Of a stretch of DNA of 64,000 nucleotides, positions 1-64,000 are shown in pieces. A program made the position numbers and the translations under genes. Location of the stretch: positions 1-64,000 of the forward strand of contig QKJR01000038.1 of the NCBI GenBank assembly GCA_003249215.1. Direction: 5' to 3'. The notes beneath the pieces were generated by a model. It ran no database searches and was not told the DNA's origin. It worked only from the letters and a program-made list of their open reading frames with translations. The stretch is from Rhodobacterales bacterium (GTDB taxonomy: Bacteria; Pseudomonadota; Alphaproteobacteria; Rhodobacterales; Rhodobacteraceae). Numbering within the stretch: position 1 is the first letter of the stretch; every line of letters begins with the position of its first letter.

Positions 1-246
1 GGGATGCTCTCGCTTTCGGGCACGCTCTGGATGGTGGCGAACCGCCATCTGCCCTATGCCGAGGCGCTGAAGTCGCTCTTTCACGAGGTCGAGGACATCG
101 GCGGCGACGGCGCCTTCCGGCTCACCCGTGCGCATAAACCCATCGTCGGCGCGGCCAAGGCCGCCACGGCCTCCCCGGCCGTCTCCTCTGCGGCCGCCAC
201 GGCCGCCAAACCCGCACGCCGCCGGGCCCCCCGCCCGCGGCGCTGA
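1..246 (+). CDS. RsmC-like class I SAM-dependent methyltransferase, C-terminal fragment (5' end outside window)
   Basis: The frame is open from base 1, so this is the tail of a longer gene. The visible residues (GTLWMVANRHLPYAEALK, then a phenylalanine- and glycine-rich stretch) resemble the C-terminus of 16S rRNA guanine-N2 methyltransferases of the RsmC/RlmG group, where a LW-x-VAN-x-LPY segment is typical. The final 35 or so residues are an Ala-rich, then Arg/Pro-rich tail, an appendage common in high-GC alphaproteobacteria and unlikely to be catalytic. The SAM-binding core and the NPPF-type catalytic motif lie upstream of the window, so the exact target base cannot be judged. Confidence 0.7.
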   Translation, partial: GMLSLSGTLWMVANRHLPYAEALKSLFHEVEDIGGDGAFRLTRAHKPIVGAAKAATASPAVSSAAATAAKPARRRAPRPRR

Positions 247-273
247 TCCCGTCTGGTCCCGAAAGGAGCCCGC

Positions 274-1083
274 ATGACCCTCGTTATCTCCGGCAAGACC
301 GCCATCGTCACCGGCGCCGCCCATGGCATCGGCCTCGCCATCACGCGGCATTTCCTCGATCGCGGGGTGCGCGTGATGTGCGCCGATCTCGACGAGGAGA
401 AGCTCGAGGCCGAATTCGGAGAAAGCGCGCGCGAGGATGGCCCGGCGCGCTATTTCGCGGGCGATCTGTGCCAGAAACTGACGGTGAACAACCTGCTCTC
501 GGCCACGGCCGATGCCTTCGAACATATCGACATTCTGGTCAATGCCGCGCGCACCTTTCAGACCAATGACGCGCTCGACCCCTCGGGGGAGGCGCTCGAT
601 CAGATGCTGACGCAGAACATGAGGGGGGCACTCCGGATGTCGCAGATGACCGCGAAGCGGATGATCGCGCTGGCCGAGAAGGAGGGGCGCACCACCGGCG
701 AGGTCGGCTGCATCGTCAACGTCTCCTCGCTCGCCGGTTCGCGTTCGCGCCCCGAGACGCTCGCCTATTCGGTGGCCTGCGCGGCGCAGGATCAGGCGAC
801 CCGCAGCCTCGCCGTGGCGCTCGCCCCGCACCGGATCCGGGTGAATGCGATCTCCTTCGCCTCGGTGATGAGCGCCTCGCTGCAGGCGACGCTCAAGGAC
901 CATCCCGACTGGCGCGACGAGATCGTCGCGGGCACGCCGCTCGGCCGGATCGCGCCGGCTTCGGACATCGTCGATACGGTGCAATATCTGGCCTCGCCGG
1001 GCGCGGCCTTCGTCACCGGCCAGACGATCCAGATCGACGGCGGGCGCTCGCTCATCGACCCGGTGCGGGTGCCTGCGTTCTGA
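274..1083 (+). CDS. SDR-family protein with altered catalytic tetrad
   Basis: A 269-residue classical short-chain dehydrogenase/reductase fold. The N-terminus has the Rossmann motif TGAAHGIG, followed by an acidic beta-2 end (CADLDE) that usually favours NAD(H), and the C-terminus has the VTGQTIQIDGG signature. The NNAG motif reads VNAA, and the catalytic YxxxK reads YSVAC, so the lysine that normally lowers the tyrosine pKa is a cysteine. The serine of the active site (NVSSLAG) is kept. A GAAAGGAG ribosome site precedes the ATG. It lies 27 bp after the RsmC-like gene and points toward the lipoprotein gene. Substrate unknown; it may bind nucleotide without normal dehydrogenase chemistry. Confidence 0.85.
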   Translation: MTLVISGKTAIVTGAAHGIGLAITRHFLDRGVRVMCADLDEEKLEAEFGESAREDGPARYFAGDLCQKLTVNNLLSATADAFEHIDILVNAARTFQTNDALDPSGEALDQMLTQNMRGALRMSQMTAKRMIALAEKEGRTTGEVGCIVNVSSLAGSRSRPETLAYSVACAAQDQATRSLAVALAPHRIRVNAISFASVMSASLQATLKDHPDWRDEIVAGTPLGRIAPASDIVDTVQYLASPGAAFVTGQTIQIDGGRSLIDPVRVPAF

Positions 1084-1093
1084 CCCCGGCTGC

Positions 1094-1112
1094 GGGGCGC
1101 GGGCGGCGCCCC
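1094..1112. terminator. GC-rich hairpin between convergent genes
   Basis: A perfect 7-bp stem GGGGCGC/GCGCCCC with a 5-base loop sits between the stop of the SDR gene and the stop of the opposite-strand lipoprotein gene. There is no clear T-tract on either side, so it is only a candidate bidirectional terminator. Confidence 0.4.
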
Positions 1113-1128
1113 CCGGGTGGCTGTCAGG

Positions 1129-1548
1129 TCATTCGGGATAGGCGACCTCGCAGGCGGCGATATTGGCCTCGGCCTGCGGGGTCAGCTCCTTGATCTTGGC
1201 CACCAGCCCGTCACGCTTGTTCATCTCCGAGACCGGGTCGATCGGCACGCGGCGCGTATGCGTCACGGTTTCCGGCACGAAGCACATCTTCGGACGGACC
1301 TTCACCGGCTGGCCATCGGCGCCCGGCGGCGGCGGGGCGGGCTGCACGCGGCATTCGACCCAGCGATGCTCGATCGTTTCGTACTCCTCCCAGGCATAGC
1401 CGCGCGCGAGGTTGCCGTTCACCTCGTCGAGCAGTTTCTGCAGCGTGCGGATCTCGCGCGTCGAGCGGTTGACGCATTGCTCTTGCGGGGTGCCGCACCC
1501 GGCCAGAAGCGCAAGCCCCAGAAGGGCCATTCCGGTAACGACTCGCAT
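1129..1548 (-). CDS. small lipoprotein of unknown function
   Basis: A 139-residue protein whose start ATG is preceded by GGAGGATAGG. The N-terminus is a lipoprotein signal peptide with lipobox LLAGC, giving a lipidated Cys18 after cleavage. Four later cysteines (in EQCVN, VECRV, KMCFV and AACEV) could form two disulfides, which fits a periplasmic location. The middle has an APPPPGADGQP linker and the C-terminus is helical. I do not recognise a named family. A longer open frame continues upstream on this strand but overlaps hemF and is best ignored. It is divergent from hemF, with 115 bp between the two starts. Confidence 0.8.
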   Translation of the reverse strand: MRVVTGMALLGLALLAGCGTPQEQCVNRSTREIRTLQKLLDEVNGNLARGYAWEEYETIEHRWVECRVQPAPPPPGADGQPVKVRPKMCFVPETVTHTRRVPIDPVSEMNKRDGLVAKIKELTPQAEANIAACEVAYPE

Positions 1549-1663
1549 CCTATCCTCCACCCGTGACGAAACGCCCGGGCATCCTGCTCCGGTCGCGGCG
1601 AAAAGGCAATTCACGCCCGTGCGCGCGCCTGCTATCACCGCGGGGCGCTGAGAAGGAGCCGAG

Positions 1664-2575
1664 ATGACCGAAGACATCACCGCGGATTTCACCGCCCGCA
1701 AAGACACCGCCAGCCGCTGGTTCTCCGAGCTGCGCGACCGGATCGTGGGCGCGTTCGAGGCGCTCGAGGACGGGTTCGAGGATGGCTCGGGCCGCGCGCC
1801 CGGCCGTTTCGAGGTGACACCGACAGAGCGCAAGGGCCCCTCGGGCGAGGATAACGGCGGCGGGCTGATGAGCGTGATGCGCGGCGGGCGCGTCTTCGAG
1901 AAGGTCGGTGTCAATATCTCGACCGTCTGGGGCACGCTCGCGCCCCGCGCGCAAAAGGCGATGGCGGCACGCGGGGTGCCCGGGATGGAGGCCGATCCGC
2001 GCTTCTGGGCTTCGGGCATCAGCCTTGTCGCCCACATGCAGAACCCGCACACCCCCGCGGTCCACATGAACACGCGGATGTTCTGGACGCCGGGCGCCTG
2101 GTGGTTCGGCGGCGGCGCAGATCTCAACCCCTGTCTGGAATATCCCGAGGATACAGCGCATTTTCATGCCGCGCTGGAGCGGGCCTGCGACGCGCATGGG
2201 CGCGATTACTACGTGCGGTTCAAATCCTGGGCGGATGAATATTTCTTCGTGCCGCACCGGGGCCGGGCGCGCGGCGTCGGCGGCATCTTCTATGACGATC
2301 TGAATTCGGGCGGCGCGCTCGCCGATAGCTGGGAGGCCGATTTCGCCTTCACCAAGGCGGTGGGCGAGGCCTTCCTGCCCGCTTTCGTGCCGGTGACCGA
2401 GCGGCGCCTTGGCACGCCCGCGACCGAGGCCGACCGCGAGGCGCAGCTCATCCACCGCGGGCTTTATGCCGAATACAACCTCGTCTATGACCGGGGCACG
2501 AAATTCGGCCTCGAGACCGGGCACAATGCCGATGCGGTGCTGATGAGCCTGCCGCCGCTTGCGAAATGGGTCTGA
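1664..2575 (+). CDS. hemF: oxygen-dependent coproporphyrinogen III oxidase
   Basis: HemF carries out the aerobic oxidative decarboxylation of coproporphyrinogen III to protoporphyrinogen IX, a cytosolic step of heme and bacteriochlorophyll synthesis. The 303-residue length is normal for the family. The family signature MNTRMFWTPGAWWFGG with the downstream GADLNPC is intact, as are the RGVGGIFYDDL and LVYDRGTKFGLETG segments. A good AAGGAG site lies 7 bases before the ATG. It is the first of three heme genes (hemF, hemE, hemC) within 6.4 kb, though separate genes and strand changes lie between them, so they are not one operon. No FNR-type TTGAT-N4-ATCAA site was seen upstream. Confidence 0.96.
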   Translation: MTEDITADFTARKDTASRWFSELRDRIVGAFEALEDGFEDGSGRAPGRFEVTPTERKGPSGEDNGGGLMSVMRGGRVFEKVGVNISTVWGTLAPRAQKAMAARGVPGMEADPRFWASGISLVAHMQNPHTPAVHMNTRMFWTPGAWWFGGGADLNPCLEYPEDTAHFHAALERACDAHGRDYYVRFKSWADEYFFVPHRGRARGVGGIFYDDLNSGGALADSWEADFAFTKAVGEAFLPAFVPVTERRLGTPATEADREAQLIHRGLYAEYNLVYDRGTKFGLETGHNADAVLMSLPPLAKWV

Positions 2576-2609
2576 CCGTTTGGCGGTCTGACAGGGCAGG
2601 GCGCGCCGC

Positions 2610-3062
2610 TCAGGCGCGCTCGTCCTTCGTGCTCTCCATCACGATATAGGACGTGATCGCTGAGACCTGCGGCAGCGTGCCGAGCACCTCGGTGTGGAAA
2701 TGCTTGTAATGCGCGAGGTCGCGCGCCTCGACCCGCAGGATATATTCGAAGACCCCGGTCACGTTATGGCATTCGCGCACCTCGGGCGCACGCGCCACCG
2801 CGCGCTCGAAGGCCTCCTGCGAGGCCTTGGTATGCACCGAGAGCCCGACCGTGACATAGGCCAGAAACCCGCCGCCGCGGGCCTCGGGCGCGACCACCGC
2901 ACGATAGCCGCGAATGATGCCCGTGCGTTCCATCTCCTGCACCCGGCGCAGACAGGCCGAGGGCGAGAGGCCCACTCGCTCCGCCAATTCCAGATTGGGC
3001 AGCCGCCCCTCGCGTTCGAGGATGCGCAATATCTTTTGGTTGATTGCGTCAATGTTCGTCAT
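2610..3062 (-). CDS. Lrp/AsnC-family transcriptional regulator
   Basis: A 150-residue leucine-responsive-type regulator. The N-terminal winged helix-turn-helix spans about residues 5-60 (LEREGRLPNLELAERVGLSP then CLRRVQEME), followed by a RAM ligand-binding/oligomerisation domain. The start chosen gives the typical MTNID-type N-terminus; a methionine 11 codons upstream is also in frame. It is divergent from a LysE-type exporter gene with 72 bp between starts. That arrangement usually means the regulator responds to an amino acid and controls both itself and the exporter. A pair of ATTGC/GCAAT arms in the shared intergenic region may be part of its binding site. Confidence 0.93.
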   Translation of the reverse strand: MTNIDAINQKILRILEREGRLPNLELAERVGLSPSACLRRVQEMERTGIIRGYRAVVAPEARGGGFLAYVTVGLSVHTKASQEAFERAVARAPEVRECHNVTGVFEYILRVEARDLAHYKHFHTEVLGTLPQVSAITSYIVMESTKDERA

Positions 3063-3064
3063 GA

Positions 3065-3101
3065 ATTGCAGAATATCATGAATTTGGACAATCATCGCAA
3101 T
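3065..3101. promoter_or_regulatory. candidate Lrp-type operator between divergent lrp-like and lysE-like genes
   Basis: The short AT-rich interval between the two start codons contains inverted arms ATTGC (3065-3069) and GCAAT (3097-3101) around an A/T-rich core with GAATATCATGAATT. Lrp-family proteins often bind such weak dyads in the promoter of a divergent target. This is position- and composition-based only. Confidence 0.35.
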
Positions 3102-3134
3102 CCGATTTCGCGCCGGGCGCCATAGGATTGCGTC

Positions 3135-3710
3135 ATGCAAACGCTCATCCTCGCCTTGATCTCCTTCGCCTTCGTCTCCTCGATCACCCCGGGGCCGAAC
3201 AACCTCATGCTGATGAGCTCGGGGGCGAATTTCGGCTTCCGCCGCAGCCTGCCGCATATGCTGGGGGTGGCGCTCGGCTTCACCTTCATGGTGGGCCTGC
3301 TCGGGCTCGGCATGGCCGAGGTCTTCGCCCGCTGGCCCATCCTGCATCAGATCCTCGCCGGGATCAGCGCGCTCTACATGCTTTGGCTCGCGTGGAAGAT
3401 CGCCCGCTCCGGCGCGCCGGGCGAGGGGCGCTCGGATCGGCCGATGACCTTTCTGCAGGCGGCGGCCTTCCAATGGGTCAATCCCAAGGCCTGGGTGATG
3501 GCGCTCGGCGCGGTCACGCTTTACGCGGGGCTTGGCACCTGGGCGGTGGCGGCGATCTTCGGCGCGGTCAACCTGCCCGCGATCACGGTCTGGGTGCTGA
3601 TGGGGCAGGGGGTGCGGCGCTGGCTGACCCGTCCGGCGCAGCTGCGCGCCTTCAATTGGGTCATGGCGGGGCTGCTTGTCGCCTCGCTCGGAGCGGCTTT
3701 GCTGCATTGA
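3135..3710 (+). CDS. LysE/RhtB-family amino acid exporter
   Basis: A 191-residue integral membrane protein with about five to six hydrophobic segments. The family motif near the N-terminus, SSITPGPNNLMLMSSG, is intact, and the conserved FQWVNPKAW segment lies in the middle. Members export single amino acids or derivatives across the inner membrane. Pairing with a divergent Lrp/AsnC regulator supports inducible export of the regulator's ligand. The substrate cannot be read from sequence. The short interval after its stop leads into the DEAD-box gene without an obvious terminator. Confidence 0.92.
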   Translation: MQTLILALISFAFVSSITPGPNNLMLMSSGANFGFRRSLPHMLGVALGFTFMVGLLGLGMAEVFARWPILHQILAGISALYMLWLAWKIARSGAPGEGRSDRPMTFLQAAAFQWVNPKAWVMALGAVTLYAGLGTWAVAAIFGAVNLPAITVWVLMGQGVRRWLTRPAQLRAFNWVMAGLLVASLGAALLH

Positions 3711-3773
3711 CCCTATACAGCCGGGCAAAGACTCGTTAGAAGCCGCGCTTTCCGCCCCGTTGAAAGCGCTCCG

Positions 3774-5804
3774 ATGACCCAGTTCCCGAACCTCCCCGCC
3801 GTGCTCAGCGATGCGCTGACCGCCAAGGGCTATACCGCCCTGACCCCGGTGCAGGAGGCGGTGAGCGCGCCGGAGCTCGCCGGGCGAGATCTTCTGGTCT
3901 CGGCGCAGACCGGCTCGGGCAAGACCGTGGCCTTCGGCCTCGCCATTGCGGGGGAACTCCTTGAGGGTGGCACCGTCTCGGCCTTCCTCGGGGTGCCGCG
4001 CGCGCTGATCATCGCGCCGACGCGCGAACTTGCGCAGCAGGTCAGCCGCGAGCTGCAATGGCTCTATGGTCCGGCGGGCGCGGTGATCGCCGGCGCCGTC
4101 GGCGGCATGGATGCGCGCAACGAACGCCGCGCGCTCGAACGCGGCTGCCACATCGTCGTGGGCACGCCCGGGCGGATCTGCGACCACATCCGCCGCGGCG
4201 CGCTCGATCTCGATGCGCTCTCGGCCGTGGTTCTGGACGAGGCCGACGAGATGCTCGACCTCGGCTTCCGCGAAGACCTTGAATTCATCCTCGAGGCCGC
4301 GCCCGAAAGCCGCCGCACGCTGATGTTCTCGGCGACCGTTTCGCCCGAGATCGCGCGCCTTGCGAAAACCTATCAGCGCGAGGCCGAGCGCGTCTCGACC
4401 ATGGCCGCGCGCGAACAGCATGCCGACATCGACTATCGCGCGCTTCTGGTGGACCGTTCGGACCGCGAGAATGCGATCGTGAACGTCCTGCGCTTCCACG
4501 AGGCCGAGCGCGCGATCGTCTTCTGCTCGACGCGCGCCGCCGTCACCCATCTGACCGGCAAGCTTCTCAACCGCGGTTTCTCGGTCGTGGCGCTCTCGGG
4601 CGAGCTCACGCAGGACGAACGCTCGCGCGCGCTGCAGATGATGCGCGACGGGCGGGCGCGGGTCTGTATCGCGACCGATGTGGCCGCGCGCGGGATCGAC
4701 CTGCCGGGCCTCGAGCTCGTCGTCCACGCCGACCTGCCGCAGAACCGCGAGGGGATGCTGCACCGTTCGGGCCGCACCGGGCGCGCGGGCAAGAAGGGGA
4801 TCTCGGCGCTGATCGTGCCGCTGAACTTCCGCGCCAAGGCCGAGCGCCTGCTGCGCGAGGCGCAGATCAACGCGACCTGGGAGGCCGCGCCCACGCCCGA
4901 GGAAATCATGGCGCGCGACGCCGAGCGCATTCTGGCCGAGCCCAATCTGGTGGAGCCCGCGACCGCCGAGGAATTCGACGGGATCGAGCGGCTGCTCGCG
5001 GCCTTCGAGCCGAAGCAGCTTGCCGCGGCCGTGCTGCGCAACTTCCGCGCGGCGCGCACCGCGCCCGAGGATCTGGTGCCGGTCACCGCCGAGGGGCCGA
5101 AGCCGCGCGAGCGCGCCGAGTTCGGCAATGCGCGCTGGTTCCGTCTGACCATGGGCCACGATCAGTTCGTCGATCCGAAATGGCTTCTGCCGATGCTCTG
5201 CCGCACCGGCGATCTGACGCGCCGCGATATCGGCATGATCCGCGTCTATGAGGATCACACTTTCGTTCAGATCCACTCCGATGCCGGCGCCCGGTTCGAA
5301 GGCGCGCTTGCGCCCTCGATGATGATGGAAGGCAAATGCAAGGTCGAGCCGCTGGCCGCCGCGCCCGAGGGGATGGATCGCCCGTCGCCCAAGCCCGCGC
5401 GCTGGTCCAAGGACGACCGCGGCCCGAAGAAGCCGCATCGCAAAGGGCCGCGGACCGAGGGCGAGGGCTATGCGCCCCGCAAATACGAGCGTGCCGAGGG
5501 CGACGCCCCCGCGAAGCCCTATCGCAAATACGAACGCAGCGAAGGCGAGGCCCCGGCCAAACCCGCGCGCAAATATGAGCGCGCCGAGGGCGATGCGCCG
5601 GCAAAACCCTATCGCAAATACGAGGGCGACGCCGCCGCGCCCAAGGGCCGCAAGGCCGCCCCCTGGGCGCGCGAGGGTGGCCATGGCGCCGCCGCCAAGG
5701 ACGGCAAGCCCAAGGCGAAATTCGGCAAGCCCGCGGCCAAGTTCTCGGGCAAGCCGGGCGGCAAACCCACCGGCAAACCCGGTCCGAAGAAACGCCCGAG
5801 CTGA
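3774..5804 (+). CDS. DEAD-box RNA helicase with DbpA-like domain and repetitive basic tail
   Basis: A 676-residue ATP-dependent RNA helicase. All core motifs are present: Q-motif region, AQTGSGKT, APTRELA, GTPGR, LDEADEM, SAT, ATDVAARGID and HRSGRTGRAG, within about residues 1-375. Residues around 445-520 (RWFRLTMGHDQFVDPKWLLP) fit the DbpA-type RNA-binding domain, which suggests a role in ribosome assembly. The last 120 residues are Lys/Arg/Pro/Gly-rich and contain a 15-residue repeat (KYERAEGDAPAKPYR) three times plus a part copy. This disordered basic tail probably adds non-specific RNA affinity. It ends at a strong bidirectional terminator. Confidence 0.95.
   Translation: MTQFPNLPAVLSDALTAKGYTALTPVQEAVSAPELAGRDLLVSAQTGSGKTVAFGLAIAGELLEGGTVSAFLGVPRALIIAPTRELAQQVSRELQWLYGPAGAVIAGAVGGMDARNERRALERGCHIVVGTPGRICDHIRRGALDLDALSAVVLDEADEMLDLGFREDLEFILEAAPESRRTLMFSATVSPEIARLAKTYQREAERVSTMAAREQHADIDYRALLVDRSDRENAIVNVLRFHEAERAIVFCSTRAAVTHLTGKLLNRGFSVVALSGELTQDERSRALQMMRDGRARVCIATDVAARGIDLPGLELVVHADLPQNREGMLHRSGRTGRAGKKGISALIVPLNFRAKAERLLREAQINATWEAAPTPEEIMARDAERILAEPNLVEPATAEEFDGIERLLAAFEPKQLAAAVLRNFRAARTAPEDLVPVTAEGPKPRERAEFGNARWFRLTMGHDQFVDPKWLLPMLCRTGDLTRRDIGMIRVYEDHTFVQIHSDAGARFEGALAPSMMMEGKCKVEPLAAAPEGMDRPSPKPARWSKDDRGPKKPHRKGPRTEGEGYAPRKYERAEGDAPAKPYRKYERSEGEAPAKPARKYERAEGDAPAKPYRKYEGDAAAPKGRKAAPWAREGGHGAAAKDGKPKAKFGKPAAKFSGKPGGKPTGKPGPKKRPS
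5481..5630 (+). repeat. in-frame 45-bp tandem repeat in the helicase tail
   Basis: Units begin at 5481, 5526, 5571 and 5616 (last one partial), exactly 45 bases apart. Each encodes KYER(A/S)EG(D/E)APAKP(Y/A)R. Because the period is a multiple of three, copy-number change would alter tail length without a frameshift. Confidence 0.9.
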
Positions 5805-5817
5805 TCGCGGCCCGCGG

Positions 5818-5837
5818 TTTCTTCTTGGTCCAAATAC
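5818..5837 (-). repeat. 3'-end repeat tail (distal copy downstream of hemE)
   Basis: Read on the minus strand it contains GTATTTGGACCAAGAAG, matching the dispersed tail motif found after several other genes. It lies beyond the terminator hairpin downstream of hemE, and also just after the stop of the plus-strand helicase gene. Confidence 0.6.
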
Positions 5838-5842
5838 GCAAA

Positions 5843-5880
5843 AAGGCCGGGGTCATCGCCCCGGCCTTCCTCTTTTTCTT
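5843..5880. terminator. strong bidirectional intrinsic terminator
   Basis: A perfect 10-bp stem AAGGCCGGGG/CCCCGGCCTT with loop TCATCG is followed on the plus strand by CCTCTTTTTCTT and on the minus strand by TTTTTGCG. It can end both the helicase gene and the opposite-strand hemE gene. Confidence 0.85.
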
Positions 5881-5894
5881 GGCCCAAATACTCG
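5872..5894 (-). repeat. 3'-end repeat tail after hemE
   Basis: On the minus strand it reads GAGTATTTGGGCCAAGAAA and begins 8 bases after the hemE stop. Same motif and same orientation relative to the preceding gene as the copies after the arylesterase, lytic transglycosylase, glpK, dnaE and hisG genes. Confidence 0.7.
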
Positions 5895-5901
5895 AAAGAC
5901 C

Positions 5902-6945
5902 TCAGCCCTTGCGGATCGTCTCGATCATCAGTGCGACATTCTCGGGGTCGGCATCGGGCGTGATCCCATGCCCGAGGTTGAAGATATGCGGCCCCTTCGA
6001 GAACGCCTTCACCACCTCGCGCGTGGCCTGAACCAGCGCCTCACCCCCGGTCACCATATGCCGCGGATCGAGGTTGCCCTGCACGCAGCCATCGACCTGC
6101 ACATTGGCCGCGGCCCAATCGGCGCTGACCGAATTGTCGATCGCCACGCAATCAGCGCCGGTCTTCTTGGCAAAGCCGATATAACCCTCGCCCGCCTCGC
6201 GCGGGAAGGCGATGATCGGCAGGCCCGGGTGCCGCGCTTTCAGCTCGGAGATGATCCGCGCGGCCGGGGCCACGGCGAAATCCTCGAAATCGGCGCCTTT
6301 CAGGCTGCCCGCCCAGCTGTCGAAGAGCTTCACCACCTCGGCGCCCGCCTCGACCTGCGCCGAGAGATAGTCGATCGTGGCCTCCGTCAGCACGTCGATC
6401 AGCCCCGCAAAGGTCGCCCGATCCGCGGCTTTGAGCGCATGCGCCGGCCCCTGATCCTTGGTGCCGCGCCCGGCGATCATATAGGTGGCCACGGTCCAGG
6501 GCGCGCCGGCAAAGCCGATCAGCGTGGTCTCGCTGGGCAGCTCGCGCTTCAGGATCCGCACCGTCTCATAGATCGGGTTGAGCGTGTCGTGGATCGCCGC
6601 GCGCGGCTTCAGCGCGGCAAGCTCGGCGGGCGTCGTCACCGTGGTCATCCGCGGCCCCTCGCCGGTTTCGAACCACAGATCGACGCCAAGCGCCTGCGGC
6701 AGCAGGAGAATGTCGGCAAAGAGGATCGCCGCATCGAAGCCATAGCGCCGGATCGGTTGCAGCGTCACTTCGGCGGCGAGCTCGGGGTTGTAGCACAGCG
6801 ACAGGAAATCCCCGGCTTGCGCCCGCGTCGCGCGATATTCCGGCAGGTAACGCCCCGCCTGACGCATCATCCACACCGGGGGCGTGGGCAGCACTTCGCC
6901 CGCCAGCGCACGCAGGATCGTCTTGTCGCGGTTCTGTTCGGTCAT
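5902..6945 (-). CDS. hemE: uroporphyrinogen decarboxylase
   Basis: HemE removes four acetate carboxyls from uroporphyrinogen III to give coproporphyrinogen III in the cytosol, supplying the HemF substrate. The 347-residue length is normal. The N-terminal signature [16 protein letters not shown], the GFAGAPWT segment and the GCVQGNLDP and NLGHGI segments near the end are all intact. The start was chosen because AAGGAGG lies 6 bases upstream; the open frame extends further but would overlap the divergent hemC promoter region. It is divergent from hemC and convergent with the helicase gene. Confidence 0.96.
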
Positions 6946-6967
6946 CGGCCCCTCCTTGGTCGGGCCC

Positions 6968-6996
6968 TTCAAGCCCGCCCTGCGGCGCGATGTCAA
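6968..6996 (-). promoter_or_regulatory. candidate hemE promoter
   Basis: A consensus -35 box TTGACA (minus strand, 6996-6991) lies upstream of hemE. The -10 at 17-bp spacing (CTTGAA, 6973-6968) is weak. The predicted start of transcription falls about 15 bases before the hemE ATG. Confidence 0.35.
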
Positions 6997-7018
6997 GCGC
7001 GCGGATGTCACGCCCGGC

Positions 7019-7047
7019 TTGCGCGCGAGCATCGGCGCGGCTATCGC
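7019..7047 (+). promoter_or_regulatory. candidate hemC promoter giving a leaderless transcript
   Basis: TTGCGC (7019-7024) and TATCGC (7042-7047) are separated by exactly 17 bp. The -10 ends only 7 bases before the hemC ATG, so transcription would start at or beside the start codon. No Shine-Dalgarno sequence precedes that ATG, which agrees with a leaderless mRNA. Confidence 0.45.
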
Positions 7048-7054
7048 TTGGGCC

Positions 7055-8008
7055 ATGATGAAGATGCCCTCCGAAACGGACCCGCTGAAGATCGGCACGC
7101 GCGGCAGCCCGCTCGCGCTGGCCCAGGCCTATGAGACGCGCGCGCGGCTGATCGCGGCGCATGGTCTGCCCGAGGGCGCCTTCGAGATCGTGGTGATCAA
7201 GACCTCGGGCGACAATGCCGCGCTGATCGCCGCCGACAAGCCGCTCAAGGAGCTGGGCGGCAAGGGCCTTTTCACCAAGGAAATCGAAGAGGCGCTTCTG
7301 GCCGGGCGGATCGACATTGCTGTCCATTCGATGAAGGACATGCCGGTCGAGCAACCCGAGGGGTTGCTCCTCGACTGCTACCTGCCGCGCGAAGATGTGC
7401 GCGATGCCTTCGTGCATCTCGGCGGTGGCGGGCTGAGCGATCTGGCCGAGGGTGCGGTCGTGGGCTCCTCGAGCCTGCGCCGGCGCGCGCAGCTCGCCAA
7501 CCGGCGCCCCGATCTGAAACTGGTCGAGTTTCGCGGCAATGTGCAGACCCGGATGAAGAAATTGTCCGAAGGGGTGGCCGAGGCGACCTTCCTTGCGATG
7601 GCGGGGCTGAACCGGCTTGGCATGGCGGAAGTGCCGCGCACAGCGATCGCGCCCGAGGAGATGTTGCCTGCGGTGGCGCAGGGTGCGATCGGCATCGAGC
7701 GGCGCGCCGATGATGCGGGCGTCGCGGCGCTGCTCGCCGCGATTCACGACCATCCGACGGGGCTGCGCCTTGCCGCCGAACGCGCCTTCCTCGCCACGCT
7801 CGACGGCTCTTGCGAGACGCCGATTGCGGGGCTCGCGATGCTCGAGGGCGAAACGCTCTGGCTGCGCGGCGAGATCCTGCGCCCCGACGGCTCCGAAGCG
7901 ATCTCGGGCGAGCTGCGCGGCCCTTCGGGCGAGGGCGCCGCGATGGGTGCGCGCCTTGCGCGGGAGCTGCTTGAACAGGCAGGGCCGGGGTTCTTCGACT
8001 GGCGGTAA
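7055..8008 (+). CDS. hemC: hydroxymethylbilane synthase (porphobilinogen deaminase)
   Basis: HemC polymerises four porphobilinogen units into hydroxymethylbilane, two steps before HemE. The protein from this ATG is 317 residues, the usual length. The N-terminus [13 protein letters not shown], the central SSLRRRAQL and RGNVQTR segments, and the cofactor-attachment site GSCETPIAG (dipyrromethane-binding cysteine) are all present. Three methionines (MMKM) are clustered at the start; the first is used here. There is no ribosome site before it, and a promoter-like pair lies immediately upstream. The open frame running further upstream overlaps hemE and is not likely coding. Confidence 0.96.
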
Positions 8009-8113
8009 GGCCGGAAAGGTCAGGATTTCCGCCCTGTCCGCGAATGGCGGTTGCCGCGCTTGCGTGGTGCGGTCTATCACTGGGGCTGCAAGCTGGTTGA
8101 GCAGGAGACCCCC

Positions 8114-9541
8114 GTGATCCATCCCGTAATCCTCTGCGGTGGCGCCGGGACGCGGCTTTGGCCGCTGTCGCGCAAGGCCTATCCCAAGCAATTCACCCGG
8201 CTGATCGGCGAGGAGAGCCTGTTTCAGGCCGCGGTGACCCGCCTCTCGGGGCCGGATTTCGCCCTGCCCACCGTGGTCACCGGCAGCGATTTCCGCTTCA
8301 TCGTCACCGAACAGCTCGCCGGCGTCGGCATCGCCCCGGGTCCGATCCTGATCGAGCCCGAGGCGCGCAATACGGCGCCTGCGATCCTTGCGGCCGCGCT
8401 GGTGATCGCCCGCGAGGACCCGGAGGGGGTGATGCTGGTCGCGCCCTCCGATCATGCGATCGCCGATCCGGCGGCCTTCCGCGAGAGCGCGCGGGCGGGC
8501 CTGCCTGCGGTCGCCGCCGGGCAGATCGTCACCTTCGGCATCACGCCGACCTCGCCCGAAACGGGCTATGGCTGGCTCGAACTGGGCGGCAAGGTCGAGG
8601 CCGGGGCGGCGCCGCTCTCGCGCTTCGTCGAGAAACCCGATCTCGCGCGGGCCGAGGCGATGCTTGCGGCGGGCAACTTCCTGTGGAACTCGGGCATCTT
8701 CATGTTCAAGGTCTCGACGATCCTTGCCGCGTTCGAGGCCCATGCGCCCGCGATGCTCGGCCCGGTCAAGGCGGCCGTGGAGGGGGCCGAGGTCGATCTC
8801 AAGTTCCTGCGCCTCGATCCCGTTGCCTGGGCGGGCGCGCCCTCGGATTCGATCGACTATGCGGTGATGGAGAAGGCGAAAAACCTCTCGGTCGTGCCCT
8901 ATGCGGCGGGCTGGAACGATCTGGGCGGCTGGGATGCCGTCGCGCGCGAGATGGGTTCGGACGAGGCGGGCAATTCCGTCTCGGGCGAGGTCACCGAGAT
9001 CGACTGCGCGGCCTCTCTGCTGCGTTCGGAGAACGAGGATGTCGAGCTCGTCGGCATCGGCCTGAGCAACATGATCGTGGTCGCGATGAAGGATGCGGTG
9101 CTCGTCGCCGATCGCGCGCGCGCGCAGGAGGTCAAGAAGGCGGTCGAGGCGCTCAAGGCCAAGGCGGCCAAACAGGCCGAGCTCTTCCCCTATGACCATC
9201 GGCCCTGGGGCCATTTCGAAAGCCTCGCGGTGGGCGAGCGGTTTCAGGTCAAGCGCATCGTCGTGCATCCGGGCGCGGCGCTCAGCCTGCAAAGCCACAT
9301 GCACCGGGCCGAGCACTGGATCGTCGTCTCGGGCACCGCGCGGGTCACGATCGACGACGAGGTCAAGCTCGTGACGGAAAACCAGTCGGTCTATATCCCG
9401 CTCGGCGCCAAACACCGGATGGAGAACCCCGGCAAGGTGCCGATGGTGCTGATCGAGGTGCAGACCGGCGCCTATCTGGGCGAGGACGACATCATTCGCT
9501 ACGAGGATGTCTATGCCCGCGGCCAAGGCGCCAAGGGCTGA
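8114..9541 (+). CDS. manC: mannose-1-phosphate guanylyltransferase / mannose-6-phosphate isomerase
   Basis: A bifunctional enzyme of GDP-mannose supply: an N-terminal nucleotidyltransferase (GGAGTRLWPLSRKAYPKQF, lysine-bearing EKP motif at FVEKPD) and a C-terminal cupin isomerase (HPGAALSLQSHMHRAEHW, then GAKHRMENPG). The 475-residue length fits type II enzymes. I chose the GTG start at 8114, after AGGAG, because it gives the standard VIHPVILCGG N-terminus; an upstream in-frame codon would add an atypical extension. Phosphomannomutase follows after 24 bp, so the two form the GDP-mannose module at the head of the polysaccharide cluster. Confidence 0.95.
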   Translation: MIHPVILCGGAGTRLWPLSRKAYPKQFTRLIGEESLFQAAVTRLSGPDFALPTVVTGSDFRFIVTEQLAGVGIAPGPILIEPEARNTAPAILAAALVIAREDPEGVMLVAPSDHAIADPAAFRESARAGLPAVAAGQIVTFGITPTSPETGYGWLELGGKVEAGAAPLSRFVEKPDLARAEAMLAAGNFLWNSGIFMFKVSTILAAFEAHAPAMLGPVKAAVEGAEVDLKFLRLDPVAWAGAPSDSIDYAVMEKAKNLSVVPYAAGWNDLGGWDAVAREMGSDEAGNSVSGEVTEIDCAASLLRSENEDVELVGIGLSNMIVVAMKDAVLVADRARAQEVKKAVEALKAKAAKQAELFPYDHRPWGHFESLAVGERFQVKRIVVHPGAALSLQSHMHRAEHWIVVSGTARVTIDDEVKLVTENQSVYIPLGAKHRMENPGKVPMVLIEVQTGAYLGEDDIIRYEDVYARGQGAKG

Positions 9542-9565
9542 TCTGAAGGTTTGACGGAGGGCCGC

Positions 9566-10948
9566 ATGGCACCGAAATTCGGCACGAGCGGGCTGCGCGG
9601 GCTGGTGGTCGAACTGACCCCGGATCTGGTGGGCGACCACATCCGCGCGTTTCTGGCGGCCTGTCCTGTGGGCACGGGGCTTTATCTGGCACGCGATCTG
9701 CGGCCCTCGTCGGCTGCAATCGCCGCGGTGGTGGCCGAGGTGGCGCAGGCGGCGGGCGTCGACGTCATCGACTGTGCCGACGTGCCGACGCCGGCGCTCG
9801 CGCTTGCGTCGATGGGGGCGGGGGCGGCGGCCGTGATGGTGACGGGCAGCCATATCCCGGCCGACCGCAACGGGCTCAAGTTCTATCTGCCGGGCGGCGA
9901 GGTCTCGAAGGCGGACGAGGCGGCGATCCTTGCGGCGCTCGGCGCTGCGTCGGAACCGGCGGCTTCGCGCGGCGCGCTGTCGCGCAATACGACGGCAGGG
10001 GCCGATTGGGTCGCACGTTATGTCGATGCCTTTGGCGCGCAGGCGCTCGCGGGCCTCAAGATCGGGGTCTGGTCGCATAGCGCGGTGAGCCGCGATCTGC
10101 TGCTTGCGGTCATGGCGGGGCTCGGGGCCGAGGTCCTCGAGCTCGGCCGTTCGGACGCGTTCATCCCGGTCGATACCGAGGCGGTGCCCGACTGGGCGCG
10201 CGTCCAGATCGCCGGCTGGGTTGCCGAGCATGGCCTCGACGCGCTGGTCTCGACTGATGGCGATGGCGACCGGCCGCTGGTCGCCGATGCCGCGGGCCGC
10301 GTGGTTCCGGGCGATATTCTGGGGCAGATCACCGCCGCGGTGGTTGGTGCCGAAAACGTGGCGACGCCTGTCAGTTCCAACACCGGGGTCGAGGCCTCGG
10401 GCCGCTTCGCGCGGGTCTTGCGCACGAAAATCGGCTCGCCCTTCGTCATCGCGGGGATGGCCGAGATGCCCGGCAAGACGGTGGGATACGAGGCCAACGG
10501 CGGCTTCCTGCTCGGCTTCGAGGCCACGCTGCCCGCCGGGCCGCTCGCGCCCCTGGCCACCCGCGACAGCCTGTTGCCGATGATCGCACCGCTGTCGCGG
10601 GCCCGCGCGGCCGGGGGCCTTGCGGCCCTTGTGGCGCAGGAACCCGCCCGCTTCACCGCCGCCGACCGGCTCGAGGAGATCCCGACCGAGGCCTCGCGCG
10701 CGCTGATCGCGGGGTTCGAGGCCGATCCCGCCGCGCTGCCGGACTTTCTGGCGGGCCTCGGCGAGGTGCCCGAAGCGGTCGACCGTACCGACGGGCTGCG
10801 GGTCACCTGCGCTTCGGGTCGGGTCGTGCATTTCCGCCCCTCGGGGAACGCGCCCGAGCTGCGGCTCTATGTCGAGGCCGAAACCGCGGCATTGGCCGAG
10901 GAGAGGCTCGGGCAGGGGCTCGGGGCGCTGCGCAAGCGGCTCGGCTGA
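9566..10948 (+). CDS. phosphomannomutase/phosphoglucomutase
   Basis: A 460-residue alpha-D-phosphohexomutase that interconverts mannose-6-P and mannose-1-P, the substrate of the preceding ManC. Seen in order: N-terminal FGTSGLRG, the phosphoserine loop VTGSHIPADRNGLKFY, the metal loop DGDGDR and a C-terminal phosphate-binding segment RPSGNAPELRLY. The ATG was chosen because GGAGG lies 5 bases upstream. CpsG/ManB-type function is likely from context; activity on glucose phosphates cannot be excluded, and that would also feed RfbA. Confidence 0.92.
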   Translation: MAPKFGTSGLRGLVVELTPDLVGDHIRAFLAACPVGTGLYLARDLRPSSAAIAAVVAEVAQAAGVDVIDCADVPTPALALASMGAGAAAVMVTGSHIPADRNGLKFYLPGGEVSKADEAAILAALGAASEPAASRGALSRNTTAGADWVARYVDAFGAQALAGLKIGVWSHSAVSRDLLLAVMAGLGAEVLELGRSDAFIPVDTEAVPDWARVQIAGWVAEHGLDALVSTDGDGDRPLVADAAGRVVPGDILGQITAAVVGAENVATPVSSNTGVEASGRFARVLRTKIGSPFVIAGMAEMPGKTVGYEANGGFLLGFEATLPAGPLAPLATRDSLLPMIAPLSRARAAGGLAALVAQEPARFTAADRLEEIPTEASRALIAGFEADPAALPDFLAGLGEVPEAVDRTDGLRVTCASGRVVHFRPSGNAPELRLYVEAETAALAEERLGQGLGALRKRLG

Positions 10949-11007
10949 CCGCGCGGAGCGGGTCGGGCGGCATCGGCGGCCGTGCAGAACCGGCTTGCCT
11001 TCACCCC

Positions 11008-11032
11008 CCCGGGCCTGCCAAATGGGCCCGGG
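11008..11032. terminator. hairpin between pmm and rfbC
   Basis: A perfect 8-bp stem CCCGGGCC/GGCCCGGG with a 9-base loop, inside a 125-bp gap between the GDP-mannose and dTDP-rhamnose modules. No T-tract follows, so it may be an attenuator or simply a structured leader. Confidence 0.35.
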
Positions 11033-11073
11033 CCGGCCGGCCCCCAAGTCAGACCAGTTAATGCGGATGTATC

Positions 11074-11631
11074 ATGATCGAAGCGACAGCCCTGCCCGGC
11101 GTCTTCCTGATTACCCCGCGGCGTTTCGGCGACCATCGCGGCTTCTTCTCGGAGAGCTGGAATCGCAAGACGCTCGAGGCGAACGGTCTCGTGCTTCCCG
11201 AATTCGTGCAGGACAATCATTCGATGTCGCGCGAAGTGGGCACGGTGCGGGGCCTGCATTTCCAGACGCCTCCCCATGCGCAGGGCAAGCTCGTGCGCTG
11301 CGGGCGCGGCAAGATCTTCGACGTGGCGGTCGACGCGCGCAAGGGCAGTCCGACCTACGGCCAGTGGGTCGGCTATGAGCTCAGCTTCGACAATGGCGTC
11401 CAGCTCTGGATCCCGGCGGGCTTCCTGCACGGGTTCATGACCCTCGAACCCGACAGCGAGATCATCTATAAATGCACCGATCACTATGCGCCCGAATGCG
11501 ATGGTGCGGTGAAATGGGATAGTTGCGGCATCGACTGGCCGTTGAGCGGCATCACCCCGATCATTTCCGACAAGGACGAAAAGGCGCAAAGCTTCGCCGA
11601 TTTCGTCACCCCCTTCACCTACGAGGCCTGA
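11074..11631 (+). CDS. rfbC: dTDP-4-dehydrorhamnose 3,5-epimerase
   Basis: The third enzyme of dTDP-L-rhamnose synthesis, a 185-residue cupin. The segments GDHRGFFSESWN, FVQDNHSMS, GTVRGLHFQ (catalytic histidine), GKLVRCGRGKIFDVAVD and WIPAGFLHGF match the RfbC/RmlC family throughout. It starts a compact group of rhamnose genes: only three bases separate its stop from the rfbB ATG. The 125-bp gap before it, with a hairpin, is the first break in the polysaccharide cluster. Confidence 0.96.
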   Translation: MIEATALPGVFLITPRRFGDHRGFFSESWNRKTLEANGLVLPEFVQDNHSMSREVGTVRGLHFQTPPHAQGKLVRCGRGKIFDVAVDARKGSPTYGQWVGYELSFDNGVQLWIPAGFLHGFMTLEPDSEIIYKCTDHYAPECDGAVKWDSCGIDWPLSGITPIISDKDEKAQSFADFVTPFTYEA

Positions 11632-11634
11632 GCG

Positions 11635-12684
11635 ATGAAACTTCTGGTAACGGGCGGTGCGGGTTTCATCGGCTCGGCGGTGGTGCGGCTGGCGATTGCG
11701 CGCGGGCATTCGGTCGTCAATGTCGATGCGCTGACCTATGCGGCCTGCCTCGAGAACGTGGCCGAGGCGGCGCAAAGCCCGCACTATGCCTTCGAGAAGG
11801 CCGATATCCGTGACCGCGCGGCGCTCGACCGGATCTTCGAGGCGCATCAGCCCGATGCGGTGATGCATCTGGCGGCCGAAAGCCATGTCGACCGTTCGAT
11901 CGACGGGCCGGGCGATTTCATCGAGACCAATATCACCGGCACCTATCAGATGCTGGAGGCCGCGCGCGCCTATTGGACCCGCGCAGACAAGCCTGCGGCC
12001 TTCCGCTTCCACCATATCTCGACCGATGAGGTCTTCGGCTCGCTGCCCAATGACCCCTCGGTCAAGTTCACCGAAGACACGCCCTATGATCCGCGCTCGC
12101 CCTATTCGGCGTCCAAGGCCTCGTCGGATCACCTCGTGCGCGCCTGGCACGAGACCTATGGCCTGCCGGTGGTGCTGACCAACTGCTCGAACAATTACGG
12201 GCCGTTCCACTTCCCGGAAAAGCTGATCCCGGTGATCATCCTCAATGCGCTCGCGGGCAAGCCGCTGCCGATCTATGGCGATGGCTCGAACATCCGCGAC
12301 TGGCTTTATGTCGAGGATCACGCCGATGCGCTGCTGCTTGTCGTCGAGAAGGGCGAGCTCGGGCGCAGCTACAATATCGGCGGCGAGAACGAGCGCACGA
12401 ACCTCGAGCTGGTTAAAACCCTCTGTGGCATCCTCGATCAAAAGCAACCGAAGGCGAGCGGGTCTTACGCCGATCAGATCACCTTCGTCACCGACCGCCC
12501 CGGCCACGACGCGCGCTATGCGATCGACCCGTCGCGCATCCGCGCGGAACTCGGCTGGAGGCCGAGCGTGACGGTCGAGCAAGGCCTCGAGAAGACCGTG
12601 CAATGGTATCTCGACAACGAGGCCTGGTGGCGGCCGCTGCAGGAACGCCACGGCGTCGGCCAGCGTCTTGGGGTCAAGGCGTGA
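11635..12684 (+). CDS. rfbB: dTDP-glucose 4,6-dehydratase
   Basis: The second step of dTDP-L-rhamnose synthesis, converting dTDP-glucose to dTDP-4-keto-6-deoxyglucose with bound NAD. The 349 residues carry the GGAGFIGS nucleotide motif, the [11 protein letters not shown] segment with catalytic Asp-Glu, the [10 protein letters not shown] catalytic Tyr-Lys pair and [14 protein letters not shown]. The stop overlaps the GTG start of the following glycosyltransferase by four bases (GTGA), which implies coupled translation. Confidence 0.97.
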
Positions 12685-13793
12685 CATTGAGGATCGGGTT
12701 TCTCTGCGCCCAAAATCCTTTGGACCGCAACAACCTGAGCGGAACACCCTATTACATGTTGCAGGCGCTGACCTCGCTCCCGGATGTCGAGGTGCGTCTG
12801 ATGCCGAACTGGCCTCCGATCCGGCGCGGTTGGCTCGGGAAATTGCAGCGCCGCTTGCGGGCGCGCAGCGAAGCCCGCGGAATAAGCCGCGAGGACCTCG
12901 ATGACGCGGGTCTCGATGTGATCCTGGCGCCGATGGCCTCGGCCCTGATCGCGCGCTTCGGCGCCTCGCTCTGCGCGCCGGTCGTGATGGTCACGGATGC
13001 GACCCCGGCATTTTTGAAGGCCTTTCGCAGCGTCTACGACGACAGTCTTGCTTCGGACGATGCCCAGAGAACCGAGGCCGCGGCGGTGGCCGTCGCCATG
13101 CACGTTGTCTATTCCTCGGACCACATGGCCGCGCGGGCGCGTGAGGAATTCGCTCTGGCGCCCGGGCGCGTCAGTGTCATCCCCTTCGGGGTCAATCTCG
13201 ATGTCCTGCCCGCTCATCTGCCGCAAAAACCCCCGCTGGACCGGCTCAATCTTCTGTTCATCGGCCTCGACTGGCAGCGCAAGGGGGGCGATGTGGCCGT
13301 TGACGCTCTCGCCGCGCTGCAGGCGCAGGGCGTGGCCGCGGGGCTCACATTGGTCGGCAGCGGCTCGTCCGAGGCGCGGGGCCGCCCCGGCGTCACCTCG
13401 CTCGGGCATATCGACAAGAACGACCCGGCCCAGGCCGCGCGTCTGACCGAGGCCTTGTCCCAGGCGCATGTCTTCGTGCTGCCCACCCGCGCGGATTGCG
13501 CGCCGATGGTGGTGGCCGAGGCCAATATTCATGGCTGTCCGGTGGTGATCAGCGATCTTGGGGGCATCCCGACCCTGATGAGGCCCGGTGTCAACGGGGC
13601 GATGTTGTCGCCCGACGCGGATGGCGCGGCCTATGCGGCGGCGATCCGCGCCATGACCGCCGATCCCGAGGCCTACCGGCGCCTCAGCCAGACGAGCTTC
13701 GATCACTGCCACGCCCGGCTCACCTGGGAGGCCTGGGGACGCGACATGCACGCCCTGCTGCTCTCACGCGTCGGCACGCCGCGGAGGGCCTGA
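12681..13793 (+). CDS. GT4-type glycosyltransferase
   Basis: A 370-residue GT-B glycosyltransferase. The C-terminal half carries the family-4 donor-site pattern: [16 protein letters not shown], then [22 protein letters not shown] with the E-x7-E type arrangement. The N-terminal acceptor domain begins [23 protein letters not shown]. The GTG start at 12681 overlaps the rfbB stop and gives the expected short lead into the first beta strand; the open frame upstream lies inside rfbB. Sugar and acceptor are unknown. Its place among rhamnose and mannose genes suggests it transfers one of those sugars. Confidence 0.88.
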
Positions 13794-13794
13794 G

Positions 13795-14694
13795 ATGACC
13801 GGGCAGATCCTCGGGCCTCACGGGCATGACTTCACCCCGATCGCGGACTGCCTGCGCGCCTTCGGCGACGAGGAGGTGATCTTCGTGCCCAATCCCGGCA
13901 ATGCGGGCGATGCGCTGATTGACCTCGGAACCTATCAGTTCTTCGACCGGATCGGGCTGCGCTATCGGCTTGGCGATTATGCCGGAACCTTCCCCGGGCG
14001 CGTCGTGGTCTTTGCAGGCGGCGGGGCCCTGATCGAGGCCTATCCCGGCTCGGACGCCTTCCTGCGCCGCAATCACCCCGTCTGCAAGGCGCTGGTGCTG
14101 CTGCCGCATACGGTGCGGGCCTATCCCGACCTGCTGGCCGAAATGGACGAGCGCTGCATCCTGTTCTCGCGCGAGAAGGCGAGCCGGGACTATCTCGCGC
14201 GCCATTGCACCCGGGCGCGTCTGGCGCAGTGTCACGATCTGGCCTTCTTCGTCAGCGCCCCGGCGATCGCGGCCGAGAGCTGGCACCCGCGGCGTCTGCG
14301 CGAGAGCGGCCTGACCGGCGCCTGGGCGCGGATGGCGCTCAAGTTTCTGGGGCTGTCGCTGATCGCGCCCGCGACGCTGAGCATCCTGCGGCGCGATGTC
14401 GAGCGGACGGATGTGGCGTTGCCGCGCCGCAACTATGATCTCTCGGTGCTGTTTTCGTCCAATGACATGAGCCGCGGGGGCTGTGCCAATTCGGTGAAGG
14501 CTGTTAGCTGGGTCCTGCGCCGCTTCCGGCGGATCGCGACCAACCGGCTGCATATGGCGGTTCTGGCCGCTATCCTTGGCAAGCCGGTGCGGATGCTGGA
14601 CAATTCCTATGGCAAGAATCGCGGGATCTACGAAGACTCGATGCGCGATTTTTTTCCTGACGTTACCTTTGTGCAAAACGGAGTAGCCGCATGA
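13795..14694 (+). CDS. polysaccharide pyruvyl transferase family protein
   Basis: A 299-residue protein with the features of the polysaccharide pyruvyl transferase domain: N-terminal NPGNAGDALID, central VVFAGGGALIEAYPGSD, and the C-terminal TNRLHMAVLAAILGKPV followed by DNSYGKNRGIYE. Members add a ketal-linked pyruvate from PEP to a sugar, giving the glycan negative charge; some relatives act as sugar-modifying or sulfur-transferring enzymes. It lies one base after the GT4 gene and overlaps rfbD by ATGA, so it is part of the same transcript. Confidence 0.85.
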   Translation: MTGQILGPHGHDFTPIADCLRAFGDEEVIFVPNPGNAGDALIDLGTYQFFDRIGLRYRLGDYAGTFPGRVVVFAGGGALIEAYPGSDAFLRRNHPVCKALVLLPHTVRAYPDLLAEMDERCILFSREKASRDYLARHCTRARLAQCHDLAFFVSAPAIAAESWHPRRLRESGLTGAWARMALKFLGLSLIAPATLSILRRDVERTDVALPRRNYDLSVLFSSNDMSRGGCANSVKAVSWVLRRFRRIATNRLHMAVLAAILGKPVRMLDNSYGKNRGIYEDSMRDFFPDVTFVQNGVAA

Positions 14695-15542
14695 CTTGGC
14701 TCGTTTTTGGCTGCACCGGGCAGGTCGCCCAGGAGTTGATGCGCCGCGCCCCTGAGGCGCTATACCTCGGGCGGGAGCAGGCCGACCTGTCGCAGCCCTC
14801 GGCCTGTGCCGCGAAGATCGCCGAGATCGGGCCGGAAGTGGTGATCAATGCCGCCGCCTGGACCGCCGTCGACCGCGCCGAGACCGAGGAAGAGGCCGCG
14901 ACCGTGGTGAACGGCCTTGCGCCCGCGGCGATGGCGCGCGCCTGTGCCGATCTCGGTATTCCGCTCGTTCATATCTCGACCGATTACGTCTTCGACGGCG
15001 CGGGCGAGGCGCCGTTCGCACCGGATCACCCGACCGCGCCGCTCGGGGCCTATGGCCGCTCGAAACTCGCGGGCGAAGAGGGTGTGCGCGCCGCCGGTGG
15101 CCCGCATGCGATCCTGCGCACCTCCTGGGTGTTCTCGGCGCATGGCAACAATTTCCTCAAGACGATGCGGCGCCTTGGCGCCGAGCGTGAGAAGCTGACG
15201 GTTGTGGCCGATCAGATCGGCGGGCCCACGCCCGCGGGCGCGATCGCCGAGGCCTGCCTGAGCATCGCCGCGCAGCTCATCGCCGATCCGGCGAAATCGG
15301 GCACCTACCATTTCTCGGGGGCGCCCGACGTGAGCTGGGCCGAGTTTGCCCGTGAGATCATGGCGCAGGCCGGTCTGTCCTGCGCGATCGAGGACATCCC
15401 GACCTCGGCCTATCCGACCCCCGCGAAACGCCCGGCGAATTCGCGGATGGACTGCACCACCCTTTCCACCTTCGGCCTCTCCCGCCCCGACTGGCGCGCG
15501 GGCGTGACCGAGGCCCTTTCCGAACTCGGAGCATTGAAATGA
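14691..15542 (+). CDS. rfbD: dTDP-4-dehydrorhamnose reductase
   Basis: The last step of dTDP-L-rhamnose synthesis, NAD(P)H reduction of the 4-keto group. The 283-residue SDR-type fold has GCTGQVAQ at the N-terminus, the HISTDYVFDG segment, the YGRSKLAGE Tyr-Lys pair and RTSWVFSAHGNNFLKTM. It overlaps both neighbours by four bases (ATGA at 14691 and at 15539), which indicates tight co-translation with the pyruvyl transferase and RfbA. Confidence 0.96.
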   Translation: MTWLVFGCTGQVAQELMRRAPEALYLGREQADLSQPSACAAKIAEIGPEVVINAAAWTAVDRAETEEEAATVVNGLAPAAMARACADLGIPLVHISTDYVFDGAGEAPFAPDHPTAPLGAYGRSKLAGEEGVRAAGGPHAILRTSWVFSAHGNNFLKTMRRLGAEREKLTVVADQIGGPTPAGAIAEACLSIAAQLIADPAKSGTYHFSGAPDVSWAEFAREIMAQAGLSCAIEDIPTSAYPTPAKRPANSRMDCTTLSTFGLSRPDWRAGVTEALSELGALK

Positions 15543-16414
15543 CCCAGCGCAAAGGCATCATTCTGGCCGGCGGCTCCGGCACGCGGCTTTACCCGATCAC
15601 CATGGCGGTGTCGAAACAGCTCATGCCGGTCTATGACAAGCCGATGATCTATTATCCGCTCTCGGTGCTGATGCTGACCGGCATCCGCGAGATCGCGATC
15701 ATCACCACCCCCGCCGATCAGGCGCAGTTCCAGCGCCTCATCGGCGATGGCAGCCAATGGGGCATGACGATCACCTGGATCGTGCAGCCCTCGCCCGACG
15801 GGCTGGCGCAGGCCTATCTGCTGGCCGAGGATTTCCTTGCCGGCGCGCCCTCGGCGATGGTTCTGGGCGACAATATCTTCTTCGGACATGACCTGCCGCG
15901 GATGCTGAAATCGGCCGATGAGCAGGCCACGGGCGGCACTGTCTTCGGCTATCATGTGGCCGATCCCGAACGTTATGGCGTGGTCGATTTCGACGCCGAG
16001 GGGCGCGCCAAGTCGATCATCGAGAAGCCCGAGGTGCCACCCTCGAACTATGCCGTCACCGGGCTCTATTTCCTCGATGGCACCGCGCCCGAGCGCGCGC
16101 GCGATGTGAAACCCTCGCCGCGCGGCGAGCTGGAGATCGTGACGCTTCTGGAAAGCTATCTGCACGAGGGCGCGCTGCAGGTCGAGCGGATGGGCCGCGG
16201 TTATGCCTGGCTCGATACCGGCACCCATGGCAGCCTGCTCGATGCGGGGAACTTCGTGCGCACGCTGGCGCTGCGGCAGGGGATGCAATCGGGCTGCCCG
16301 GAGGAAATCGCCTTCCAGAACGGCTGGATCACCGCAGATGAACTGCGGGTGCTTGCGAAGCCCTTCGCGAAATCGGATTACGGTCGCTATCTGATGCGGA
16401 TCGCGGGCGAATAG
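15539..16414 (+). CDS. rfbA: glucose-1-phosphate thymidylyltransferase
   Basis: The first step of dTDP-L-rhamnose synthesis: dTTP plus glucose-1-P. The 291-residue length and the motifs GGSGTRLYPIT, SKQLMPVYDKPMIYYPLS, VLGDNIFFGH and the EKP motif (IIEKPEVPPSNYAVTG) are standard. With rfbC, rfbB and rfbD it completes the four-enzyme pathway within 5.4 kb, interrupted only by the GT4 and pyruvyl transferase genes. A GT2 gene follows after nine bases. Confidence 0.97.
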   Translation: MTQRKGIILAGGSGTRLYPITMAVSKQLMPVYDKPMIYYPLSVLMLTGIREIAIITTPADQAQFQRLIGDGSQWGMTITWIVQPSPDGLAQAYLLAEDFLAGAPSAMVLGDNIFFGHDLPRMLKSADEQATGGTVFGYHVADPERYGVVDFDAEGRAKSIIEKPEVPPSNYAVTGLYFLDGTAPERARDVKPSPRGELEIVTLLESYLHEGALQVERMGRGYAWLDTGTHGSLLDAGNFVRTLALRQGMQSGCPEEIAFQNGWITADELRVLAKPFAKSDYGRYLMRIAGE

Positions 16415-16423
16415 GTCGGCCCG

Positions 16424-17323
16424 ATGACGATCGAGCGCCCAGAGGCCGCGGCCGCCCTTCCGGTCACGGTGGTCAGTGTCTGTTTCAACAGCACCGCGGT
16501 CCTGCCCGCGATGCTGGCCTCGGTGCCCGCGGGCGTCGAGATCGTGCTGGTCGACAATGGCTCGCGCGATCTGGCCGCGCTGCGCGATCTGGCGGGGCAG
16601 GCGGGTGCCCGGCTGATCGAGCTTGGGGAAAACATCGGCTTTGGTCGCGCCTGCAACCGCGGGGCCGAGGGGGCCGCTAGCGAATTCCTGCTCTTTCTCA
16701 ACCCCGATGCCGGGCTCGAGCCGGGCGCGCTCGAGGCGCTGGTGGCGGGGGCGCGCGCCTATCCGCAGGCGGTCGCGATGAACCCGGCGATCCGCGAGGC
16801 GGATGGCTCGGAGTATTTCAAGCGCGGTTCGGTGCTCTTGCCGCGCGACCGCTGGCTGCCCCGCGGCTGGCCCGCGGCAACGCAGGCGGTGCCGGTGCTG
16901 TCGGGGGCCGCGCTCTTCGTGCGGCGCGCCGATTTCGAGGCGGTCGGCGGCTTCGATCCGGCGATCTTCCTCTATCACGAGGATGACGATCTCGCGCTGC
17001 GGCTGGCCGGGCGCGGCGATCTTCTGTTCCTGCGCGAGGCGGTGGCGCGCCATTCCGGCGGGCGCTCGAGTGCGCGCAGCCCCGAAATCGCGGCGCTCAA
17101 GGCCTGGCACATGGGCCGCTCGCGCGTTTATGCCGCGCGCAAGCACGGCCTGTCGCGGCCCTTCGCCACCGCATTCCTGCAGGCGGTCCGGCAACTTGCC
17201 TCGCCACTTGTGCTCCTCTCGGTGCGCAAACGTGCCAAGCAGATGGCCTTCCTGCGTGGGGTCTGGTCGATGCGGACGGGAACCGAAACCCCGATCGGCG
17301 GCTCTCGGCAGGGCTGCGCCTGA
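16424..17323 (+). CDS. GT2-family glycosyltransferase, rhamnosyltransferase-like
   Basis: A 299-residue GT-A enzyme. The N-terminus VVSVCFNST leads to the VDNGS nucleotide-binding motif, then FLNPDAGL as the DxD-like metal site, then the acceptor/catalytic segment LFVRRADFEAVGGFDP followed by FLYHEDDDLALRL. This layout is common among rhamnosyltransferases of the RfbN/WbbL type, which matches the neighbouring dTDP-rhamnose genes. Soluble or membrane-associated on the cytosolic face. An 84-bp gap with a promoter-like sequence follows. Confidence 0.88.
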   Translation: MTIERPEAAAALPVTVVSVCFNSTAVLPAMLASVPAGVEIVLVDNGSRDLAALRDLAGQAGARLIELGENIGFGRACNRGAEGAASEFLLFLNPDAGLEPGALEALVAGARAYPQAVAMNPAIREADGSEYFKRGSVLLPRDRWLPRGWPAATQAVPVLSGAALFVRRADFEAVGGFDPAIFLYHEDDDLALRLAGRGDLLFLREAVARHSGGRSSARSPEIAALKAWHMGRSRVYAARKHGLSRPFATAFLQAVRQLASPLVLLSVRKRAKQMAFLRGVWSMRTGTETPIGGSRQGCA

Positions 17324-17328
17324 CGGGA

Positions 17329-17357
17329 TTGGCATTGCCCGCGGCCCTGTCTATGAA
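17329..17357 (+). promoter_or_regulatory. candidate internal promoter before the rgpF-like gene
   Basis: TTGGCA (17329-17334) and TATGAA (17352-17357) are spaced by 17 bp. A small hairpin GCGAAG/CTTCGC (17371-17389) lies between it and the next ATG. It would let the second half of the polysaccharide cluster be transcribed separately. Confidence 0.5.
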
Positions 17358-17407
17358 GGGGCAGCCATAAGCGAAGTGTTCGGCTTCGCAGCCAGAGAGT
17401 AGATGTG

Positions 17408-18589
17408 ATGAGCTTGCCGCCCCTGTGGAAGGTCCGAAGGGAACTCAACCGGATCGTCAATCAGATCACCGGGGCGCCGCGTCAGGCCTATGATTACCAG
17501 TTCGCCACCCGGCGGTACGACACCGGTCTGCGCCAGCAGATCCGCCGGTTCGACGGCGCCCTGCCCGAGGCCGACCGGGTCGCGATCTATCTCATCTATC
17601 CGAGCGCGGGGCTGCTCTGGTGGCACGAACGGGCGCTGCGCTATCTGCACGACAAGGGCTATGCGACGCTTGTCGTGTCGAACCTGCCGCTGTCCGAGGC
17701 CGATCGCGCGCGGCTTCTGCCGCTGTGCTGGCGCTATCTGGAGCGGCCGAATTTCGGCTATGATTTCGGTGGCTATCGCGATGCGGTGCTCGAGCTTGGC
17801 GAGCGTCTGGCGGACTTGCAGCGTCTGGTGATCCTCAACGATTCCGTCTGGTTTCCGCTGCCCGGCGCGCGCGACTGGCTTGACGATGTCGAGGCGCTGG
17901 ACGTCGATTTCGCGGGGGCGGCCTCGAATTACGGCACGCCGCGCCCCGAGATCGAGGAATTCGCGACGATGCAGTGGAGCTATCGCGTCACCCATCCGAA
18001 TTTCCACTATTGCTCCTTTGCGCTCTGTGTGGGCCCGGCGATCCTGCGCGATCCGGGCTTCCTGCGCTACTGGAAGGGGCTGCGGCTGAGCAACGACAAG
18101 AGCCGCACCGTGCGCCGCGGCGAGATCGGGCTGAGCCAATGGGTGCTTTCGCATGGCTACCGCACCGCAGGCACGCTCGATGTGGGCCCGCTCGATCAGG
18201 AGCTTGCCGCTCTGAGCGATGCCGAACTGCGCAAGCTCGCCGTCGAGATCGTGATCCCCGAGGACCGGCGGCTGGTCGCGCTGCAGGGCCGGCTTCTGGC
18301 GGGCAGCCCGAGTCGCGAGGAGCTGATCCGCTTCCTGTTGCTGATCGTCTCGCGGCAGGGATCGAGCTATGCGCTCGCGCCCTATTCGATCTTCTACAAG
18401 GGCTATCCCTTCCTCAAGAAATCGCCGGTCTGGCTTTGCCCGGAAAGCTCTGAGGCGACGATGCGGATCGCCGAGCGGATCGAGGGCGAGGGTGCGGTCG
18501 AGCTGCGCGCCGAGATCGAGGCGCTGCGCGTGGCGCGCAAGGTGCGGCTGCCGAGTGCGGGCTGCCGGATCGACCGGGATCAGGTGTGA
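17408..18589 (+). CDS. RgpF-like rhamnan synthesis protein
   Basis: A 393-residue protein with the signature of the rhamnan synthesis F family: VAIYLIYPSAGLLWWHERALRYL near the start (conserved core in that segment), then PNFGYDFGGYRDAV, ILNDSVWFPL and FHYCSFALCVGPAIL. Members accompany rhamnose-containing cell-surface polysaccharides and are thought to be glycosyltransferases or chain modifiers. The ATG at 17408 is used; a GTG one codon upstream is also possible. It follows an internal promoter candidate. Confidence 0.85.
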   Translation: MSLPPLWKVRRELNRIVNQITGAPRQAYDYQFATRRYDTGLRQQIRRFDGALPEADRVAIYLIYPSAGLLWWHERALRYLHDKGYATLVVSNLPLSEADRARLLPLCWRYLERPNFGYDFGGYRDAVLELGERLADLQRLVILNDSVWFPLPGARDWLDDVEALDVDFAGAASNYGTPRPEIEEFATMQWSYRVTHPNFHYCSFALCVGPAILRDPGFLRYWKGLRLSNDKSRTVRRGEIGLSQWVLSHGYRTAGTLDVGPLDQELAALSDAELRKLAVEIVIPEDRRLVALQGRLLAGSPSREELIRFLLLIVSRQGSSYALAPYSIFYKGYPFLKKSPVWLCPESSEATMRIAERIEGEGAVELRAEIEALRVARKVRLPSAGCRIDRDQV

Positions 18590-18658
18590 GCGGCCCGAGG
18601 ATTGAGCGAGGGCGCGGGGCCGGGTATGACCCGGACGTGATGACGGAGTGAGCGGACG

Positions 18659-19576
18659 ATGAAGGCACTGGTTCTGGGCGGCTGCGGGTTTATCGGGTCT
18701 TACGTCGTGGATGCGCTCGCGGCGGCAGGGCATCAGGTGAGCGTCTTCGACCGCAACCCCGAGCGGTTTCGCGCGCCGGTGACGGGCGTCGATTACCATT
18801 TCGGCGATTTTTCCGACCGGATGGCGGTCTTCGAGGCGATGGCCGGGGTCGACACGGTCTTTCACCTGATCAGCACGAGCTTTCCGGGCACCGCCAACCT
18901 CGATCCGCGCGCCGATGTCTCGGGCAATCTGATCGGCACGCTCAATCTGTGCGATGCGATGGTCTCGCTCGGGATCGGGCGGCTCGTCTATCTGTCTTCG
19001 GGGGGCACCGTCTATGGCCGCCCCGAGCGCGAACCGATCCCCGAGGATCACCCCCTGCGTCCGATCAATTCCTATGGCATCGTGAAGACCGCGATCGAGC
19101 AATATCTCGAGCTTTACCGCACGGTTCACGGTCTGCGGCCGATCGCGATCCGGGCCGCCAATCCCTATGGGCCGCGTCAGGGGCATATCGGGGTGCAGGG
19201 CGTGATCTCGACCTTCCTGCGCTCGGTGCGCGACGGGCGCCAGATCGAGATCTGGGGCGACGGCAGTGTCGTGCGCGATTATCTCTATGTGTCCGATCTG
19301 GCCGATCTGTGCCTGAGGGCCGCGCAAAGCGATCTGACCGGGGCGCTCAATGCCGGCAGTGGCATCGGCCGCTCGCTGACCGAGATCGTCGCGGCGATTG
19401 CGCAGACGACGGGGCAGCCCATTGCGCCGGTCTTCAAGCCGGGACGGGCGGTCGATGTCGCGCGCTCGGTGCTCGATGTGACGCGGGCGCGCGAAACCCT
19501 GGGTTGGGTGCCTGAGACGGATCTGGCCTCCGGGCTCGCGGCGACCTGGGCCTGGTTGCAGCAGGGCAACGAATAG
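18659..19576 (+). CDS. NAD-dependent epimerase/dehydratase (extended SDR)
   Basis: A 305-residue sugar-nucleotide enzyme of the GalE-like extended SDR group: GGCGFIGSYV at the N-terminus, LSSGGTVYG with the catalytic serine/threonine region, YGIVKTAIE as the YxxxK pair, and RAANPYGPRQ plus DYLYVSDLADL toward the C-terminus. It probably makes another sugar donor for the glycan, for example a 4-epimer of a UDP- or GDP-sugar, but the exact substrate cannot be read from the sequence. A gap of 134 bp follows before the next gene. Confidence 0.87.
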   Translation: MKALVLGGCGFIGSYVVDALAAAGHQVSVFDRNPERFRAPVTGVDYHFGDFSDRMAVFEAMAGVDTVFHLISTSFPGTANLDPRADVSGNLIGTLNLCDAMVSLGIGRLVYLSSGGTVYGRPEREPIPEDHPLRPINSYGIVKTAIEQYLELYRTVHGLRPIAIRAANPYGPRQGHIGVQGVISTFLRSVRDGRQIEIWGDGSVVRDYLYVSDLADLCLRAAQSDLTGALNAGSGIGRSLTEIVAAIAQTTGQPIAPVFKPGRAVDVARSVLDVTRARETLGWVPETDLASGLAATWAWLQQGNE

Positions 19577-19710
19577 CCGATGGCGACGCGCAAACGGGTC
19601 AAGCCATTGTTGCCGCTTTCGCGAATATGTTAACAGATGACGCCCGGCCCGGCTGCGCCCCTTTGCGCGACCGGAAGATGCCGGTTCGACAAGTCCGATG
19701 GTGAAATGTG

Positions 19711-21291
19711 ATGACCCATGAAGATGTGACGGAACAGCTTCGGCGCGTCATTGCCCAGTACGAGCGCAACTCGATCAAGACCGGCTGGCTGCTGCGGCAG
19801 CTCTGGGGCAAGGTGCGCCATTTCCCGCGCGATCTGTCGCGGCGTCTGCGCCGCTCGATCCAGAAGCGGCGGTTGCAGCCGACGGCCGCGGCCAGCGTCT
19901 CGGACAAGCTGCTCAAGATCCTGCCCGAGGCGGTTCTGCCCGGCTCCGCGCTGCCGTTCCACCTGCCTGAGGCCGCCCGCAAGGCTGTCGAGGCGATGCG
20001 CGCGGCAGATCCCGAGGTCGCCGCGACGATCGCGCGGATGGATGGCTTTCTCGGGTCGCCCGAGATGGTCGCCCGGATCGCCGAAGCGGCGCAGTTCGAT
20101 CCCGAGATCGGCGCCTTCAGCGGCCATGAGAGCGCCTATTGCGTGCCCTGGAACGACGTCGCCTTCACCGGCTTTCGCAAACTCGTGGAGCTGATCCCGC
20201 CCGGGGATTACGATGCCGTCGTGCTGATGCCGGCGGGGCGCATGGGGGGGGCCGATCTGGTCGCGGCGGTGCTCGCCCGGGCGCTGGCCGAGGGCGAGAA
20301 GGTGCTGATCCTGCGCACCGACGATTCGCATTGGGACCGGCCCGACTGGTATCCCGAGACGATCCCGAGCGTGGATATCTCGGGCGCGCTCGCCGAGGTC
20401 AGCGACCGGCAGCGCGCGCTCTATATCCTGCTCACCGAAATCGCGCCGAAGCGGATCTTCAACGTCAACAGCCGCATCGCCTTCGAGACCTACGTCACCT
20501 ATGGCGCGCGTCTGGCCAGCCAGTTCCGGCTTTATGCCTACTACTTCTGTTCGGATCGCACCGAGGAGGGGCTCGAGGTTGGCTATCCGGTCTGGTTCTT
20601 CGCCAATATCCTGCCCCATCTGAGCGCGGCGATGATCGACACCGAGGATCTCGCGCAGACGCTGATCGCGCGCTATGCGATCCCGCCCGAACTCGCGCAG
20701 CGGGTCGTGACCCTCTACACGCCGGCACAGACGCCGGTCGCGCCCGAACCGGTCTCGGCCGCGCGCCTCGCCGAGCCGCTCCCTGCGGGGGGCCGGCCAC
20801 GGATTCTCTGGGGCGGGCGGCTCGACCGGCAAAAGCGGTTCGATCTGGTGGTCGCGATCGCCCGCGCGATGCCCGATGTCGATTTCTTGTGCTGGGGCAA
20901 GGCGGTGCTCGACGCGCCGCCCGATCTGGCGCGGCTGCCGGCCAATCTGGTGCTGAACCCGCCCTTCACGGGCTATGACGAGCTGCCGCTGGCCGAGGCC
21001 GAGGGCTGGCTCTACACCTCCGACTGGGACGGTCTGCCCACGATCCTGATCGAGCTCGGCGCGCTCGGCGTTCCGATCGTGGCGAGCGGGGTCGGCGGGG
21101 TGCCCGAGCTGATCGACGCGCGGACAGGCTGGCTCGTGCCCGAAGGCGCGCCGGTTGCGGCCTATGTCGCGGCGCTGCGCGAGATGATCGACAATCCGCA
21201 GGAGCGGGTTGTGCGGACGCGGGCCCTGCAGGCGCTCGTGACCCGGCGTCACTCCGCCACGCATTACGCCCAATCGCTCGCGCGCATCTGA
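19711..21291 (+). CDS. large GT4-type glycosyltransferase
   Basis: A 527-residue protein. The first 130 residues form a basic, helical N-terminal region with no clear match. The centre has a region like an acceptor domain (YDAVVLMPAGRMGGADLVA) and the C-terminus is a family-4 donor domain: RILWGGRLDRQKRFDLVV, then TSDWDGLPTILIELGALGVP with the expected glutamate. The ATG at 19711 is chosen; a GTG one codon earlier is possible. The larger-than-usual N-terminal extension may anchor the enzyme at the membrane or to partners. Substrates unknown. Confidence 0.85.
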   Translation: MTHEDVTEQLRRVIAQYERNSIKTGWLLRQLWGKVRHFPRDLSRRLRRSIQKRRLQPTAAASVSDKLLKILPEAVLPGSALPFHLPEAARKAVEAMRAADPEVAATIARMDGFLGSPEMVARIAEAAQFDPEIGAFSGHESAYCVPWNDVAFTGFRKLVELIPPGDYDAVVLMPAGRMGGADLVAAVLARALAEGEKVLILRTDDSHWDRPDWYPETIPSVDISGALAEVSDRQRALYILLTEIAPKRIFNVNSRIAFETYVTYGARLASQFRLYAYYFCSDRTEEGLEVGYPVWFFANILPHLSAAMIDTEDLAQTLIARYAIPPELAQRVVTLYTPAQTPVAPEPVSAARLAEPLPAGGRPRILWGGRLDRQKRFDLVVAIARAMPDVDFLCWGKAVLDAPPDLARLPANLVLNPPFTGYDELPLAEAEGWLYTSDWDGLPTILIELGALGVPIVASGVGGVPELIDARTGWLVPEGAPVAAYVAALREMIDNPQERVVRTRALQALVTRRHSATHYAQSLARI

Positions 21292-21303
21292 CAGGAGGGC
21301 GCC

Positions 21304-22074
21304 ATGACCGATCCCGATATTTCCGTCATCATCACCGCCCATGGCGAAGGCCTTCTGGCCGGCGTCACCGCGCAGAATGCGCAGGCCACCGTCGCGCAGG
21401 CCGAGGCGGCGGGGCTGCGCTGCGAGGTGCTCCTCGTGCTCGACCGGGCGAATGCGCTGACCCGCGACGTGATCACCGGCGCCTTCGGCGATCGGGCGCG
21501 GGTGCTCGAAACCGATGAGGGCGACCCCGGACAGGCCCGCAACCGCGGTGTCGAGGCGGCACGGGGCCTGTGTTCGACCTTTCTCGATGCCGATGATCTG
21601 TGGTCGCTGAACTGGCTGAGCGAGGCCTGGAAGCTCTGCGCCGCGCGGCCCGATGCGGTGCTGCATTCGGATTGCAACCTTGCCTTCGGGATGAAGCGGC
21701 ACATCTTCTGGCACATCGATTCCGAAGAGGCCTTCTGCGATCCGGTCTATCTCGACTGGATGAACTACTGGGATGCGATGAGTTTCGCGCGCACCGAACT
21801 TTATCTGCGGTTTCCGTTCCGCGCCAACGATCTCAAGCTCGGCTTCGGGCATGAGGACTGGCACTGGAATGCCTGGACGCTTGCCGAGGGGGTGCCGCAC
21901 AAGCCGGTGCCCGGAACGATGCATTTCAAGCGCGCGCGGGCGGGTTCGCAGATGAGCCGGGTCGATGGCATCGGCGGGATCCGCTGGCCGCTCGGGGGCG
22001 GTGAGCTGGCCGGGATCCGACGCCCCGAGGTCACGGCCGCGGCAGAGGAATCGCTCCCGCATCCGCAGCCCTGA
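21304..22074 (+). CDS. GT2-family glycosyltransferase
   Basis: A 256-residue GT-A protein starting ISVIITAHGEGLLAG, with LVLDRANALTRD as the nucleotide site and STFLDADDLWSLNWL as the DxD metal site. The C-terminal half contains several aromatic residues near HEDWHWNAWTLAEG, which may form the acceptor site. It starts after GGAGGGC, 12 bp beyond the GT4 stop, and the following DUF1796 gene starts 12 bp after its own stop, so the three belong together. Confidence 0.87.
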   Translation: MTDPDISVIITAHGEGLLAGVTAQNAQATVAQAEAAGLRCEVLLVLDRANALTRDVITGAFGDRARVLETDEGDPGQARNRGVEAARGLCSTFLDADDLWSLNWLSEAWKLCAARPDAVLHSDCNLAFGMKRHIFWHIDSEEAFCDPVYLDWMNYWDAMSFARTELYLRFPFRANDLKLGFGHEDWHWNAWTLAEGVPHKPVPGTMHFKRARAGSQMSRVDGIGGIRWPLGGGELAGIRRPEVTAAAEESLPHPQP

Positions 22075-22086
22075 CGAGGTGACCCG

Positions 22087-22875
22087 ATGAGCGCCCTGAG
22101 CAAAGTCCTGCGCCGGTTCTTCGCGCCCACCAAGGGCGGGCCGCCGCCGGTCTTTGGCGCCTCGGTCCCGGTGGTCCAGACGGTGCCCCCGGCCCCCGTG
22201 GAGGCCGCTCGCAGTGCAGCACCGCCGACAGAGTCGCATCCGCAGGTTTTCGACCGCTATGTCTCGCTCGGCTGCAACTGCGAGGTCGGGTTTCAGCTCA
22301 AGCGCGTGCGCGGCGGGGCGGAATCGGGCTTCTTCACCTGGAACATCACCGAGCCCGCGGCGCTGATCTCGCTGCTCGAGACCGACTTTGCGGGCATCCT
22401 GCAGAAGAGCAATCTGTCGGTGCATACCGGCGGCCATCTGGTGCGCGACGCCTCGCATGATTTCATGGTGCATCACGACTTCGATCCGGTCGCCTTCATG
22501 CAGGCCCCCGATTTCGACGACAAGCTCACCCTTCTGCACGAGAAGTTCGAGCATTTCCTGCGCAAGTTCCGCCAGAGTGCCGCGGCGCCGGGCAACACGG
22601 CCTATTTCTACAAGAACAACCTGGACGATCCGCGCGGTTTCGCCCTGCGGGTGCAGGAGCTGCTCGGGCGCTATCACGGTGACACGCCGTTCACGTTGAT
22701 CGTGCTCCAGACCGAAGACCGCGCCGAGCCCGACTGGGGCCTGCCCGGCATCCGCAACCGCTACCTCAAGCGCTTCGCCCCCTATGACGACACGCCCGAT
22801 GGGCATGTGCCCTCCTGGGATGCGGTGTTTCGCGAATTTCCGCATCGCGAGCCGCTGACGCTCGTCAATTACTGA
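22087..22875 (+). CDS. DUF1796-like putative papain-like cysteine peptidase
   Basis: A 262-residue protein. After a Pro/Ala-rich N-terminal stretch of about 50 residues, the sequence DRYVSLGCNCEVGFQLKRVR begins a domain resembling DUF1796, a family proposed from sequence to be papain-like cysteine peptidases; the SLG-x-x-C motif would hold the nucleophile. It has no signal peptide. It is the last gene of the polysaccharide cluster, and relatives are often found among glycosyltransferases, so a role in glycan assembly or in modifying a cluster protein is possible. Catalytic function is not shown. Confidence 0.65.
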   Translation: MSALSKVLRRFFAPTKGGPPPVFGASVPVVQTVPPAPVEAARSAAPPTESHPQVFDRYVSLGCNCEVGFQLKRVRGGAESGFFTWNITEPAALISLLETDFAGILQKSNLSVHTGGHLVRDASHDFMVHHDFDPVAFMQAPDFDDKLTLLHEKFEHFLRKFRQSAAAPGNTAYFYKNNLDDPRGFALRVQELLGRYHGDTPFTLIVLQTEDRAEPDWGLPGIRNRYLKRFAPYDDTPDGHVPSWDAVFREFPHREPLTLVNY

Positions 22876-22909
22876 ACCCTGCGTGGCAGGGCTATCCGCG
22901 AGGCCTCAG

Positions 22910-24304
22910 ATGTCTGCACCGTCTTCTTTTCTCGCAACCCTGCGCGATCTCCTCGGCCCCGCCCATGTCCTGACCGGCCCCGAGGCCGTGGCGGCGGGGT
23001 TCGGGCGCGACTGGACCGGGCATTACGACTGGATGCCGCTTGGCCTCGTGCGGCCGGGCTCGCGCGATGAGGTCGTGGCCGTGATGCAGGCCTGCGCACA
23101 CGCGGGCGTGCCGGTGGTGCCGGTCGGCGGCCATACCGGGCTCAACGGTGGCACCGCGGCCGAAGGCGCGCTGATGCTGAGCCTCGCGCGGATGAACCAC
23201 ATCCGCGAGATCAACCCGGCCGCGCGGACTTTGGTGGCCGAGGCGGGCGTGATCCTCGAGACCCTCCATGCCGCGGCCGAGGGCCACGATCTGATCTTCC
23301 CGCTCAGCTTCGGGGCCAAGGGCTCGGCGATGGTGGGCGGGTTCCTGTCCACGAATGCCGGCGGCTCGAACGTGATCCGCTACGGTTCGGCGCGCGCGCT
23401 CTGCCTCGGGCTCGAGGTGGTGCTCGCCGACGGGCGGGTGATGGATCTGATGAGCGGGCTCAGGAAGGACAACACCGGCTTCGATCTGCGCGATCTGATG
23501 ATCGGGGCCGAGGGCACGCTTGGCGTGATCACGGCGGCCGTGCTGCGCCTGATGCCGCGGCCGCGCGCCTATGCGACGGCGCTTCTGGGGATGGCCGATC
23601 TGCCCGCGGCGCTCGATCTTCTGAATGCGGTGCAGGGCGCCACCGGTGGCGCGGTCGAGGCCTTCGAATTCATGCCCGCGGCCTTCATGGCGCGGCTCGG
23701 GCGGGCGAAGCCCGATCTCGCCTGTCCGTTTCCCGCGCAGCCGGTCAACATCCTGATCGAGACCGCGACGACGATCCCCGACGAGGATCCGGCCGCGCGG
23801 CTCGAGGCGACATTGGCCGCGGCGATGGAGCGGGGCGCGATTTCCGAGGCGGTGATCGCCAGTTCCGAGGCGCAGCGGCGCAAGCTCTGGGCGATGCGCG
23901 AGGCCTCGGCCGAGGTCACCTTCACCACCTCCAATATCGTCGATTGTGACGTGGCGTTGCCGCTCGACCGGCTCGCCGCGTTCCTGGCCGCGATGACGCC
24001 GCGCCTTGCCGCGCGCGACCCGGGGGCCGAGGAGCTCTCGATCGCGCATCTGGGCGATGGCAATATCCATTACACCGCCTATCCGAGCCGCGACGATCCG
24101 GCCCTGCGCGCCGCGATCCGCGCCGATGTGGCCGAGCTCGCGGTCTCGATGGGCGGCAGTTTCAGCGCCGAGCACGGCGTGGGCCTCTCGAAGCGCGCGA
24201 CGATGGCGGCGCTCAAGGATCCGGCCGCGCTCGCCGCGATGCGCGCGATCAAGGCCGCGCTCGATCCGGCGGGGCTGCTCAATCCCGGCAAGGTTCTGCC
24301 CTGA
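22910..24304 (+). CDS. FAD-binding oxidase of the D-lactate/glycolate/D-2-hydroxyglutarate dehydrogenase group
   Basis: A 464-residue flavoprotein. The N-terminal FAD-binding half contains VVPVGGHTGLNGG and MVGGFLSTNAGGSNVIRYGS, followed by the GAEGTLGVITAAVL segment. The C-terminal half has IAHLGDGNIHYTAYP and SAEHGVGLSKR, the histidines and glutamate that bind substrate and metal in this family. It oxidises a D-2-hydroxyacid and passes electrons on; which acid is not resolvable here. The ATG at 22910 is preferred over an upstream GTG because it starts the usual short N-terminus. Confidence 0.9.
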   Translation: MSAPSSFLATLRDLLGPAHVLTGPEAVAAGFGRDWTGHYDWMPLGLVRPGSRDEVVAVMQACAHAGVPVVPVGGHTGLNGGTAAEGALMLSLARMNHIREINPAARTLVAEAGVILETLHAAAEGHDLIFPLSFGAKGSAMVGGFLSTNAGGSNVIRYGSARALCLGLEVVLADGRVMDLMSGLRKDNTGFDLRDLMIGAEGTLGVITAAVLRLMPRPRAYATALLGMADLPAALDLLNAVQGATGGAVEAFEFMPAAFMARLGRAKPDLACPFPAQPVNILIETATTIPDEDPAARLEATLAAAMERGAISEAVIASSEAQRRKLWAMREASAEVTFTTSNIVDCDVALPLDRLAAFLAAMTPRLAARDPGAEELSIAHLGDGNIHYTAYPSRDDPALRAAIRADVAELAVSMGGSFSAEHGVGLSKRATMAALKDPAALAAMRAIKAALDPAGLLNPGKVLP

Positions 24305-24322
24305 CGCGTGGGCTCGGGGGAG

Positions 24323-24339
24323 GGGCGGGTAATCCGCCC
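24323..24339 (+). terminator. weak hairpin after the FAD oxidase gene
   Basis: A 6-bp stem GGGCGG/CCGCCC with a 5-base loop is followed by TTGCATCTCT. It lies in the 88-bp gap before the MFS gene and may end the FAD oxidase transcript. Confidence 0.35.
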
Positions 24340-24392
24340 TTGCATCTCTCGGCTCACCGCCGCTATGCCCGGCTTGATACGCTGAGGTTTCC

Positions 24393-25610
24393 ATGCGCCT
24401 GCTCGCCCCGCTTCGCCCGATCGTGACCGACCCGATGCTCGCGCTCGCCGCGGTGCTGCTGGTGCTCTACGGCGCCCATGCCGCGACGATGCTGCCCTAT
24501 GTCTCGGCGCTGGCGGTGACGGTCTTTCATCTCGGCGACGGGGCCTATTCGGCGCTGCTCGTGGCGGCTTCGGTGCTCTCGGTCGGTTCCTCGGTGGGCT
24601 TCGGCATCCTCGCCGATCAGCGCGCGAACCGGCGCGGCATTGCGCTCGTCACCGGGGCCTTCCTCGCGCTCGGCACGCTTGCGGTCTGGCTCGTGCCCGC
24701 AACCCCGGTCTTCGTGGTCGCCCATGCGCTCTTCCTGCCGCTCTCGGGCTCGATCTTCGGCCAGCTCTTCGCGCTCGGGCGCCTCGCCTCGACGCTCCAC
24801 CCCGAGGCGGACCGCCCGGCGATCCTCGCCACCCTGCGCGCGGCCTTCGCGCTGCCCTGGGTGATCGTTCTGCCGATCTGGTCGCTCGCTTTCGGCGCCG
24901 GCGCGCCGCTCTTGCAGGTCTATCCGGTGGCGATGGCGATGGCGGCGGGCTTCCTCGGGCTCACCTGGCTCTTCTGGCCGCGTGACGGTGCGACACGCTG
25001 GCCCGATCCGAAGTCGGGCCTGAGCTTCGCCGCGGCGCTGCGCGAGATGGCCGCGCCCGCGGTGCTGATCCGGGTGGCCGCGCTCGGCACGATCAACGGG
25101 GCGATCACGCTCTATCTGGTGCTGCTCGGGCTCGTCTTCGCGGCGGTGCCGGGGCGCGGGGCGGGGGATGTGGCGCTCTATGCCGGGCTCGTCGCGGGGC
25201 TCGAGGTGCCGCTCATGCTCGCGCTGCCGCTGGTGATCGGGCGGGTGTCGCGCAACGGGCTGATCTTCTGGGGCACGGCGCTCTATTGCGTCCATGTCGC
25301 GGGGCTGCCGCTTCTGGCCTCGGGCCCCGCGGTCTGGCTTCTCGTTGTCTTTGGCGCGGCCGGGGGGGCGGTCGTGCTGACGCAGCCGATGGCCTATCTG
25401 CAGGACATGCTCGCCGCGCGGCCGGGGGCCGGGGCCTCGCTGATGGCGCTGCAAAAGCTCGCGGGCGATGCGATCTGTGCGGCCACTTTCGCGCTCGGCA
25501 CGCTTCTGGGCGGCTATACGCTGGCCGCCCTGATCGGCGCCACGCTCGCGATGGTTGGGGCCGGCGCGCTCTGGGCGCTCGACCGCCGCGCCCCGGACCT
25601 CCCGGCCTGA
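24393..25610 (+). CDS. MFS transporter
   Basis: A 405-residue hydrophobic protein with about 12 membrane segments arranged in two halves around a central loop (near RDGATRWPDPKSG). The second loop segment GFGILADQRANRRG corresponds to the family motif A between helices 2 and 3. Nothing identifies the substrate; a drug or metabolite efflux role is common in this subgroup. A GAGG site precedes the ATG. It stands after the FAD oxidase with its own short upstream gap, so co-transcription is uncertain. Confidence 0.88.
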   Translation: MRLLAPLRPIVTDPMLALAAVLLVLYGAHAATMLPYVSALAVTVFHLGDGAYSALLVAASVLSVGSSVGFGILADQRANRRGIALVTGAFLALGTLAVWLVPATPVFVVAHALFLPLSGSIFGQLFALGRLASTLHPEADRPAILATLRAAFALPWVIVLPIWSLAFGAGAPLLQVYPVAMAMAAGFLGLTWLFWPRDGATRWPDPKSGLSFAAALREMAAPAVLIRVAALGTINGAITLYLVLLGLVFAAVPGRGAGDVALYAGLVAGLEVPLMLALPLVIGRVSRNGLIFWGTALYCVHVAGLPLLASGPAVWLLVVFGAAGGAVVLTQPMAYLQDMLAARPGAGASLMALQKLAGDAICAATFALGTLLGGYTLAALIGATLAMVGAGALWALDRRAPDLPA

Positions 25611-25617
25611 GCGCGGG

Positions 25618-25652
25618 TTTTTCCTGGTTCAAATACTCCCGCCGGAGGCAGC
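25618..25652 (-). repeat. 3'-end repeat after the arylesterase gene
   Basis: Minus-strand sequence GCCTCCGGCGGGAGTATTTG followed by AACCAGGAAAAA starts immediately after the arylesterase stop. The same GCCTCCGGCGGG lead-in and TATTTG core occur after the lytic transglycosylase gene. Confidence 0.7.
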
Positions 25653-25653
25653 C

Positions 25654-26280
25654 TCAGCCCCCGGGCAGTTTTGCCAGCAGTTCCAGAACCTTCGGCCCCA
25701 GCGCCGCAACCACAAGCGCAACCCCCTCGGGCGCCGGATGCAGGTTGTCGCCCTGCATCAGATCGTGCTTGGCGCGCTCCTCGAGTGGCATTTCCGTGAT
25801 CGGCGCCAGCAGATCGGGCAGCAGGACGGCATCGTATTTCGCCGCCAGATCGGCCCAGATCGAGGCGAAATCGCGCTGATAGTCGGGGCCGTAGTTGCCC
25901 GGCACCGGCACGCCCACGATCAGCGCAGGCAGGCCGCGCCCACTCACCTCGGCCAAAATTGCATCGAGATTGGCGCGCGCCTCCGCGGGCGGCAGCCCGC
26001 GCAGGATGTCATTCGCGCCAAGCTCCACGATCACCGCGTCGATCCCGGGCTCGAGCGACCAGTCGAGTCGGGCCCGCCCGCCCGCGGTCGTATCGCCGGA
26101 CACCCCCGCATTCACCACCTCGGCCGGGTGCCCCTGCTCGGCGAGCCAGCGCGCAAGCTGCGGCACGAGGCCTTCCTCGGGCGCGAGCCCGTAGCCCGCC
26201 GTCAGACTGTCGCCAAGCGCCAGAAGCCGCGGCTCGGCCATGGCCGGAATTGCCGCAAGCGCGAGAAAGAGACCCGCCAC
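25654..26280 (-). CDS. periplasmic arylesterase / SGNH lysophospholipase
   Basis: A 208-residue TesA-type SGNH hydrolase. Block I is LALGDSLTAGYGL with the nucleophilic serine, block III is VIVELGANDILRG and block V is NLHPAPEGVAL with the catalytic Asp/His region. A hydrophobic N-terminus ending in PAMA is a likely signal peptide. The only sensible in-frame start is GTG at 26280, which leaves a signal peptide without positive residues, so the start is uncertain. It is divergent from the ABC pair, the usual neighbourhood of tesA with ybbA-ybbP, linked to lipid or cell-envelope handling. Confidence 0.87.
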   Translation of the reverse strand: MAGLFLALAAIPAMAEPRLLALGDSLTAGYGLAPEEGLVPQLARWLAEQGHPAEVVNAGVSGDTTAGGRARLDWSLEPGIDAVIVELGANDILRGLPPAEARANLDAILAEVSGRGLPALIVGVPVPGNYGPDYQRDFASIWADLAAKYDAVLLPDLLAPITEMPLEERAKHDLMQGDNLHPAPEGVALVVAALGPKVLELLAKLPGG

Positions 26281-26341
26281 AAGGTTGCACGCCGCGGCCC
26301 GCGCCCCATATCCCCTTGGAAAGACCGAAAGGAAGCGCCCG

Positions 26342-27052
26342 ATGACCGATCCCGTCCTGAGCCTCACCGAGGCGCGTCTGACCCTCGAGGGCAATGCCGG
26401 ACCGGTCGAGATCCTCAAGGGGATCACGCTCGATGTAGCGCGGGGCGAAAGTGTCGGGCTCACGGGGCCGTCGGGGTCGGGCAAATCGTCACTCCTCATG
26501 CTCATGGGCGGGCTCGAACGCGCGACCTCGGGCCGGATCACCGCGCTCGGGCGCGATCTCGGCGCGATGGACGAGGACGCGCTGGCCCGCTTCCGTCAAG
26601 GCAATATGGGCATCGTTTTCCAATCCTTCCACCTCATCCCGACGATGACCGCGCTGGAAAACGTGGCCCTGCCGCTGGAAATCGCGGGCGCGCGCGATGC
26701 GTTCGAGCGCGCCGCGGCCGAGCTCGAGGCGGTGGGCCTTGGCCACCGCACCGGCCATTATCCCTCGCAGATGTCGGGGGGCGAGCAACAGCGCGTGGCG
26801 CTCGCGCGCGCCGTGGCGCCGCGTCCGGCGATCCTGCTCGCGGATGAACCCACGGGCAACCTCGACGCCAAGAACGGGGCGGCGATCATGGATCTGCTCT
26901 TTGGTCTGCGTGACCGGCACGGGGCGACGCTGGTCCTCGTGACCCATGCACCAGAGCTCGCCGCGCGCTGTGATCGGGTGGTGCAACTGGCCGATGGGGC
27001 GCTGGCCCGGGATGCGGGCGCGATGCGGGCCGTCGCCGGGGCGCGGGCATGA
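26342..27052 (+). CDS. ABC transporter ATP-binding protein, YbbA type
   Basis: A 236-residue ATPase of the MacB/LolD-like class. Walker A is GPSGSGKSS, the signature is [14 protein letters not shown], Walker B is [12 protein letters not shown] and the H-loop is [10 protein letters not shown]. The start follows AAAGGAAG. It overlaps the permease start by four bases (ATGA). With that permease and the divergent esterase it forms the conserved TesA-YbbA-YbbP set, whose substrate is not firmly known; these ATPases usually power mechanotransmission rather than bulk transport. Confidence 0.92.
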
Positions 27053-29547
27053 GCCTCGCGCTGCGTATCGCGGCGCGGGAATTGCGCGGCGGCATCCGGG
27101 GCTTCCGGATCTTTCTTCTGTGCCTGATGCTCGGGGTGGCGGCGATTGCGGCCGTGGGCCTCGTGCGCTCGGCGATCCGCGGCGGGTTGGCCGATCAGGG
27201 CGCGGTGCTGCTGGGCGGGGACGCGCAATATGAATTCACCTATCGCCGCGCGAGCGGCCCCGAGCGCGACTGGATCGACGCGGGCGCAAGCGCCACCTCC
27301 GAGGTGATCGACTTCCGCTCGATGGCCGCGGTCGGCGACGAGCGCGCGCTGACCCAGACCAAGGCGGTCGACCGGGCCTATCCGCTGACCGGGCAGATCG
27401 TGCTCGACCCGCCGGTTGGCATGGGGGCGCTCGCCGGGCAGGACGGGCTGCCCGGGGCTTTCCTCGATCCGGTGCTCGCCGACCGGCTCGGCCTTGCGCC
27501 GGGCGACCGGCTGCAGATCGGCGGCGTCGATTTCGTGATGATGGCGCGGATCGCGCGCGAGCCCGACAGCACCGGCATGGGTTTTTCCTTCGGTCCGCGC
27601 AGCATGGTCTCGATCGCGGCGCTCGAGGGCACGCCGCTTCTGGCACCCGGGGCGCTCTACGAATCGCAATATCGCGTCCTGCTGCCCGCAGGCGCCGATC
27701 TCGGCCGCGCCAAGACCGCCGCGCAGAGCCAGTTCGAGGGCGCGGGGATGCGCTGGTCGGATGCGCGGCGCGCGAGCCCCGGGACCGAGCGGTTCGTCGA
27801 TCAGCTCGGCGCCTTTCTGGTGCTCGTGGGGCTTGCCGGGCTCGCCGTCGGCGGCACCGGCATCTCGGCCACCGTCTCGGCTTGGATCGAGCGCAAGGCC
27901 GAAACCATCGCCACGCTCAAGGCGCTCGGCGCCGCGACCGCCACGATCCGCGCGGTCTTCCTGTGGCAGCTCGTGGCGCTCGGCGCGCTTGGCATTGCCG
28001 GGGGGCTCGGGCTCGGCGTTCTTGGCGTGATCGCGGCGCGCGGTGCGATTGCGGCGGCGCTGCCGATCCCGGTCGAGATCGCGATCACCGCCCGTCCGCT
28101 GATCGAGGCGGCGACCTATGGCGCGCTGATCGCGGCGATCTTCGCGCTCTGGCCGCTCGCCCGGCTCGCACGGATGCGCGCCGCGGTGCTCTACCGCGAG
28201 GCGGGGCCGGTGCGGCGCCTGCCGGGCTGGGGGGCGCTCGTGCTCACGGTGCTTCTGGTCGTGGCGCTCGCCGCGGCGGCGGTCGGTTTCTCGGGCCTAC
28301 CCGGGCTTGCGCTCGGCAGTCTGGGCGGCATTGCTGCGGCCCTCGTCATCCTTGCGCTGGCCGCGGGTCTCGTGCGGCGCGGCGCGCGGGCGGCGGCCCA
28401 TGGGGCGCGCGGGCGGCCCGCGTTGCGCGCGGCGCTGGCCGCGATCGGCGCCCCGCGGGGCGAGACGGTGGCGGTGATCCTCTCGCTCGGGCTCGGTCTG
28501 TCGGTTCTGGCCGCGGTCGGTCAGGTCGATCAGGGCCTGCGCGGCGCGATCACCCGCGATCTGCCCGCCGAGGCCCCGGCCTATTTCGTGCTCGACATCC
28601 AGCCCGATCAGCTCGATCCCTTCCTCGCCGCCGCCCGCGCCATTCCGGGTGTGAGCAAGGTCGAGACCACGCCGATGCTGCGAGGCGTGATCACCAAGAT
28701 CAACGGCCACAACGCCCGCGAGGTGGCGGGCGAGCATTGGGTGCTGCGCGGCGATCGCGGCGTGACCTATGCCGAGACCCCGCGCGAGAGGATCACCGCC
28801 GGCCAATGGTGGCCCGCCGATTACGCGGGCCCGCCGCTCGTGTCGGTTTCCGCCAAGGAGGCGGAGGAACTGGGCCTCAAACTTGGTGACCGGCTGACCG
28901 TCAACATCCTCGGGCGCGACATCGAGGCCGAGATCACCAGTTTCCGCGATGTGGATTTCTCGACCGGGGGCATCGGCTTCGTCCTCACCTTCGACCCGGC
29001 CGCCCTGCGCGGCGCGCCGCATTCGCATCTGGCCACGATCTACGCGCCGCCCACGGCCGAGGCGCAGATCCTGCGCGATCTGGCGCGCGCCTTCCCGAAT
29101 ATCACCGCGATCCGGGTGCGCGACGCGATCGAGCGTGTCTCCGACGCGCTGGGCGCGATTGCCCGGGCGACCTCGCTCGCGGCGGGTGTCACGCTGATCA
29201 CCGGCTTTGTCGTGCTGATCGGGGCGGCGGCGGCGGGCGAGGGGGCCCGCGCGCGCGAGGCGGCGCTCCTGAAGACGCTCGGCGCCACCCGCGCGACGAT
29301 CCTGACGAGTTTCGCGCTGCGCGCAGGCCTGATGGGCGCGGCGGCCGGGGCGGTCGCGGTGGTCTTCGGCGCGCTCGCGGGCTGGGCGGTGGTCCATTTC
29401 GTGATGGAGCTCGACTATCGCTTCGCGCCCGGGCCTGCAGCGGCAATCGTTCTGGGCGGGATTGTGGTCACGCTGCTCGCCGGGCTCGTCTTCGCGATCC
29501 GTCCGCTCGCGGCGCGCCCGGCCCGTATCCTGCGCGCCCCGGAATAG
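27049..29547 (+). CDS. FtsX-like ABC permease, YbbP type
   Basis: An 832-residue membrane protein. An N-terminal membrane helix (FRIFLLCLMLGVAAIAAVGL) is followed by a large periplasmic region, then a first FtsX block of three to four helices (about residues 255-400), more helices near 400-450, a second periplasmic region, and a final FtsX block at about 700-832. This two-block form matches YbbP-type permeases. The segment ETIATLKALGAATATIRAVF is the cytosolic coupling region facing the ATPase. It forms one transcription unit with the ATPase gene. Confidence 0.92.
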   Translation: MSLALRIAARELRGGIRGFRIFLLCLMLGVAAIAAVGLVRSAIRGGLADQGAVLLGGDAQYEFTYRRASGPERDWIDAGASATSEVIDFRSMAAVGDERALTQTKAVDRAYPLTGQIVLDPPVGMGALAGQDGLPGAFLDPVLADRLGLAPGDRLQIGGVDFVMMARIAREPDSTGMGFSFGPRSMVSIAALEGTPLLAPGALYESQYRVLLPAGADLGRAKTAAQSQFEGAGMRWSDARRASPGTERFVDQLGAFLVLVGLAGLAVGGTGISATVSAWIERKAETIATLKALGAATATIRAVFLWQLVALGALGIAGGLGLGVLGVIAARGAIAAALPIPVEIAITARPLIEAATYGALIAAIFALWPLARLARMRAAVLYREAGPVRRLPGWGALVLTVLLVVALAAAAVGFSGLPGLALGSLGGIAAALVILALAAGLVRRGARAAAHGARGRPALRAALAAIGAPRGETVAVILSLGLGLSVLAAVGQVDQGLRGAITRDLPAEAPAYFVLDIQPDQLDPFLAAARAIPGVSKVETTPMLRGVITKINGHNAREVAGEHWVLRGDRGVTYAETPRERITAGQWWPADYAGPPLVSVSAKEAEELGLKLGDRLTVNILGRDIEAEITSFRDVDFSTGGIGFVLTFDPAALRGAPHSHLATIYAPPTAEAQILRDLARAFPNITAIRVRDAIERVSDALGAIARATSLAAGVTLITGFVVLIGAAAAGEGARAREAALLKTLGATRATILTSFALRAGLMGAAAGAVAVVFGALAGWAVVHFVMELDYRFAPGPAAAIVLGGIVVTLLAGLVFAIRPLAARPARILRAPE

Positions 29548-29559
29548 TGCCTGACATGC

Positions 29560-29588
29560 GAAAGGCCCCGGAAAACCGAGGCCCTTTC
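29560..29588 (+). terminator. imperfect hairpin terminator after the ABC permease
   Basis: GAAAGGCCCCGG and CCGAGGCCCTTTC pair around an AAAA loop with one bulge and one mismatch, 12 bases after the permease stop. The right arm ends in CTTTC. Confidence 0.5.
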
Positions 29589-29620
29589 ATCTGTGCTCAA
29601 ATATCCCCGCCGGAGGCTGC
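29586..29620 (-). repeat. 3'-end repeat after the lytic transglycosylase gene
   Basis: Minus-strand GCCTCCGGCGGGGATATTTG followed by AGCACAGATGAAAG. Same lead-in as the copy after the arylesterase, and the CACAG tail matches the copy after glpK. Confidence 0.65.
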
Positions 29621-29648
29621 GACCCAGCCACCCTTGCAGGGCCCGGGG

Positions 29649-30140
29649 TCAGCCGCGCAGGCCGGTTTTCTCCAGAATGCCGCGGCGCTTGGCCTCGTAG
29701 TAATAGCCCTTGGCATACCACATCACGGCCGCCTTCTCGTCGCCATCCGCACAGAGCCACGCCCCGCGCAGGTATTTCACCGCATATTTGAGGTTGGTTT
29801 CTGCATCGAGCAGGTGATGCGGCTCGCCCGCGAACCCCATGCCGCGCGCGGTGGCCGGCAGGATCTGCATCAGCCCGTAATAGGGGCCGTTGCGCGCGCT
29901 GGCGTTATAGTCGCTTTCGCGCTGGATGACGCGATGCACGAGGGTGCGCGGCACGTCGTATTCATCGGCATATTGATTGATCAGCTGGCGCAGCTCGGCG
30001 TTCTCGCCGGGGTAGAGGGGCATCCCCTCGACGGCGGGACTTTTGGAGGATTCGCGCGGCCCGTTCATCGAGCCACAGGCGGAAAGCGACATCGCGCCCA
30101 TCAGCGCAACGAGAAGAAGGGCACGGCGGCCGACCTGCAT
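29649..30140 (-). CDS. lipoprotein lytic transglycosylase (SLT domain)
   Basis: A 163-residue peptidoglycan-cleaving enzyme. The signal peptide ends in lipobox LSAC, giving lipidated Cys22. The SLT fold carries the catalytic glutamate in VIQRESDYN, then YYGLMQILPATARGMGF and LKYAVKYLRGAW. The start ATG is chosen because it gives a normal lipoprotein signal; the open frame extends 39 codons upstream without one. It probably acts at the outer membrane on murein. A dyad lies just upstream of the start. Confidence 0.92.
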   Translation of the reverse strand: MQVGRRALLLVALMGAMSLSACGSMNGPRESSKSPAVEGMPLYPGENAELRQLINQYADEYDVPRTLVHRVIQRESDYNASARNGPYYGLMQILPATARGMGFAGEPHHLLDAETNLKYAVKYLRGAWLCADGDEKAAVMWYAKGYYYEAKRRGILEKTGLRG

Positions 30141-30153
30141 GGAACCCTCGGAA

Positions 30154-30182
30154 CCTGTTATCGTTGCCAAAACCGATACAGG
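30154..30182. promoter_or_regulatory. inverted repeat upstream of the lytic transglycosylase
   Basis: CCTGTTATCG and CGATACAGG are near-perfect inverted arms 10 bases apart, 14 bases before the transglycosylase start. It could be an operator or a hairpin in the mRNA leader. Confidence 0.3.
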
Positions 30183-30287
30183 CAGATGCCGTTTCGGGAA
30201 AGTGTGCTGCCGCGGCGTAAGCGGGGTTTTGCCGATTGCGATGCGCCGGGCCGTCATGGTGCCGTCACGGAAGCCGGGTGAAACGCT

Positions 30288-30316
30288 TTGACAAGAGGCG
30301 GCGGATCGGCCTCACT
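30288..30316 (+). promoter_or_regulatory. candidate glpD promoter
   Basis: A consensus TTGACA (30288-30293) lies 44 bases before the glpD ATG; the -10 at 17-bp spacing (CTCACT) is poor. No GlpR-type site was recognised. Confidence 0.3.
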
Positions 30317-30337
30317 GAACCCCGAACGGAGGGCTGA

Positions 30338-31894
30338 ATGAGCCAGAAAACCAGCGCGCCGGTCGATCTTTTCGTGATCGGCGGCGGCATCAACGGCTGC
30401 GGGATCGCGCGCGATGCGGCGGGGCGGGGGCTTTCGGTCACGCTCGCCGAGATGGGCGATCTGGCGCAGGCGACTTCCTCGGCCTCGACCAAGCTCTTTC
30501 ACGGCGGGCTGCGCTATCTCGAATATCTCGAGGTGCGGCTGGTGCATGAGGCCTTGGCCGAGCGCGAGGTGCTGCTGGGCGCGATGCCGCATATCGCCCA
30601 TCCGATGCGCTTCGTTCTGCCGATGGATCCCGCCATGCGCTTCGAGGGCGGCTCGCCGGTCAGCCGGATCATGGCGCTCGTCATGCCCTGGATGAAGGGG
30701 CGCCGGCCGGCGCTGATGATCCGGGCGGGGCTCTTTCTCTATGATCACCTGGGCGGGCGCCGGCTCCTGCCCGGCACGCGCGCGGTGGATCTGACCCGCG
30801 ATCCGGCGGGGGCGCCACTTAAGTCGGGCTTCATCCGGGCCTATGAATATTCGGATGTCTGGGTCGATGACGCGCGGCTCGTGGTGCTCAATGCGCGCGA
30901 TGCGGCCGAGCGCGGGGCGCAGGTGCTGACCCGCTGCAAGGTGCTGGCCGCCCATCGCGAAGGCGATCTTTGGCGGATCGAAACCACGACCGGCACGCAT
31001 TACGCCCGCGCGCTCGTCAATGCCGCGGGGCCCTGGGTCGGCGCGGTGATCCGCGACACGATCCATGTGCCCTCGGCCGACCGGGTGCGCCTCGTGCGCG
31101 GCAGCCATATCGTCACGCGGCGCCTCTTCGATCACGACCGCGCCTATTTCTTTCAGGGCCGCGACGGGCGGATTTGCTTTGCGATCCCCTACGAGGGCGA
31201 GTTCACCCTGATCGGCACCACCGATCAGGACCATCAGGGCGATCCGGGCGGGCCCATCTGCACCGAGGCCGAGCGCGATTATCTTTGCGCCTTCGCGAGC
31301 CAGTATTTCGCGCGCCCCGTGACGCCCGCGGAGGTCGTCTGGTCCTATTCCGGGGTGCGGCCGCTCTATGACGACGGGGCAAGTTCCGCGACAGCCGCAA
31401 CGCGCGATTATGTGCTGCGGCTTGATGCCGAGGGGCCGCCGGTGCTGAACATCTTCGGCGGCAAGATCACCACCTATCGGCGTCTGGCCGAGGCGGCGCT
31501 GGCCAAGCTCGGTCCGCATTTTCCGCAGATGACGGGGGACTGGACGGCGGGAGCGCCGCTGCCCGGGGGCGATTTTCCGGTCGAGGGTCTGCCCGATCTG
31601 ACCGCGGGGCTCCTGCGCGATTATCCCTTCCTTGGGGTGGCGCGCGCGGCGCGGATCGCGCGATCCTATGGCACCGAGGCGCGCGACTGGCTCGGGTCTG
31701 CACAGGCCGACGCGGACCTCGGGCGCGACTTCGGGGCGGGTTTGAGCGAGGCCGAGCTCCGTTGGATGATCGCCCGCGAATGGGCGCGCGCGCCCGAGGA
31801 TGTGATCTGGCGCCGCTCCAAGCTGGGCCTCCGGATGACGCCCGACGAGGTCACGGCTTTGGCCGCCTATATGGCCGAGGTTCAGGTGGGCTGA
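30338..31894 (+). CDS. glpD: glycerol-3-phosphate dehydrogenase (FAD, quinone-linked)
   Basis: A 518-residue aerobic G3P dehydrogenase that oxidises glycerol-3-P to DHAP and feeds electrons to the quinone pool from the cytosolic membrane face. The N-terminus has the FAD dinucleotide motif VIGGGINGCGIARDAAGRG and the family signature SSASTKLFHGGLRYLEYLE. FLIP-like segments include the FFQGRDGRICFAIPYEG region and IGTTDQDHQGDP. The C-terminal alpha-helical domain is complete. glpK follows after 68 bp; no glpF facilitator or glpR is present nearby. Confidence 0.96.
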   Translation: MSQKTSAPVDLFVIGGGINGCGIARDAAGRGLSVTLAEMGDLAQATSSASTKLFHGGLRYLEYLEVRLVHEALAEREVLLGAMPHIAHPMRFVLPMDPAMRFEGGSPVSRIMALVMPWMKGRRPALMIRAGLFLYDHLGGRRLLPGTRAVDLTRDPAGAPLKSGFIRAYEYSDVWVDDARLVVLNARDAAERGAQVLTRCKVLAAHREGDLWRIETTTGTHYARALVNAAGPWVGAVIRDTIHVPSADRVRLVRGSHIVTRRLFDHDRAYFFQGRDGRICFAIPYEGEFTLIGTTDQDHQGDPGGPICTEAERDYLCAFASQYFARPVTPAEVVWSYSGVRPLYDDGASSATAATRDYVLRLDAEGPPVLNIFGGKITTYRRLAEAALAKLGPHFPQMTGDWTAGAPLPGGDFPVEGLPDLTAGLLRDYPFLGVARAARIARSYGTEARDWLGSAQADADLGRDFGAGLSEAELRWMIAREWARAPEDVIWRRSKLGLRMTPDEVTALAAYMAEVQVG

Positions 31895-31962
31895 ATTCCG
31901 GCGGTGGAAGTTAAGGCGGCGCCGGGGAGGGCGCCGGCCCGGAGGGGCGAGGAGGAGGGATG

Positions 31963-33441
<1,479 letters not shown>

Positions 33442-33500
33442 GGGGCGCCGCCCCTCTTGGCCTGCGGCCAATTCACCCCGGGATATTTTTGCACAGTTGA
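33442..33500 (+). repeat. long 3'-end repeat with two hairpins after glpK
   Basis: It begins the base after the stop codon: hairpin 1 GGGGCGCCGCCCC (33442-33454), hairpin 2 TTGGCC-TGC-GGCCAA (33457-33471), then TTCACC and GGGATATTTTTGCACAG. The order and spacing match the copy after dnaE, where hairpin 2 has a different but still paired stem. TATTTTT after the hairpins would suit a terminator. Confidence 0.75.
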
Positions 33501-33505
33501 GGGGA

Positions 33506-35944
33506 TCAACCGGCGCGGCGCAGCCGGAGCGCGTTGGTGACCACGAAGACCGAGGAAAAGGCCATCGCGCCCGCCGCCAGCATCGGCGAGAGGCCCGGGC
33601 CGCCGAAGGGGCGCAGCACGCCCATCGCGACCGGAATGAGCGCGGCGTTGTAGGCGAAGGCCCAGAACAGGTTCTGCTTGATGTTGCGCATGACGGCGCG
33701 CGAGAGGGTCAGCGCGCGCGCGACCGAGCGCGGATCGCCCTGCATCAGCACGACCTCGGCCGCCTCGATGGCCACATCGGTGCCGGTGCCGATGGCAAGC
33801 CCCACATCGGCCGCGGCCAGCGCCGGGGCGTCGTTGATGCCGTCGCCGACGAAGGCCACGGCGCCATGGTCGCGCAAGCCCTCGAGTGCGGCGACCTTGC
33901 CCTCTGGCAGGACCTCGGCGACGGTGCGGGCGATGCCGAGGCGGCGGGCGACGGCCTCGGCCGTCGGGCGGATATCGCCGGAGATCAGCGCGGTCTCGAC
34001 GCCTGCGGCGGTGAGGCTGGCGATGGCGTCGGGGGCGTGTTCCTTGACCGGGTCGGCGACCGCGATCAGCGCCAGAAGGCGGCCGTCATGCGCGACCCAG
34101 ATCGGGGTTTTGCCATCCTGCGCAAGGGTTTGCGCCTGTGTTGAGAGCGGCGCGGTGTCGATGCCGGCCTCGTCCAGCGCCTTGGCATTGCCGAGGATCA
34201 GCCGCGCGCCTTCGGCCTCGGCGGAGAGGCCGCGACCCGGGATCGCGCGGACGCGGCGGGCGGGAAGGGGGGCGATGCCACGGGCCTCGGCCTCGGTCAG
34301 GATCGCATGGGCCAGCGGATGTTCCGAGCGCGCCTCGGCCCCGGCGGCGAGCGCGAGCGCGCGGTCCGGATCGGCGCCCTCGGCTGCGATCAGATCGGTG
34401 AGCGCGGGGCGCCCCTCGGTCAGCGTGCCGGTCTTGTCGAAGGCCACGGTCTTCACCTCGGCCAGCCGTTGCAGTGCATCGCCGCGGCGGAAGAGGATGC
34501 CCAGTTCCGCGCCGCGCCCGGTGCCCACAAGGATCGAGACCGGCGTCGCGAGCCCCATCGCGCAGGGGCAGGCGATGATCATCACCGAGATTGCCGCGAC
34601 GAGCGCGTGGGTGAAGCCTTGACCCGCGGCCATCCAGAGCGCGAAGGTGAGCGCTGAGAGCGCCATCACCGCGGGCACGAAGACGCGGGTCACCTTGTCG
34701 ACCAGCGCCTGCACCGGCAGCTTGCCGCCCTGCGCCTCCTCGACCATGGCGATGATCCGCGAGAGCACCGTATCGGCCCCGGTCGCGGTGACGCGAAAGG
34801 CAAGCGCCGAGGCGCCGTTCACGGTGCCGCCGGTGATTTTCGCGCCCGGGGTCTTTTCGACCGGAACCGGCTCGCCGGTCAGCATGCTCTCGTCGATCCA
34901 GCCGTGGCCCTCGGTCAGCTCGCCATCGACAGGGACGCGCGCGCCGGGCGCCAGAAGGACGATATCGCCCGAGGCGAGCTCCTCGACCGGCAGCTCGACC
35001 GCGCCGCCGGGGCGTTGCACCCGCGCGGTGGCGGGGCGCAGGCCGACGAGGCGGGCGATGGCCTGGCCCGCCTGCCCCTTGGCGCGCGCCTCGAGCCAGC
35101 GGCCGACAAGGATCAGCGTGACGATGACGGCGGCGGCCTCGAAATAGACCTCGCGCGCGGAGGCGGGCAGGAGGCCCGGGGCCAGCGTGACCACCGCGGA
35201 ATAGAGGAAGGCCGCCGAGGCGCCCATCGCGACGAGCGAGTTCATCTCAGGCGCGCCGCGCAGCAAAGCGGGGAGACCGAGGCGCAGGAAGACGCGGCCC
35301 GGGAAGGCGAGCACCAGCGCGGTCAGGATCATCTGCACCCACCAGCTCGCGGTCTCGCCGATCGTGGCCATGATCAGGTGGTGGAAGCCCGGGATCAGAT
35401 GCGCGCCCATGGCGAGGATGAAGACGGGCAGGGTAAGGGCGGCTGAAATGGCGACATCGCGTTTAAGTTTTGCGGCTTCGGCCGCCTGCTTCTCAGCCAG
35501 GGGCGCGGGGGCGGCACCCGCCTGTTTCACCCGTGCGGGATAGCCCGCGGCGGTGACGATCTGCGCGAGTTCCGAAGGCGCGATGGTGCCCTGCGCATAG
35601 GCGACCTGCGCCGATTGCGTGGCGAGGTTTACCGCCGCCGAAATCACCCCCGGCGTGGCCGCCAGCGCGCGTTCGACCCTTCCCGAACAGCTCGCGCAGG
35701 TCATGCCCTCGATCTCGAGCCGCGCCTCGGCCTGCGCCACCGGATAGCCGGCCTTTTCGAGCGCCGCGGCAAGGCTGGCGGGCGTGGCCGGCGCGGTGAA
35801 ATCGACCCGGGCCGAGCGCGCCATCAGATTGGCCGCGGCCCCGGTTACCCCCGGCTCGGCGGCGAGCGCGCGCTCGACCCGGCCGGTGCAGGCGCCGCAG
35901 TGCATGCCGTCGACGATGAAGGTGGTGTGGCTCTGCTCGGTCAT
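33506..35944 (-). CDS. copA: copper-exporting P1B-type ATPase with two N-terminal metal-binding domains
   Basis: An 812-residue heavy-metal pump. Two HMA domains carry GMHCGAC (Cys16, Cys19) and GMTCASC (Cys83, Cys86). The membrane motif CPCAMGLATP is the Cu(I) site, followed by the DKTGT phosphorylation loop, SEHPLAHAI as the HP motif and GDGINDAPAL. This set is that of Cu+-ATPases that export Cu(I) from the cytosol. The start was chosen after AAAGGGG. It is divergent from a DUF2892 gene; the shared 152-bp region holds a sulfide-type palindrome. No separate copZ or cueR gene is seen beside it. Confidence 0.94.
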   Translation of the reverse strand: MTEQSHTTFIVDGMHCGACTGRVERALAAEPGVTGAAANLMARSARVDFTAPATPASLAAALEKAGYPVAQAEARLEIEGMTCASCSGRVERALAATPGVISAAVNLATQSAQVAYAQGTIAPSELAQIVTAAGYPARVKQAGAAPAPLAEKQAAEAAKLKRDVAISAALTLPVFILAMGAHLIPGFHHLIMATIGETASWWVQMILTALVLAFPGRVFLRLGLPALLRGAPEMNSLVAMGASAAFLYSAVVTLAPGLLPASAREVYFEAAAVIVTLILVGRWLEARAKGQAGQAIARLVGLRPATARVQRPGGAVELPVEELASGDIVLLAPGARVPVDGELTEGHGWIDESMLTGEPVPVEKTPGAKITGGTVNGASALAFRVTATGADTVLSRIIAMVEEAQGGKLPVQALVDKVTRVFVPAVMALSALTFALWMAAGQGFTHALVAAISVMIIACPCAMGLATPVSILVGTGRGAELGILFRRGDALQRLAEVKTVAFDKTGTLTEGRPALTDLIAAEGADPDRALALAAGAEARSEHPLAHAILTEAEARGIAPLPARRVRAIPGRGLSAEAEGARLILGNAKALDEAGIDTAPLSTQAQTLAQDGKTPIWVAHDGRLLALIAVADPVKEHAPDAIASLTAAGVETALISGDIRPTAEAVARRLGIARTVAEVLPEGKVAALEGLRDHGAVAFVGDGINDAPALAAADVGLAIGTGTDVAIEAAEVVLMQGDPRSVARALTLSRAVMRNIKQNLFWAFAYNAALIPVAMGVLRPFGGPGLSPMLAAGAMAFSSVFVVTNALRLRRAG

Positions 35945-36022
35945 CGCGATCCCCTTTGCCCTCCAATTGCGATGCGCGGGGCGCAGGTCAAGCCCGCGGG
36001 GCACTGCAATAGCATCTGAAAC

Positions 36023-36038
36023 ATTCTGCAACTTGAAT
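36023..36038. promoter_or_regulatory. ATTC-N8-GAAT operator candidate upstream of the DUF2892 gene (SqrR/BigR type)
   Basis: The palindrome ATTCTGCAACTTGAAT has perfect ATTC/GAAT arms eight bases apart. Its right end overlaps a -35 box, so binding would block the promoter. The same arms, with matching internal A, C and T positions, precede sqr. From memory, ATTC-N8-GAAT is the core reported for SqrR/BigR/YgaV persulfide-sensing repressors; this recall should be verified. Confidence 0.65.
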
Positions 36039-36061
36039 TTGTTTGGCGCCAATGCTACCTC
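36033..36061 (+). promoter_or_regulatory. candidate DUF2892-gene promoter
   Basis: TTGAAT (36033-36038) and TACCTC (36056-36061) with 17-bp spacing; expected transcription start near 36068, about 29 bases before the ATG. The -35 box lies inside the ATTC-N8-GAAT palindrome. Confidence 0.45.
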
Positions 36062-36096
36062 GGGGCCAAGCAATCCCGCCCGTCTGGAGTATTCCG

Positions 36097-36306
36097 ATGT
36101 CCCTCGACCGCATCATGTTCGCCTTCGCCGGCACGATGGTTCTGATCAGCGTCCTGCTGACCTGGTTCGTCTCGCCTTATTTCCTGTGGTTCACCGTCTT
36201 CATCGGCGCGAACCTGCTGCAATCGGCCTTCACCGGCTTCTGCCCGGCGGCGATGATCTTCGCCAAGCTCGGCTTCAAGACCGGCTGCGCATTTGAGGGC
36301 AAATAA
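36097..36306 (+). CDS. DUF2892 (YgaP-like) small membrane protein
   Basis: A 69-residue protein with two membrane helices (MFAFAGTMVLISVLL and FLWFTVFIGANLLQ) followed by the family signature QSAFTGFCPAAMIFAKLGF and a further cysteine in KTGCAF. DUF2892 occurs alone or fused to rhodanese (YgaP) and is frequently a member of sulfide/persulfide regulons. The start gives the standard short N-terminus; the open frame reaches further upstream but through the promoter. The operator-like palindrome 58 bp upstream supports sulfur-responsive control. A hairpin terminator follows. Confidence 0.9.
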   Translation: MSLDRIMFAFAGTMVLISVLLTWFVSPYFLWFTVFIGANLLQSAFTGFCPAAMIFAKLGFKTGCAFEGK

Positions 36307-36345
36307 GTCCCTGCGGGCCGCAATCCCCGGCCTTTGATCGAATGT

Positions 36346-36382
36346 GAGCGGCGGGACGAGGGTTCCGCCGCTCTTCGTTATT
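36346..36382 (+). terminator. intrinsic terminator after the DUF2892 gene
   Basis: A perfect 9-bp stem GAGCGGCGG/CCGCCGCTC with a 10-base loop, followed by TTCGTTATT. It isolates the small gene from the next one. Confidence 0.65.
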
Positions 36383-36441
36383 GAGGCGGGCGAGGGGCTT
36401 TGCTAGCCTGAGCGCCACGCCATGTCTGGGGACCGTTCACG

Positions 36442-37074
36442 ATGCACCGCCGTTTTTTGCTCACTTCCATTGCCGCCCTCGGTCTCGGGGCCGCCGCGCC
36501 TGCCCTGGCTCAGGGCACGGCGGTGAAATCGACGGCCTCCGCGCCGGGCAAGAGCGCGCCCGAGATCGAGCTGACCTCGGCGCCCGCTGGCAAATGGCCG
36601 ATCGCGCCGCAATATTACCCGGTCGAGGTGCGGGTGAAGCCCGAGCTGCCGGTGGGCTCTATCATCATCGTCTCGGACAAGTTCTTCCTCTATCACATCA
36701 TCGCCCCGGGCCGGGCAATGCGCTACGGCGTGGCGGTCGGCAAGGGCGAGCTGAAATTCCGCGGCACCGCGGTCGTGGGGCGCAAGGTCGAATGGCCGAG
36801 CTGGAAGCCGACGCCGGAGATGGTCGAGCGCAGCCCCTCGCATTACGCCAGATATGCCGAGAGCGGGATGCCCGGGGGGCCCAACAATCCGCTCGGCGCG
36901 CGGGCGATGTACCTTTATCAAAACGGGCATGACACCGCGATCCGCATCCATGGCACGACCGAGCCGAGCTCGATCGGGCATGCGGTCTCGAACGGCTGCC
37001 TGCGGATGGTGAACGATCACGTCATCGCGCTTTTCGAGCAGATCCCGGTCGGCACGCAGGTCACCGTTTACTGA
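36442..37074 (+). CDS. L,D-transpeptidase (YkuD domain)
   Basis: A 210-residue exported enzyme. The N-terminus MHRRFLLTSIAALGLG ending in PALA is a signal peptide with a twin-arginine-like start. The YkuD active site is intact: IRIHGTTEPSSIG (histidine) and HAVSNGCLRM (nucleophilic cysteine). These enzymes make 3-3 crosslinks or attach outer-membrane proteins to peptidoglycan. Its stop overlaps the selU start by one base (TGATG), so translation is coupled, though the two functions are not obviously related. Confidence 0.93.
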   Translation: MHRRFLLTSIAALGLGAAAPALAQGTAVKSTASAPGKSAPEIELTSAPAGKWPIAPQYYPVEVRVKPELPVGSIIIVSDKFFLYHIIAPGRAMRYGVAVGKGELKFRGTAVVGRKVEWPSWKPTPEMVERSPSHYARYAESGMPGGPNNPLGARAMYLYQNGHDTAIRIHGTTEPSSIGHAVSNGCLRMVNDHVIALFEQIPVGTQVTVY

Positions 37075-38126
37075 TGAAACTCACCTCGGTTGCCGAGAGT
37101 GCGGCGCTCGATTTCGATACGGTGATCGACGTGCGTTCGCCCGCCGAGTTTGCCGAGGATCACCTGCCGGGGGCGATCAACCTGCCGGTTCTCGACAATG
37201 AGGAGCGCGCCCGTGTCGGCACGATCTACAAGCAGGTCTCGCCCTTCGATGCGCGCCGGATCGGTGGTGCGCTGGTTGCGGCCAATGCCGCGCGGCATCT
37301 GCAGGGGCCCTTGGCCGACAAGCCGGGCGGATGGCGTCCGCTCGTCTATTGCTGGCGCGGCGGGCAGCGCTCGGGGTCTTTTGCGACGATCCTCAAGCAG
37401 ATCGGCTGGCGGGTGGAGCTCGTCGAAGGCGGTTACAAGGCGTGGCGCGGGCTGGTGGTCGAGGACCTGACGCGCCCGCCGGTCGCCCCAGTCGTGGTCC
37501 TCGATGGCAATACCGGCTCGGCCAAGACCGCGATCCTGCTCGCGGCGGCGGCGCAGGGGGCGCAGGTGATCGACCTCGAGGGGCTCGCCAATCACCGCGG
37601 CTCGATCTTCGGCGCGCGCCCGGGCGGGCAGCCGGCGCAGAAGGGCTTCGAGGGGCGGCTGGCGGTCGCGCTGACCGCGCTCGATCCCACGCGGCCGGTG
37701 CTGGTCGAGGCGGAGAGCTCGAAGATCGGGGATATCAATCTGCCCAAGGGGATCTGGGCCGCGATCTGTGCGGCACCCCGGATCCGGATTGTGGCGCCTT
37801 TGCCCGCACGGGCCGACTATCTGGCGCGGGCCTATGCCGATGTGGCGGCGGACCGGGCGGAACTGGCCGCGCTGATCGACAGGCTGCGGCCCTTCCATGC
37901 GGCCGAGGTGATCGAGGGCTGGCAGGCTTTCGCGGCGGCCGGTGATCTGGCGCCGCTGGCCGGCGATCTGATGGCCCGCCATTACGACCCGCGCTATGAA
38001 AAGCACCGTGCCCGCCACGGCGCGGCCGGGGCGGTGATCGCGGCGCCGAGCCTCCTGCCCGAGGCGCTGCCGGGGCTCGCGGCGCAGGTGATGGCCGCGG
38101 CCGGGGCGCTGGTTACAGCACGTTGA
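37074..38126 (+). CDS. selU: tRNA 2-selenouridine synthase
   Basis: Also called MnmH: converts 2-thiouridine at the wobble position of some tRNAs to 2-selenouridine using selenophosphate. The 350 residues begin with a rhodanese domain (DVRSPAEFAEDHLPGAINLPVLDN, catalytic YCWRGGQRSGS with the cysteine) and continue into a P-loop-like domain (VLDGNTGSAKTA) and the LVEAESSKIGDI segment. Selenophosphate would come from the SelD encoded tail to tail with it. The last 14 bp overlap the end of that gene. Confidence 0.95.
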   Translation: MKLTSVAESAALDFDTVIDVRSPAEFAEDHLPGAINLPVLDNEERARVGTIYKQVSPFDARRIGGALVAANAARHLQGPLADKPGGWRPLVYCWRGGQRSGSFATILKQIGWRVELVEGGYKAWRGLVVEDLTRPPVAPVVVLDGNTGSAKTAILLAAAAQGAQVIDLEGLANHRGSIFGARPGGQPAQKGFEGRLAVALTALDPTRPVLVEAESSKIGDINLPKGIWAAICAAPRIRIVAPLPARADYLARAYADVAADRAELAALIDRLRPFHAAEVIEGWQAFAAAGDLAPLAGDLMARHYDPRYEKHRARHGAAGAVIAAPSLLPEALPGLAAQVMAAAGALVTAR

Positions 38127-40281
38127 GGAAGGGTTCGCCTTCGGTGATCCGGCCGATCCGCACCGCCTGAATACCCTGAGCGGCGAGCGCCGAAATTGCC
38201 GTCGCGGCCTGATCCGCGGGCAAGGCGGCCAGGAGCCCGCCCGCCGTCTGCGGATCGTAGAGCAATTCGGCGCGCGGGCTTTCGGGGGCGAAGATCCGGC
38301 CCGCGAGCGCAGCGATATTCTGCGGCAGCAGGCTCGAATGATGGCCCTGCGCCGCAAGCGCCTCGGCCCCGGGCAGGAGCGGCACCGCGCTCAGCTCGAT
38401 CTCGGCGGCGGTGCCGGAGGCCTCGCAGAGATTGATCAGATGGCCCGCAAGGCCGAAGCCCGTCACATCGGTCATCGCATGGGCGAGCGGCGCGAGAATG
38501 GCGGCATCTGCGGCGAGCGGCCGGTCCATCGCGGCGAGCGCGCCCGCGACCACATCGCCCGGCGCCGCCTTGAGCATTTCGGCGGCGAGGATCACCCCGG
38601 TGCCCAGGGGTTTCGTCAGGATCAGCGCATCGCCCGGGCGCGCGCCGTCGATGCCGACGGGCGCCGCGGCAAGGCCGGTCACCGAAAACCCGAGTGAGAG
38701 CTCGGCGCCGAGGCTCGTATGCCCGCCCACGAGATCGGCGCCCGCCGCCCGGAACACGGTGCCCGCCGCGTCGAGTATCTCGGCCAGCGTGCGCGCGGCC
38801 AGCTCCTCGGTCATCCGCGGCAGGGTGACCTGCGCGAGCGCCGCCTGCGGCGCGCCCCCCATCGCCCAGATGTCGCCGAGCGCGTGGATCGCGGCGAGGC
38901 GGGCGAAGAGCCAGGGGTCCTCGATGAAGGCGCGCATGTGATCAGTGGTAAAGACTTGGCGCACATCGCCATGCGCGAGCACCGCGGCATCGTCACCCGG
39001 TTCCGAGAGGACATCGCCGCGGATCGCGCGCGGCTGGGCCGCGAGCACATCGGCGAGCGCCGCGCGCCCCATCTTCGCCCCGCAGCCGCCGCAGAGGGGC
39101 TTCGGCCCGAGCGCCTCTGCCACGCCCTCGGCGATCTCGGGCGGCAGGGCAGGGGCGGGCATCGCGGGCAGGTCGTGGACCTTTTCCATGAACCGCCGGT
39201 CGATCCGGTCCTTCCAGCGCCAGAGCCATTTGCCATCGAGCGGCAGGCGCCATTTATCGGCCACCGCGCGCTTGTCGCCGGTCGAGATCAGCTTGAGATA
39301 GTCGCGCTGCGGGTGATAGAGGCGCAGCGCCCCGGGCCGGCCCATCGCGGCCGCGCGCAGGTTCTCAAACAGCACCGGCGCCTCGCGCACCGCATAGACC
39401 CCGGCCTTGGGGCGCGGCGCATGGGCGAGATGGGCGATGTCGCCGGCGGCGAAGATCGCCGGGTCCGAGCTTTGCAGAAAAGGCGAGACGGTGACGAAGC
39501 CCTCGTGGAGCGCGAGGCCGGTCTGCGGCAGCCAGTCGGCGGGCCGGGTGGCCCCGGTGCCGAGGATGAAATCGGCGGGTTCGACACGCCCGCCTTCGAG
39601 CAGCAGCGCCCCGGCCCGCGCCTCGGTCACCCGGGCGTTTTCCTCGATCCGCACCCCGAGCCGCGCGCAATGGGCGCGCAGCCGCCCGCGCGCGCCGGGG
39701 CCGAGAAGGGCGAGCGCCTCTGGTCCCGCCTCATAGACGGTGACCGCGGCATCGGGGCGGCGATGTTTGAAAGCGAGCGCCAGCTCGACCCCGGCAACGC
39801 CCCCGCCTACGACCGCGATCCGCGCGCCGGGCGCGGCGGTGGTGGCGAAGACCTCCCAGGCATCGGCGAAGGCGTCGAGCGGTTTCGCCGGCGTCACATG
39901 CTCGGCAAAGCCCGGGATCTGCGGCATCTCGCCGGTGATCCCGGTGTCGATCGAGGCGATATCATAGGCCACGGGCGCGCGGCCGGGCACGATCACCTGC
40001 CGGCGGGCCCGGTCGATCCCCTCGGCCCGCCCGAGAATGAGCCGCGCGCCCGCGTGGCGCGCGAGCCGCACCAGATCGAGTTGCAGCGCCGCGCGCGGAT
40101 AATGCCCCGCGACATGGCCCGGCAACATGCCCGAATAGGCCGCGGTGGGCAGCGGGTTGATGACCGTCAGGCGCACACCCGGCAGCGGCTTCATCCCCCA
40201 CATCCGCAGCACGAGCGCATGCGCGTGCCCGCCGCCGATCAGCACGAGGTCGCGGGTGAGGGGCAATGCGGGCATATCCAT
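38113..40281 (-). CDS. selD: fusion of NADH-dehydrogenase-like flavoprotein with selenide, water dikinase
   Basis: A 722-residue two-domain protein. Residues 1 to about 375 are a pyridine-nucleotide-disulfide oxidoreductase-type domain: FAD motif LVLIGGGHAHALVL, NAD motif IAVVGGGVAGVELALAF and an AAGDIAHL segment near 278-285. Residues from about 390 are SelD, which makes selenophosphate from selenide and ATP; its N-terminal loop is CGGCGAK with Cys397, Cys400 and Lys403, and GDDAAVL, GGHTSLGAEL and TDVTGFGLAGHL follow. The catalytic position is cysteine, not selenocysteine. Such fusions are known; the flavin domain may deliver reduced selenium. The start follows AAAGGAG. It is convergent with selU. 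Confidence 0.95.
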   Translation of the reverse strand: MDMPALPLTRDLVLIGGGHAHALVLRMWGMKPLPGVRLTVINPLPTAAYSGMLPGHVAGHYPRAALQLDLVRLARHAGARLILGRAEGIDRARRQVIVPGRAPVAYDIASIDTGITGEMPQIPGFAEHVTPAKPLDAFADAWEVFATTAAPGARIAVVGGGVAGVELALAFKHRRPDAAVTVYEAGPEALALLGPGARGRLRAHCARLGVRIEENARVTEARAGALLLEGGRVEPADFILGTGATRPADWLPQTGLALHEGFVTVSPFLQSSDPAIFAAGDIAHLAHAPRPKAGVYAVREAPVLFENLRAAAMGRPGALRLYHPQRDYLKLISTGDKRAVADKWRLPLDGKWLWRWKDRIDRRFMEKVHDLPAMPAPALPPEIAEGVAEALGPKPLCGGCGAKMGRAALADVLAAQPRAIRGDVLSEPGDDAAVLAHGDVRQVFTTDHMRAFIEDPWLFARLAAIHALGDIWAMGGAPQAALAQVTLPRMTEELAARTLAEILDAAGTVFRAAGADLVGGHTSLGAELSLGFSVTGLAAAPVGIDGARPGDALILTKPLGTGVILAAEMLKAAPGDVVAGALAAMDRPLAADAAILAPLAHAMTDVTGFGLAGHLINLCEASGTAAEIELSAVPLLPGAEALAAQGHHSSLLPQNIAALAGRIFAPESPRAELLYDPQTAGGLLAALPADQAATAISALAAQGIQAVRIGRITEGEPFLNVL

Positions 40282-40413
40282 CGGGGGCTCCTTTGTCCCA
40301 TGGCTAGCGCGCTGCCGGCGCGGCGCCAACCGTCATTTCGTCGCGGTGGCGGGGCGGGGGATCTGTTCCTAGGGGGGCCGCGTCGCCGGCCGCGGATTTT
40401 GCCGATTCAGCCC

Positions 40414-40440
40414 TTGACGGCCCGGCGCCCGTGCAATAGT
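40414..40440 (+). promoter_or_regulatory. candidate tRNA-Met promoter
   Basis: TTGACG (40414-40419) and AATAGT (40435-40440), 15 bp apart, end 12 bases before the tRNA. Spacing is short, but the -35 is good and the position is right. Confidence 0.45.
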
Positions 40441-40452
40441 GACGCGCAACGT

Positions 40453-40529
40453 GGCTAGGTAGCTCAGTTGGTTAGAGCATGCGACTCATAATCGCAGGGT
40501 CGGGGGTTCGAGTCCCCCCCTCGCCACCA
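40453..40529 (+). tRNA. tRNA-Met (anticodon CAU), elongator type
   Basis: A 77-nt cloverleaf with encoded CCA. D stem GCTC/GAGC, anticodon stem TGCGA/TCGCA with loop CTCATAA (anticodon CAU), T stem GGGGG/CCCCC with loop TTCGAGT and discriminator A73. The acceptor stem GGCTAGG/CCTCGCC pairs except at the fourth position, where U4 faces C69; CCTAGCC would pair fully. CAU could also belong to a lysidine-modified tRNA-Ile, but the body resembles elongator tRNA-Met of alphaproteobacteria. Confidence 0.93.
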
Positions 40530-40565
40530 CTTCCCCCTTCTTCGACATTCGATCCGATCCGGGAC

Positions 40566-40596
40566 CGCGATCGCGCGGCATGATCGCGCCGGTTTT
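40566..40596 (+). terminator. candidate terminator downstream of the tRNA
   Basis: A 7-bp stem CGCGATC/GATCGCG with a 9-base loop, followed by CCGGTTTTT. It lies in the 258-bp gap between the tRNA and the thiolase gene, where I see no other feature except the ribosome site of the thiolase. Confidence 0.45.
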
Positions 40597-40787
40597 TGCG
40601 GTTATCTGCGGCCGGGCCCGCCGGCTGCGGGCGCGAAAATCCGGCCTTGGGCGTAGGGCCCGATACACTTCCGCGTAGAACCTCCACTGCCGTTCGGCCG
40701 CGCCTTTGTCCGTCGCGGCCCCATCCGTGCCGGGCCGCGCGCGAGGCCCCGGCACCCAGTCGCCCCGCGGGGCATCGGAGGAGAGAC

Positions 40788-41960
40788 ATGACATCACCGA
40801 TCTACATCACCGGCTCGGGCCACACCCGTTTCGGACGCCTGAGCGAGACGCTCGAGGAGCTGATCGTCGAGGCCGCGCGCGAGGCGATCGCCGAGGCCGC
40901 GATCGACCCCGCCGAGATCGACGCGGTCTTTCTGGGGCAGTTCAATTCGGGGCTGGTGCCCGATGCCTTCGCCGCCTCGCTGATCCTGCAGGCCGATCCG
41001 GCGCTGCGGTTCAAACCCGCCACGCGCTGCGAAAATGCCTGTGGTTCGGGGGCGGCGGCGATTCATGGTGCGCTCAACCTGATCCGGGCGGGGCAGGCGA
41101 AAACCGTGCTCGTCGTCGGCGCCGAGAAGATGACCCATCGCAGCACGCCCGAGGTGACGGCGGCCCTCGCCGGGGCGGGCTATCAGAACGATCCGGTCGA
41201 GGCCGGGCTCAGCTTCCCGCAGGTCTTCGCGCTGGCGGCGCAGGGCTATGCCGCGCGTTACGGCAGCCCCTATGACGCTATGGCGCGGATCGCCGCCAAG
41301 AACCACGCCCATGCGATGGCCAATCCGCTGGCGCAGATGCACAAGGCGATGCCCTATGAGTTCTGCCGCGAGGTGAGCGAAAAGAACCCGATGATCGCGC
41401 CGCCGCTGCGGCTTTCGGATTGCTCGCTCGTGACCGACGGGGCGGCGGCGGTGGTGCTGCGTTCGGCCGATGCGGCACAGGACGACGCGCGCCGGGTGCG
41501 GATCGCGGCGGCCGAGCATGTGTCGGATTTCCTGCCGCTTTCGCGGCGCGATTTCGTGGCTTTCGAGGGGCCCGAGCGGGCGATCGGGGCGGCCTATCGG
41601 GCGGCGGGGATCACGGTCGCGGATCTCGATTTCGCCGAGGTGCATGATTGCTTCACCCCCGCCGAGCTCTTGATCTACGAGGCGATGGGGCTTGCGCCCA
41701 AGGGGCAGGGCGCGCGCGCGCTCGAGGAGGGCACCGTGATGGCGGGCGGGCGCACGCCGGTCAACCTCTCGGGGGGGCTCAAGGCCAAGGGCCACCCGGT
41801 CGGCGCGAGTGGCGTGTCGATGCATGCGCTGGCCTTCCGGCAGTTGACCGGGCAGGCGGGCGAGATGCAGCGCGCGGGCGCGGAATGGGGGCTTGCCTTC
41901 AACATGGGCGGCGCCGCTGTGGCGAATTATGCCACGCTGCTCAATGCCGACCGGGCCTGA
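40788..41960 (+). CDS. thiolase-family acyl-CoA acetyltransferase (SCP2-thiolase type)
   Basis: A 390-residue thiolase-fold enzyme. The nucleophilic cysteine is in CENACGSGAAAI near residue 85. The histidine-cysteine motif is HDCFT rather than the classical C-terminal CGGG pattern, followed by GHPVGASGV. This layout matches the SCP2-thiolase/lipid-transfer-like subgroup, which cleaves or forms beta-ketoacyl-CoA. A GGAGGAGAG site precedes the ATG. It stands alone, convergent with the DUF455 gene, so the pathway is not indicated by neighbours. Confidence 0.9.
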   Translation: MTSPIYITGSGHTRFGRLSETLEELIVEAAREAIAEAAIDPAEIDAVFLGQFNSGLVPDAFAASLILQADPALRFKPATRCENACGSGAAAIHGALNLIRAGQAKTVLVVGAEKMTHRSTPEVTAALAGAGYQNDPVEAGLSFPQVFALAAQGYAARYGSPYDAMARIAAKNHAHAMANPLAQMHKAMPYEFCREVSEKNPMIAPPLRLSDCSLVTDGAAAVVLRSADAAQDDARRVRIAAAEHVSDFLPLSRRDFVAFEGPERAIGAAYRAAGITVADLDFAEVHDCFTPAELLIYEAMGLAPKGQGARALEEGTVMAGGRTPVNLSGGLKAKGHPVGASGVSMHALAFRQLTGQAGEMQRAGAEWGLAFNMGGAAVANYATLLNADRA

Positions 41961-41983
41961 GAGGGCGTATCCCGCCGCGGCGC

Positions 41984-42832
41984 CTAGCGCAGCGCGGCGG
42001 GCGTTTCCTCGGCGAGCGGCCAGTAGAAATCGGGCGGCAGCCCGGCTTCGGCGCGCTTCTCCTCGTTGAAAGGGGGCTTCAACTGGCCATGGAAATAGCG
42101 CCGCACGAGGGCGTGGAAGCTCTCCTTCGGGTCCATCTCGTGGCGGCCACAGAGGAAGTGGAACCATTTCGAGCCATAGGCGACATGGCTCACCTCTTCG
42201 GCATAGATCACCTCGAGCGCCGCGATCACCTGCGGCAGGTCGGCCTTGCGGAAGATCTCGATCATCCCCGGCGTCACATCGAGCCCGCGCGCCTCGAGCA
42301 CCATCGGCACCACCGTCAGCCGCCCGATCAGATCGCCCGCCGTATCCTCGGCCGCGCGCCACATCCCGGCATGGGCCGCAAGCGCGCCGTAATGGCTGCC
42401 GAGATCGTTCAGGCAGGCCTCGATCAGGCGGAAATGCTTGCTCTCCTCGTCGGCCGATTTCACCCAGTCGTCGTAGAAGCCCATCGGCATCTTCGTGTCG
42501 GTGAAGCGCGCGATGATGTCCCAATGCAGGTCGACGGCGTTGAGTTCGATATGCGCCACGGCATGCAACAAGGCGATGCGTCCCGCGGGCGAGCCGGGGC
42601 GGCGGCGCGGCACGTCGCGCGGATCAAGCAGCTCGGGCGCCTCGGGGCGGGCGGGGAAATCGGGGGGCGTGGCCTGCCCCACCGGCATCGGGGTGCCCGC
42701 CGCACGGCCCGCGAACCAGCGTGCGGCATGGGCACGCGATTTCGCGGTCTTTTCCATCGGATCGCCGGTGGTAAGAACGTCGACCGCACAGGCGGCGAGG
42801 GTTTCGGGCTGGGGCGGGGCGCTTTCGGTCAT
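41984..42832 (-). CDS. DUF455 ferritin-like protein
   Basis: A 282-residue protein of the DUF455 family, ferritin-like four-helix bundles. Metal-ligand patterns are visible: HAVAHIELNAVDLHWD, then KSADEESKHFRL, then LEVIYAEEVSHVAYG, which supply Glu and His for a di-iron site. The N-terminus ends in a Pro/Ala-rich link. The function of the family is not established; a hydroxylase or oxidase role has been guessed from the fold. Between its start and the sqr stop lie three consecutive hairpins. Confidence 0.88.
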   Translation of the reverse strand: MTESAPPQPETLAACAVDVLTTGDPMEKTAKSRAHAARWFAGRAAGTPMPVGQATPPDFPARPEAPELLDPRDVPRRRPGSPAGRIALLHAVAHIELNAVDLHWDIIARFTDTKMPMGFYDDWVKSADEESKHFRLIEACLNDLGSHYGALAAHAGMWRAAEDTAGDLIGRLTVVPMVLEARGLDVTPGMIEIFRKADLPQVIAALEVIYAEEVSHVAYGSKWFHFLCGRHEMDPKESFHALVRRYFHGQLKPPFNEEKRAEAGLPPDFYWPLAEETPAALR

Positions 42833-42879
42833 GGCGGGACCCTATCGCAGCCGTTCGCTGTGCGGAAGCGGCATGAGAA

Positions 42880-42950
42880 AGGCGGGCATTGCGCCCGCCT
42901 CTCGCCCGCCTCGGCGGGCTGCCCCGTTTCGGATGCGGCCGATCGGCCGC
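42880..42950. terminator. three consecutive GC-rich hairpins downstream of sqr
   Basis: Hairpin A AGGCGGGC/GCCCGCCT with loop ATTGC (42880-42900), hairpin B GCCCGCC/GGCGGGC with a two-base loop (42904-42919), and the perfect 16-bp palindrome GCGGCCGATCGGCCGC (42935-42950). All lie in the 135 bases between sqr and the DUF455 gene, both transcribed leftward. They probably end sqr transcription; no long T-tract is present. Confidence 0.55.
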
Positions 42951-42967
42951 ACCCGCCTCCTCGGGGC

Positions 42968-44251
42968 TTATCCCTTTCTGGTCGCCTTGAGCTTGTCGAT
43001 CCCGAGCATCTTCATCGCGAATTTCTCGTAGAAGGTTTCCGAGGTGCCCTTGCGCAGCTTGTGCATGAAATAGCGCTCGAACCCTTCCTTGGCCCAATGC
43101 ACCCATTTCCCCTGGGCCGACCAGTTCACGTTGCGCGGCGGGATCTGCGGCTGGGCGACGAAGGCGATGCCCTGATCGCCGAAGTCCGCCAGACAGACCG
43201 CGTTCCAGGTGCCGATCTCGTCGGGCTCTTGGCCCCGCACGAGATTGCCGATGTTATGGGCCGTGGCGGTCACCATGCTCTCGATCATGAAGCCGGTCTT
43301 CGGCACGCCGACCGGCACGGGCGTGCCGCCCACCGGCGGGATCGCGACGCAGACGCCGACCGCGAAGACATTGGGGAAGGTCGGGTTGCGCTGATATTTG
43401 TCGACGATGGTGAAGCCGCGCGGGTTCGACAGGCCTTCGATGCCCGAGACCGCCGGAATGCCGCGGAAGGCGGGCAGCATCATCGCATAGCCGAAGGGCA
43501 TTTCCTTCACGCCCTTGACCGAGCCGTCATCGGCGATCTCCTCGACGAACATCTTGCCGTCTTCGACCTTCTGCACCTTGCACGAGGTCATCCATTTGAT
43601 GTGCTTGTCGCGCAGGTTCGCTTCCATCAGCCCCTTGGTATCGCCCACCCCGTCGAGGCCCAGATGGCCGACATAGGGCTCGGAGGTGATGAAGGTCATC
43701 GGCACCTGATCGCGGATCTTCATCTTGCGCAGCGCGGTATCGAGGATGAAGGTGAATTCATAGGCCGGGCCGTAGCAGCTCGCGCCCTGAACCGCGCCGA
43801 TGATGATCGGCCCCGGGTTCTTGCAGAAAGCTTCGAACGCCCCGCGCGCGGCCTCGGCATGGTCCACGTGGCAGATCGACTGGGTAAACCCCTCGGGGCC
43901 GAAGCCCTCGATCTCGTCGAAGGCCAGTTCCGGGCCGGTCGCGATCACGATGTAATCGTAATCGACCGAGCGCCCGTCGACGAGCTCGACCCGGTTCTCG
44001 GTGGCGTGCAGTTTCGCGGCGGCGACCGGGATGAACTCGATCCCCTTGCGCTTCATCGTCGGTTCCAGATCGACGGTGATATCCTTGCGATCCCGCCAGC
44101 CGACCGCCACCCAGGGGTTCGACGGCACGAAATGATATTTCGGATCCTTGGTGATGACGGTGATCTTGTCTTCCTTGCGCACCGTCTCGCGCAATTCATA
44201 GGCCATGATGGCGCCGCCGAGCCCGGCGCCCAGAACCACGATATGAGCCAT
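42968..44251 (-). CDS. sqr: sulfide:quinone oxidoreductase
   Basis: A membrane-bound flavoprotein that oxidises sulfide to polysulfide or sulfur and reduces quinone. The 427 residues start with the FAD motif VVLGAGLGGAIMAYEL. Three cysteines shown to be needed in the Rhodobacter capsulatus enzyme are present at the same numbers: Cys127 (SICHVD), Cys159 (GASCYGPAYEF) and Cys353 (NAVCLADFGD). The C-terminal amphipathic helices (HWAKEGFERYFMHKLRKG) suit peripheral membrane attachment. The start follows GGGAGGGGAG. An ATTC-N8-GAAT palindrome lies over the promoter, so sulfide induction through an SqrR-type repressor is likely. Confidence 0.95.
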   Translation of the reverse strand: MAHIVVLGAGLGGAIMAYELRETVRKEDKITVITKDPKYHFVPSNPWVAVGWRDRKDITVDLEPTMKRKGIEFIPVAAAKLHATENRVELVDGRSVDYDYIVIATGPELAFDEIEGFGPEGFTQSICHVDHAEAARGAFEAFCKNPGPIIIGAVQGASCYGPAYEFTFILDTALRKMKIRDQVPMTFITSEPYVGHLGLDGVGDTKGLMEANLRDKHIKWMTSCKVQKVEDGKMFVEEIADDGSVKGVKEMPFGYAMMLPAFRGIPAVSGIEGLSNPRGFTIVDKYQRNPTFPNVFAVGVCVAIPPVGGTPVPVGVPKTGFMIESMVTATAHNIGNLVRGQEPDEIGTWNAVCLADFGDQGIAFVAQPQIPPRNVNWSAQGKWVHWAKEGFERYFMHKLRKGTSETFYEKFAMKMLGIDKLKATRKG

Positions 44252-44304
44252 GTTGTCTCCCCTCCCTGCGGGTCTGGGCTGTCGGCCCACCCGCCTCTGC
44301 ATGC

Positions 44305-44320
44305 ATTCGTATACCTGAAT
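44305..44320. promoter_or_regulatory. ATTC-N8-GAAT operator candidate upstream of sqr (SqrR/BigR type)
   Basis: ATTCGTATACCTGAAT: perfect ATTC/GAAT arms eight bases apart, 54 bp from the sqr start and across the -10 region of its promoter. It shares arms plus the internal pattern (A, C and T at spacer positions 5, 6 and 8) with the palindrome upstream of the DUF2892 gene. Confidence 0.7.
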
Positions 44321-44340
44321 ATGTCTCCATCACCTGTCAA
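44312..44340 (-). promoter_or_regulatory. candidate sqr promoter
   Basis: A perfect -35 box TTGACA on the minus strand (44340-44335). The -10 region, 17-21 bp further (CAGGTA to TATACG), falls inside the operator palindrome. Confidence 0.5.
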
Positions 44341-44376
44341 GCGCCATGATCTGGCTCAAATCCACTTTAGGCAATG

Positions 44377-44403
44377 AAAAAAGGGGCGCCGGGGCGCCCC
44401 TTT
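44377..44403 (-). terminator. intrinsic terminator of the OmpA-family gene
   Basis: An 11-bp perfect stem AAAGGGGCGCC/GGCGCCCCTTT with a two-base loop, 20 bases after the stop and followed on the minus strand by a run of T. It separates this gene from the divergent-side sqr promoter. Confidence 0.8.
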
Positions 44404-44422
44404 GGTTTTCCTGTCGGGCCTG

Positions 44423-46240
44423 TCACTTCGCGGCGACCTGCAGCAGATCGGTGATCTTGCGCACACTGGCGCGGCGGTTGGCCTCGCTCGCGGCCTGGGT
44501 GTTCACCCGCAGGTAATCCTCGCCATAACCCTGCACGACCATGTTCTCGGCCGGCACGTCGAAATATTCGCTCAGCGCCAGCGCGAGCGATTCCGCCCGG
44601 CGATCCGAGAGTGCGAGGTTATAGGCCGCATCGCCCACCGCATCGGTATGGCCCTCGATCAGGAAGACCTCGCGCGGGTTCTCGGCAATCGCGGCGCGGA
44701 TCGCATCGCCCAGCGTCGCCAGCGCCCGTGCCTGTTCGGGGCGGATCGCGGCCGAGCCACTGGCGAAGGTGATCGTCTCGACCGAGATCGCCGGGGCCAG
44801 CTCGCGCACCGAGGCGATCTGGCGCACCTGCGCAAGCGTGAAGCGGCGTTCGGGCGTGACGGTGGCGGCCAGCGCCGCGCGCAGCGCTTCGGCATCGGTC
44901 GCGTCGATCTCGGGCGAGCGGGTCGAGGCGCGGGGCAGGGTGCCCACGTCGATCGGCTCGGCGCCCGCGGCATCGTCGATCAGAACGTAGCGCGTGCCAT
45001 CGGGCTCGATCCTTGTGCGCTGCACGATGCGGCGCTGGGCGTCATAGACGGTGACGATCCGCGCGCCGTCCGCCTTGGTCGCGATGGTGCGGGTCGAGCC
45101 GTCGGCGAAGCTCTGGGTGCGCATCGTCGAGCCCGGCTGACGCAGCAGGGCATTGTCGTCCTTGATCACCTGATAGCTGCCATCGGGGTTCTGCAGCACG
45201 ACCCGGTCGCCCGAGTTCACCGCAACCTCGCTGCCGTTGTTGAGCATCGCGCCGACCGCAATCGCGCCAAGGCCGAGAATCGCGAGCTTTTCCTTGGTCG
45301 AGAGGCCGCCCTTCTCCTCGGCCTGCGGCTGGGTGCCGGGCTGCGCCGTAGGCTGGGCGTTGACCGTGGTCGCGAAATCCTGCGACGAGGAACGGGCGTT
45401 CTCCTCGGTGATCACCTCTTCCTGCATCGCGGGCTGCCCGGCCGCGGGCGCCGCGGTGCCTTCGGCCGGCACCGCCTCGGGCGCGGCCAGCGCCTCATTG
45501 GCGACCGGCGCGCCGGTCTCGGCGCTTTGCTGGGCCTCGACGGCTGCCTCGAGGGTCTGCTGCGCCTCCGGAGCGGCTTCGGCCTCGGCCTCAGGCGCCG
45601 CGGCGGCGGGCGGCGTCATTTCGGTCGTGGCCTCGGCGGGCGGGGTCACCGCCTCGGGGGGGCTGGCCTCGGGCGCAGGCACCTGAGCGGGGGCTTCGGT
45701 CATGGTCTCGGGGGCGGGCTCTGCCGCGGCGGGCGGTTCGGCCGGGGCGGCTTCGGGGGCAGAGGGCTCCACGCTCGCCTCGGCACTCGCCTCGGCACCG
45801 ATCTCCGCAGCGGGCCCGGCGCTGCCCGAGGCTTCCGGCATCGCCGCTTCGGGGGGCTGCGCTTCGCTCGCGTGTTCCAGAGCGGGGTGCTCGGTGCCAG
45901 GTTGCTCGGTTGCGGGTTGTGCGCTCTCGGCTTGCCCGGCGGCGGGCGCTTCGGGCGCGGGCTCCGAGGCGGGTTCCTCCGCGGCGGGCGGCGCGCCCGG
46001 GGCCTCGGTGCTCGCCTCGGGCGTCACGGGTTCGGGGGCGACTTCGGGCGCGAGGGGCGTCGCGCAGGCCTGTTGCGCCGCGCTCTCGGCGATGCCTTCG
46101 GCCAGCTTCTGCGCGATGCAGCCCGCGGCCGCCGAGGCGTTTTCGGCGGGGGTCTCGGTGAGGGCCTGGGCCGGCGCGAGCGTCGGGCTCAGCGCGGCGA
46201 GCGCGGCGACGAGGGCCGTGGTGGTTCTCAGGCGTTTCAT
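44423..46240 (-). CDS. OmpA-family protein with long Ala/Pro/Glu-rich region
   Basis: A 605-residue exported protein. A signal peptide (MKRLRTTTALVAALAALSP to PAQA) is followed by a short Cys-containing segment (GCIAQKLAEGI to QQACATP). Residues about 60-290 are low complexity, rich in Ala, Pro and Glu with few other residues. A hydrophobic stretch LAILGLGAIAVGAMLNNG lies near residue 330. The C-terminal 140 residues form an OmpA-like peptidoglycan-binding domain (ITFASGSAAIRPEQARAL, then IEGHTDAVGDAAYNLALSDRRAES). The acidic region probably spans the periplasm. The start follows GAGAGGAGAA. Confidence 0.9.
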   Translation of the reverse strand: MKRLRTTTALVAALAALSPTLAPAQALTETPAENASAAAGCIAQKLAEGIAESAAQQACATPLAPEVAPEPVTPEASTEAPGAPPAAEEPASEPAPEAPAAGQAESAQPATEQPGTEHPALEHASEAQPPEAAMPEASGSAGPAAEIGAEASAEASVEPSAPEAAPAEPPAAAEPAPETMTEAPAQVPAPEASPPEAVTPPAEATTEMTPPAAAAPEAEAEAAPEAQQTLEAAVEAQQSAETGAPVANEALAAPEAVPAEGTAAPAAGQPAMQEEVITEENARSSSQDFATTVNAQPTAQPGTQPQAEEKGGLSTKEKLAILGLGAIAVGAMLNNGSEVAVNSGDRVVLQNPDGSYQVIKDDNALLRQPGSTMRTQSFADGSTRTIATKADGARIVTVYDAQRRIVQRTRIEPDGTRYVLIDDAAGAEPIDVGTLPRASTRSPEIDATDAEALRAALAATVTPERRFTLAQVRQIASVRELAPAISVETITFASGSAAIRPEQARALATLGDAIRAAIAENPREVFLIEGHTDAVGDAAYNLALSDRRAESLALALSEYFDVPAENMVVQGYGEDYLRVNTQAASEANRRASVRKITDLLQVAAK

Positions 46241-46343
46241 GCGTTCTCCTCTCGTGGGGCGGCGGGCCCCGATCGAGAAGGTAACGGTTTCACCCGCCTG
46301 CGGTTCCCGCGCCCGCCGGTCCACCGCGGGGCCGAGACCGAAA

Positions 46344-46369
46344 CGGGCGGAGCCTTTCGGCCCCGCCCG
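46344..46369 (-). terminator. hairpin downstream of the BMP-family gene
   Basis: CGGGCGGAGCC and GGCCCCGCCCG pair with one mismatch around a TTTC loop, 32 bases after the stop of the binding-protein gene. On the minus strand it is followed by TTTCGG. The rest of the 160-bp gap to the OmpA-family start shows nothing further. Confidence 0.5.
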
Positions 46370-46400
46370 CGAGAAATTTCAAGGGCTTGGCGCCCCGGCC

Positions 46401-47483
46401 TTATTTCGGCAGTTCGGCGGTGATGCCTTCGACATAGAAGCTCATCCCGGCCAGTTCGCCGTCATCCGGCGTCGCGCCCTCGGCCAGCCAGACCGAACCG
46501 TCCTGCTTGTTGAGCGGGCCGGTGAAGGGATGGTATTCGCCCGAGGCGATCTTGTCCTTGAGCGCAAGCGCCTCGGCCTTGACCTCTTCGGGGACTTCCG
46601 AGCTGATCTCGCCGATGCCGACCATGCCGGTGCCGATCCCGCCCCAGGTCGCTTCCGAGGCCCAGGTGCCATCGAGCATCTTGCCGACGCGGGCGATGTA
46701 GTAGGGGTCCCAGTGGTCGATGGTCGAGCCTACGCGCGGTTTCGGCGCGAAGGCCGACATGTCCGAGGCCTGACCGAAGGTATAGACGTTGCCGGCCTCC
46801 TGCGCCTTGGCTTGGGGGGCGGTCGAGTCGGTGTGCTGCAGCACGAAATCGCAGCCCTCGGCAATCAGCGCGGCGGCGGCATCGGCCTCTTTCGCCGGGT
46901 CGAACCAGGTATAGGCCCAGACCACCTTGATCTCGACATCGGGGTTGACCTTCTTGGCGTGCAGGAACGAGGCGTTGATGCCCTGAACCACCTCGGGGAT
47001 CGGGAAGGACCCGATGTAGCCGATCTTGTTCGTCTTGGTCATGCGGCCCGCGATCGTGCCCTGAATGGCGCGGCCCTCGAAGAATTTCGCGTCATAGGTG
47101 GCGACGTTGTCCGAGCGCTTGTAGCCGGTGGCGTGCTCGAATTTCACGTTCGGGAATTTCGCGGCGACGTTCATCACGGCATCCATGTAGCCAAACGAGG
47201 TCGCGAAGATCAGCGTGTTGCCCTCGAGCGCGAGCTGGGTCAGCGCGCGTTCGGCGTCGGGGCCTTCGGGCACGGATTCGATGAAGGAGGTGACGACCTT
47301 GTCGCCATATTCCTTCTCGATGGCCTGACGGCCCTGATCGTGCTGATAGGACCAGCCCATGTCGCCCACCGGGCCGACATAGATGAAGCCCACCTTGAGC
47401 GGGTCGGCGGCACGCGCGGGCAGGCCGGCGGCGGCGACGACCGCGGTCGCGGCGGTGGTGGTCAGAAAGCTTCTGCGGTTCAT
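46401..47483 (-). CDS. BMP-family ABC substrate-binding protein (nucleoside/purine)
   Basis: A 360-residue periplasmic binding protein of the basic membrane protein/PnrA-like family, whose characterised members bind nucleosides. The signal MNRRSFLTTTAATAVVAAAG has a twin-arginine-like motif and ends PARAA. The mature domain begins KVGFIYVGPVGDMGWSYQHDQGR, with IFATSFGYMDAVM and QHTDSTAPQ further on. It is the last gene of the minus-strand purine block, 81 bp after the second permease, and supplies the solute-binding part of that transporter. Downstream of xanthine dehydrogenase genes, purine nucleosides or bases are the likely ligands. Confidence 0.93.
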   Translation of the reverse strand: MNRRSFLTTTAATAVVAAAGLPARAADPLKVGFIYVGPVGDMGWSYQHDQGRQAIEKEYGDKVVTSFIESVPEGPDAERALTQLALEGNTLIFATSFGYMDAVMNVAAKFPNVKFEHATGYKRSDNVATYDAKFFEGRAIQGTIAGRMTKTNKIGYIGSFPIPEVVQGINASFLHAKKVNPDVEIKVVWAYTWFDPAKEADAAAALIAEGCDFVLQHTDSTAPQAKAQEAGNVYTFGQASDMSAFAPKPRVGSTIDHWDPYYIARVGKMLDGTWASEATWGGIGTGMVGIGEISSEVPEEVKAEALALKDKIASGEYHPFTGPLNKQDGSVWLAEGATPDDGELAGMSFYVEGITAELPK

Positions 47484-47564
47484 GGGAACTCCTCGGCAGT
47501 TGTGGGCACGGATGCCCGGGTTGGGTTGGGGCGCGATGGCCCGGGTTGATGCGCCTCGGGCGTG

Positions 47565-48497
47565 TCAGCTCGAGGCGTGGAAGGAGCGGCCGAGATCGGC
47601 CGGGGCGGCCTGCGCGCCGTGGCGGTGGAGCGCCGAGAGAAGGACGAGAACGACGATGGTGATGACATAGGGCGCCATCGACAGAAGATGCACGGGGATT
47701 GCGTAACCGGCCGCCTGCAGCTGCAATTGCAGGGCGGTGATGCCGCCGAAGAGATAGGCGCCGATCAGCACGCGCTCGGGGCGCCAGCTCGCGAAGACGA
47801 CGATGGCGAGCGCGATCCAGCCGGCACCGGCGGTCATCCCCTCGGTCCATTGCGGCACGCGGACAAGGCTGAGGTAAGCGCCGCCGAAGCCCGCGCAGGC
47901 GCCGCCAAAGGCCAGCGCCGCGATGCGCACGGCGATGACCCGGTAACCCAGCGCATGGGCCGCGTCATGGCTCTCGCCCACCGCGCGCAGCACGAGGCCC
48001 GCGCGGGTGAACTTGAGGAAGGCCCAGGTGAGCGCCACGAGCACGAGCGAGGCATAGACCACCCAGTCATGCGAGAAGAAGATCGGGCCCAGCACCGGAA
48101 TATCGCCCAAGGGTCCGAAATCGAGTTTCGCGGTCGGCGGCGGGCGCACGCCCTCGTATCCCTTGCCGATCAGCGCCGAGAGGCCGAGGCCGAAGAGCGT
48201 GAGCGCAAGGCCGGTCGCGGTCTGGTTCGACAGGAACACCTGCGTCAGGATCGCGAAGACCATGGCAAGCACCGCGCCCGCGACGGCCCCGAACAGGAAG
48301 CCCAGAACCGGGCTGCCGGTGGCGGTGGCGGCCGCGAACCCGCCGACCGCGCCCATGATCATCATCCCCTCGACCCCGAGGTTCAGAACGCCCGCCTTCT
48401 CGGCGATGAGCTCGCCCGTCGCCGCCAGCAGGACCGGCGTCGACGCCGTCATGAGCGTCGCGATCAGAACGATGATGTCGATGCCGCCCAGGGTCAT
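47565..48497 (-). CDS. ABC transporter permease, purine/nucleoside type (second permease)
   Basis: A 310-residue inner-membrane permease with about eight to nine helices, of the BPD_transp_2 class. Family segments include the N-terminal TASTPVLLAATGELIAEKAGV with LNLGVEGMMIMGA, and the coupling loop around RAVGESHDAAHALGYRV. It overlaps the first permease by four bases (ATGA). The frame extends much further upstream, but through the partner gene. With its neighbours it forms a YufP/YufQ-like pair for nucleoside or purine import. Confidence 0.92.
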   Translation of the reverse strand: MTLGGIDIIVLIATLMTASTPVLLAATGELIAEKAGVLNLGVEGMMIMGAVGGFAAATATGSPVLGFLFGAVAGAVLAMVFAILTQVFLSNQTATGLALTLFGLGLSALIGKGYEGVRPPPTAKLDFGPLGDIPVLGPIFFSHDWVVYASLVLVALTWAFLKFTRAGLVLRAVGESHDAAHALGYRVIAVRIAALAFGGACAGFGGAYLSLVRVPQWTEGMTAGAGWIALAIVVFASWRPERVLIGAYLFGGITALQLQLQAAGYAIPVHLLSMAPYVITIVVLVLLSALHRHGAQAAPADLGRSFHASS

Positions 48498-49573
48498 GCG
48501 CGCGCTCCTCCGATGCGGATACGGTAATTGGTGAGCAGGTCGAAGCCCAAGAGGAAAAAGAGAAGCATGCCTTGGAAAACCTGAATCGCCGCAGCCGGCA
48601 GGCCGAGCATGAGCTGCGCCATGTCGCCGCCAATGTAGGTGAGCGCCATCAGAAGCCCGGCAAGCAGGATGCCGAGCGGGTGCAGGCGGCCAAGGAAGGC
48701 CACGATGATCGCGGTGAAGCCATAGCCCGCGTTGAAGCTGTCGGTGATCTGGCCCGAGGGGCCCGAGACCTCGAAGAGACCGGCGAGGCCGGCGAGCGCG
48801 CCCGAGAGGCCGAGGCAGGTCACGATCAGCCGCGCGGGCACCACGCCCGCAAACCGCGCCGCCCGCGGCGCCTCGCCCGCGACGCGGATGCGGAAGCCCG
48901 CGATATGGCGATGCATCAGGATATAGGCGCCGATCACCGCGATGAGCGCCGCGGCCACCCCCCAATGCGCGCCGGTGCCGGCGATCAGCTCGGGGTTATG
49001 CGCGCTCGGATATTGCTGCAGGTTGCGCGAGCCGGGGAAGCCGAAGCCCTCGGGGTTCTTCAGCGGCCCGAAGGCGACATAGGCGAGCAGGTTCTGCGCG
49101 ACATAGACGAGCATCAGCGAGACGAGGATTTCCGAGGTGCCGAAGAACACCTTGAGGAGCGCGGGAATGAGCCCCCAGAGGAAGCCGCCGATCGCCCCCG
49201 CGATCACCATCGCCGGGAAGAGCATCGCGCTCTCGGCCGGGTAAGCCGCCAGTGCCACCGCCGCGCCACAGACCGCGCCCATGATATATTGCCCCTCGGC
49301 GCCGATGTTCCAGATCCCGGCCTTGAAGCCCACGGCGAGCCCCGCCGCGATCAGGATGAGCGGCCCGGCCTTGACCAGAAGCTGGCTGCGGAAATAGGCG
49401 GCATTGGCGCCGAAGAGCGGATCCCAGAAGATCACCTTGATCGCCTCGACCGGGTTCTTGCCGAGGGTTGCAAAGAGAAGCCCGCCCGCGATCATCGTGG
49501 CGATCACCGCGACGAGCGGCGTGGTATAGGCCCAGAAGCGTGAGGGCGTGGGGCGTTTGATGAGCGTGATCAC
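48494..49573 (-). CDS. ABC transporter permease, purine/nucleoside type (first permease)
   Basis: A 359-residue BPD_transp_2-class permease. It contains the family segments TLGKNPVEAIKVIFWDPL, GFKAGIWNIGAEGQYIMGA and the cytosolic loop IRVAGEAPRAARFAGV. The start is GTG at 49573, which overlaps the ATPase stop (GTGA) and has GAGGAGG upstream; it gives the expected short VITLIKRPT N-terminus. The frame reaching 50494 runs through the ATPase gene and is not coding. Confidence 0.91.
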   Translation of the reverse strand: MITLIKRPTPSRFWAYTTPLVAVIATMIAGGLLFATLGKNPVEAIKVIFWDPLFGANAAYFRSQLLVKAGPLILIAAGLAVGFKAGIWNIGAEGQYIMGAVCGAAVALAAYPAESAMLFPAMVIAGAIGGFLWGLIPALLKVFFGTSEILVSLMLVYVAQNLLAYVAFGPLKNPEGFGFPGSRNLQQYPSAHNPELIAGTGAHWGVAAALIAVIGAYILMHRHIAGFRIRVAGEAPRAARFAGVVPARLIVTCLGLSGALAGLAGLFEVSGPSGQITDSFNAGYGFTAIIVAFLGRLHPLGILLAGLLMALTYIGGDMAQLMLGLPAAAIQVFQGMLLFFLLGFDLLTNYRIRIGGARA

Positions 49574-51105
49574 GATGCGGCCTCCTCTGCGACCACATCG
49601 GTCATGCCATGCGCGCCGCCGAGCATCAGGCCGATCTCGTCGATCGTCAGGCCCTCGGTCGGGCGCGGGGGGCTGAGCCGCCCCTCGTAGAGCGCGCAGA
49701 AATTGTCCGCGATCTCCATCAGCTCGTCGAGGTCCTGAGAAATCACGATCACCCCGGCGCCCTTGGACGCGAGATCGAGCAAAGCCTGCCGGATCGAGGC
49801 GGCGGCTGCGGCATCGACGCCCCAGGTCGGCTGGTTGACGATCAGAACGTCGGGCGCCTGCAGCACCTCGCGCCCGATCACATATTTCTGCAGGTTGCCG
49901 CCCGAGAGCGCGCGGGCCGCCACATGCGGCCCCGGCGTGCGCACGTCGAAGGCCTTGATGATCTCCTCGGCGAAGCCCTTCGCCGCGCCCATGTCGATGA
50001 AGCCCTTCTTCATCAGGGGGCGCCGAATGGTGCCGGTCAGAAGCGTGTTCTCGGTCAGGCTCATCGCGGGCACGGCGGCATGGCCGAGCCGTTCCTCGGG
50101 CGCCGAGAGAAGCCCCATCGCCCGGCGCTCGTTCGGGCCAAGGCGCGACGCCTCCTGCCCCTTGATCACCACGGTCTCGTCCTCCGAGGGCCGCTCGCCC
50201 GAGAGGGTCGCGAGCAGCTCCTCCTGCCCGTTGCCAGCAACGCCCCCGATGCCGAGCACCTCGCCCGCGCGCAGCGTCAGGTTGATGCCCTTCAGCGAGG
50301 GCCCGAATTGCGACATCGGCGGCAGGTTCAGATCCTTGACCACCAGAACCGGGTTGCCGAAGCTGCGCCCCGCCCGGTCGGTCATCGCGAATTCGCCGCC
50401 GACCATCATTTCGGCGAGCTCGCGCGCGGTCTTCTCGCGCGGGGTGCAATGGCCCACCACCTTGCCGCCGCGCAGGATCGTCGCACTGTCGCAAAGCGCG
50501 CGGATCTCTTCGAGCTTGTGGCTGATGTAAAGGATCGCCGTGCCCTCGGCCGAGAGTTTGCGCAGCGTGTGGAAGAGGATCTCCACCTCCTGCGGGGTCA
50601 GCACCGACGTGGGCTCATCCATGATCAGGAGTTTCGGATCCTGCAAGAGGCAGCGAATGATCTCGACCCGCTGACGCTCGCCTGCCGAGAGATCGCCCAC
50701 GGTGCGGTCGGGGTCGAGCGGCAGGCCATAGGTGTTGGAAATCTCGCGGATCCGGCGCGCGAGGTCGCGCATCGGCGGCGGGTTCTCCATGCCGAGGGCG
50801 ACGTTTTCGGCCACGTTCAGCGCCTCGAAAAGCGAGAAATGCTGAAACACCATGGCGACGCCCGCGGCCCGTGCGGCCCGCGGCTCGGCGGGCTCATAAG
50901 CCGCCCCCATCAGCCGCATCGTGCCGGCATCGGGCTTCACCAGGCCATAGATCATCTTCACGAGCGTCGATTTGCCCGCGCCGTTCTCGCCCAGAAGGGC
51001 ATGAACCTCACCCGGCGCGATCGCAAATCCCACGTTGTCGTTGGCCACGACCCCGGGATAGGCTTTGCGAAGCCCCTCGATTTCCAGCAGCATTGTCCCC
51101 GTCAC
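49570..51105 (-). CDS. ABC transporter ATP-binding protein with two ATPase domains, nucleoside type
   Basis: A 511-residue double-domain ATPase of the sugar/nucleoside (YufO-like) class. The first domain is complete: GENGAGKSTLVKM, DLSAGERQRVEIIRCLL, LLIMDEPTSVLTP. The second has a degenerate Walker A (GVAGNGQEELL), a signature ALSGGNLQKYVIGRE and VLIVNQPTWGVD where the usual Walker B glutamate is replaced by glutamine, as is common in this class. The GTG start at 51105 overlaps the xdhC stop (GTGA) and has GAAGGA upstream; an ATG at 51093 is the alternative. Confidence 0.93.
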   Translation of the reverse strand: MTGTMLLEIEGLRKAYPGVVANDNVGFAIAPGEVHALLGENGAGKSTLVKMIYGLVKPDAGTMRLMGAAYEPAEPRAARAAGVAMVFQHFSLFEALNVAENVALGMENPPPMRDLARRIREISNTYGLPLDPDRTVGDLSAGERQRVEIIRCLLQDPKLLIMDEPTSVLTPQEVEILFHTLRKLSAEGTAILYISHKLEEIRALCDSATILRGGKVVGHCTPREKTARELAEMMVGGEFAMTDRAGRSFGNPVLVVKDLNLPPMSQFGPSLKGINLTLRAGEVLGIGGVAGNGQEELLATLSGERPSEDETVVIKGQEASRLGPNERRAMGLLSAPEERLGHAAVPAMSLTENTLLTGTIRRPLMKKGFIDMGAAKGFAEEIIKAFDVRTPGPHVAARALSGGNLQKYVIGREVLQAPDVLIVNQPTWGVDAAAAASIRQALLDLASKGAGVIVISQDLDELMEIADNFCALYEGRLSPPRPTEGLTIDEIGLMLGGAHGMTDVVAEEAAS

Positions 51106-52043
51106 CCGGCGCGTCCTTCTTTTGTGGTGGCCCTTTGGGCCCCTGCGCTCGTTTCCCTGAGTAGCGCGGCCGCAACCCCGATCGCAATGGATTGGGGGTG
51201 CTTGCCGAGACTCGGGTCGCCTATCGGACAGGCAATGCGCAAAATTTGGGCGTCGCTATGCCCCAGATTGCGCAGCCTTCCCCGGAATCGCGCCCATTTC
51301 GTCGCCGATCCGATCAGCCCGCAGGCGGCAAAGCCATGGCCGAGAAGCCGGTGGCAGAGCTCGAGATCGAGCGCATGGGAATAGGTCAGGATCAGGTGCC
51401 GCGCGTCGGGCGGCGCGAGCGCGACGAGATCGGCCGGGTTCTCGGCGATCAGCGTGGTGACGCCCGGCGGCAGCGCGTCGGGAAACCGCTCCGCCCCGGT
51501 ATCGGCCCAGTGGATCGCGAAACCGGGCAGGGGGCTCAGCACCGAGATCAGCGCCCGGCCCACATGGCCCGCGCCCCAGACCCAAAGGGGCGTGGGCGGC
51601 GGCGCCACCGCCTCGATCAGCCAGCCGTCGAGCAGAAGCGGCGGCACCTCGCCCCGGTCACGGGCCCGTGCGAGCGCCCGGGTGACGGAGAGCGGCTCGG
51701 GCATGGCAGGCCCCAGTGGTCGCGCGTGCCAGCCCGGACCGATCGCGGCGACGCACGCCGCATCCATCGGCTCATAGCCAAGCGTGACGGACCCGCCGCA
51801 GCATTGCCCCATCGCGGGGCCAAGCGGGATCCGCTCGATCCGCGGCGCGATCAGGGTGCGGGCGCGTTCGATGGCGCGAAACTCGAGCTCGCCGCCGCCA
51901 ATCGTGCCCTCGGTCGCGTCGGGCCACACGAGCATCGCGGCGCCTGCCTCACGCGGGGTCGAGCCGCGCACCTCGGCCACCACGACGCGCACGAAGGGGC
52001 CGCGCGCGGCCGCGCGGGCCAGCGCCCCGGGGTCGAGGCTCAT
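51102..52043 (-). CDS. xdhC: xanthine dehydrogenase accessory protein
   Basis: A 313-residue XdhC. It binds molybdenum cofactor, helps add the sulfido ligand, and hands it to XdhB; it is not part of the mature enzyme. The N-terminal half carries VAEVRGSTPREAGAAMLV and GQCCGGSVTLGYE with a Cys pair; the C-terminal Rossmann part carries WVWGAGHVGRALISVL and ILTYSHALDLEL. It overlaps xdhB by ATGA and the ABC ATPase by GTGA, so enzyme, maturase and transporter are translated as one chain of genes. Confidence 0.95.
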   Translation of the reverse strand: MSLDPGALARAAARGPFVRVVVAEVRGSTPREAGAAMLVWPDATEGTIGGGELEFRAIERARTLIAPRIERIPLGPAMGQCCGGSVTLGYEPMDAACVAAIGPGWHARPLGPAMPEPLSVTRALARARDRGEVPPLLLDGWLIEAVAPPPTPLWVWGAGHVGRALISVLSPLPGFAIHWADTGAERFPDALPPGVTTLIAENPADLVALAPPDARHLILTYSHALDLELCHRLLGHGFAACGLIGSATKWARFRGRLRNLGHSDAQILRIACPIGDPSLGKHPQSIAIGVAAALLRETSAGAQRATTKEGRAG

Positions 52044-54328
52044 GCCTCACCTTTTGCGCGATGCACGGCGGCCAGAACCGCCTCGGCGGTCGCCGGCGCC
52101 TGCAGATCGGGCCAGTTCGGCCCGCAGGCGGCGCAGGCGGCATTGAGCGCGTGGAAGGTCGAGATCCCGTGCATGAAGGGCGGCTCGCCCACCGCTTTGG
52201 AGCGGAAGATCGTCTCCTCGCGGTTCGGCTGATCCCAGAGGGTGACGTTGAAGATCCGCGGCCGGTCGGAGCAGGCCGGGATCTTGTAGGTCGAGGGCGC
52301 GTGCGTGGTCAGCCGCCCCTTGCCGTCCCAGACGAGTTCCTCGGTGGTGAGCCAGCCCGCGCCCTGCACATAGGCGCCCTCGATCTGCCCGATGTCGAGC
52401 GCGGGGTTCAGCGAGGCGCCCGCGTCATGCAGGATATCGGCGCGCAGGATGCGGTTCTCACCGGTCAGCGTGTCGATCACCACCTCGGTCACCGCCGCGC
52501 CATAGGCGAAGTAGTAGAACGGCCGGCCGCGCCCGGCGATCCGGTCCCAGGTGATTTTGGGCGTCGCGTAAAAGCCGGTCGAAGAGAGGCTGACGCGCGC
52601 GCCATAGGCCGCACCCGCCACCTCGGCGAAGGGCCATTCGCGGCCCGCGGCGCGCACCTTGCCCCCCTCGAAGCCGACCTCGGCGATGTCACAGCCCTCG
52701 CGCGTGGCGATATAGGCCGCGATCCGGTCGCGGATCGTCTGGGCCGCCACCTTGACCGCCATGCCATTGAGATCGGCACCCGAGGAGGCCGCGGTGGCCG
52801 AGGTATTGGGCACTTTCGACGTGTCCGTCGCGGTGATCCGCACCACATCGGTCTCGACGCCAAAGACGCGGGCGGCCACCTGACGGCATTTCTGATGCAG
52901 GCCTTGCCCCATCTCGGAGCCGCCGTGGTTGATCTGTACCGAGCCGTCGGAATAGACGTGGACGAGGGCGCCGGCCTGATTGAGATGGGTCAGCGTGAAG
53001 GAGATCCCGAATTTCACGGGGCTGAGCGCGATCCCCCGCTTCAAGGTTCGATTTTTGCTATTCCATGCCGCAATCTCGGCCTTGCGGGCGGCGTAATCGC
53101 TCGATTTCTCCAACTCTGCCGTGATTTCCTGCAGGATGAAATCCTCGACCTCCTGCCCGTAATGTGTGCTCTGCACGGGGGCGCTGTCGGCCGCTGTGTA
53201 GTAATTCATGCGCCGCAACTCGGCGGGCTCGATCCCGATCACATGGGCCAGATGCTCCATCGCGCGCTCGATCCCGAGCATCCCCTGCGGCCCGCCGAAG
53301 CCGCGATAGGCGGTGTTCGACTGGGTGTTGGTGCGCATCCGATGGCTCTCGACGCGCAGCGCGGGGATGAAATAGGCGTTGTCGGCATGGAGCATCGCGC
53401 GGTCGCAGACCGGCAGGCTCAGGTCCGGCGACCAGCCGCAGCGTGCGATCTGCAGGAAATCGGCACCCAGGATCCGCCCCTCGGCATCGGCGCCGATCTT
53501 GTAATGAATGCGGAAATCGTGGCGCTTGCCGGTGATCACCATGTCGTCGTCGCGATCATAGCGCATCTTGCAGGCCCGGCCCGTCAGCCGCGCGGCCACC
53601 GCACAGGCGACGGCGAGGTGGTTGCCCTGGCTCTCCTTGCCGCCGAACCCGCCGCCCATCCGCCGCATCTCGACGCGCACGTCATGCATATGGAGGCCGA
53701 TCGCCTCGGCGACCTTGTGCTGGATCTCGGTCGGGTGCTGGCTCGAGCAGAGGATCGTCATCCCCTGATCGCCGGGCAGCGCGGCCGCGGCCATCCCCTC
53801 GAGGTAGAAATGCTCCTGCCCGCCGATCTCGATCGTGCCTTCGGCGATATGAGTGGCGCCGCTCAGCGCCGCAGCCGTATCGCCGCGCGACCAGATCACC
53901 GGCCCGCCTTCGAACATGCTCTCTGCCGCCACAGCCTGATCGAGGGTCAGGAGCGCGGGGCGGGGGGCATAGCTGATGCGCCCGAGTTTCGCGGCCTTGC
54001 GCGCCGCGATATGGCTTGTGGCCACCACGAGGAAGATCGGCTGGCCGAAGAAATGCACCTCGCCCGTGGCCAGAAGCGGCTCGGGGATCGGTGCGGGTGA
54101 GACATCATTGGCGAAGGGCAGGTCGTGGGCCTCGAGGACCGCGACCACACCCGGCGCCGCGCGCACGGCGTCGAGGTCGATCGCGGTGATCTCGGCCGAG
54201 GCCTCGGTCGAGAGGCCGAAGGCCAGATGCAGCGCGCCCGCGGGCAGCGGCGTGTCATCGACATAGCGCGCGCGGCCGGTGACATGCAGTTCCGCGCTGT
54301 CGTGCGGTGTCGAGGTTCCGGTCGTCAT
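52040..54328 (-). CDS. xdhB: xanthine dehydrogenase, molybdopterin-binding subunit
   Basis: A 762-residue large subunit that holds the molybdenum cofactor and oxidises hypoxanthine to xanthine and xanthine to urate. Visible family segments: [29 protein letters not shown] (Moco-site glutamine), [12 protein letters not shown], the [10 protein letters not shown] loop, [14 protein letters not shown], and [11 protein letters not shown] near the C-terminus with the catalytic glutamate. Length fits the R. capsulatus-type XdhB. It overlaps xdhA and xdhC by four bases each. Confidence 0.96.
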
Positions 54329-55698
54329 GCGCTCACCTCCAGCACCGAGGTGAGCTCGCCCTCGGCCTCGCGCAGGTATCGCAAGGCCATCGCCTGCGCG
54401 GCTTCGAGCCGATAGGCGGCGCTCGCGCGCATGTCCGAGAGCGGTTTGAAATCTTCCGCCAGCTTCGGCAGGGCGGTGGCGATCGTGGCCTCAGTAAAGG
54501 GCTGGCCGATCAGCGCCGCCTCGAAGGCGGAGGCGCGTTTCGGGGTCGCGGCCATGCCGCCGAAGGCCACGCGCGCGCTTTCAATAATCGAACCTTTTCG
54601 GGTGATATTGAAGCAGCCGCAGACCGCGGAAATATCCTGATCGAACCGTTTCGAGAGTTTGTAGCAGGCCAGATCCGGTGCCGATTTCGGCAAGATCACG
54701 GCCTCGACGAATTCGCCGGGCTGCCGGTCCTGCTTGCGATAATCGAGGAAGAAATCCTCGAGCGGCATCTCGCGCCGCGCGTCGCCGCGACGCAAGCGCA
54801 GGGTCGCGCCCATCGCGATCAGGGCGGGCGGGCCATCACCGATGGGCGAGCCATTGGCGATATTGCCGCCGATCGTGGCCGCGCCGCGGACCTGCTCGCT
54901 GGCGAAGCGCCGTAGGAGCGAGGCCAGCGCCGGATGCGGCCCCTCGGCCCATTGGCGCAGGGCGGCGATGCTGACCATGGCGCCGATCTCGGCCCCCGTT
55001 TCGGTCTCGGTGATCTGCGCGATATCGGTGCAATGCCTGAGGAAAGCGACCTCGGGCAACTCGCGCAATTGCTTGGTGACCCAGAGCGCCACATCAGTCG
55101 CGCCGGCGATCAGCGTGGCTTGCGGGTGGGCGAGATACCAAGAGGCCAAGGCATCGGCGCTGTCGGGCAGGAAGCCGGGGCCCTCCTGCACCTCCGCCGG
55201 GGTCTTTGACGGGGGCGCATCGGTCATCCATGTGGGGACCGGCGCCGCTTCGGCGGCTACGGCGGCGCGGATGATCGGCGCATAGCCGGTGCAGCGGCAG
55301 AGATTGCCGGCGAGCAGGTCGTCGTGATCCGTGCGGTGATTGCAATGCGCCGTGGCCATCGACATCACGAAGCCGGGCGTGCAGAAGCCGCACTGGCTTC
55401 CATGATGCTCGACCATCGCCTTTTGCACCGGATGCAGGGTGCCATCGGGGCCCGAGACGCCCTCGACCGTGCGCAAGGCGCAGCCGTCGAGATGGGGCAG
55501 CATCAGGATGCAGGCATTGAGCGCACGGGTGCCCGTGGCATCGCTCACCATCACCGTGCAGGCTCCGCAATCGCCTTCGTTGCAGCCTTCCTTGGTGCCG
55601 GTGAGCCCCTCTGCGCGGAGCCAGTCGAGCACGCTCTGGGTCGGGTCGGTGACCTCGAGCTCCCGGGTTTCTCCGTTCAGAAGAAACGAAATTTTCAT
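54325..55698 (-). CDS. xdhA: xanthine dehydrogenase, iron-sulfur/FAD subunit
   Basis: A 457-residue small subunit that carries two [2Fe-2S] clusters and FAD and passes electrons to NAD+. The plant-type cluster ligands are Cys39, Cys44 and Cys47 ([13 protein letters not shown]) with Cys63. The second cluster uses Cys103, Cys106, Cys134 and Cys136 ([15 protein letters not shown]). The FAD region includes [15 protein letters not shown] and [14 protein letters not shown]. The start is the ATG giving the family's KISFLLNG N-terminus. It is the first gene of the purine block, 248 bp from dnaE, in which the promoters must lie. Confidence 0.96.
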
Positions 55699-55946
55699 CG
55701 GTTCACCCGCCGCGATACGAGTCTGGAGGTGGCTGCGCCCGATGCGGCGTAAAGCGAAGCCTGAGATCACCCGAGCAAAACCGACGGGGGGCGACTTGGC
55801 AAGCCCGGCGTTTCTCGCCCCTGCTGTCGAATGGGCAGCGCCGTGTTGCCGGATCGGGAACGGCTGTTTTCTATGCGGCCTCTGGCAGACGGTTTCGCGC
55901 GCTACGGGGGCTTTCACCCGGACGCTTGCGCCCCTAATCTGTGCCA

Positions 55947-58900
55947 ATGGTAGCTCCCCGATTCATCCATCTCCGCGTTCACACCGAATATTCGCTTCTC
56001 GAAGGCGCGGTGCCGGTCAAGAAGCTGATCAAGCTGTGCGATGCGGCCAATATTCCCGCGATTGCGGTCACCGACACCAATGCGATGTTCGCGGCGCTGG
56101 AATTTTCCGTGCTCGCGCAGGGCGCAGGGTTGCAGCCGATCGTGGGTTGTCAGGTCTCGGTCGCCTTCGATCCGGCGGCCCCGGGCGAGAAGGTGCGGAT
56201 GCCCGCGCCTGTCGTTTTGCTGGCGCAGACCGAAGCAGGCTACATGAACCTGATGAAGCTGAGTTCATGCCTTTATGTCGACAAGCATGGCGGGCTCGTG
56301 CAGGTCACGATGGAGGAGTTGGAGGCGCATTCCGAGGGGCTCATTTGCCTCTCTGGCGGGGCTGAGGGCCCGGTCGGGCGGCTGATCCAGATGGGGCAGG
56401 CGGGCAAGGCGCGGCTCTTGATGGAGCGGTTGGCCGGGATCTATCCCACCCGGCTCTATGTCGAGCTGCAGCGCCATCCGGGCGAGGGCGGTCAACTGAC
56501 CGAGGGCGAGCGCGCGACCGAGCGGCCGTTTCTGGAAATGGCCTATGACATGGGTCTGCCGATTGTCGCGACGAACGATGTCTACTTTCCAAAATCCGAC
56601 ATGTTCGAGGCCCATGACGCGCTGATCTGCATCGCCGAGGGGGCCTATGTTGACCAGATCGAACCTCGGCGCCGTTTGACGCCGCAGCATTACCTGAAAT
56701 CCGAAGCCGAGATGGCGGCCTTGTTCGCCGATCTGCCGGAGGCCTTGGAAAACACCGTCGAGATCGCGAAGCGCTGTGCTTTCGCGACCTACAAGCGCAA
56801 GCCGATCCTGCCGAAATTCGCCGATGACGAGGTCGAGGAGTTGCGCCGTCAGGCCTGGGACGGTCTACGCGCGCGCCTTGCGGTGATCCCGCATGCGGCC
56901 TCGGTCGAAGAATACGAAGATCGGCTGAAATTCGAGCTGGGCATCATCGAGCAGATGGGCTTTCCGGGCTACTTCCTGATCGTTGCCGACTTCATCAAAT
57001 GGTCGAAGGACAACGAAATTCCGGTCGGTCCGGGCCGGGGCTCGGGGGCGGGCTCGCTGGTGGCCTATGCGCTGACGATCACCGACCTCGATCCTTTGCG
57101 CTATTCGCTCCTGTTCGAACGCTTCCTGAACCCCGAGCGGGTCTCGATGCCTGACTTCGACATCGACTTCTGCATGGATCGCCGCGAGGAAACGATCCGC
57201 TATGTGCAGGGCAAATACGGCCGCGACAAGGTTGGGCAAATCATCACATTTGGGGCGCTTTTGTCCAAGGCGGCGGTGCGTGACGTGGGCCGCGTGTTGC
57301 AAATGTCCTATGGGCAGGTCGACAAGCTTTCCAAGATGATCCCGGTCGAGGGGGTTAAACCCGTCTCGATCGAGAAGGCTCTGGCCGATGAGCCGCGGCT
57401 GCGCGAGGCGGCGCGCGCCGAGGAGGTGGTCGAGCGGCTGCTGAACTATGCCCAGCAGATCGAAGGGCTTCTGCGGAACGCCTCGACCCACGCGGCGGGG
57501 GTGGTGATCGGCGACCGGCCCTTGGACGAGCTTGTGCCGCTTTATCAGGATCCGCGCTCGGACATGCCGGCGACCCAGTTCAACATGAAATGGGTCGAGC
57601 AGGCGGGTCTGGTGAAGTTCGACTTTCTGGGTCTGAAGACCCTCACGGTCATTCAGAATGCCGTCAGCCTCATTCGCAAATCCGGCCGTCCGCTCCATGT
57701 CGATGCCTCGGGCGTCACGCTTTACGCCCCGCCCGAGGGCGCCGAGAACGAGATCAACGCGATCCCGATCGACGATGCCAAGACCTATGAGCTTTACGCC
57801 AAGGCCCACACCGTTGCCGTCTTCCAGGTGGAATCGACGGGGATGATGGATGCGCTCCGGCGCATGAAGCCCACCTGTATCGAGGATATCGTGGCGCTCG
57901 TGGCGCTTTACCGCCCCGGCCCGATGGAGAACATCCCCGTCTACTGCGAGGTCAAGCACGGGCTGCGTCCGCTTGAATCCCTCCACCCGACCATCGACCC
58001 GATCCTGGCCGAGACCCAGGGCATCATCGTCTATCAGGAACAGGTGATGCAGATCGCGCAGGTCATGGCCGGCTATTCGCTCGGCGGCGCCGACCTTCTG
58101 CGCCGCGCGATGGGCAAGAAGATCGCCGAGGAGATGGCCAAGGAGCGCCCGAAATTCATCGAGGGCGCCAAGGCCACCCACAATATCGACGCGAAGAAAT
58201 CCGGAGAAGTCTTTGACCTGCTGGAGAAATTCGCGAACTACGGGTTCAACAAATCGCACGCGGCCGCCTATGCGATCGTGAGCTATCAGACGGCCTGGCT
58301 CAAGGCGAACCATCCGGTCGAGTTCATGGCGGGCGTCATGAACTGCGATATCCATCTGACCGACAAACTCGCGATCTATATGGGCGAGGCGCGGCGCGGC
58401 CTCGATATCGAGGTGATCCCGCCCTGCGTGAACCGCTCGCTCGCGACCTTCGACGTGGTGGATCAGAAGTTGGTCTACGCGCTCGGCGCACTCAAGAACG
58501 TGGGCGTCGAGGCGATGAAGCTGATCGTCGAGGCGCGCGACGGGGTGCCGTTCCGCGACGTGATCGATTTCGCCCGGCGCTGTGACCTGAAGCGCATCGG
58601 CAAGCGGCCGCTGGAGATGCTCGCGCGCGCCGGGGCCTTCGATCTGCTCGACCCGAACCGCAAGCGGGTCTTCGAAAGCCTCGATCAGCTCTCGGCCTGG
58701 TCGGCGGCGGTGATTGAGGCGAAATCCTCGGCGCAGGTGTCGCTCTTTGGCGAGGCGGGTGACGATCTGCCGCCGCCGCGGATGGCCGATACCGACGACT
58801 GGCTCCCGGGCGAGCGACTGGCCGAGGAACACAAGGCGATCGGCTTCTATCTCTCGGGTCACCCGCTCGATGACTACCTGCCCGCGCTAAAGCGCAAGAA

Positions 58901-59453
58901 GGTGATGACCTTGGCCGAGATCAGCGCCAAGGCAATCGCCACCGGCGCCTTCATTGGCAAGATCGCGGGGCAGGTCGCCGCGCGCTCCGAGCGCAAATCG
59001 GCCAAGGGCAACCGCTTTGCTTTCGTCTCGATGTCGGACCCGACCGGGCCCTATGAGGTCACGGTTTTCTCCGACACGCTCGAGGCCTGCCGGCAATATC
59101 TTGAGCCGGGCCAAGCGGTTGTGCTGACCGTCAAGGTCGAGGCCGAGGGCGAGACGGTGAAGATGTTGGCGCAAGGCGCGTCCCCGATCGACACGGTCGC
59201 GGCCGATGCGGGGGCCTCGGGGCTGATGATCCATGTGGAAACGCCCGAGGCGGTGCCCTCGATCGCGGCGCTGCTCGAACGGGTCGCCGCCGAGGGCAAG
59301 GTGCGCGGCCGCGGGCCGATCGCCTTCACCGTCTTCGACCCCGAGCGCAACTGCCGCTATCGGCTGAACGCGGGCCGCGAATTCCCGGTCAATCCGCAGG
59401 TGAAGGGGGCGATCCGGTCCCTGCGCGGCGTCGCGCTGGTGGAAGAACTTTAG
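55947..59453 (+). CDS. dnaE: DNA polymerase III subunit alpha
   Basis: The replicative polymerase catalytic subunit, 1168 residues, normal for DnaE1. The N-terminal PHP domain starts [17 protein letters not shown]. The palm holds the metal-binding motif [11 protein letters not shown] after [16 protein letters not shown], and [18 protein letters not shown] and the fingers segment [18 protein letters not shown] follow. The C-terminus has the helix-hairpin-helix and an OB-fold region (near [15 protein letters not shown]). The ATG at 55947 is preferred over the GTG two codons earlier. The stop lies directly in the long 3'-end repeat. Confidence 0.97.
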
Positions 59454-59514
59454 GGGCGCCGCCCCTCTTCGGGCTGCGCCCGAATTCACCACGGAGTATT
59501 TCGGACAGGGAAAG
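59453..59514 (+). repeat. long 3'-end repeat with two hairpins after dnaE
   Basis: It begins with the last base of the stop codon: hairpin 1 GGGGCGCCGCCCC (59453-59465), hairpin 2 TTCGGGC-TGC-GCCCGAA (59468-59484), then TTCACC and CGGAGTATTTCGGACAG. Layout and loop match the copy after glpK. Hairpin 2 differs there (TTGGCC/GGCCAA), so both sides of the stem changed together. Confidence 0.75.
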
Positions 59515-59520
59515 CCCATT

Positions 59521-59545
59521 GCTTTTTCTTGGCCCCAATACTCTC
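59521..59545 (-). repeat. 3'-end repeat tail after hisG
   Basis: Minus-strand GAGAGTATTGGGGCCAAGAA plus a run of A, downstream of the hisG stop. It faces the copy after dnaE, so the two convergent genes each carry one. Confidence 0.65.
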
Positions 59546-59552
59546 CGGGGGT

Positions 59553-59573
59553 GCGGGGGTGGGAAACCCCCGC
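59553..59573. terminator. hairpin between dnaE and hisG
   Basis: A perfect 8-bp stem GCGGGGGT/ACCCCCGC with loop GGGAA, 7 bases from the hisG stop. It lies between the two repeat copies and may serve both convergent genes. Confidence 0.6.
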
Positions 59574-59579
59574 GGCGCA

Positions 59580-60284
59580 TCAGAAATCAGGGCGCGCAAC
59601 GCCAAGCTGCTGGCAAAGGGCAGCCAGCCGCGCCTCTTCACCGGTCCAGTCGGCTGCACGGGCGGCGAAGAGCGTCGCCTGGCTCTGGTGGATCAGCGCA
59701 TCGGACAGGATCTTCAGGTGGTTGGCGCGCAAAGTTTCGCCCGAGGAGGTGATATCGGCGATGGCCTCGGCGGTCAGGTTCTTGACCGTACCTTCGGTCG
59801 CGCCCTGGCTGTCGACGAGTTGGTAATCGGCGACGCCTTCACGGGTCAGGTAGTCGCGCACAAGCCGATGATATTTCGTGGCAATCCGCAGCCGGAAGCC
59901 ATGTGCGGCACGGAAGGCGTGCGCTGCCGCGTCGAGGTCTTCGAGCGTGTCGACATCGGCCCAGGCCGCCGGCACGGCGATGATCAGATCGGCATGGCCA
60001 AAGCCCATCGGTGCGAGCTCGACCACCTGTGCCGACCAATCGGCCAGCTTGTCGCGCACTAGATCCGAGCCAGTGACGCCCAGATGGATGCGGCCCGCGG
60101 CGAGCTCTCGCGGAATCTCGCCCGCCGAGAGCAGCACCAGCTCGAGCCCCTCGGCGCCCTCGACGGCCCCGGCATATTCGCGGTCCGACCCGGTGCGGCG
60201 CAGGGTCAGCCCGCGCGAGGCGAACCAGTCGAAGCATTGCTCCATCAGACGGCCCTTCGAGGGCACCCCGAGCTTGATCGTCAT
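59580..60284 (-). CDS. hisG: ATP phosphoribosyltransferase, catalytic subunit (short form)
   Basis: The first enzyme of histidine synthesis, joining ATP and PRPP. The 234-residue length is the short HisG form that lacks the regulatory ACT-like domain and needs HisZ. The N-terminus LGVPSKGRLMEQC, the EIPRELAAGRIHLGVTGSD segment and DSQGATEGTVKNL are typical. It overlaps hisZ by four bases, which agrees with an obligate complex of the two proteins. It is the last gene of the hisS-hisZ-hisG operon. Confidence 0.95.
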   Translation of the reverse strand: MTIKLGVPSKGRLMEQCFDWFASRGLTLRRTGSDREYAGAVEGAEGLELVLLSAGEIPRELAAGRIHLGVTGSDLVRDKLADWSAQVVELAPMGFGHADLIIAVPAAWADVDTLEDLDAAAHAFRAAHGFRLRIATKYHRLVRDYLTREGVADYQLVDSQGATEGTVKNLTAEAIADITSSGETLRANHLKILSDALIHQSQATLFAARAADWTGEEARLAALCQQLGVARPDF

Positions 60285-61351
60285 TGCGCACCCTCCAGAT
60301 CGGCCACGAGGCCGGGGCGGATCACGCCGCCCACCGCGGGGATCTCGCGTCCGCCGCCCAGAACCCGCGTCAGCGCGTCATAGCGCCCGCCCGAGGCGAC
60401 GGGCGGCAGGGCCGGATCGGCGGCCGAGAGGGTGAAGACGAAGCCGTCGTAATATTCCATCGTGGTGCGGCCGTGGCTGGCATCAAACCGCAGCGCCTCG
60501 GTGGCCACGCCCCGGGCGGCCAGCGCGGCCAGACGGCGTTCGAGCCGGGCGATGGCGGCTTCGATCGCGGGCAGGCCGAGCGCGCGCAGCCGGGCAGGCG
60601 CTTGCGGAGCCGGGCAGCGCAGCGCGAAAAGCGCGTCGAGCCGTGCGACATCCTCGGCTGGGATCGGGGCGGCGGTGGCATCGAGGCGCAGGCGGGCGAT
60701 GCGGGCTTCCATCTCGTCGGTGCTGCGCAGGCCGATCCAGGGCGCGCCGGGTCGCAGGCCAGACAGGAGCGCCGCGCGGGTGGCGGGCGCGGGTTCGAGC
60801 CCGGCATAGCGTGCCATCAGCTTGTGGAAGCGTTGCGGGCGCCAGATGTGACGGGCGAGCGCCTCCTTGCGGGCAGGGATCGTGTCGAGCCCCTCGACGG
60901 CGGCGCGCAGAATGCCGATATCGCCGATCGTCGCGGTCAGGCCCAGATGTGCGACCTGTGCCGCGATCAGGGCAAAGGCCTCGGCATCGGCGGCCTCGGG
61001 GTCTTCGCGGTCGAAAACCTCATAGCCCGCCTGAATATATTCCGCGACGCGTGCAGCGCCGAGGTGGTCCTGTTTGCGAAACACCTCGCCCATATAGCAA
61101 TAGCGCGCGGGCTCGGCGCCGCCGGCCATGTGCTCCTGCACCACGGGCACGGTGAAATCCGGGCGCAGCATCATCTCGCCACGGGCCGGGTCCGAGGTCA
61201 CATAGGCGCGCGCGCGAATATCCTCACCATAGAGATCGAGCAGAACCTCGGCCGGCTGCAGGATATCGGGCGCGATCTCGGCGGCGCCGGCGGCGGCGAA
61301 GGCGGCCAGCAGACGCTCACCACAGGCGCGGGCCGCAGCCTTGGAGGCCAT
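60281..61351 (-). CDS. hisZ: ATP phosphoribosyltransferase regulatory subunit
   Basis: A 356-residue HisZ, a paralogue of the histidyl-tRNA synthetase catalytic core that has lost aminoacylation and binds HisG. Synthetase-like segments are LRPDFTVPVVQEH (motif-2-like region), YCYMGEVFRKQDHLGAARVAEY and a C-terminal ASGGRYDALTRVLGGGREIPAVG. The start overlaps the hisS stop by one base (TGATG). Being next to its own ancestor-type gene hisS is a striking arrangement and probably reflects its origin. Confidence 0.95.
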   Translation of the reverse strand: MASKAAARACGERLLAAFAAAGAAEIAPDILQPAEVLLDLYGEDIRARAYVTSDPARGEMMLRPDFTVPVVQEHMAGGAEPARYCYMGEVFRKQDHLGAARVAEYIQAGYEVFDREDPEAADAEAFALIAAQVAHLGLTATIGDIGILRAAVEGLDTIPARKEALARHIWRPQRFHKLMARYAGLEPAPATRAALLSGLRPGAPWIGLRSTDEMEARIARLRLDATAAPIPAEDVARLDALFALRCPAPQAPARLRALGLPAIEAAIARLERRLAALAARGVATEALRFDASHGRTTMEYYDGFVFTLSAADPALPPVASGGRYDALTRVLGGGREIPAVGGVIRPGLVADLEGAQ

Positions 61352-62856
61352 CAGAGCGCCCCCCGGGCTTGATTGCGGGCAAGGATGGCTTTCACTTTTT
61401 CAACCATTTCCCCGCGGTTCGCCTCGAATTGCGCCGGTTGGGATTTCCATTCTTCAACTGTCGCCTCGGCGGCGATCTGCGCGCCCAGAACCAGATCCTT
61501 GATCTGCACCACACCGCGGGCGGCCTCGTCCGAGCCTTGGATCACGGCGACCGGGCTTTCGCGCTTGTCGGCGTATTTGAGCTGATTGCCGAAGTTCTTC
61601 GGGTTGCCCAGATAGACCTCTGCCCGGATACCCGCGCGGCGCAGCTCGGCCGCCATGGCGAGATACTCGCCCATCCGGTCGCGGTCCATCACCGTCACCA
61701 CCACGGGGCCCTGCGCCGCGCCGCCGATCCGACCCTTGGCGCGCAGTGCCGACAGGAGCCGGTCGACGCCGATCGAAACCCCGGTCGCCGGCACTTCCTG
61801 CCCCGTGAAACGCTTGACCAGATCGTCATAGCGCCCGCCGCCCGAGACCGAACCGAATTGCCGCGGGCGGCCCTTTTCGTCGAGGATCTCGAAGGTCAGC
61901 TCGGCCTCGAAGACCGGGCCGGTGTAATAGCCCAAGCCGCGCACCACGGAGGGGTCGATCACGATGCGATCGGCGCCATAGCCCTGCCCGTCGAGGAGTT
62001 CGGCGATCAGTTCGAGCTCGTTGACGCCGTCGAGCCCCAGCGCCGAGCCGGTGACCAGCTCGCGCAGCCGAGCGGCCGTGGCCGTGCCGGTGTCGCGCTT
62101 GGCGCTCATGAAGCCCATCACGATATCGGCCTGTTCGTCCGAGAGCCCCGCGCCCTTGGTGAAATCGCCCGAGGCATCGAGCCGCCCTGCACCCATCAGC
62201 GCGCGCACGCCCGCCTCGCCGAACTTGTCGAATTTGTCGATGGCGCGCAGCACGGTGCCGCGGGCCTCGGCGAATTTCTCGGGATCGGAGGGATCGAGTA
62301 CGCCCGCGACCTCCATCACCCCGTTCAGCACCTTGCGGTTGTTCACCCGCACCAGATAATCGCCGCGCGGAATGCCGACGGCTTCGAGCGTATCGCTGAG
62401 CATGCCGCAGATTTCCGCATCGGCGGCCACGCTCGCGGCGCCCACCGTATCGGCATCGCATTGATAAAACTGGCGGAACCGCCCCGGCCCGGGCTTTTCG
62501 TTGCGCCAGACCGGGCCCATCGTATAGCGCCGATAGGGGCTGGGCAGGTCATTGCGGAACTGCGCCGCCACCCGCGCGAGCGGCGCGGTCATGTCATAGC
62601 GCAGCGCGAGCCAGTCGCCGCCCTCGTCCTGCCAGGCGAACACCCCTTCGTTGGGACGGTCCACATCGGGCAGGAACTTGCCCAGAGCCTCGACCGTCTC
62701 GACGGCGCTCGTCTCCAGCGGATCGAAGCCATGGGCGCGATAGACCTCGGCAATGGTGGCGAGCATCTCGTTGCGCTCACTCACCTCGGCCCCGAAATAA
62801 TCGCGAAACCCCTTCGGGGTCTCGGCGCGCGGGCGGCGGATCTTGTCCTTGGCCAT
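61351..62856 (-). CDS. hisS: histidyl-tRNA synthetase
   Basis: A 501-residue class II synthetase charging tRNA-His. Near the start is [16 protein letters not shown]; motif 2 is seen in [26 protein letters not shown], the HisA-type segment in [14 protein letters not shown], and motif 3 in [12 protein letters not shown] plus [13 protein letters not shown]. The C-terminal anticodon-binding domain begins around [10 protein letters not shown]. It is the first gene of the operon with hisZ and hisG, so histidine charging and synthesis are co-expressed. Confidence 0.96.
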
Positions 62857-62896
62857 GGTCTTCCTTCGGCTTGCACCTGGGCTTCACTCGCGCGAG

Positions 62897-62925
62897 GGTG
62901 TAGCGGATGGGCCGCGGCGCGGCAA
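62897..62925 (-). promoter_or_regulatory. candidate hisS operon promoter
   Basis: On the minus strand TTGCCG (62925-62920) and TACACC (62902-62897) are spaced by 17 bp, 41 bases before the hisS ATG. The region is shared with the divergent slyX gene. Confidence 0.45.
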
Positions 62926-62953
62926 GCGGGCTTGGCCCGGCAAGGAGAATGGG

Positions 62954-63160
62954 ATGCAGGACAGGATGGATCGCGCCGAAGAAGAGCTCGCGCATCTGCG
63001 CCGCACGGTCGATGAGCTCTCGGATGTGGTCGCGGGTCAGACCCGCGAGATCGCGCGGATGGGGCGGCTTCTGGGCCTGCTGATGGAGCGCGAGGCCGAG
63101 CGCGAATATTCCGCGGGCGGGCAGATCCCTCTCGCCGATCAGAAGCCGCCGCATTGGTAA
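62954..63160 (+). CDS. slyX: SlyX-family protein
   Basis: A 68-residue coiled-coil protein: heptad-like AEEELAHLRRTVDELSDVVAGQTREIARM leads into a tail ending ADQKPPHW, matching the PPPHY-type end of SlyX. The family's function is unknown. The start follows AAGGAG. The open frame further upstream overlaps the hisS promoter and is not needed. The next gene's TTG start overlaps its end by seven bases. Confidence 0.85.
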   Translation: MQDRMDRAEEELAHLRRTVDELSDVVAGQTREIARMGRLLGLLMEREAEREYSAGGQIPLADQKPPHW

Positions 63161-63654
63161 GCGCGCCACCTTCGACGGGTGCGGGGCGCCGCTGGCTCTG
63201 GCGTCTGGCCGGGCTCTTCGTGGCCGCGCAACTCCTGTGGTTCGCCGGGCTTGCGATCTGGCCGTCCGAGGCGGGGATCGAGGGCGCCCTCAAGCGGATC
63301 TGGGCCTGGGAGCGGGGCCGGGTCTTCCTGTGGCAGATCGGGATCGGCGCGCCGGTTCTGGTGTGGCTCGCGCTCGGGGCGCGCGGCTGGCTGGTGCGGC
63401 TGCTCATCGGTGTGGGTCTGCTCGCGAGCGCACTGATCGCAGCACTTTGCGCGTTTGACCTGAACATTCTTCAGCTTGCCCTGACCGATGGGTCGACCGG
63501 CACCATCCTTCTGGCGCGGATGCTCGATCTGACGCGGGTTTTCGAGACACTGCTGGCCCTTGCGGCCGTGATCCTCGTGCGGCTCGCCGCGCGGGACGAG
63601 CGCATGATGTCCGAGGGCGCAAGCACCCCCCTTGCCGAGGCCGCGCCCGAGTGA
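63154..63654 (+). CDS. small membrane protein of unknown function
   Basis: A 166-residue protein with about four hydrophobic helices: LFVAAQLLWFAGLAIW, FLWQIGIGAPVLVWLAL, LLIGVGLLASALIAALC and a last one near VFETLLALAAVILVRLA, then an acidic C-terminus. I do not recognise a family. The likely start is TTG at 63154, overlapping slyX; the next in-frame alternative would remove most of the first helix. It is probably co-transcribed with slyX and the AbrB-type gene. Confidence 0.65.
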   Translation: MVSAPPSTGAGRRWLWRLAGLFVAAQLLWFAGLAIWPSEAGIEGALKRIWAWERGRVFLWQIGIGAPVLVWLALGARGWLVRLLIGVGLLASALIAALCAFDLNILQLALTDGSTGTILLARMLDLTRVFETLLALAAVILVRLAARDERMMSEGASTPLAEAAPE

Positions 63655-63686
63655 CAGGTTGTCGCAGGCAAAGGACCTCCCCCTGA

Positions 63687-64000
63687 ATGCGCTTCATTTC
63701 CGACAAACTGCACCTGCCGACCTTCGCGCTGACCTTCGCCATCGGCATCGCGGGCGGCTTTGTCGGGAAATTCATTCACCTGCCCTTGCCGATGCTTCTG
63801 GGCGCGCTGCTGGCGGTGGCGGTGCCCGCGCTCGGCGGCTGGCGCCCGATGGGCCATCCGATGCAGTTCCCGATGACGCTGCGGATGCTCTTCGTGCCGG
63901 TGATCGGCGTGGCGATCGGTGGCAATTTCAGCCCGGCGATCCTCGCGCAGGTGCGCGACTGGTGGCCCTCGCTTCTGGGGATCGCGGTCTTCATCCCGGT
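63687..64000 (+). CDS. AbrB-family membrane protein, N-terminal part (runs off the window)
   Basis: An open frame of 104 codons to the window edge. It begins MRFISDKLHLPTFALTF and holds hydrophobic helices with GIAGGFVGKFIHLPLPMLLGAL, then FPMTLRMLFVPVIGVAIGG. This glycine-rich pattern matches the AbrB-duplication family of membrane proteins (often labelled ammonia monooxygenase or AbrB family regulator, though they are membrane proteins). AAAGGA lies upstream. The C-terminal part is outside the window. Confidence 0.75.
   Translation, partial: MRFISDKLHLPTFALTFAIGIAGGFVGKFIHLPLPMLLGALLAVAVPALGGWRPMGHPMQFPMTLRMLFVPVIGVAIGGNFSPAILAQVRDWWPSLLGIAVFIP

Follow-up and report, generated by a model that had tools for sequence, protein, structure and literature searches.

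Two ATTC-N8-GAAT palindromes as predicted operators of a conserved SqrR-type sulfide/persulfide regulon in Rhodobacteraceae

Introduction

Do two ATTC-N8-GAAT palindromes in the window analysed here, a 64,000-nt stretch of a Rhodobacterales genome, act as operators of a sulfur-responsive repressor, and which genes would belong to its regulon? An earlier note on this DNA named the motif as the core recognised by SqrR/BigR/YgaV-type repressors, and the literature gives ATTC-N8-GAAT as the site deduced for SqrR (PMC9774250). In Rhodobacter capsulatus, one study reports that sqr and the rhodanese gene rcc01557 are SqrR-dependent, and that formation of a polysulfide bridge in SqrR releases the DNA (PMC9995734). 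The trxC gene of the same species is also SqrR-dependent, by 22-fold (PMC10044876).

Results

The two palindromes and their neighbouring genes

ATTC-N8-GAAT occurs in the window at 36023-36038 and 44305-44320, both copies perfect and the sole exact matches. The first (plus strand, AC-ATTC-N8-GAAT-TT, 28.1 bits) is a predicted SqrR-type operator between two divergent genes. On one side, 78 bp away, is a copA-type heavy-metal P-type ATPase gene (33506..35944, minus strand; Pfam E1-E2_ATPase, with HMA domains in two stretches), and on the other a gene for a 69-residue DUF2892/YgaP-like transmembrane protein with a TGFCPA motif (36097..36306, plus strand; Pfam PF11127, E 4.8e-13); copA may share the operator with the DUF2892 gene. 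The second (minus strand, 30.0 bits) is the predicted operator of sqr (42968..44251, minus strand), 53 bp ahead of its ATG. The 427-residue product has 67-95% identity to its counterparts at 80 retained loci, and its name, sulfide:quinone oxidoreductase, rests on PDB matches (3sz0, E 9.9e-151, residues 2-423); NCBIfam assigns none, the SQR_III score of 105 bits falling below the cut-off of 525. Downstream of sqr on the same strand lies a gene for a DUF455 protein (41984..42832, minus strand; Pfam DUF455, E 2e-95), possibly co-transcribed with it. With a position matrix built from relatives, these two places alone in the window score above 13 bits.

The spacers had been said to agree at positions 5, 6 and 8. 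This holds on the plus strand and is lost in gene orientation, where the sqr spacer reads AGGTATAC; because sqr lies on the opposite strand, the inner AC(C/T)T consensus is not common to both sites once read in gene direction and was dropped. Since a strict sigma-70 scan returned no promoter at either palindrome, the overlap with a -35 element of the DUF2892 gene and a -10 element of sqr is a by-eye reading. The -35 candidate of the DUF2892 gene is TTGAAT (36034-36039, plus strand), overlapping the operator. For sqr, TTGACA (44340-44335, minus strand), likewise picked by eye and not called by the strict scanner, is a possible -35, from which a 17-bp spacer would place the -10 within the operator; TTGACA or TTGAC is also present upstream of sqr in several relatives. 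A terminator-like hairpin (44380..44403, no strand assigned) separates the promoter region of sqr from an OmpA-family gene. Another lies 3' of the DUF2892 gene (36346..36373, plus strand), where the scan of that region gave 2 terminator-like sites against 0.7 expected from shuffles.

Spacing controls and conservation

The earlier note's estimate of far fewer than one chance occurrence in 64 kb proved wrong: shuffled windows contained 0.71 on average, and 18 of 100 held at least two copies. Two exact sites are thus unremarkable by count, and counting was therefore dropped as an argument. In the whole genome (3.17 Mb), gap 8 has 19 exact sites and the other 20 gaps average 12.6 (Poisson P about 0.055), a mild over-representation only. 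What goes beyond chance is the position, the flanks and the conservation of the sites. Gaps 9 and 10 served as controls and gave 17 sites in the same genome; of the 15 with loci, 12 are coding and three noncoding (a regulator/ilvC gap, a LysR/transporter gap and one ambiguous case), none of these three sulfur-linked in our own reading. Outside coding sequence are 12/19 sites at gap 8 versus 3/15 at the control gaps (Fisher one-sided P 0.014; 11/19 and P 0.029 with the xseB site uncounted), where gene calls around exact sites come from a codon-usage script and two sites (L010 and L009), flagged as inside genes because one ORF was over-long and the other scored low, were hand-assigned as promoter sites. 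The motif read backward occurs at 2 sites versus 19, a control set aside in favour of spacing because the backward arms are rarer words.

Among related genomes, which are non-independent samples, the exact gap-8 motif stands 5' of DUF2892 in 19/29 loci, 5' of trxC in 13/29 and 5' of sqr in 13/80, against 0-1, 0-1 and 0-2 loci, respectively, at the other gaps from 0 to 20. Over the full sequence taken around the 80 sqr loci there are 31 motifs at gap 8 versus 4-13 at other gaps, and 25 of 79 sqr loci reach at least 20 bits, a figure that includes the 13 exact-site loci used in building the matrix. The spacers of the relatives' sites are highly divergent, save for some rows from Mesorhizobium-type loci that are close to each other. 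On the 5' flank of 32 such sites, A is found at -2 in 29 and C or T at -1 in 30; the 3' flank is a weaker mirror, with A or G in 20 (T in 12, C never), then T in 24. These alignments suggest a sharper operator consensus, AY-ATTC-N8-GAAT, and a preference for T at the second base beyond it. A sister genome (G046) carries 19 exact sites, of which 16 were read with their loci, one of them the DUF2892 site (L111). Seven of the 16 precede sqr, trxC, a rhodanese gene, both RND adaptor genes, DUF2892 and a sulfhydrylase-like gene, and nine lie elsewhere.

Genome-wide predicted targets

A sequence model was built from the 32 sqr and DUF2892 sites of relatives, leaving out the genome under study, and applied with a cut-off of E <= 10. 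It returned seven matches in the 3.17-Mb genome, both window sites among them and all seven upstream of genes: sqr, DUF2892 (divergent from copA), an RND efflux operon, a rhodanese gene (divergent from uvrA), thioredoxin-2, a second SQR-like flavoprotein and an octaheme cytochrome of the tetrathionate-reductase family. For five of the seven, the gene concerned is from a family absent from model building, and a half-swapped control model found no match in the same genome. The rhodanese was identified by Pfam, TrxC passes its family cut-off and SQR was named as above. The predicted set consists of efflux genes and of genes linked to sulfide, persulfide or thiols. The earlier note held that many copies within coding regions would count against a regulon; such copies do exist (7/19), and all seven score from -13.6 to 12.7 bits, versus 28.1-34.5 for the seven promoter sites. 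The matrix favours AT-rich sequence and is thus biased towards intergenic DNA, a bias that the swapped control answers for the model and not for single matrix scores.

The octaheme cytochrome is present in 11/149 family genomes, and conservation of its putative operator is only partial: among 12 loci from other genomes, one cut by a contig end, 3 have an exact site and 6 a site of at least 15 bits upstream. Five further genes were considered and left out of the firm targets, none being returned by the model. Scores are low for OAH sulfhydrylase (11.4 bits), xseB (9.9 bits) and a Redoxin-family (peroxiredoxin) gene, which has exact arms 16 bp ahead of it in a weak site of 2.8 bits. They are intermediate for an MBL-fold lactonase-like gene (20.9 bits), whose product is below the lactonase family cut-off, and for a second RND adaptor gene (19.3 bits), whose product passes RND_mfp and whose counterpart site in the sister genome reaches 27.1 bits.

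The regulator

The earlier note placed the regulator outside the window and proposed a search for an ArsR-family protein with two conserved cysteines. An SqrR-type ArsR gene is found on another contig (C46, about 128,670-128,993, minus strand), adjoining sox genes. Its product is identical to R. capsulatus SqrR at 81/103 residues and shares three cysteines with it, the two sensing cysteines and an N-terminal one being aligned. Among solved structures it is closest to SqrR (PDB 6o8k, E 3.9e-49), with BigR matched at E 1.9e-20; HTH_5, the ArsR/SmtB winged helix, scores 39.6 bits against a cut-off of 22. The NCBIfam BigR equivalog (NF040642) was rejected as a name, at 105.1 bits versus a cut-off of 155. 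At E <= 1e-15 it is the single such regulator found in this genome, and one is likewise found in the sister genome, which is rated 100% complete.

Discussion

Sequence analysis shows where the sites are and how far they are conserved, which genes make up the set, and the identity and cysteines of the regulator. We consider it highly probable (about 0.9) that a single SqrR-type ArsR repressor, encoded elsewhere in the genome, has both palindromes as its operators. The sulfide/persulfide regulon first proposed from the two sites is supported by gap-8 sites before the same genes in relatives, an SqrR orthologue and a sulfur-linked genome-wide set. Judged from sequence, the regulon is conserved and of the known SqrR type, with DUF2892 and the octaheme cytochrome as newly predicted targets and sox possibly another.

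The proposed mechanism follows the published R. capsulatus work for DNA binding, the chemistry of the bridge, the direction in which genes are regulated and the TrxC reset. When sulfane sulfur is lacking, a repressor dimer would cover the promoters at AY-ATTC-N8-GAAT, blocking RNA polymerase. Sulfide would be oxidised to persulfide or polysulfide, and a polysulfide bridge joining the two conserved cysteines would then take the repressor off the DNA, allowing expression of sqr, DUF2892, the RND pump, rhodanese and the other genes. Thioredoxin-2, whose own gene lies behind a predicted operator, would reduce the bridge and reset the switch.

That two copies of a loose eight-base pattern in 64 kb mean nothing would fit the shuffles and the coding-region copies described above, yet conservation specific to gap 8 before three gene families (sqr, DUF2892 and trxC), among relatives' sites that are not near-identical copies, leaves this explanation hardly any probability. 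It is further opposed by the seven model matches, all 5' of regulon-like genes and against none for the swapped control, and by the window scores, which exceed 13 bits at these two places only. Another explanation would give the 36023 site mainly to copA and copper export, with a copper or another ArsR-type regulator binding it and DUF2892 as a bystander. The distance of 78 bp, the divergent pair kept in this genome and at 3/29 other loci, and two further ArsR-like proteins in the genome speak for it; we regard it as improbable, since a site stands before DUF2892 in 19/29 relatives whereas copA is there in only three of these 29, and since DUF2892 adjoins sqr, trxC or an RND operon in 12/30 loci.

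A closer competitor accepts the operators and holds that the bound protein is better called SoxR and would govern thiosulfate oxidation (sox) jointly with sulfide stress. The one regulator of this type that was detected does adjoin sox genes, with SoxX, SoxY and SoxZ passing NCBIfam cut-offs and soxS and soxV, for which NCBIfam gave no family or a score below cut-off, named by order and reading. In a tree of 101 columns with long branches, the regulator, R. capsulatus SqrR and all 19 sox-linked regulators fall in one clade (support 98/95), a membership due partly to selection, because the family rows are the best-scoring loci. A degenerate 23.5-bit site lies 5' of soxX here and sites of 20.5-27.5 bits lie 5' of soxX in four other genomes, yet none has both exact arms and the model does not return the first at E <= 10; moreover, a 19-kb stretch examined in the sister genome, where the regulator and many of the regulon's genes are retained, contains no match to soxS, soxV or soxX. 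We think this explanation rather unlikely. SqrR and the sox-linked SoxR may form one orthologous group in Rhodobacteraceae, and the choice between them is then more a question of naming than of different mechanism. Tentative, and less likely than not, is the proposal that a single sox-adjacent sulfane-sulfur repressor, the SqrR orthologue, joins the persulfide-stress regulon (two SQR-type enzymes, DUF2892, RND pumps, rhodanese and TrxC) with the sox regulon for thiosulfate oxidation and adds the octaheme cytochrome; if true, it would unite two regulons usually described apart.

The R. capsulatus SqrR regulon (PMC9995734, PMC10044876, PMC9143464) resembles the present one in its close regulator with both cysteines, the same operator, and sites before sqr, a rhodanese gene and trxC. 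In R. capsulatus itself, a perfect operator, ATTCCGCAACGCGAAT, stands directly 5' of the trxC ATG (25.3 bits with a matrix free of any trxC site; printed primer, PMC10044876). Here, unlike in R. capsulatus, the regulator adjoins sox genes, and a weak 2.8-bit Redoxin-family site faces the published peroxiredoxin target rcc00528; DUF2892, the octaheme cytochrome, the RND operon and the second SQR-like flavoprotein are extra targets predicted for the present genome. SoxR of Paracoccus, Pseudaminobacter and Hyphomicrobium shares the sox-adjacent gene, two cysteines, sulfane-sulfur sensing and the clade, whereas its published sites fall within sox clusters and, for Hyphomicrobium, within the shdr region as well (PMC10451225, PMC12423496), the strong predicted operators here preceding sulfide/persulfide genes and the soxX site being degenerate. 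BigR of Xylella and Agrobacterium belongs to the same ArsR subfamily but has as its target the bigR operon, which includes a sulfur transferase/dioxygenase (PMC5823870). The E. coli SqrR/BigR homologue YgaV has an ATTC-N8-GAAT-like sequence within its footprint on the ygaV promoter and also binds katG, which is free of the motif (PMC9774250). The ygaP gene of the ygaVP operon gives its name to the Pfam family of DUF2892. YgaP of E. coli has a rhodanese domain, whereas in the present genome the membrane part forms a protein by itself and the rhodanese is encoded by another gene behind a predicted operator.

The motif has become a tested, conserved predicted operator with a sharper consensus, by which the persulfide regulon may be read from DNA across Rhodobacteraceae. 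With this predicted operator now placed on the small membrane protein DUF2892 and the octaheme cytochrome, a role of either in sulfide stress is directly testable. A literature search found no paper tying DUF2892 to sulfide and ArsR regulators. In relatives, sqr, DUF2892, RND and trxC occur in various shared operons, and here they lie apart, each behind a separate predicted operator. In the tentative joint-regulon proposal, this arrangement would make DUF2892 and the RND pump hitherto undescribed partners in persulfide or polysulfide transport. DUF2892 is matched in 43/149 family genomes (E <= 1e-4), and the cysteine of TG-x-CP is present in all 30 homologues read, 28 by pattern and 2 as TGICP.

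Two palindromes in the window

The palindrome ATTC-N8-GAAT was found at 36023-36038 and 44305-44320, where an earlier note had placed it, and these are its sole exact matches within the window. The note had also argued that such a pair would hardly arise by chance. Dinucleotide shuffles averaged 0.71 sites, with at least two in 18 of 100, so the count is unremarkable; that probability argument fails, although the conclusion drawn from it, a sulfide/persulfide regulon, survives.

The genes flanking the first site, 152 bp apart, are copA (33506-35944, minus strand) and one for a 69-residue DUF2892/YgaP-like membrane protein (36097-36306, plus strand). The second lies 53 bp upstream of the ATG of sqr (42968-44251, minus strand), whose product matches the solved sulfide-quinone reductase 3sz0 along its length (E 9.9e-151). 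A TTGACA was seen at 44340-44335 on the sqr strand, and 17 bp past it the −10 would land within the operator; this placement was made by eye because strict scans called no promoter at either palindrome. Between the operators, a fused FAD oxidoreductase-SelD gene (38113-40278, minus strand), passing the TIGR03169 and TIGR00476 cut-offs, converges with the tRNA 2-selenouridine synthase gene mnmH (37074-38126, plus strand), their ends overlapping by 14 bases. A DUF455 gene (41984-42832, minus strand) follows sqr on the same strand.

The genome (3,168,816 bases in 102 contigs, 81.93% complete), in which the window is C68:1-64000, contains 19 exact sites. Arm spacings of 0-20 sum to 271 sites, and the 20 spacings other than 8 average 12.6, so the excess at gap 8 is only mild.

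Conservation of the motif in relatives

Upstream of particular genes, the spacing was counted in relatives, which share descent and are not independent trials. In the 300 bases upstream of sqr (less in two contig-end loci), gap 8 occurred in 13 of the best 80 loci of 584 found, and the 20 remaining spacings in 0-2 loci apiece; over the whole fetched stretches, gap 8 occurred 31 times versus 4-13 for other spacings. Of 149 sampled family genomes, 43 had a DUF2892 match, and the motif preceded the gene in 20 of the 30 best loci (19 of 29 without our genome; other spacings 0 or 1). Five of the ten DUF2892 loci lacking an exact site have a near match of at least 19.9 bits in the matrix described below, and five score below zero. 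Three of the latter lie directly after sqr and one after trxC, which could let an operator farther upstream serve these four. Among the 30 best trxC loci of 71 genomes, gap 8 was found upstream in 13 of 29 relatives, with other spacings at 0 or 1.

The partner genes are often neighbours in relatives. A simple search for motifs across the 80 sqr loci revealed many with an RND gene ending just before sqr or lying a few kb after it. Twelve distinct DUF2892 loci of 30 are linked to RND, sqr or trxC: an MFP/RND operon lies downstream in eight (L114, L118, L119, L126, L133, L135, L137, L139), and sqr (L123, L137, L139) or trxC (L116, L120, L128) precedes the gene in three each. In our genome these genes stand apart: sqr, DUF2892, the RND operon and trxC each form a unit with a predicted operator of its own.

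A motif was built from 32 relatives' sites, 19 upstream of DUF2892 and 13 upstream of sqr, with our genome excluded. Arms and gap are constant and spacers diverge widely. The 5' flank of ATTC carries A at −2 in 29/32 and C/T at −1 in 30/32; the 3' flank of GAAT is a weaker mirror (A/G in 20/32, then T in 24/32).

Predicted target genes

A symmetrised 24-position matrix from the 32 sites was used to score the 19 sites of our genome. The highest scores belong to the sites of the rhodanese (34.5 bits), RND operon (34.0), sqr (30.0), trxC (29.4), an SQR-like flavoprotein (29.3), an octaheme cytochrome (28.7) and DUF2892 (28.1), followed by an MBL-fold protein (20.9), a second RND adaptor gene (19.3), OAH sulfhydrylase (11.4), xseB (9.9) and peroxiredoxin (2.8). 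Seven sites within coding sequence all score at most 12.7 bits. Within the window, nothing but the two reported sites scores above 13 bits, and the FAD oxidoreductase-SelD/mnmH region has no site above this value.

The same 32 sites were also used to train a sequence-only covariance model. Searched against the whole genome at E ≤ 10, it returned ten rows, and the seven places where they fall are precisely the top-scoring matrix sites; E-values are rough and single matches weak (best 0.019), and the set as a whole carries the weight. Besides sqr and DUF2892, the five other places come from families not in training. A control model with the halves of each site swapped, preserving composition and both tetramers, gave zero matches in our genome. 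In three relatives, 17 rows fell at nine places: DUF2892 (three, all training-set members), the RND operon (three), sqr, the rhodanese/uvrA gap and a sulfur-transport gene. The analysis shows the sites, their conservation and the gene set.

TrxC passes its NCBIfam cut-off (135 versus 125 bits), as does the octaheme cytochrome for TIGR04315 (557 versus 375). The latter, of the tetrathionate-reductase family (L023:1705-3243, plus strand; operator L023:1645-1660), was matched in just 11 of the 149 family genomes, and its operator is conserved only in part. The small protein downstream of the top-scoring site is a rhodanese by Pfam (L005:1007-1411, minus strand); uvrA diverges from it (1658-3016, plus strand), and the pair and a site recur in the sister genome G046 and in G114. 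The adaptor of the first RND operon exceeds the RND_mfp cut-off, and the operon also encodes an ACR_tran pump. The flavoprotein on contig C16 (L003:1536-2900, plus strand) has a twin-arginine-type N-terminus by reading and scores below the type III SQR model cut-off (196 versus 525 bits). Among solved structures, however, it most resembles mitochondrial sulfide:quinone oxidoreductases (E 6.2e-63), which gives our genome a second SQR-like enzyme, downstream of a predicted operator.

Regulator and proposed mechanism

HTH_5 gave seven matches in the genome at E ≤ 0.01, five above cut-off. One is SqrR-like (contig C46, ~128,670-128,993, minus strand; PDB 6o8k, E 3.9e-49), identical to R. capsulatus SqrR (6o8k) at 81 of 103 residues. 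The two share three cysteines, which we take to be C9, C41 and C107. Of 149 family genomes, 129 carry related regulators at E ≤ 1e-15, frequently two of them; at this threshold the gene is single-copy in our genome and in G046, rated 100% complete.

In a tree of 64 rows (the G046 protein entered twice), one 32-row clade (support 98/95) took in our protein, all 19 sox-linked regulators and R. capsulatus SqrR, and 27 of 28 sqr- or RND-linked rows lay outside it. Because family rows were best-scoring loci, columns few and branches long, this grouping is a lead.

According to PMC9774250, ATTC-N8-GAAT is the deduced R. capsulatus SqrR site, and the footprint on the E. coli ygaV promoter contains a similar sequence; no such motif was found in the katG promoter, which YgaV also binds. 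In R. capsulatus, peroxiredoxin, SQR, sulfurtransferase, rhodanese and flavin disulfide reductase rise >10-fold with sulfide and without SqrR (PMC9995734), as does trxC 22-fold, and TrxC reduces the SqrR bridge (PMC10044876); the trxC primer printed in the latter contains a perfect site of 25.3 matrix bits. PMC12423496 already connects SqrR-type regulators, through gene neighbourhood, with sqr, sox, rhodanese, RND and YeeE genes. Hyphomicrobium SoxR is described in PMC10451225, and PMC9143464 is a further source on the SqrR regulon of R. capsulatus. The regulon is a further example of this known system. The predicted target set is new, with DUF2892 and the octaheme cytochrome foremost, and so is the finding that the sole detected regulator lies beside sox genes.

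By analogy with R. capsulatus, from which binding, induction and chemistry are transferred, one SqrR-type repressor most likely sits on these promoters until its cysteines become bridged through persulfide. Once induced, SQR, rhodanese and TrxC would in turn tune the signal and reset it.

The regulator gene adjoins a YeeE-type sulfur-transport gene and sox genes, and an operator-bearing RND operon starts ~6 kb away. SoxX, SoxY and SoxZ pass NCBIfam cut-offs; soxS and soxV are named from gene order and reading only. A degenerate site (23.5 bits) precedes our soxX, and sites of 20.5 to 27.5 bits precede soxX in four other fetched stretches. Stretch L227 has a 21-bit site yet no soxX match, and the 19 kb surrounding the G046 regulator gave no soxS, soxV or soxX match. 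The YeeE-type gene (L028:7082-8149, minus strand; Pfam Sulf_transp) directly follows the regulator gene and scores far below the TsuA thiosulfate transporter cut-off (55 versus 400 bits). In the relative G016, the model-found operator lies upstream of a sulfur-transport gene (L262; Pfam Sulf_transp), and the next gene reads similarly.
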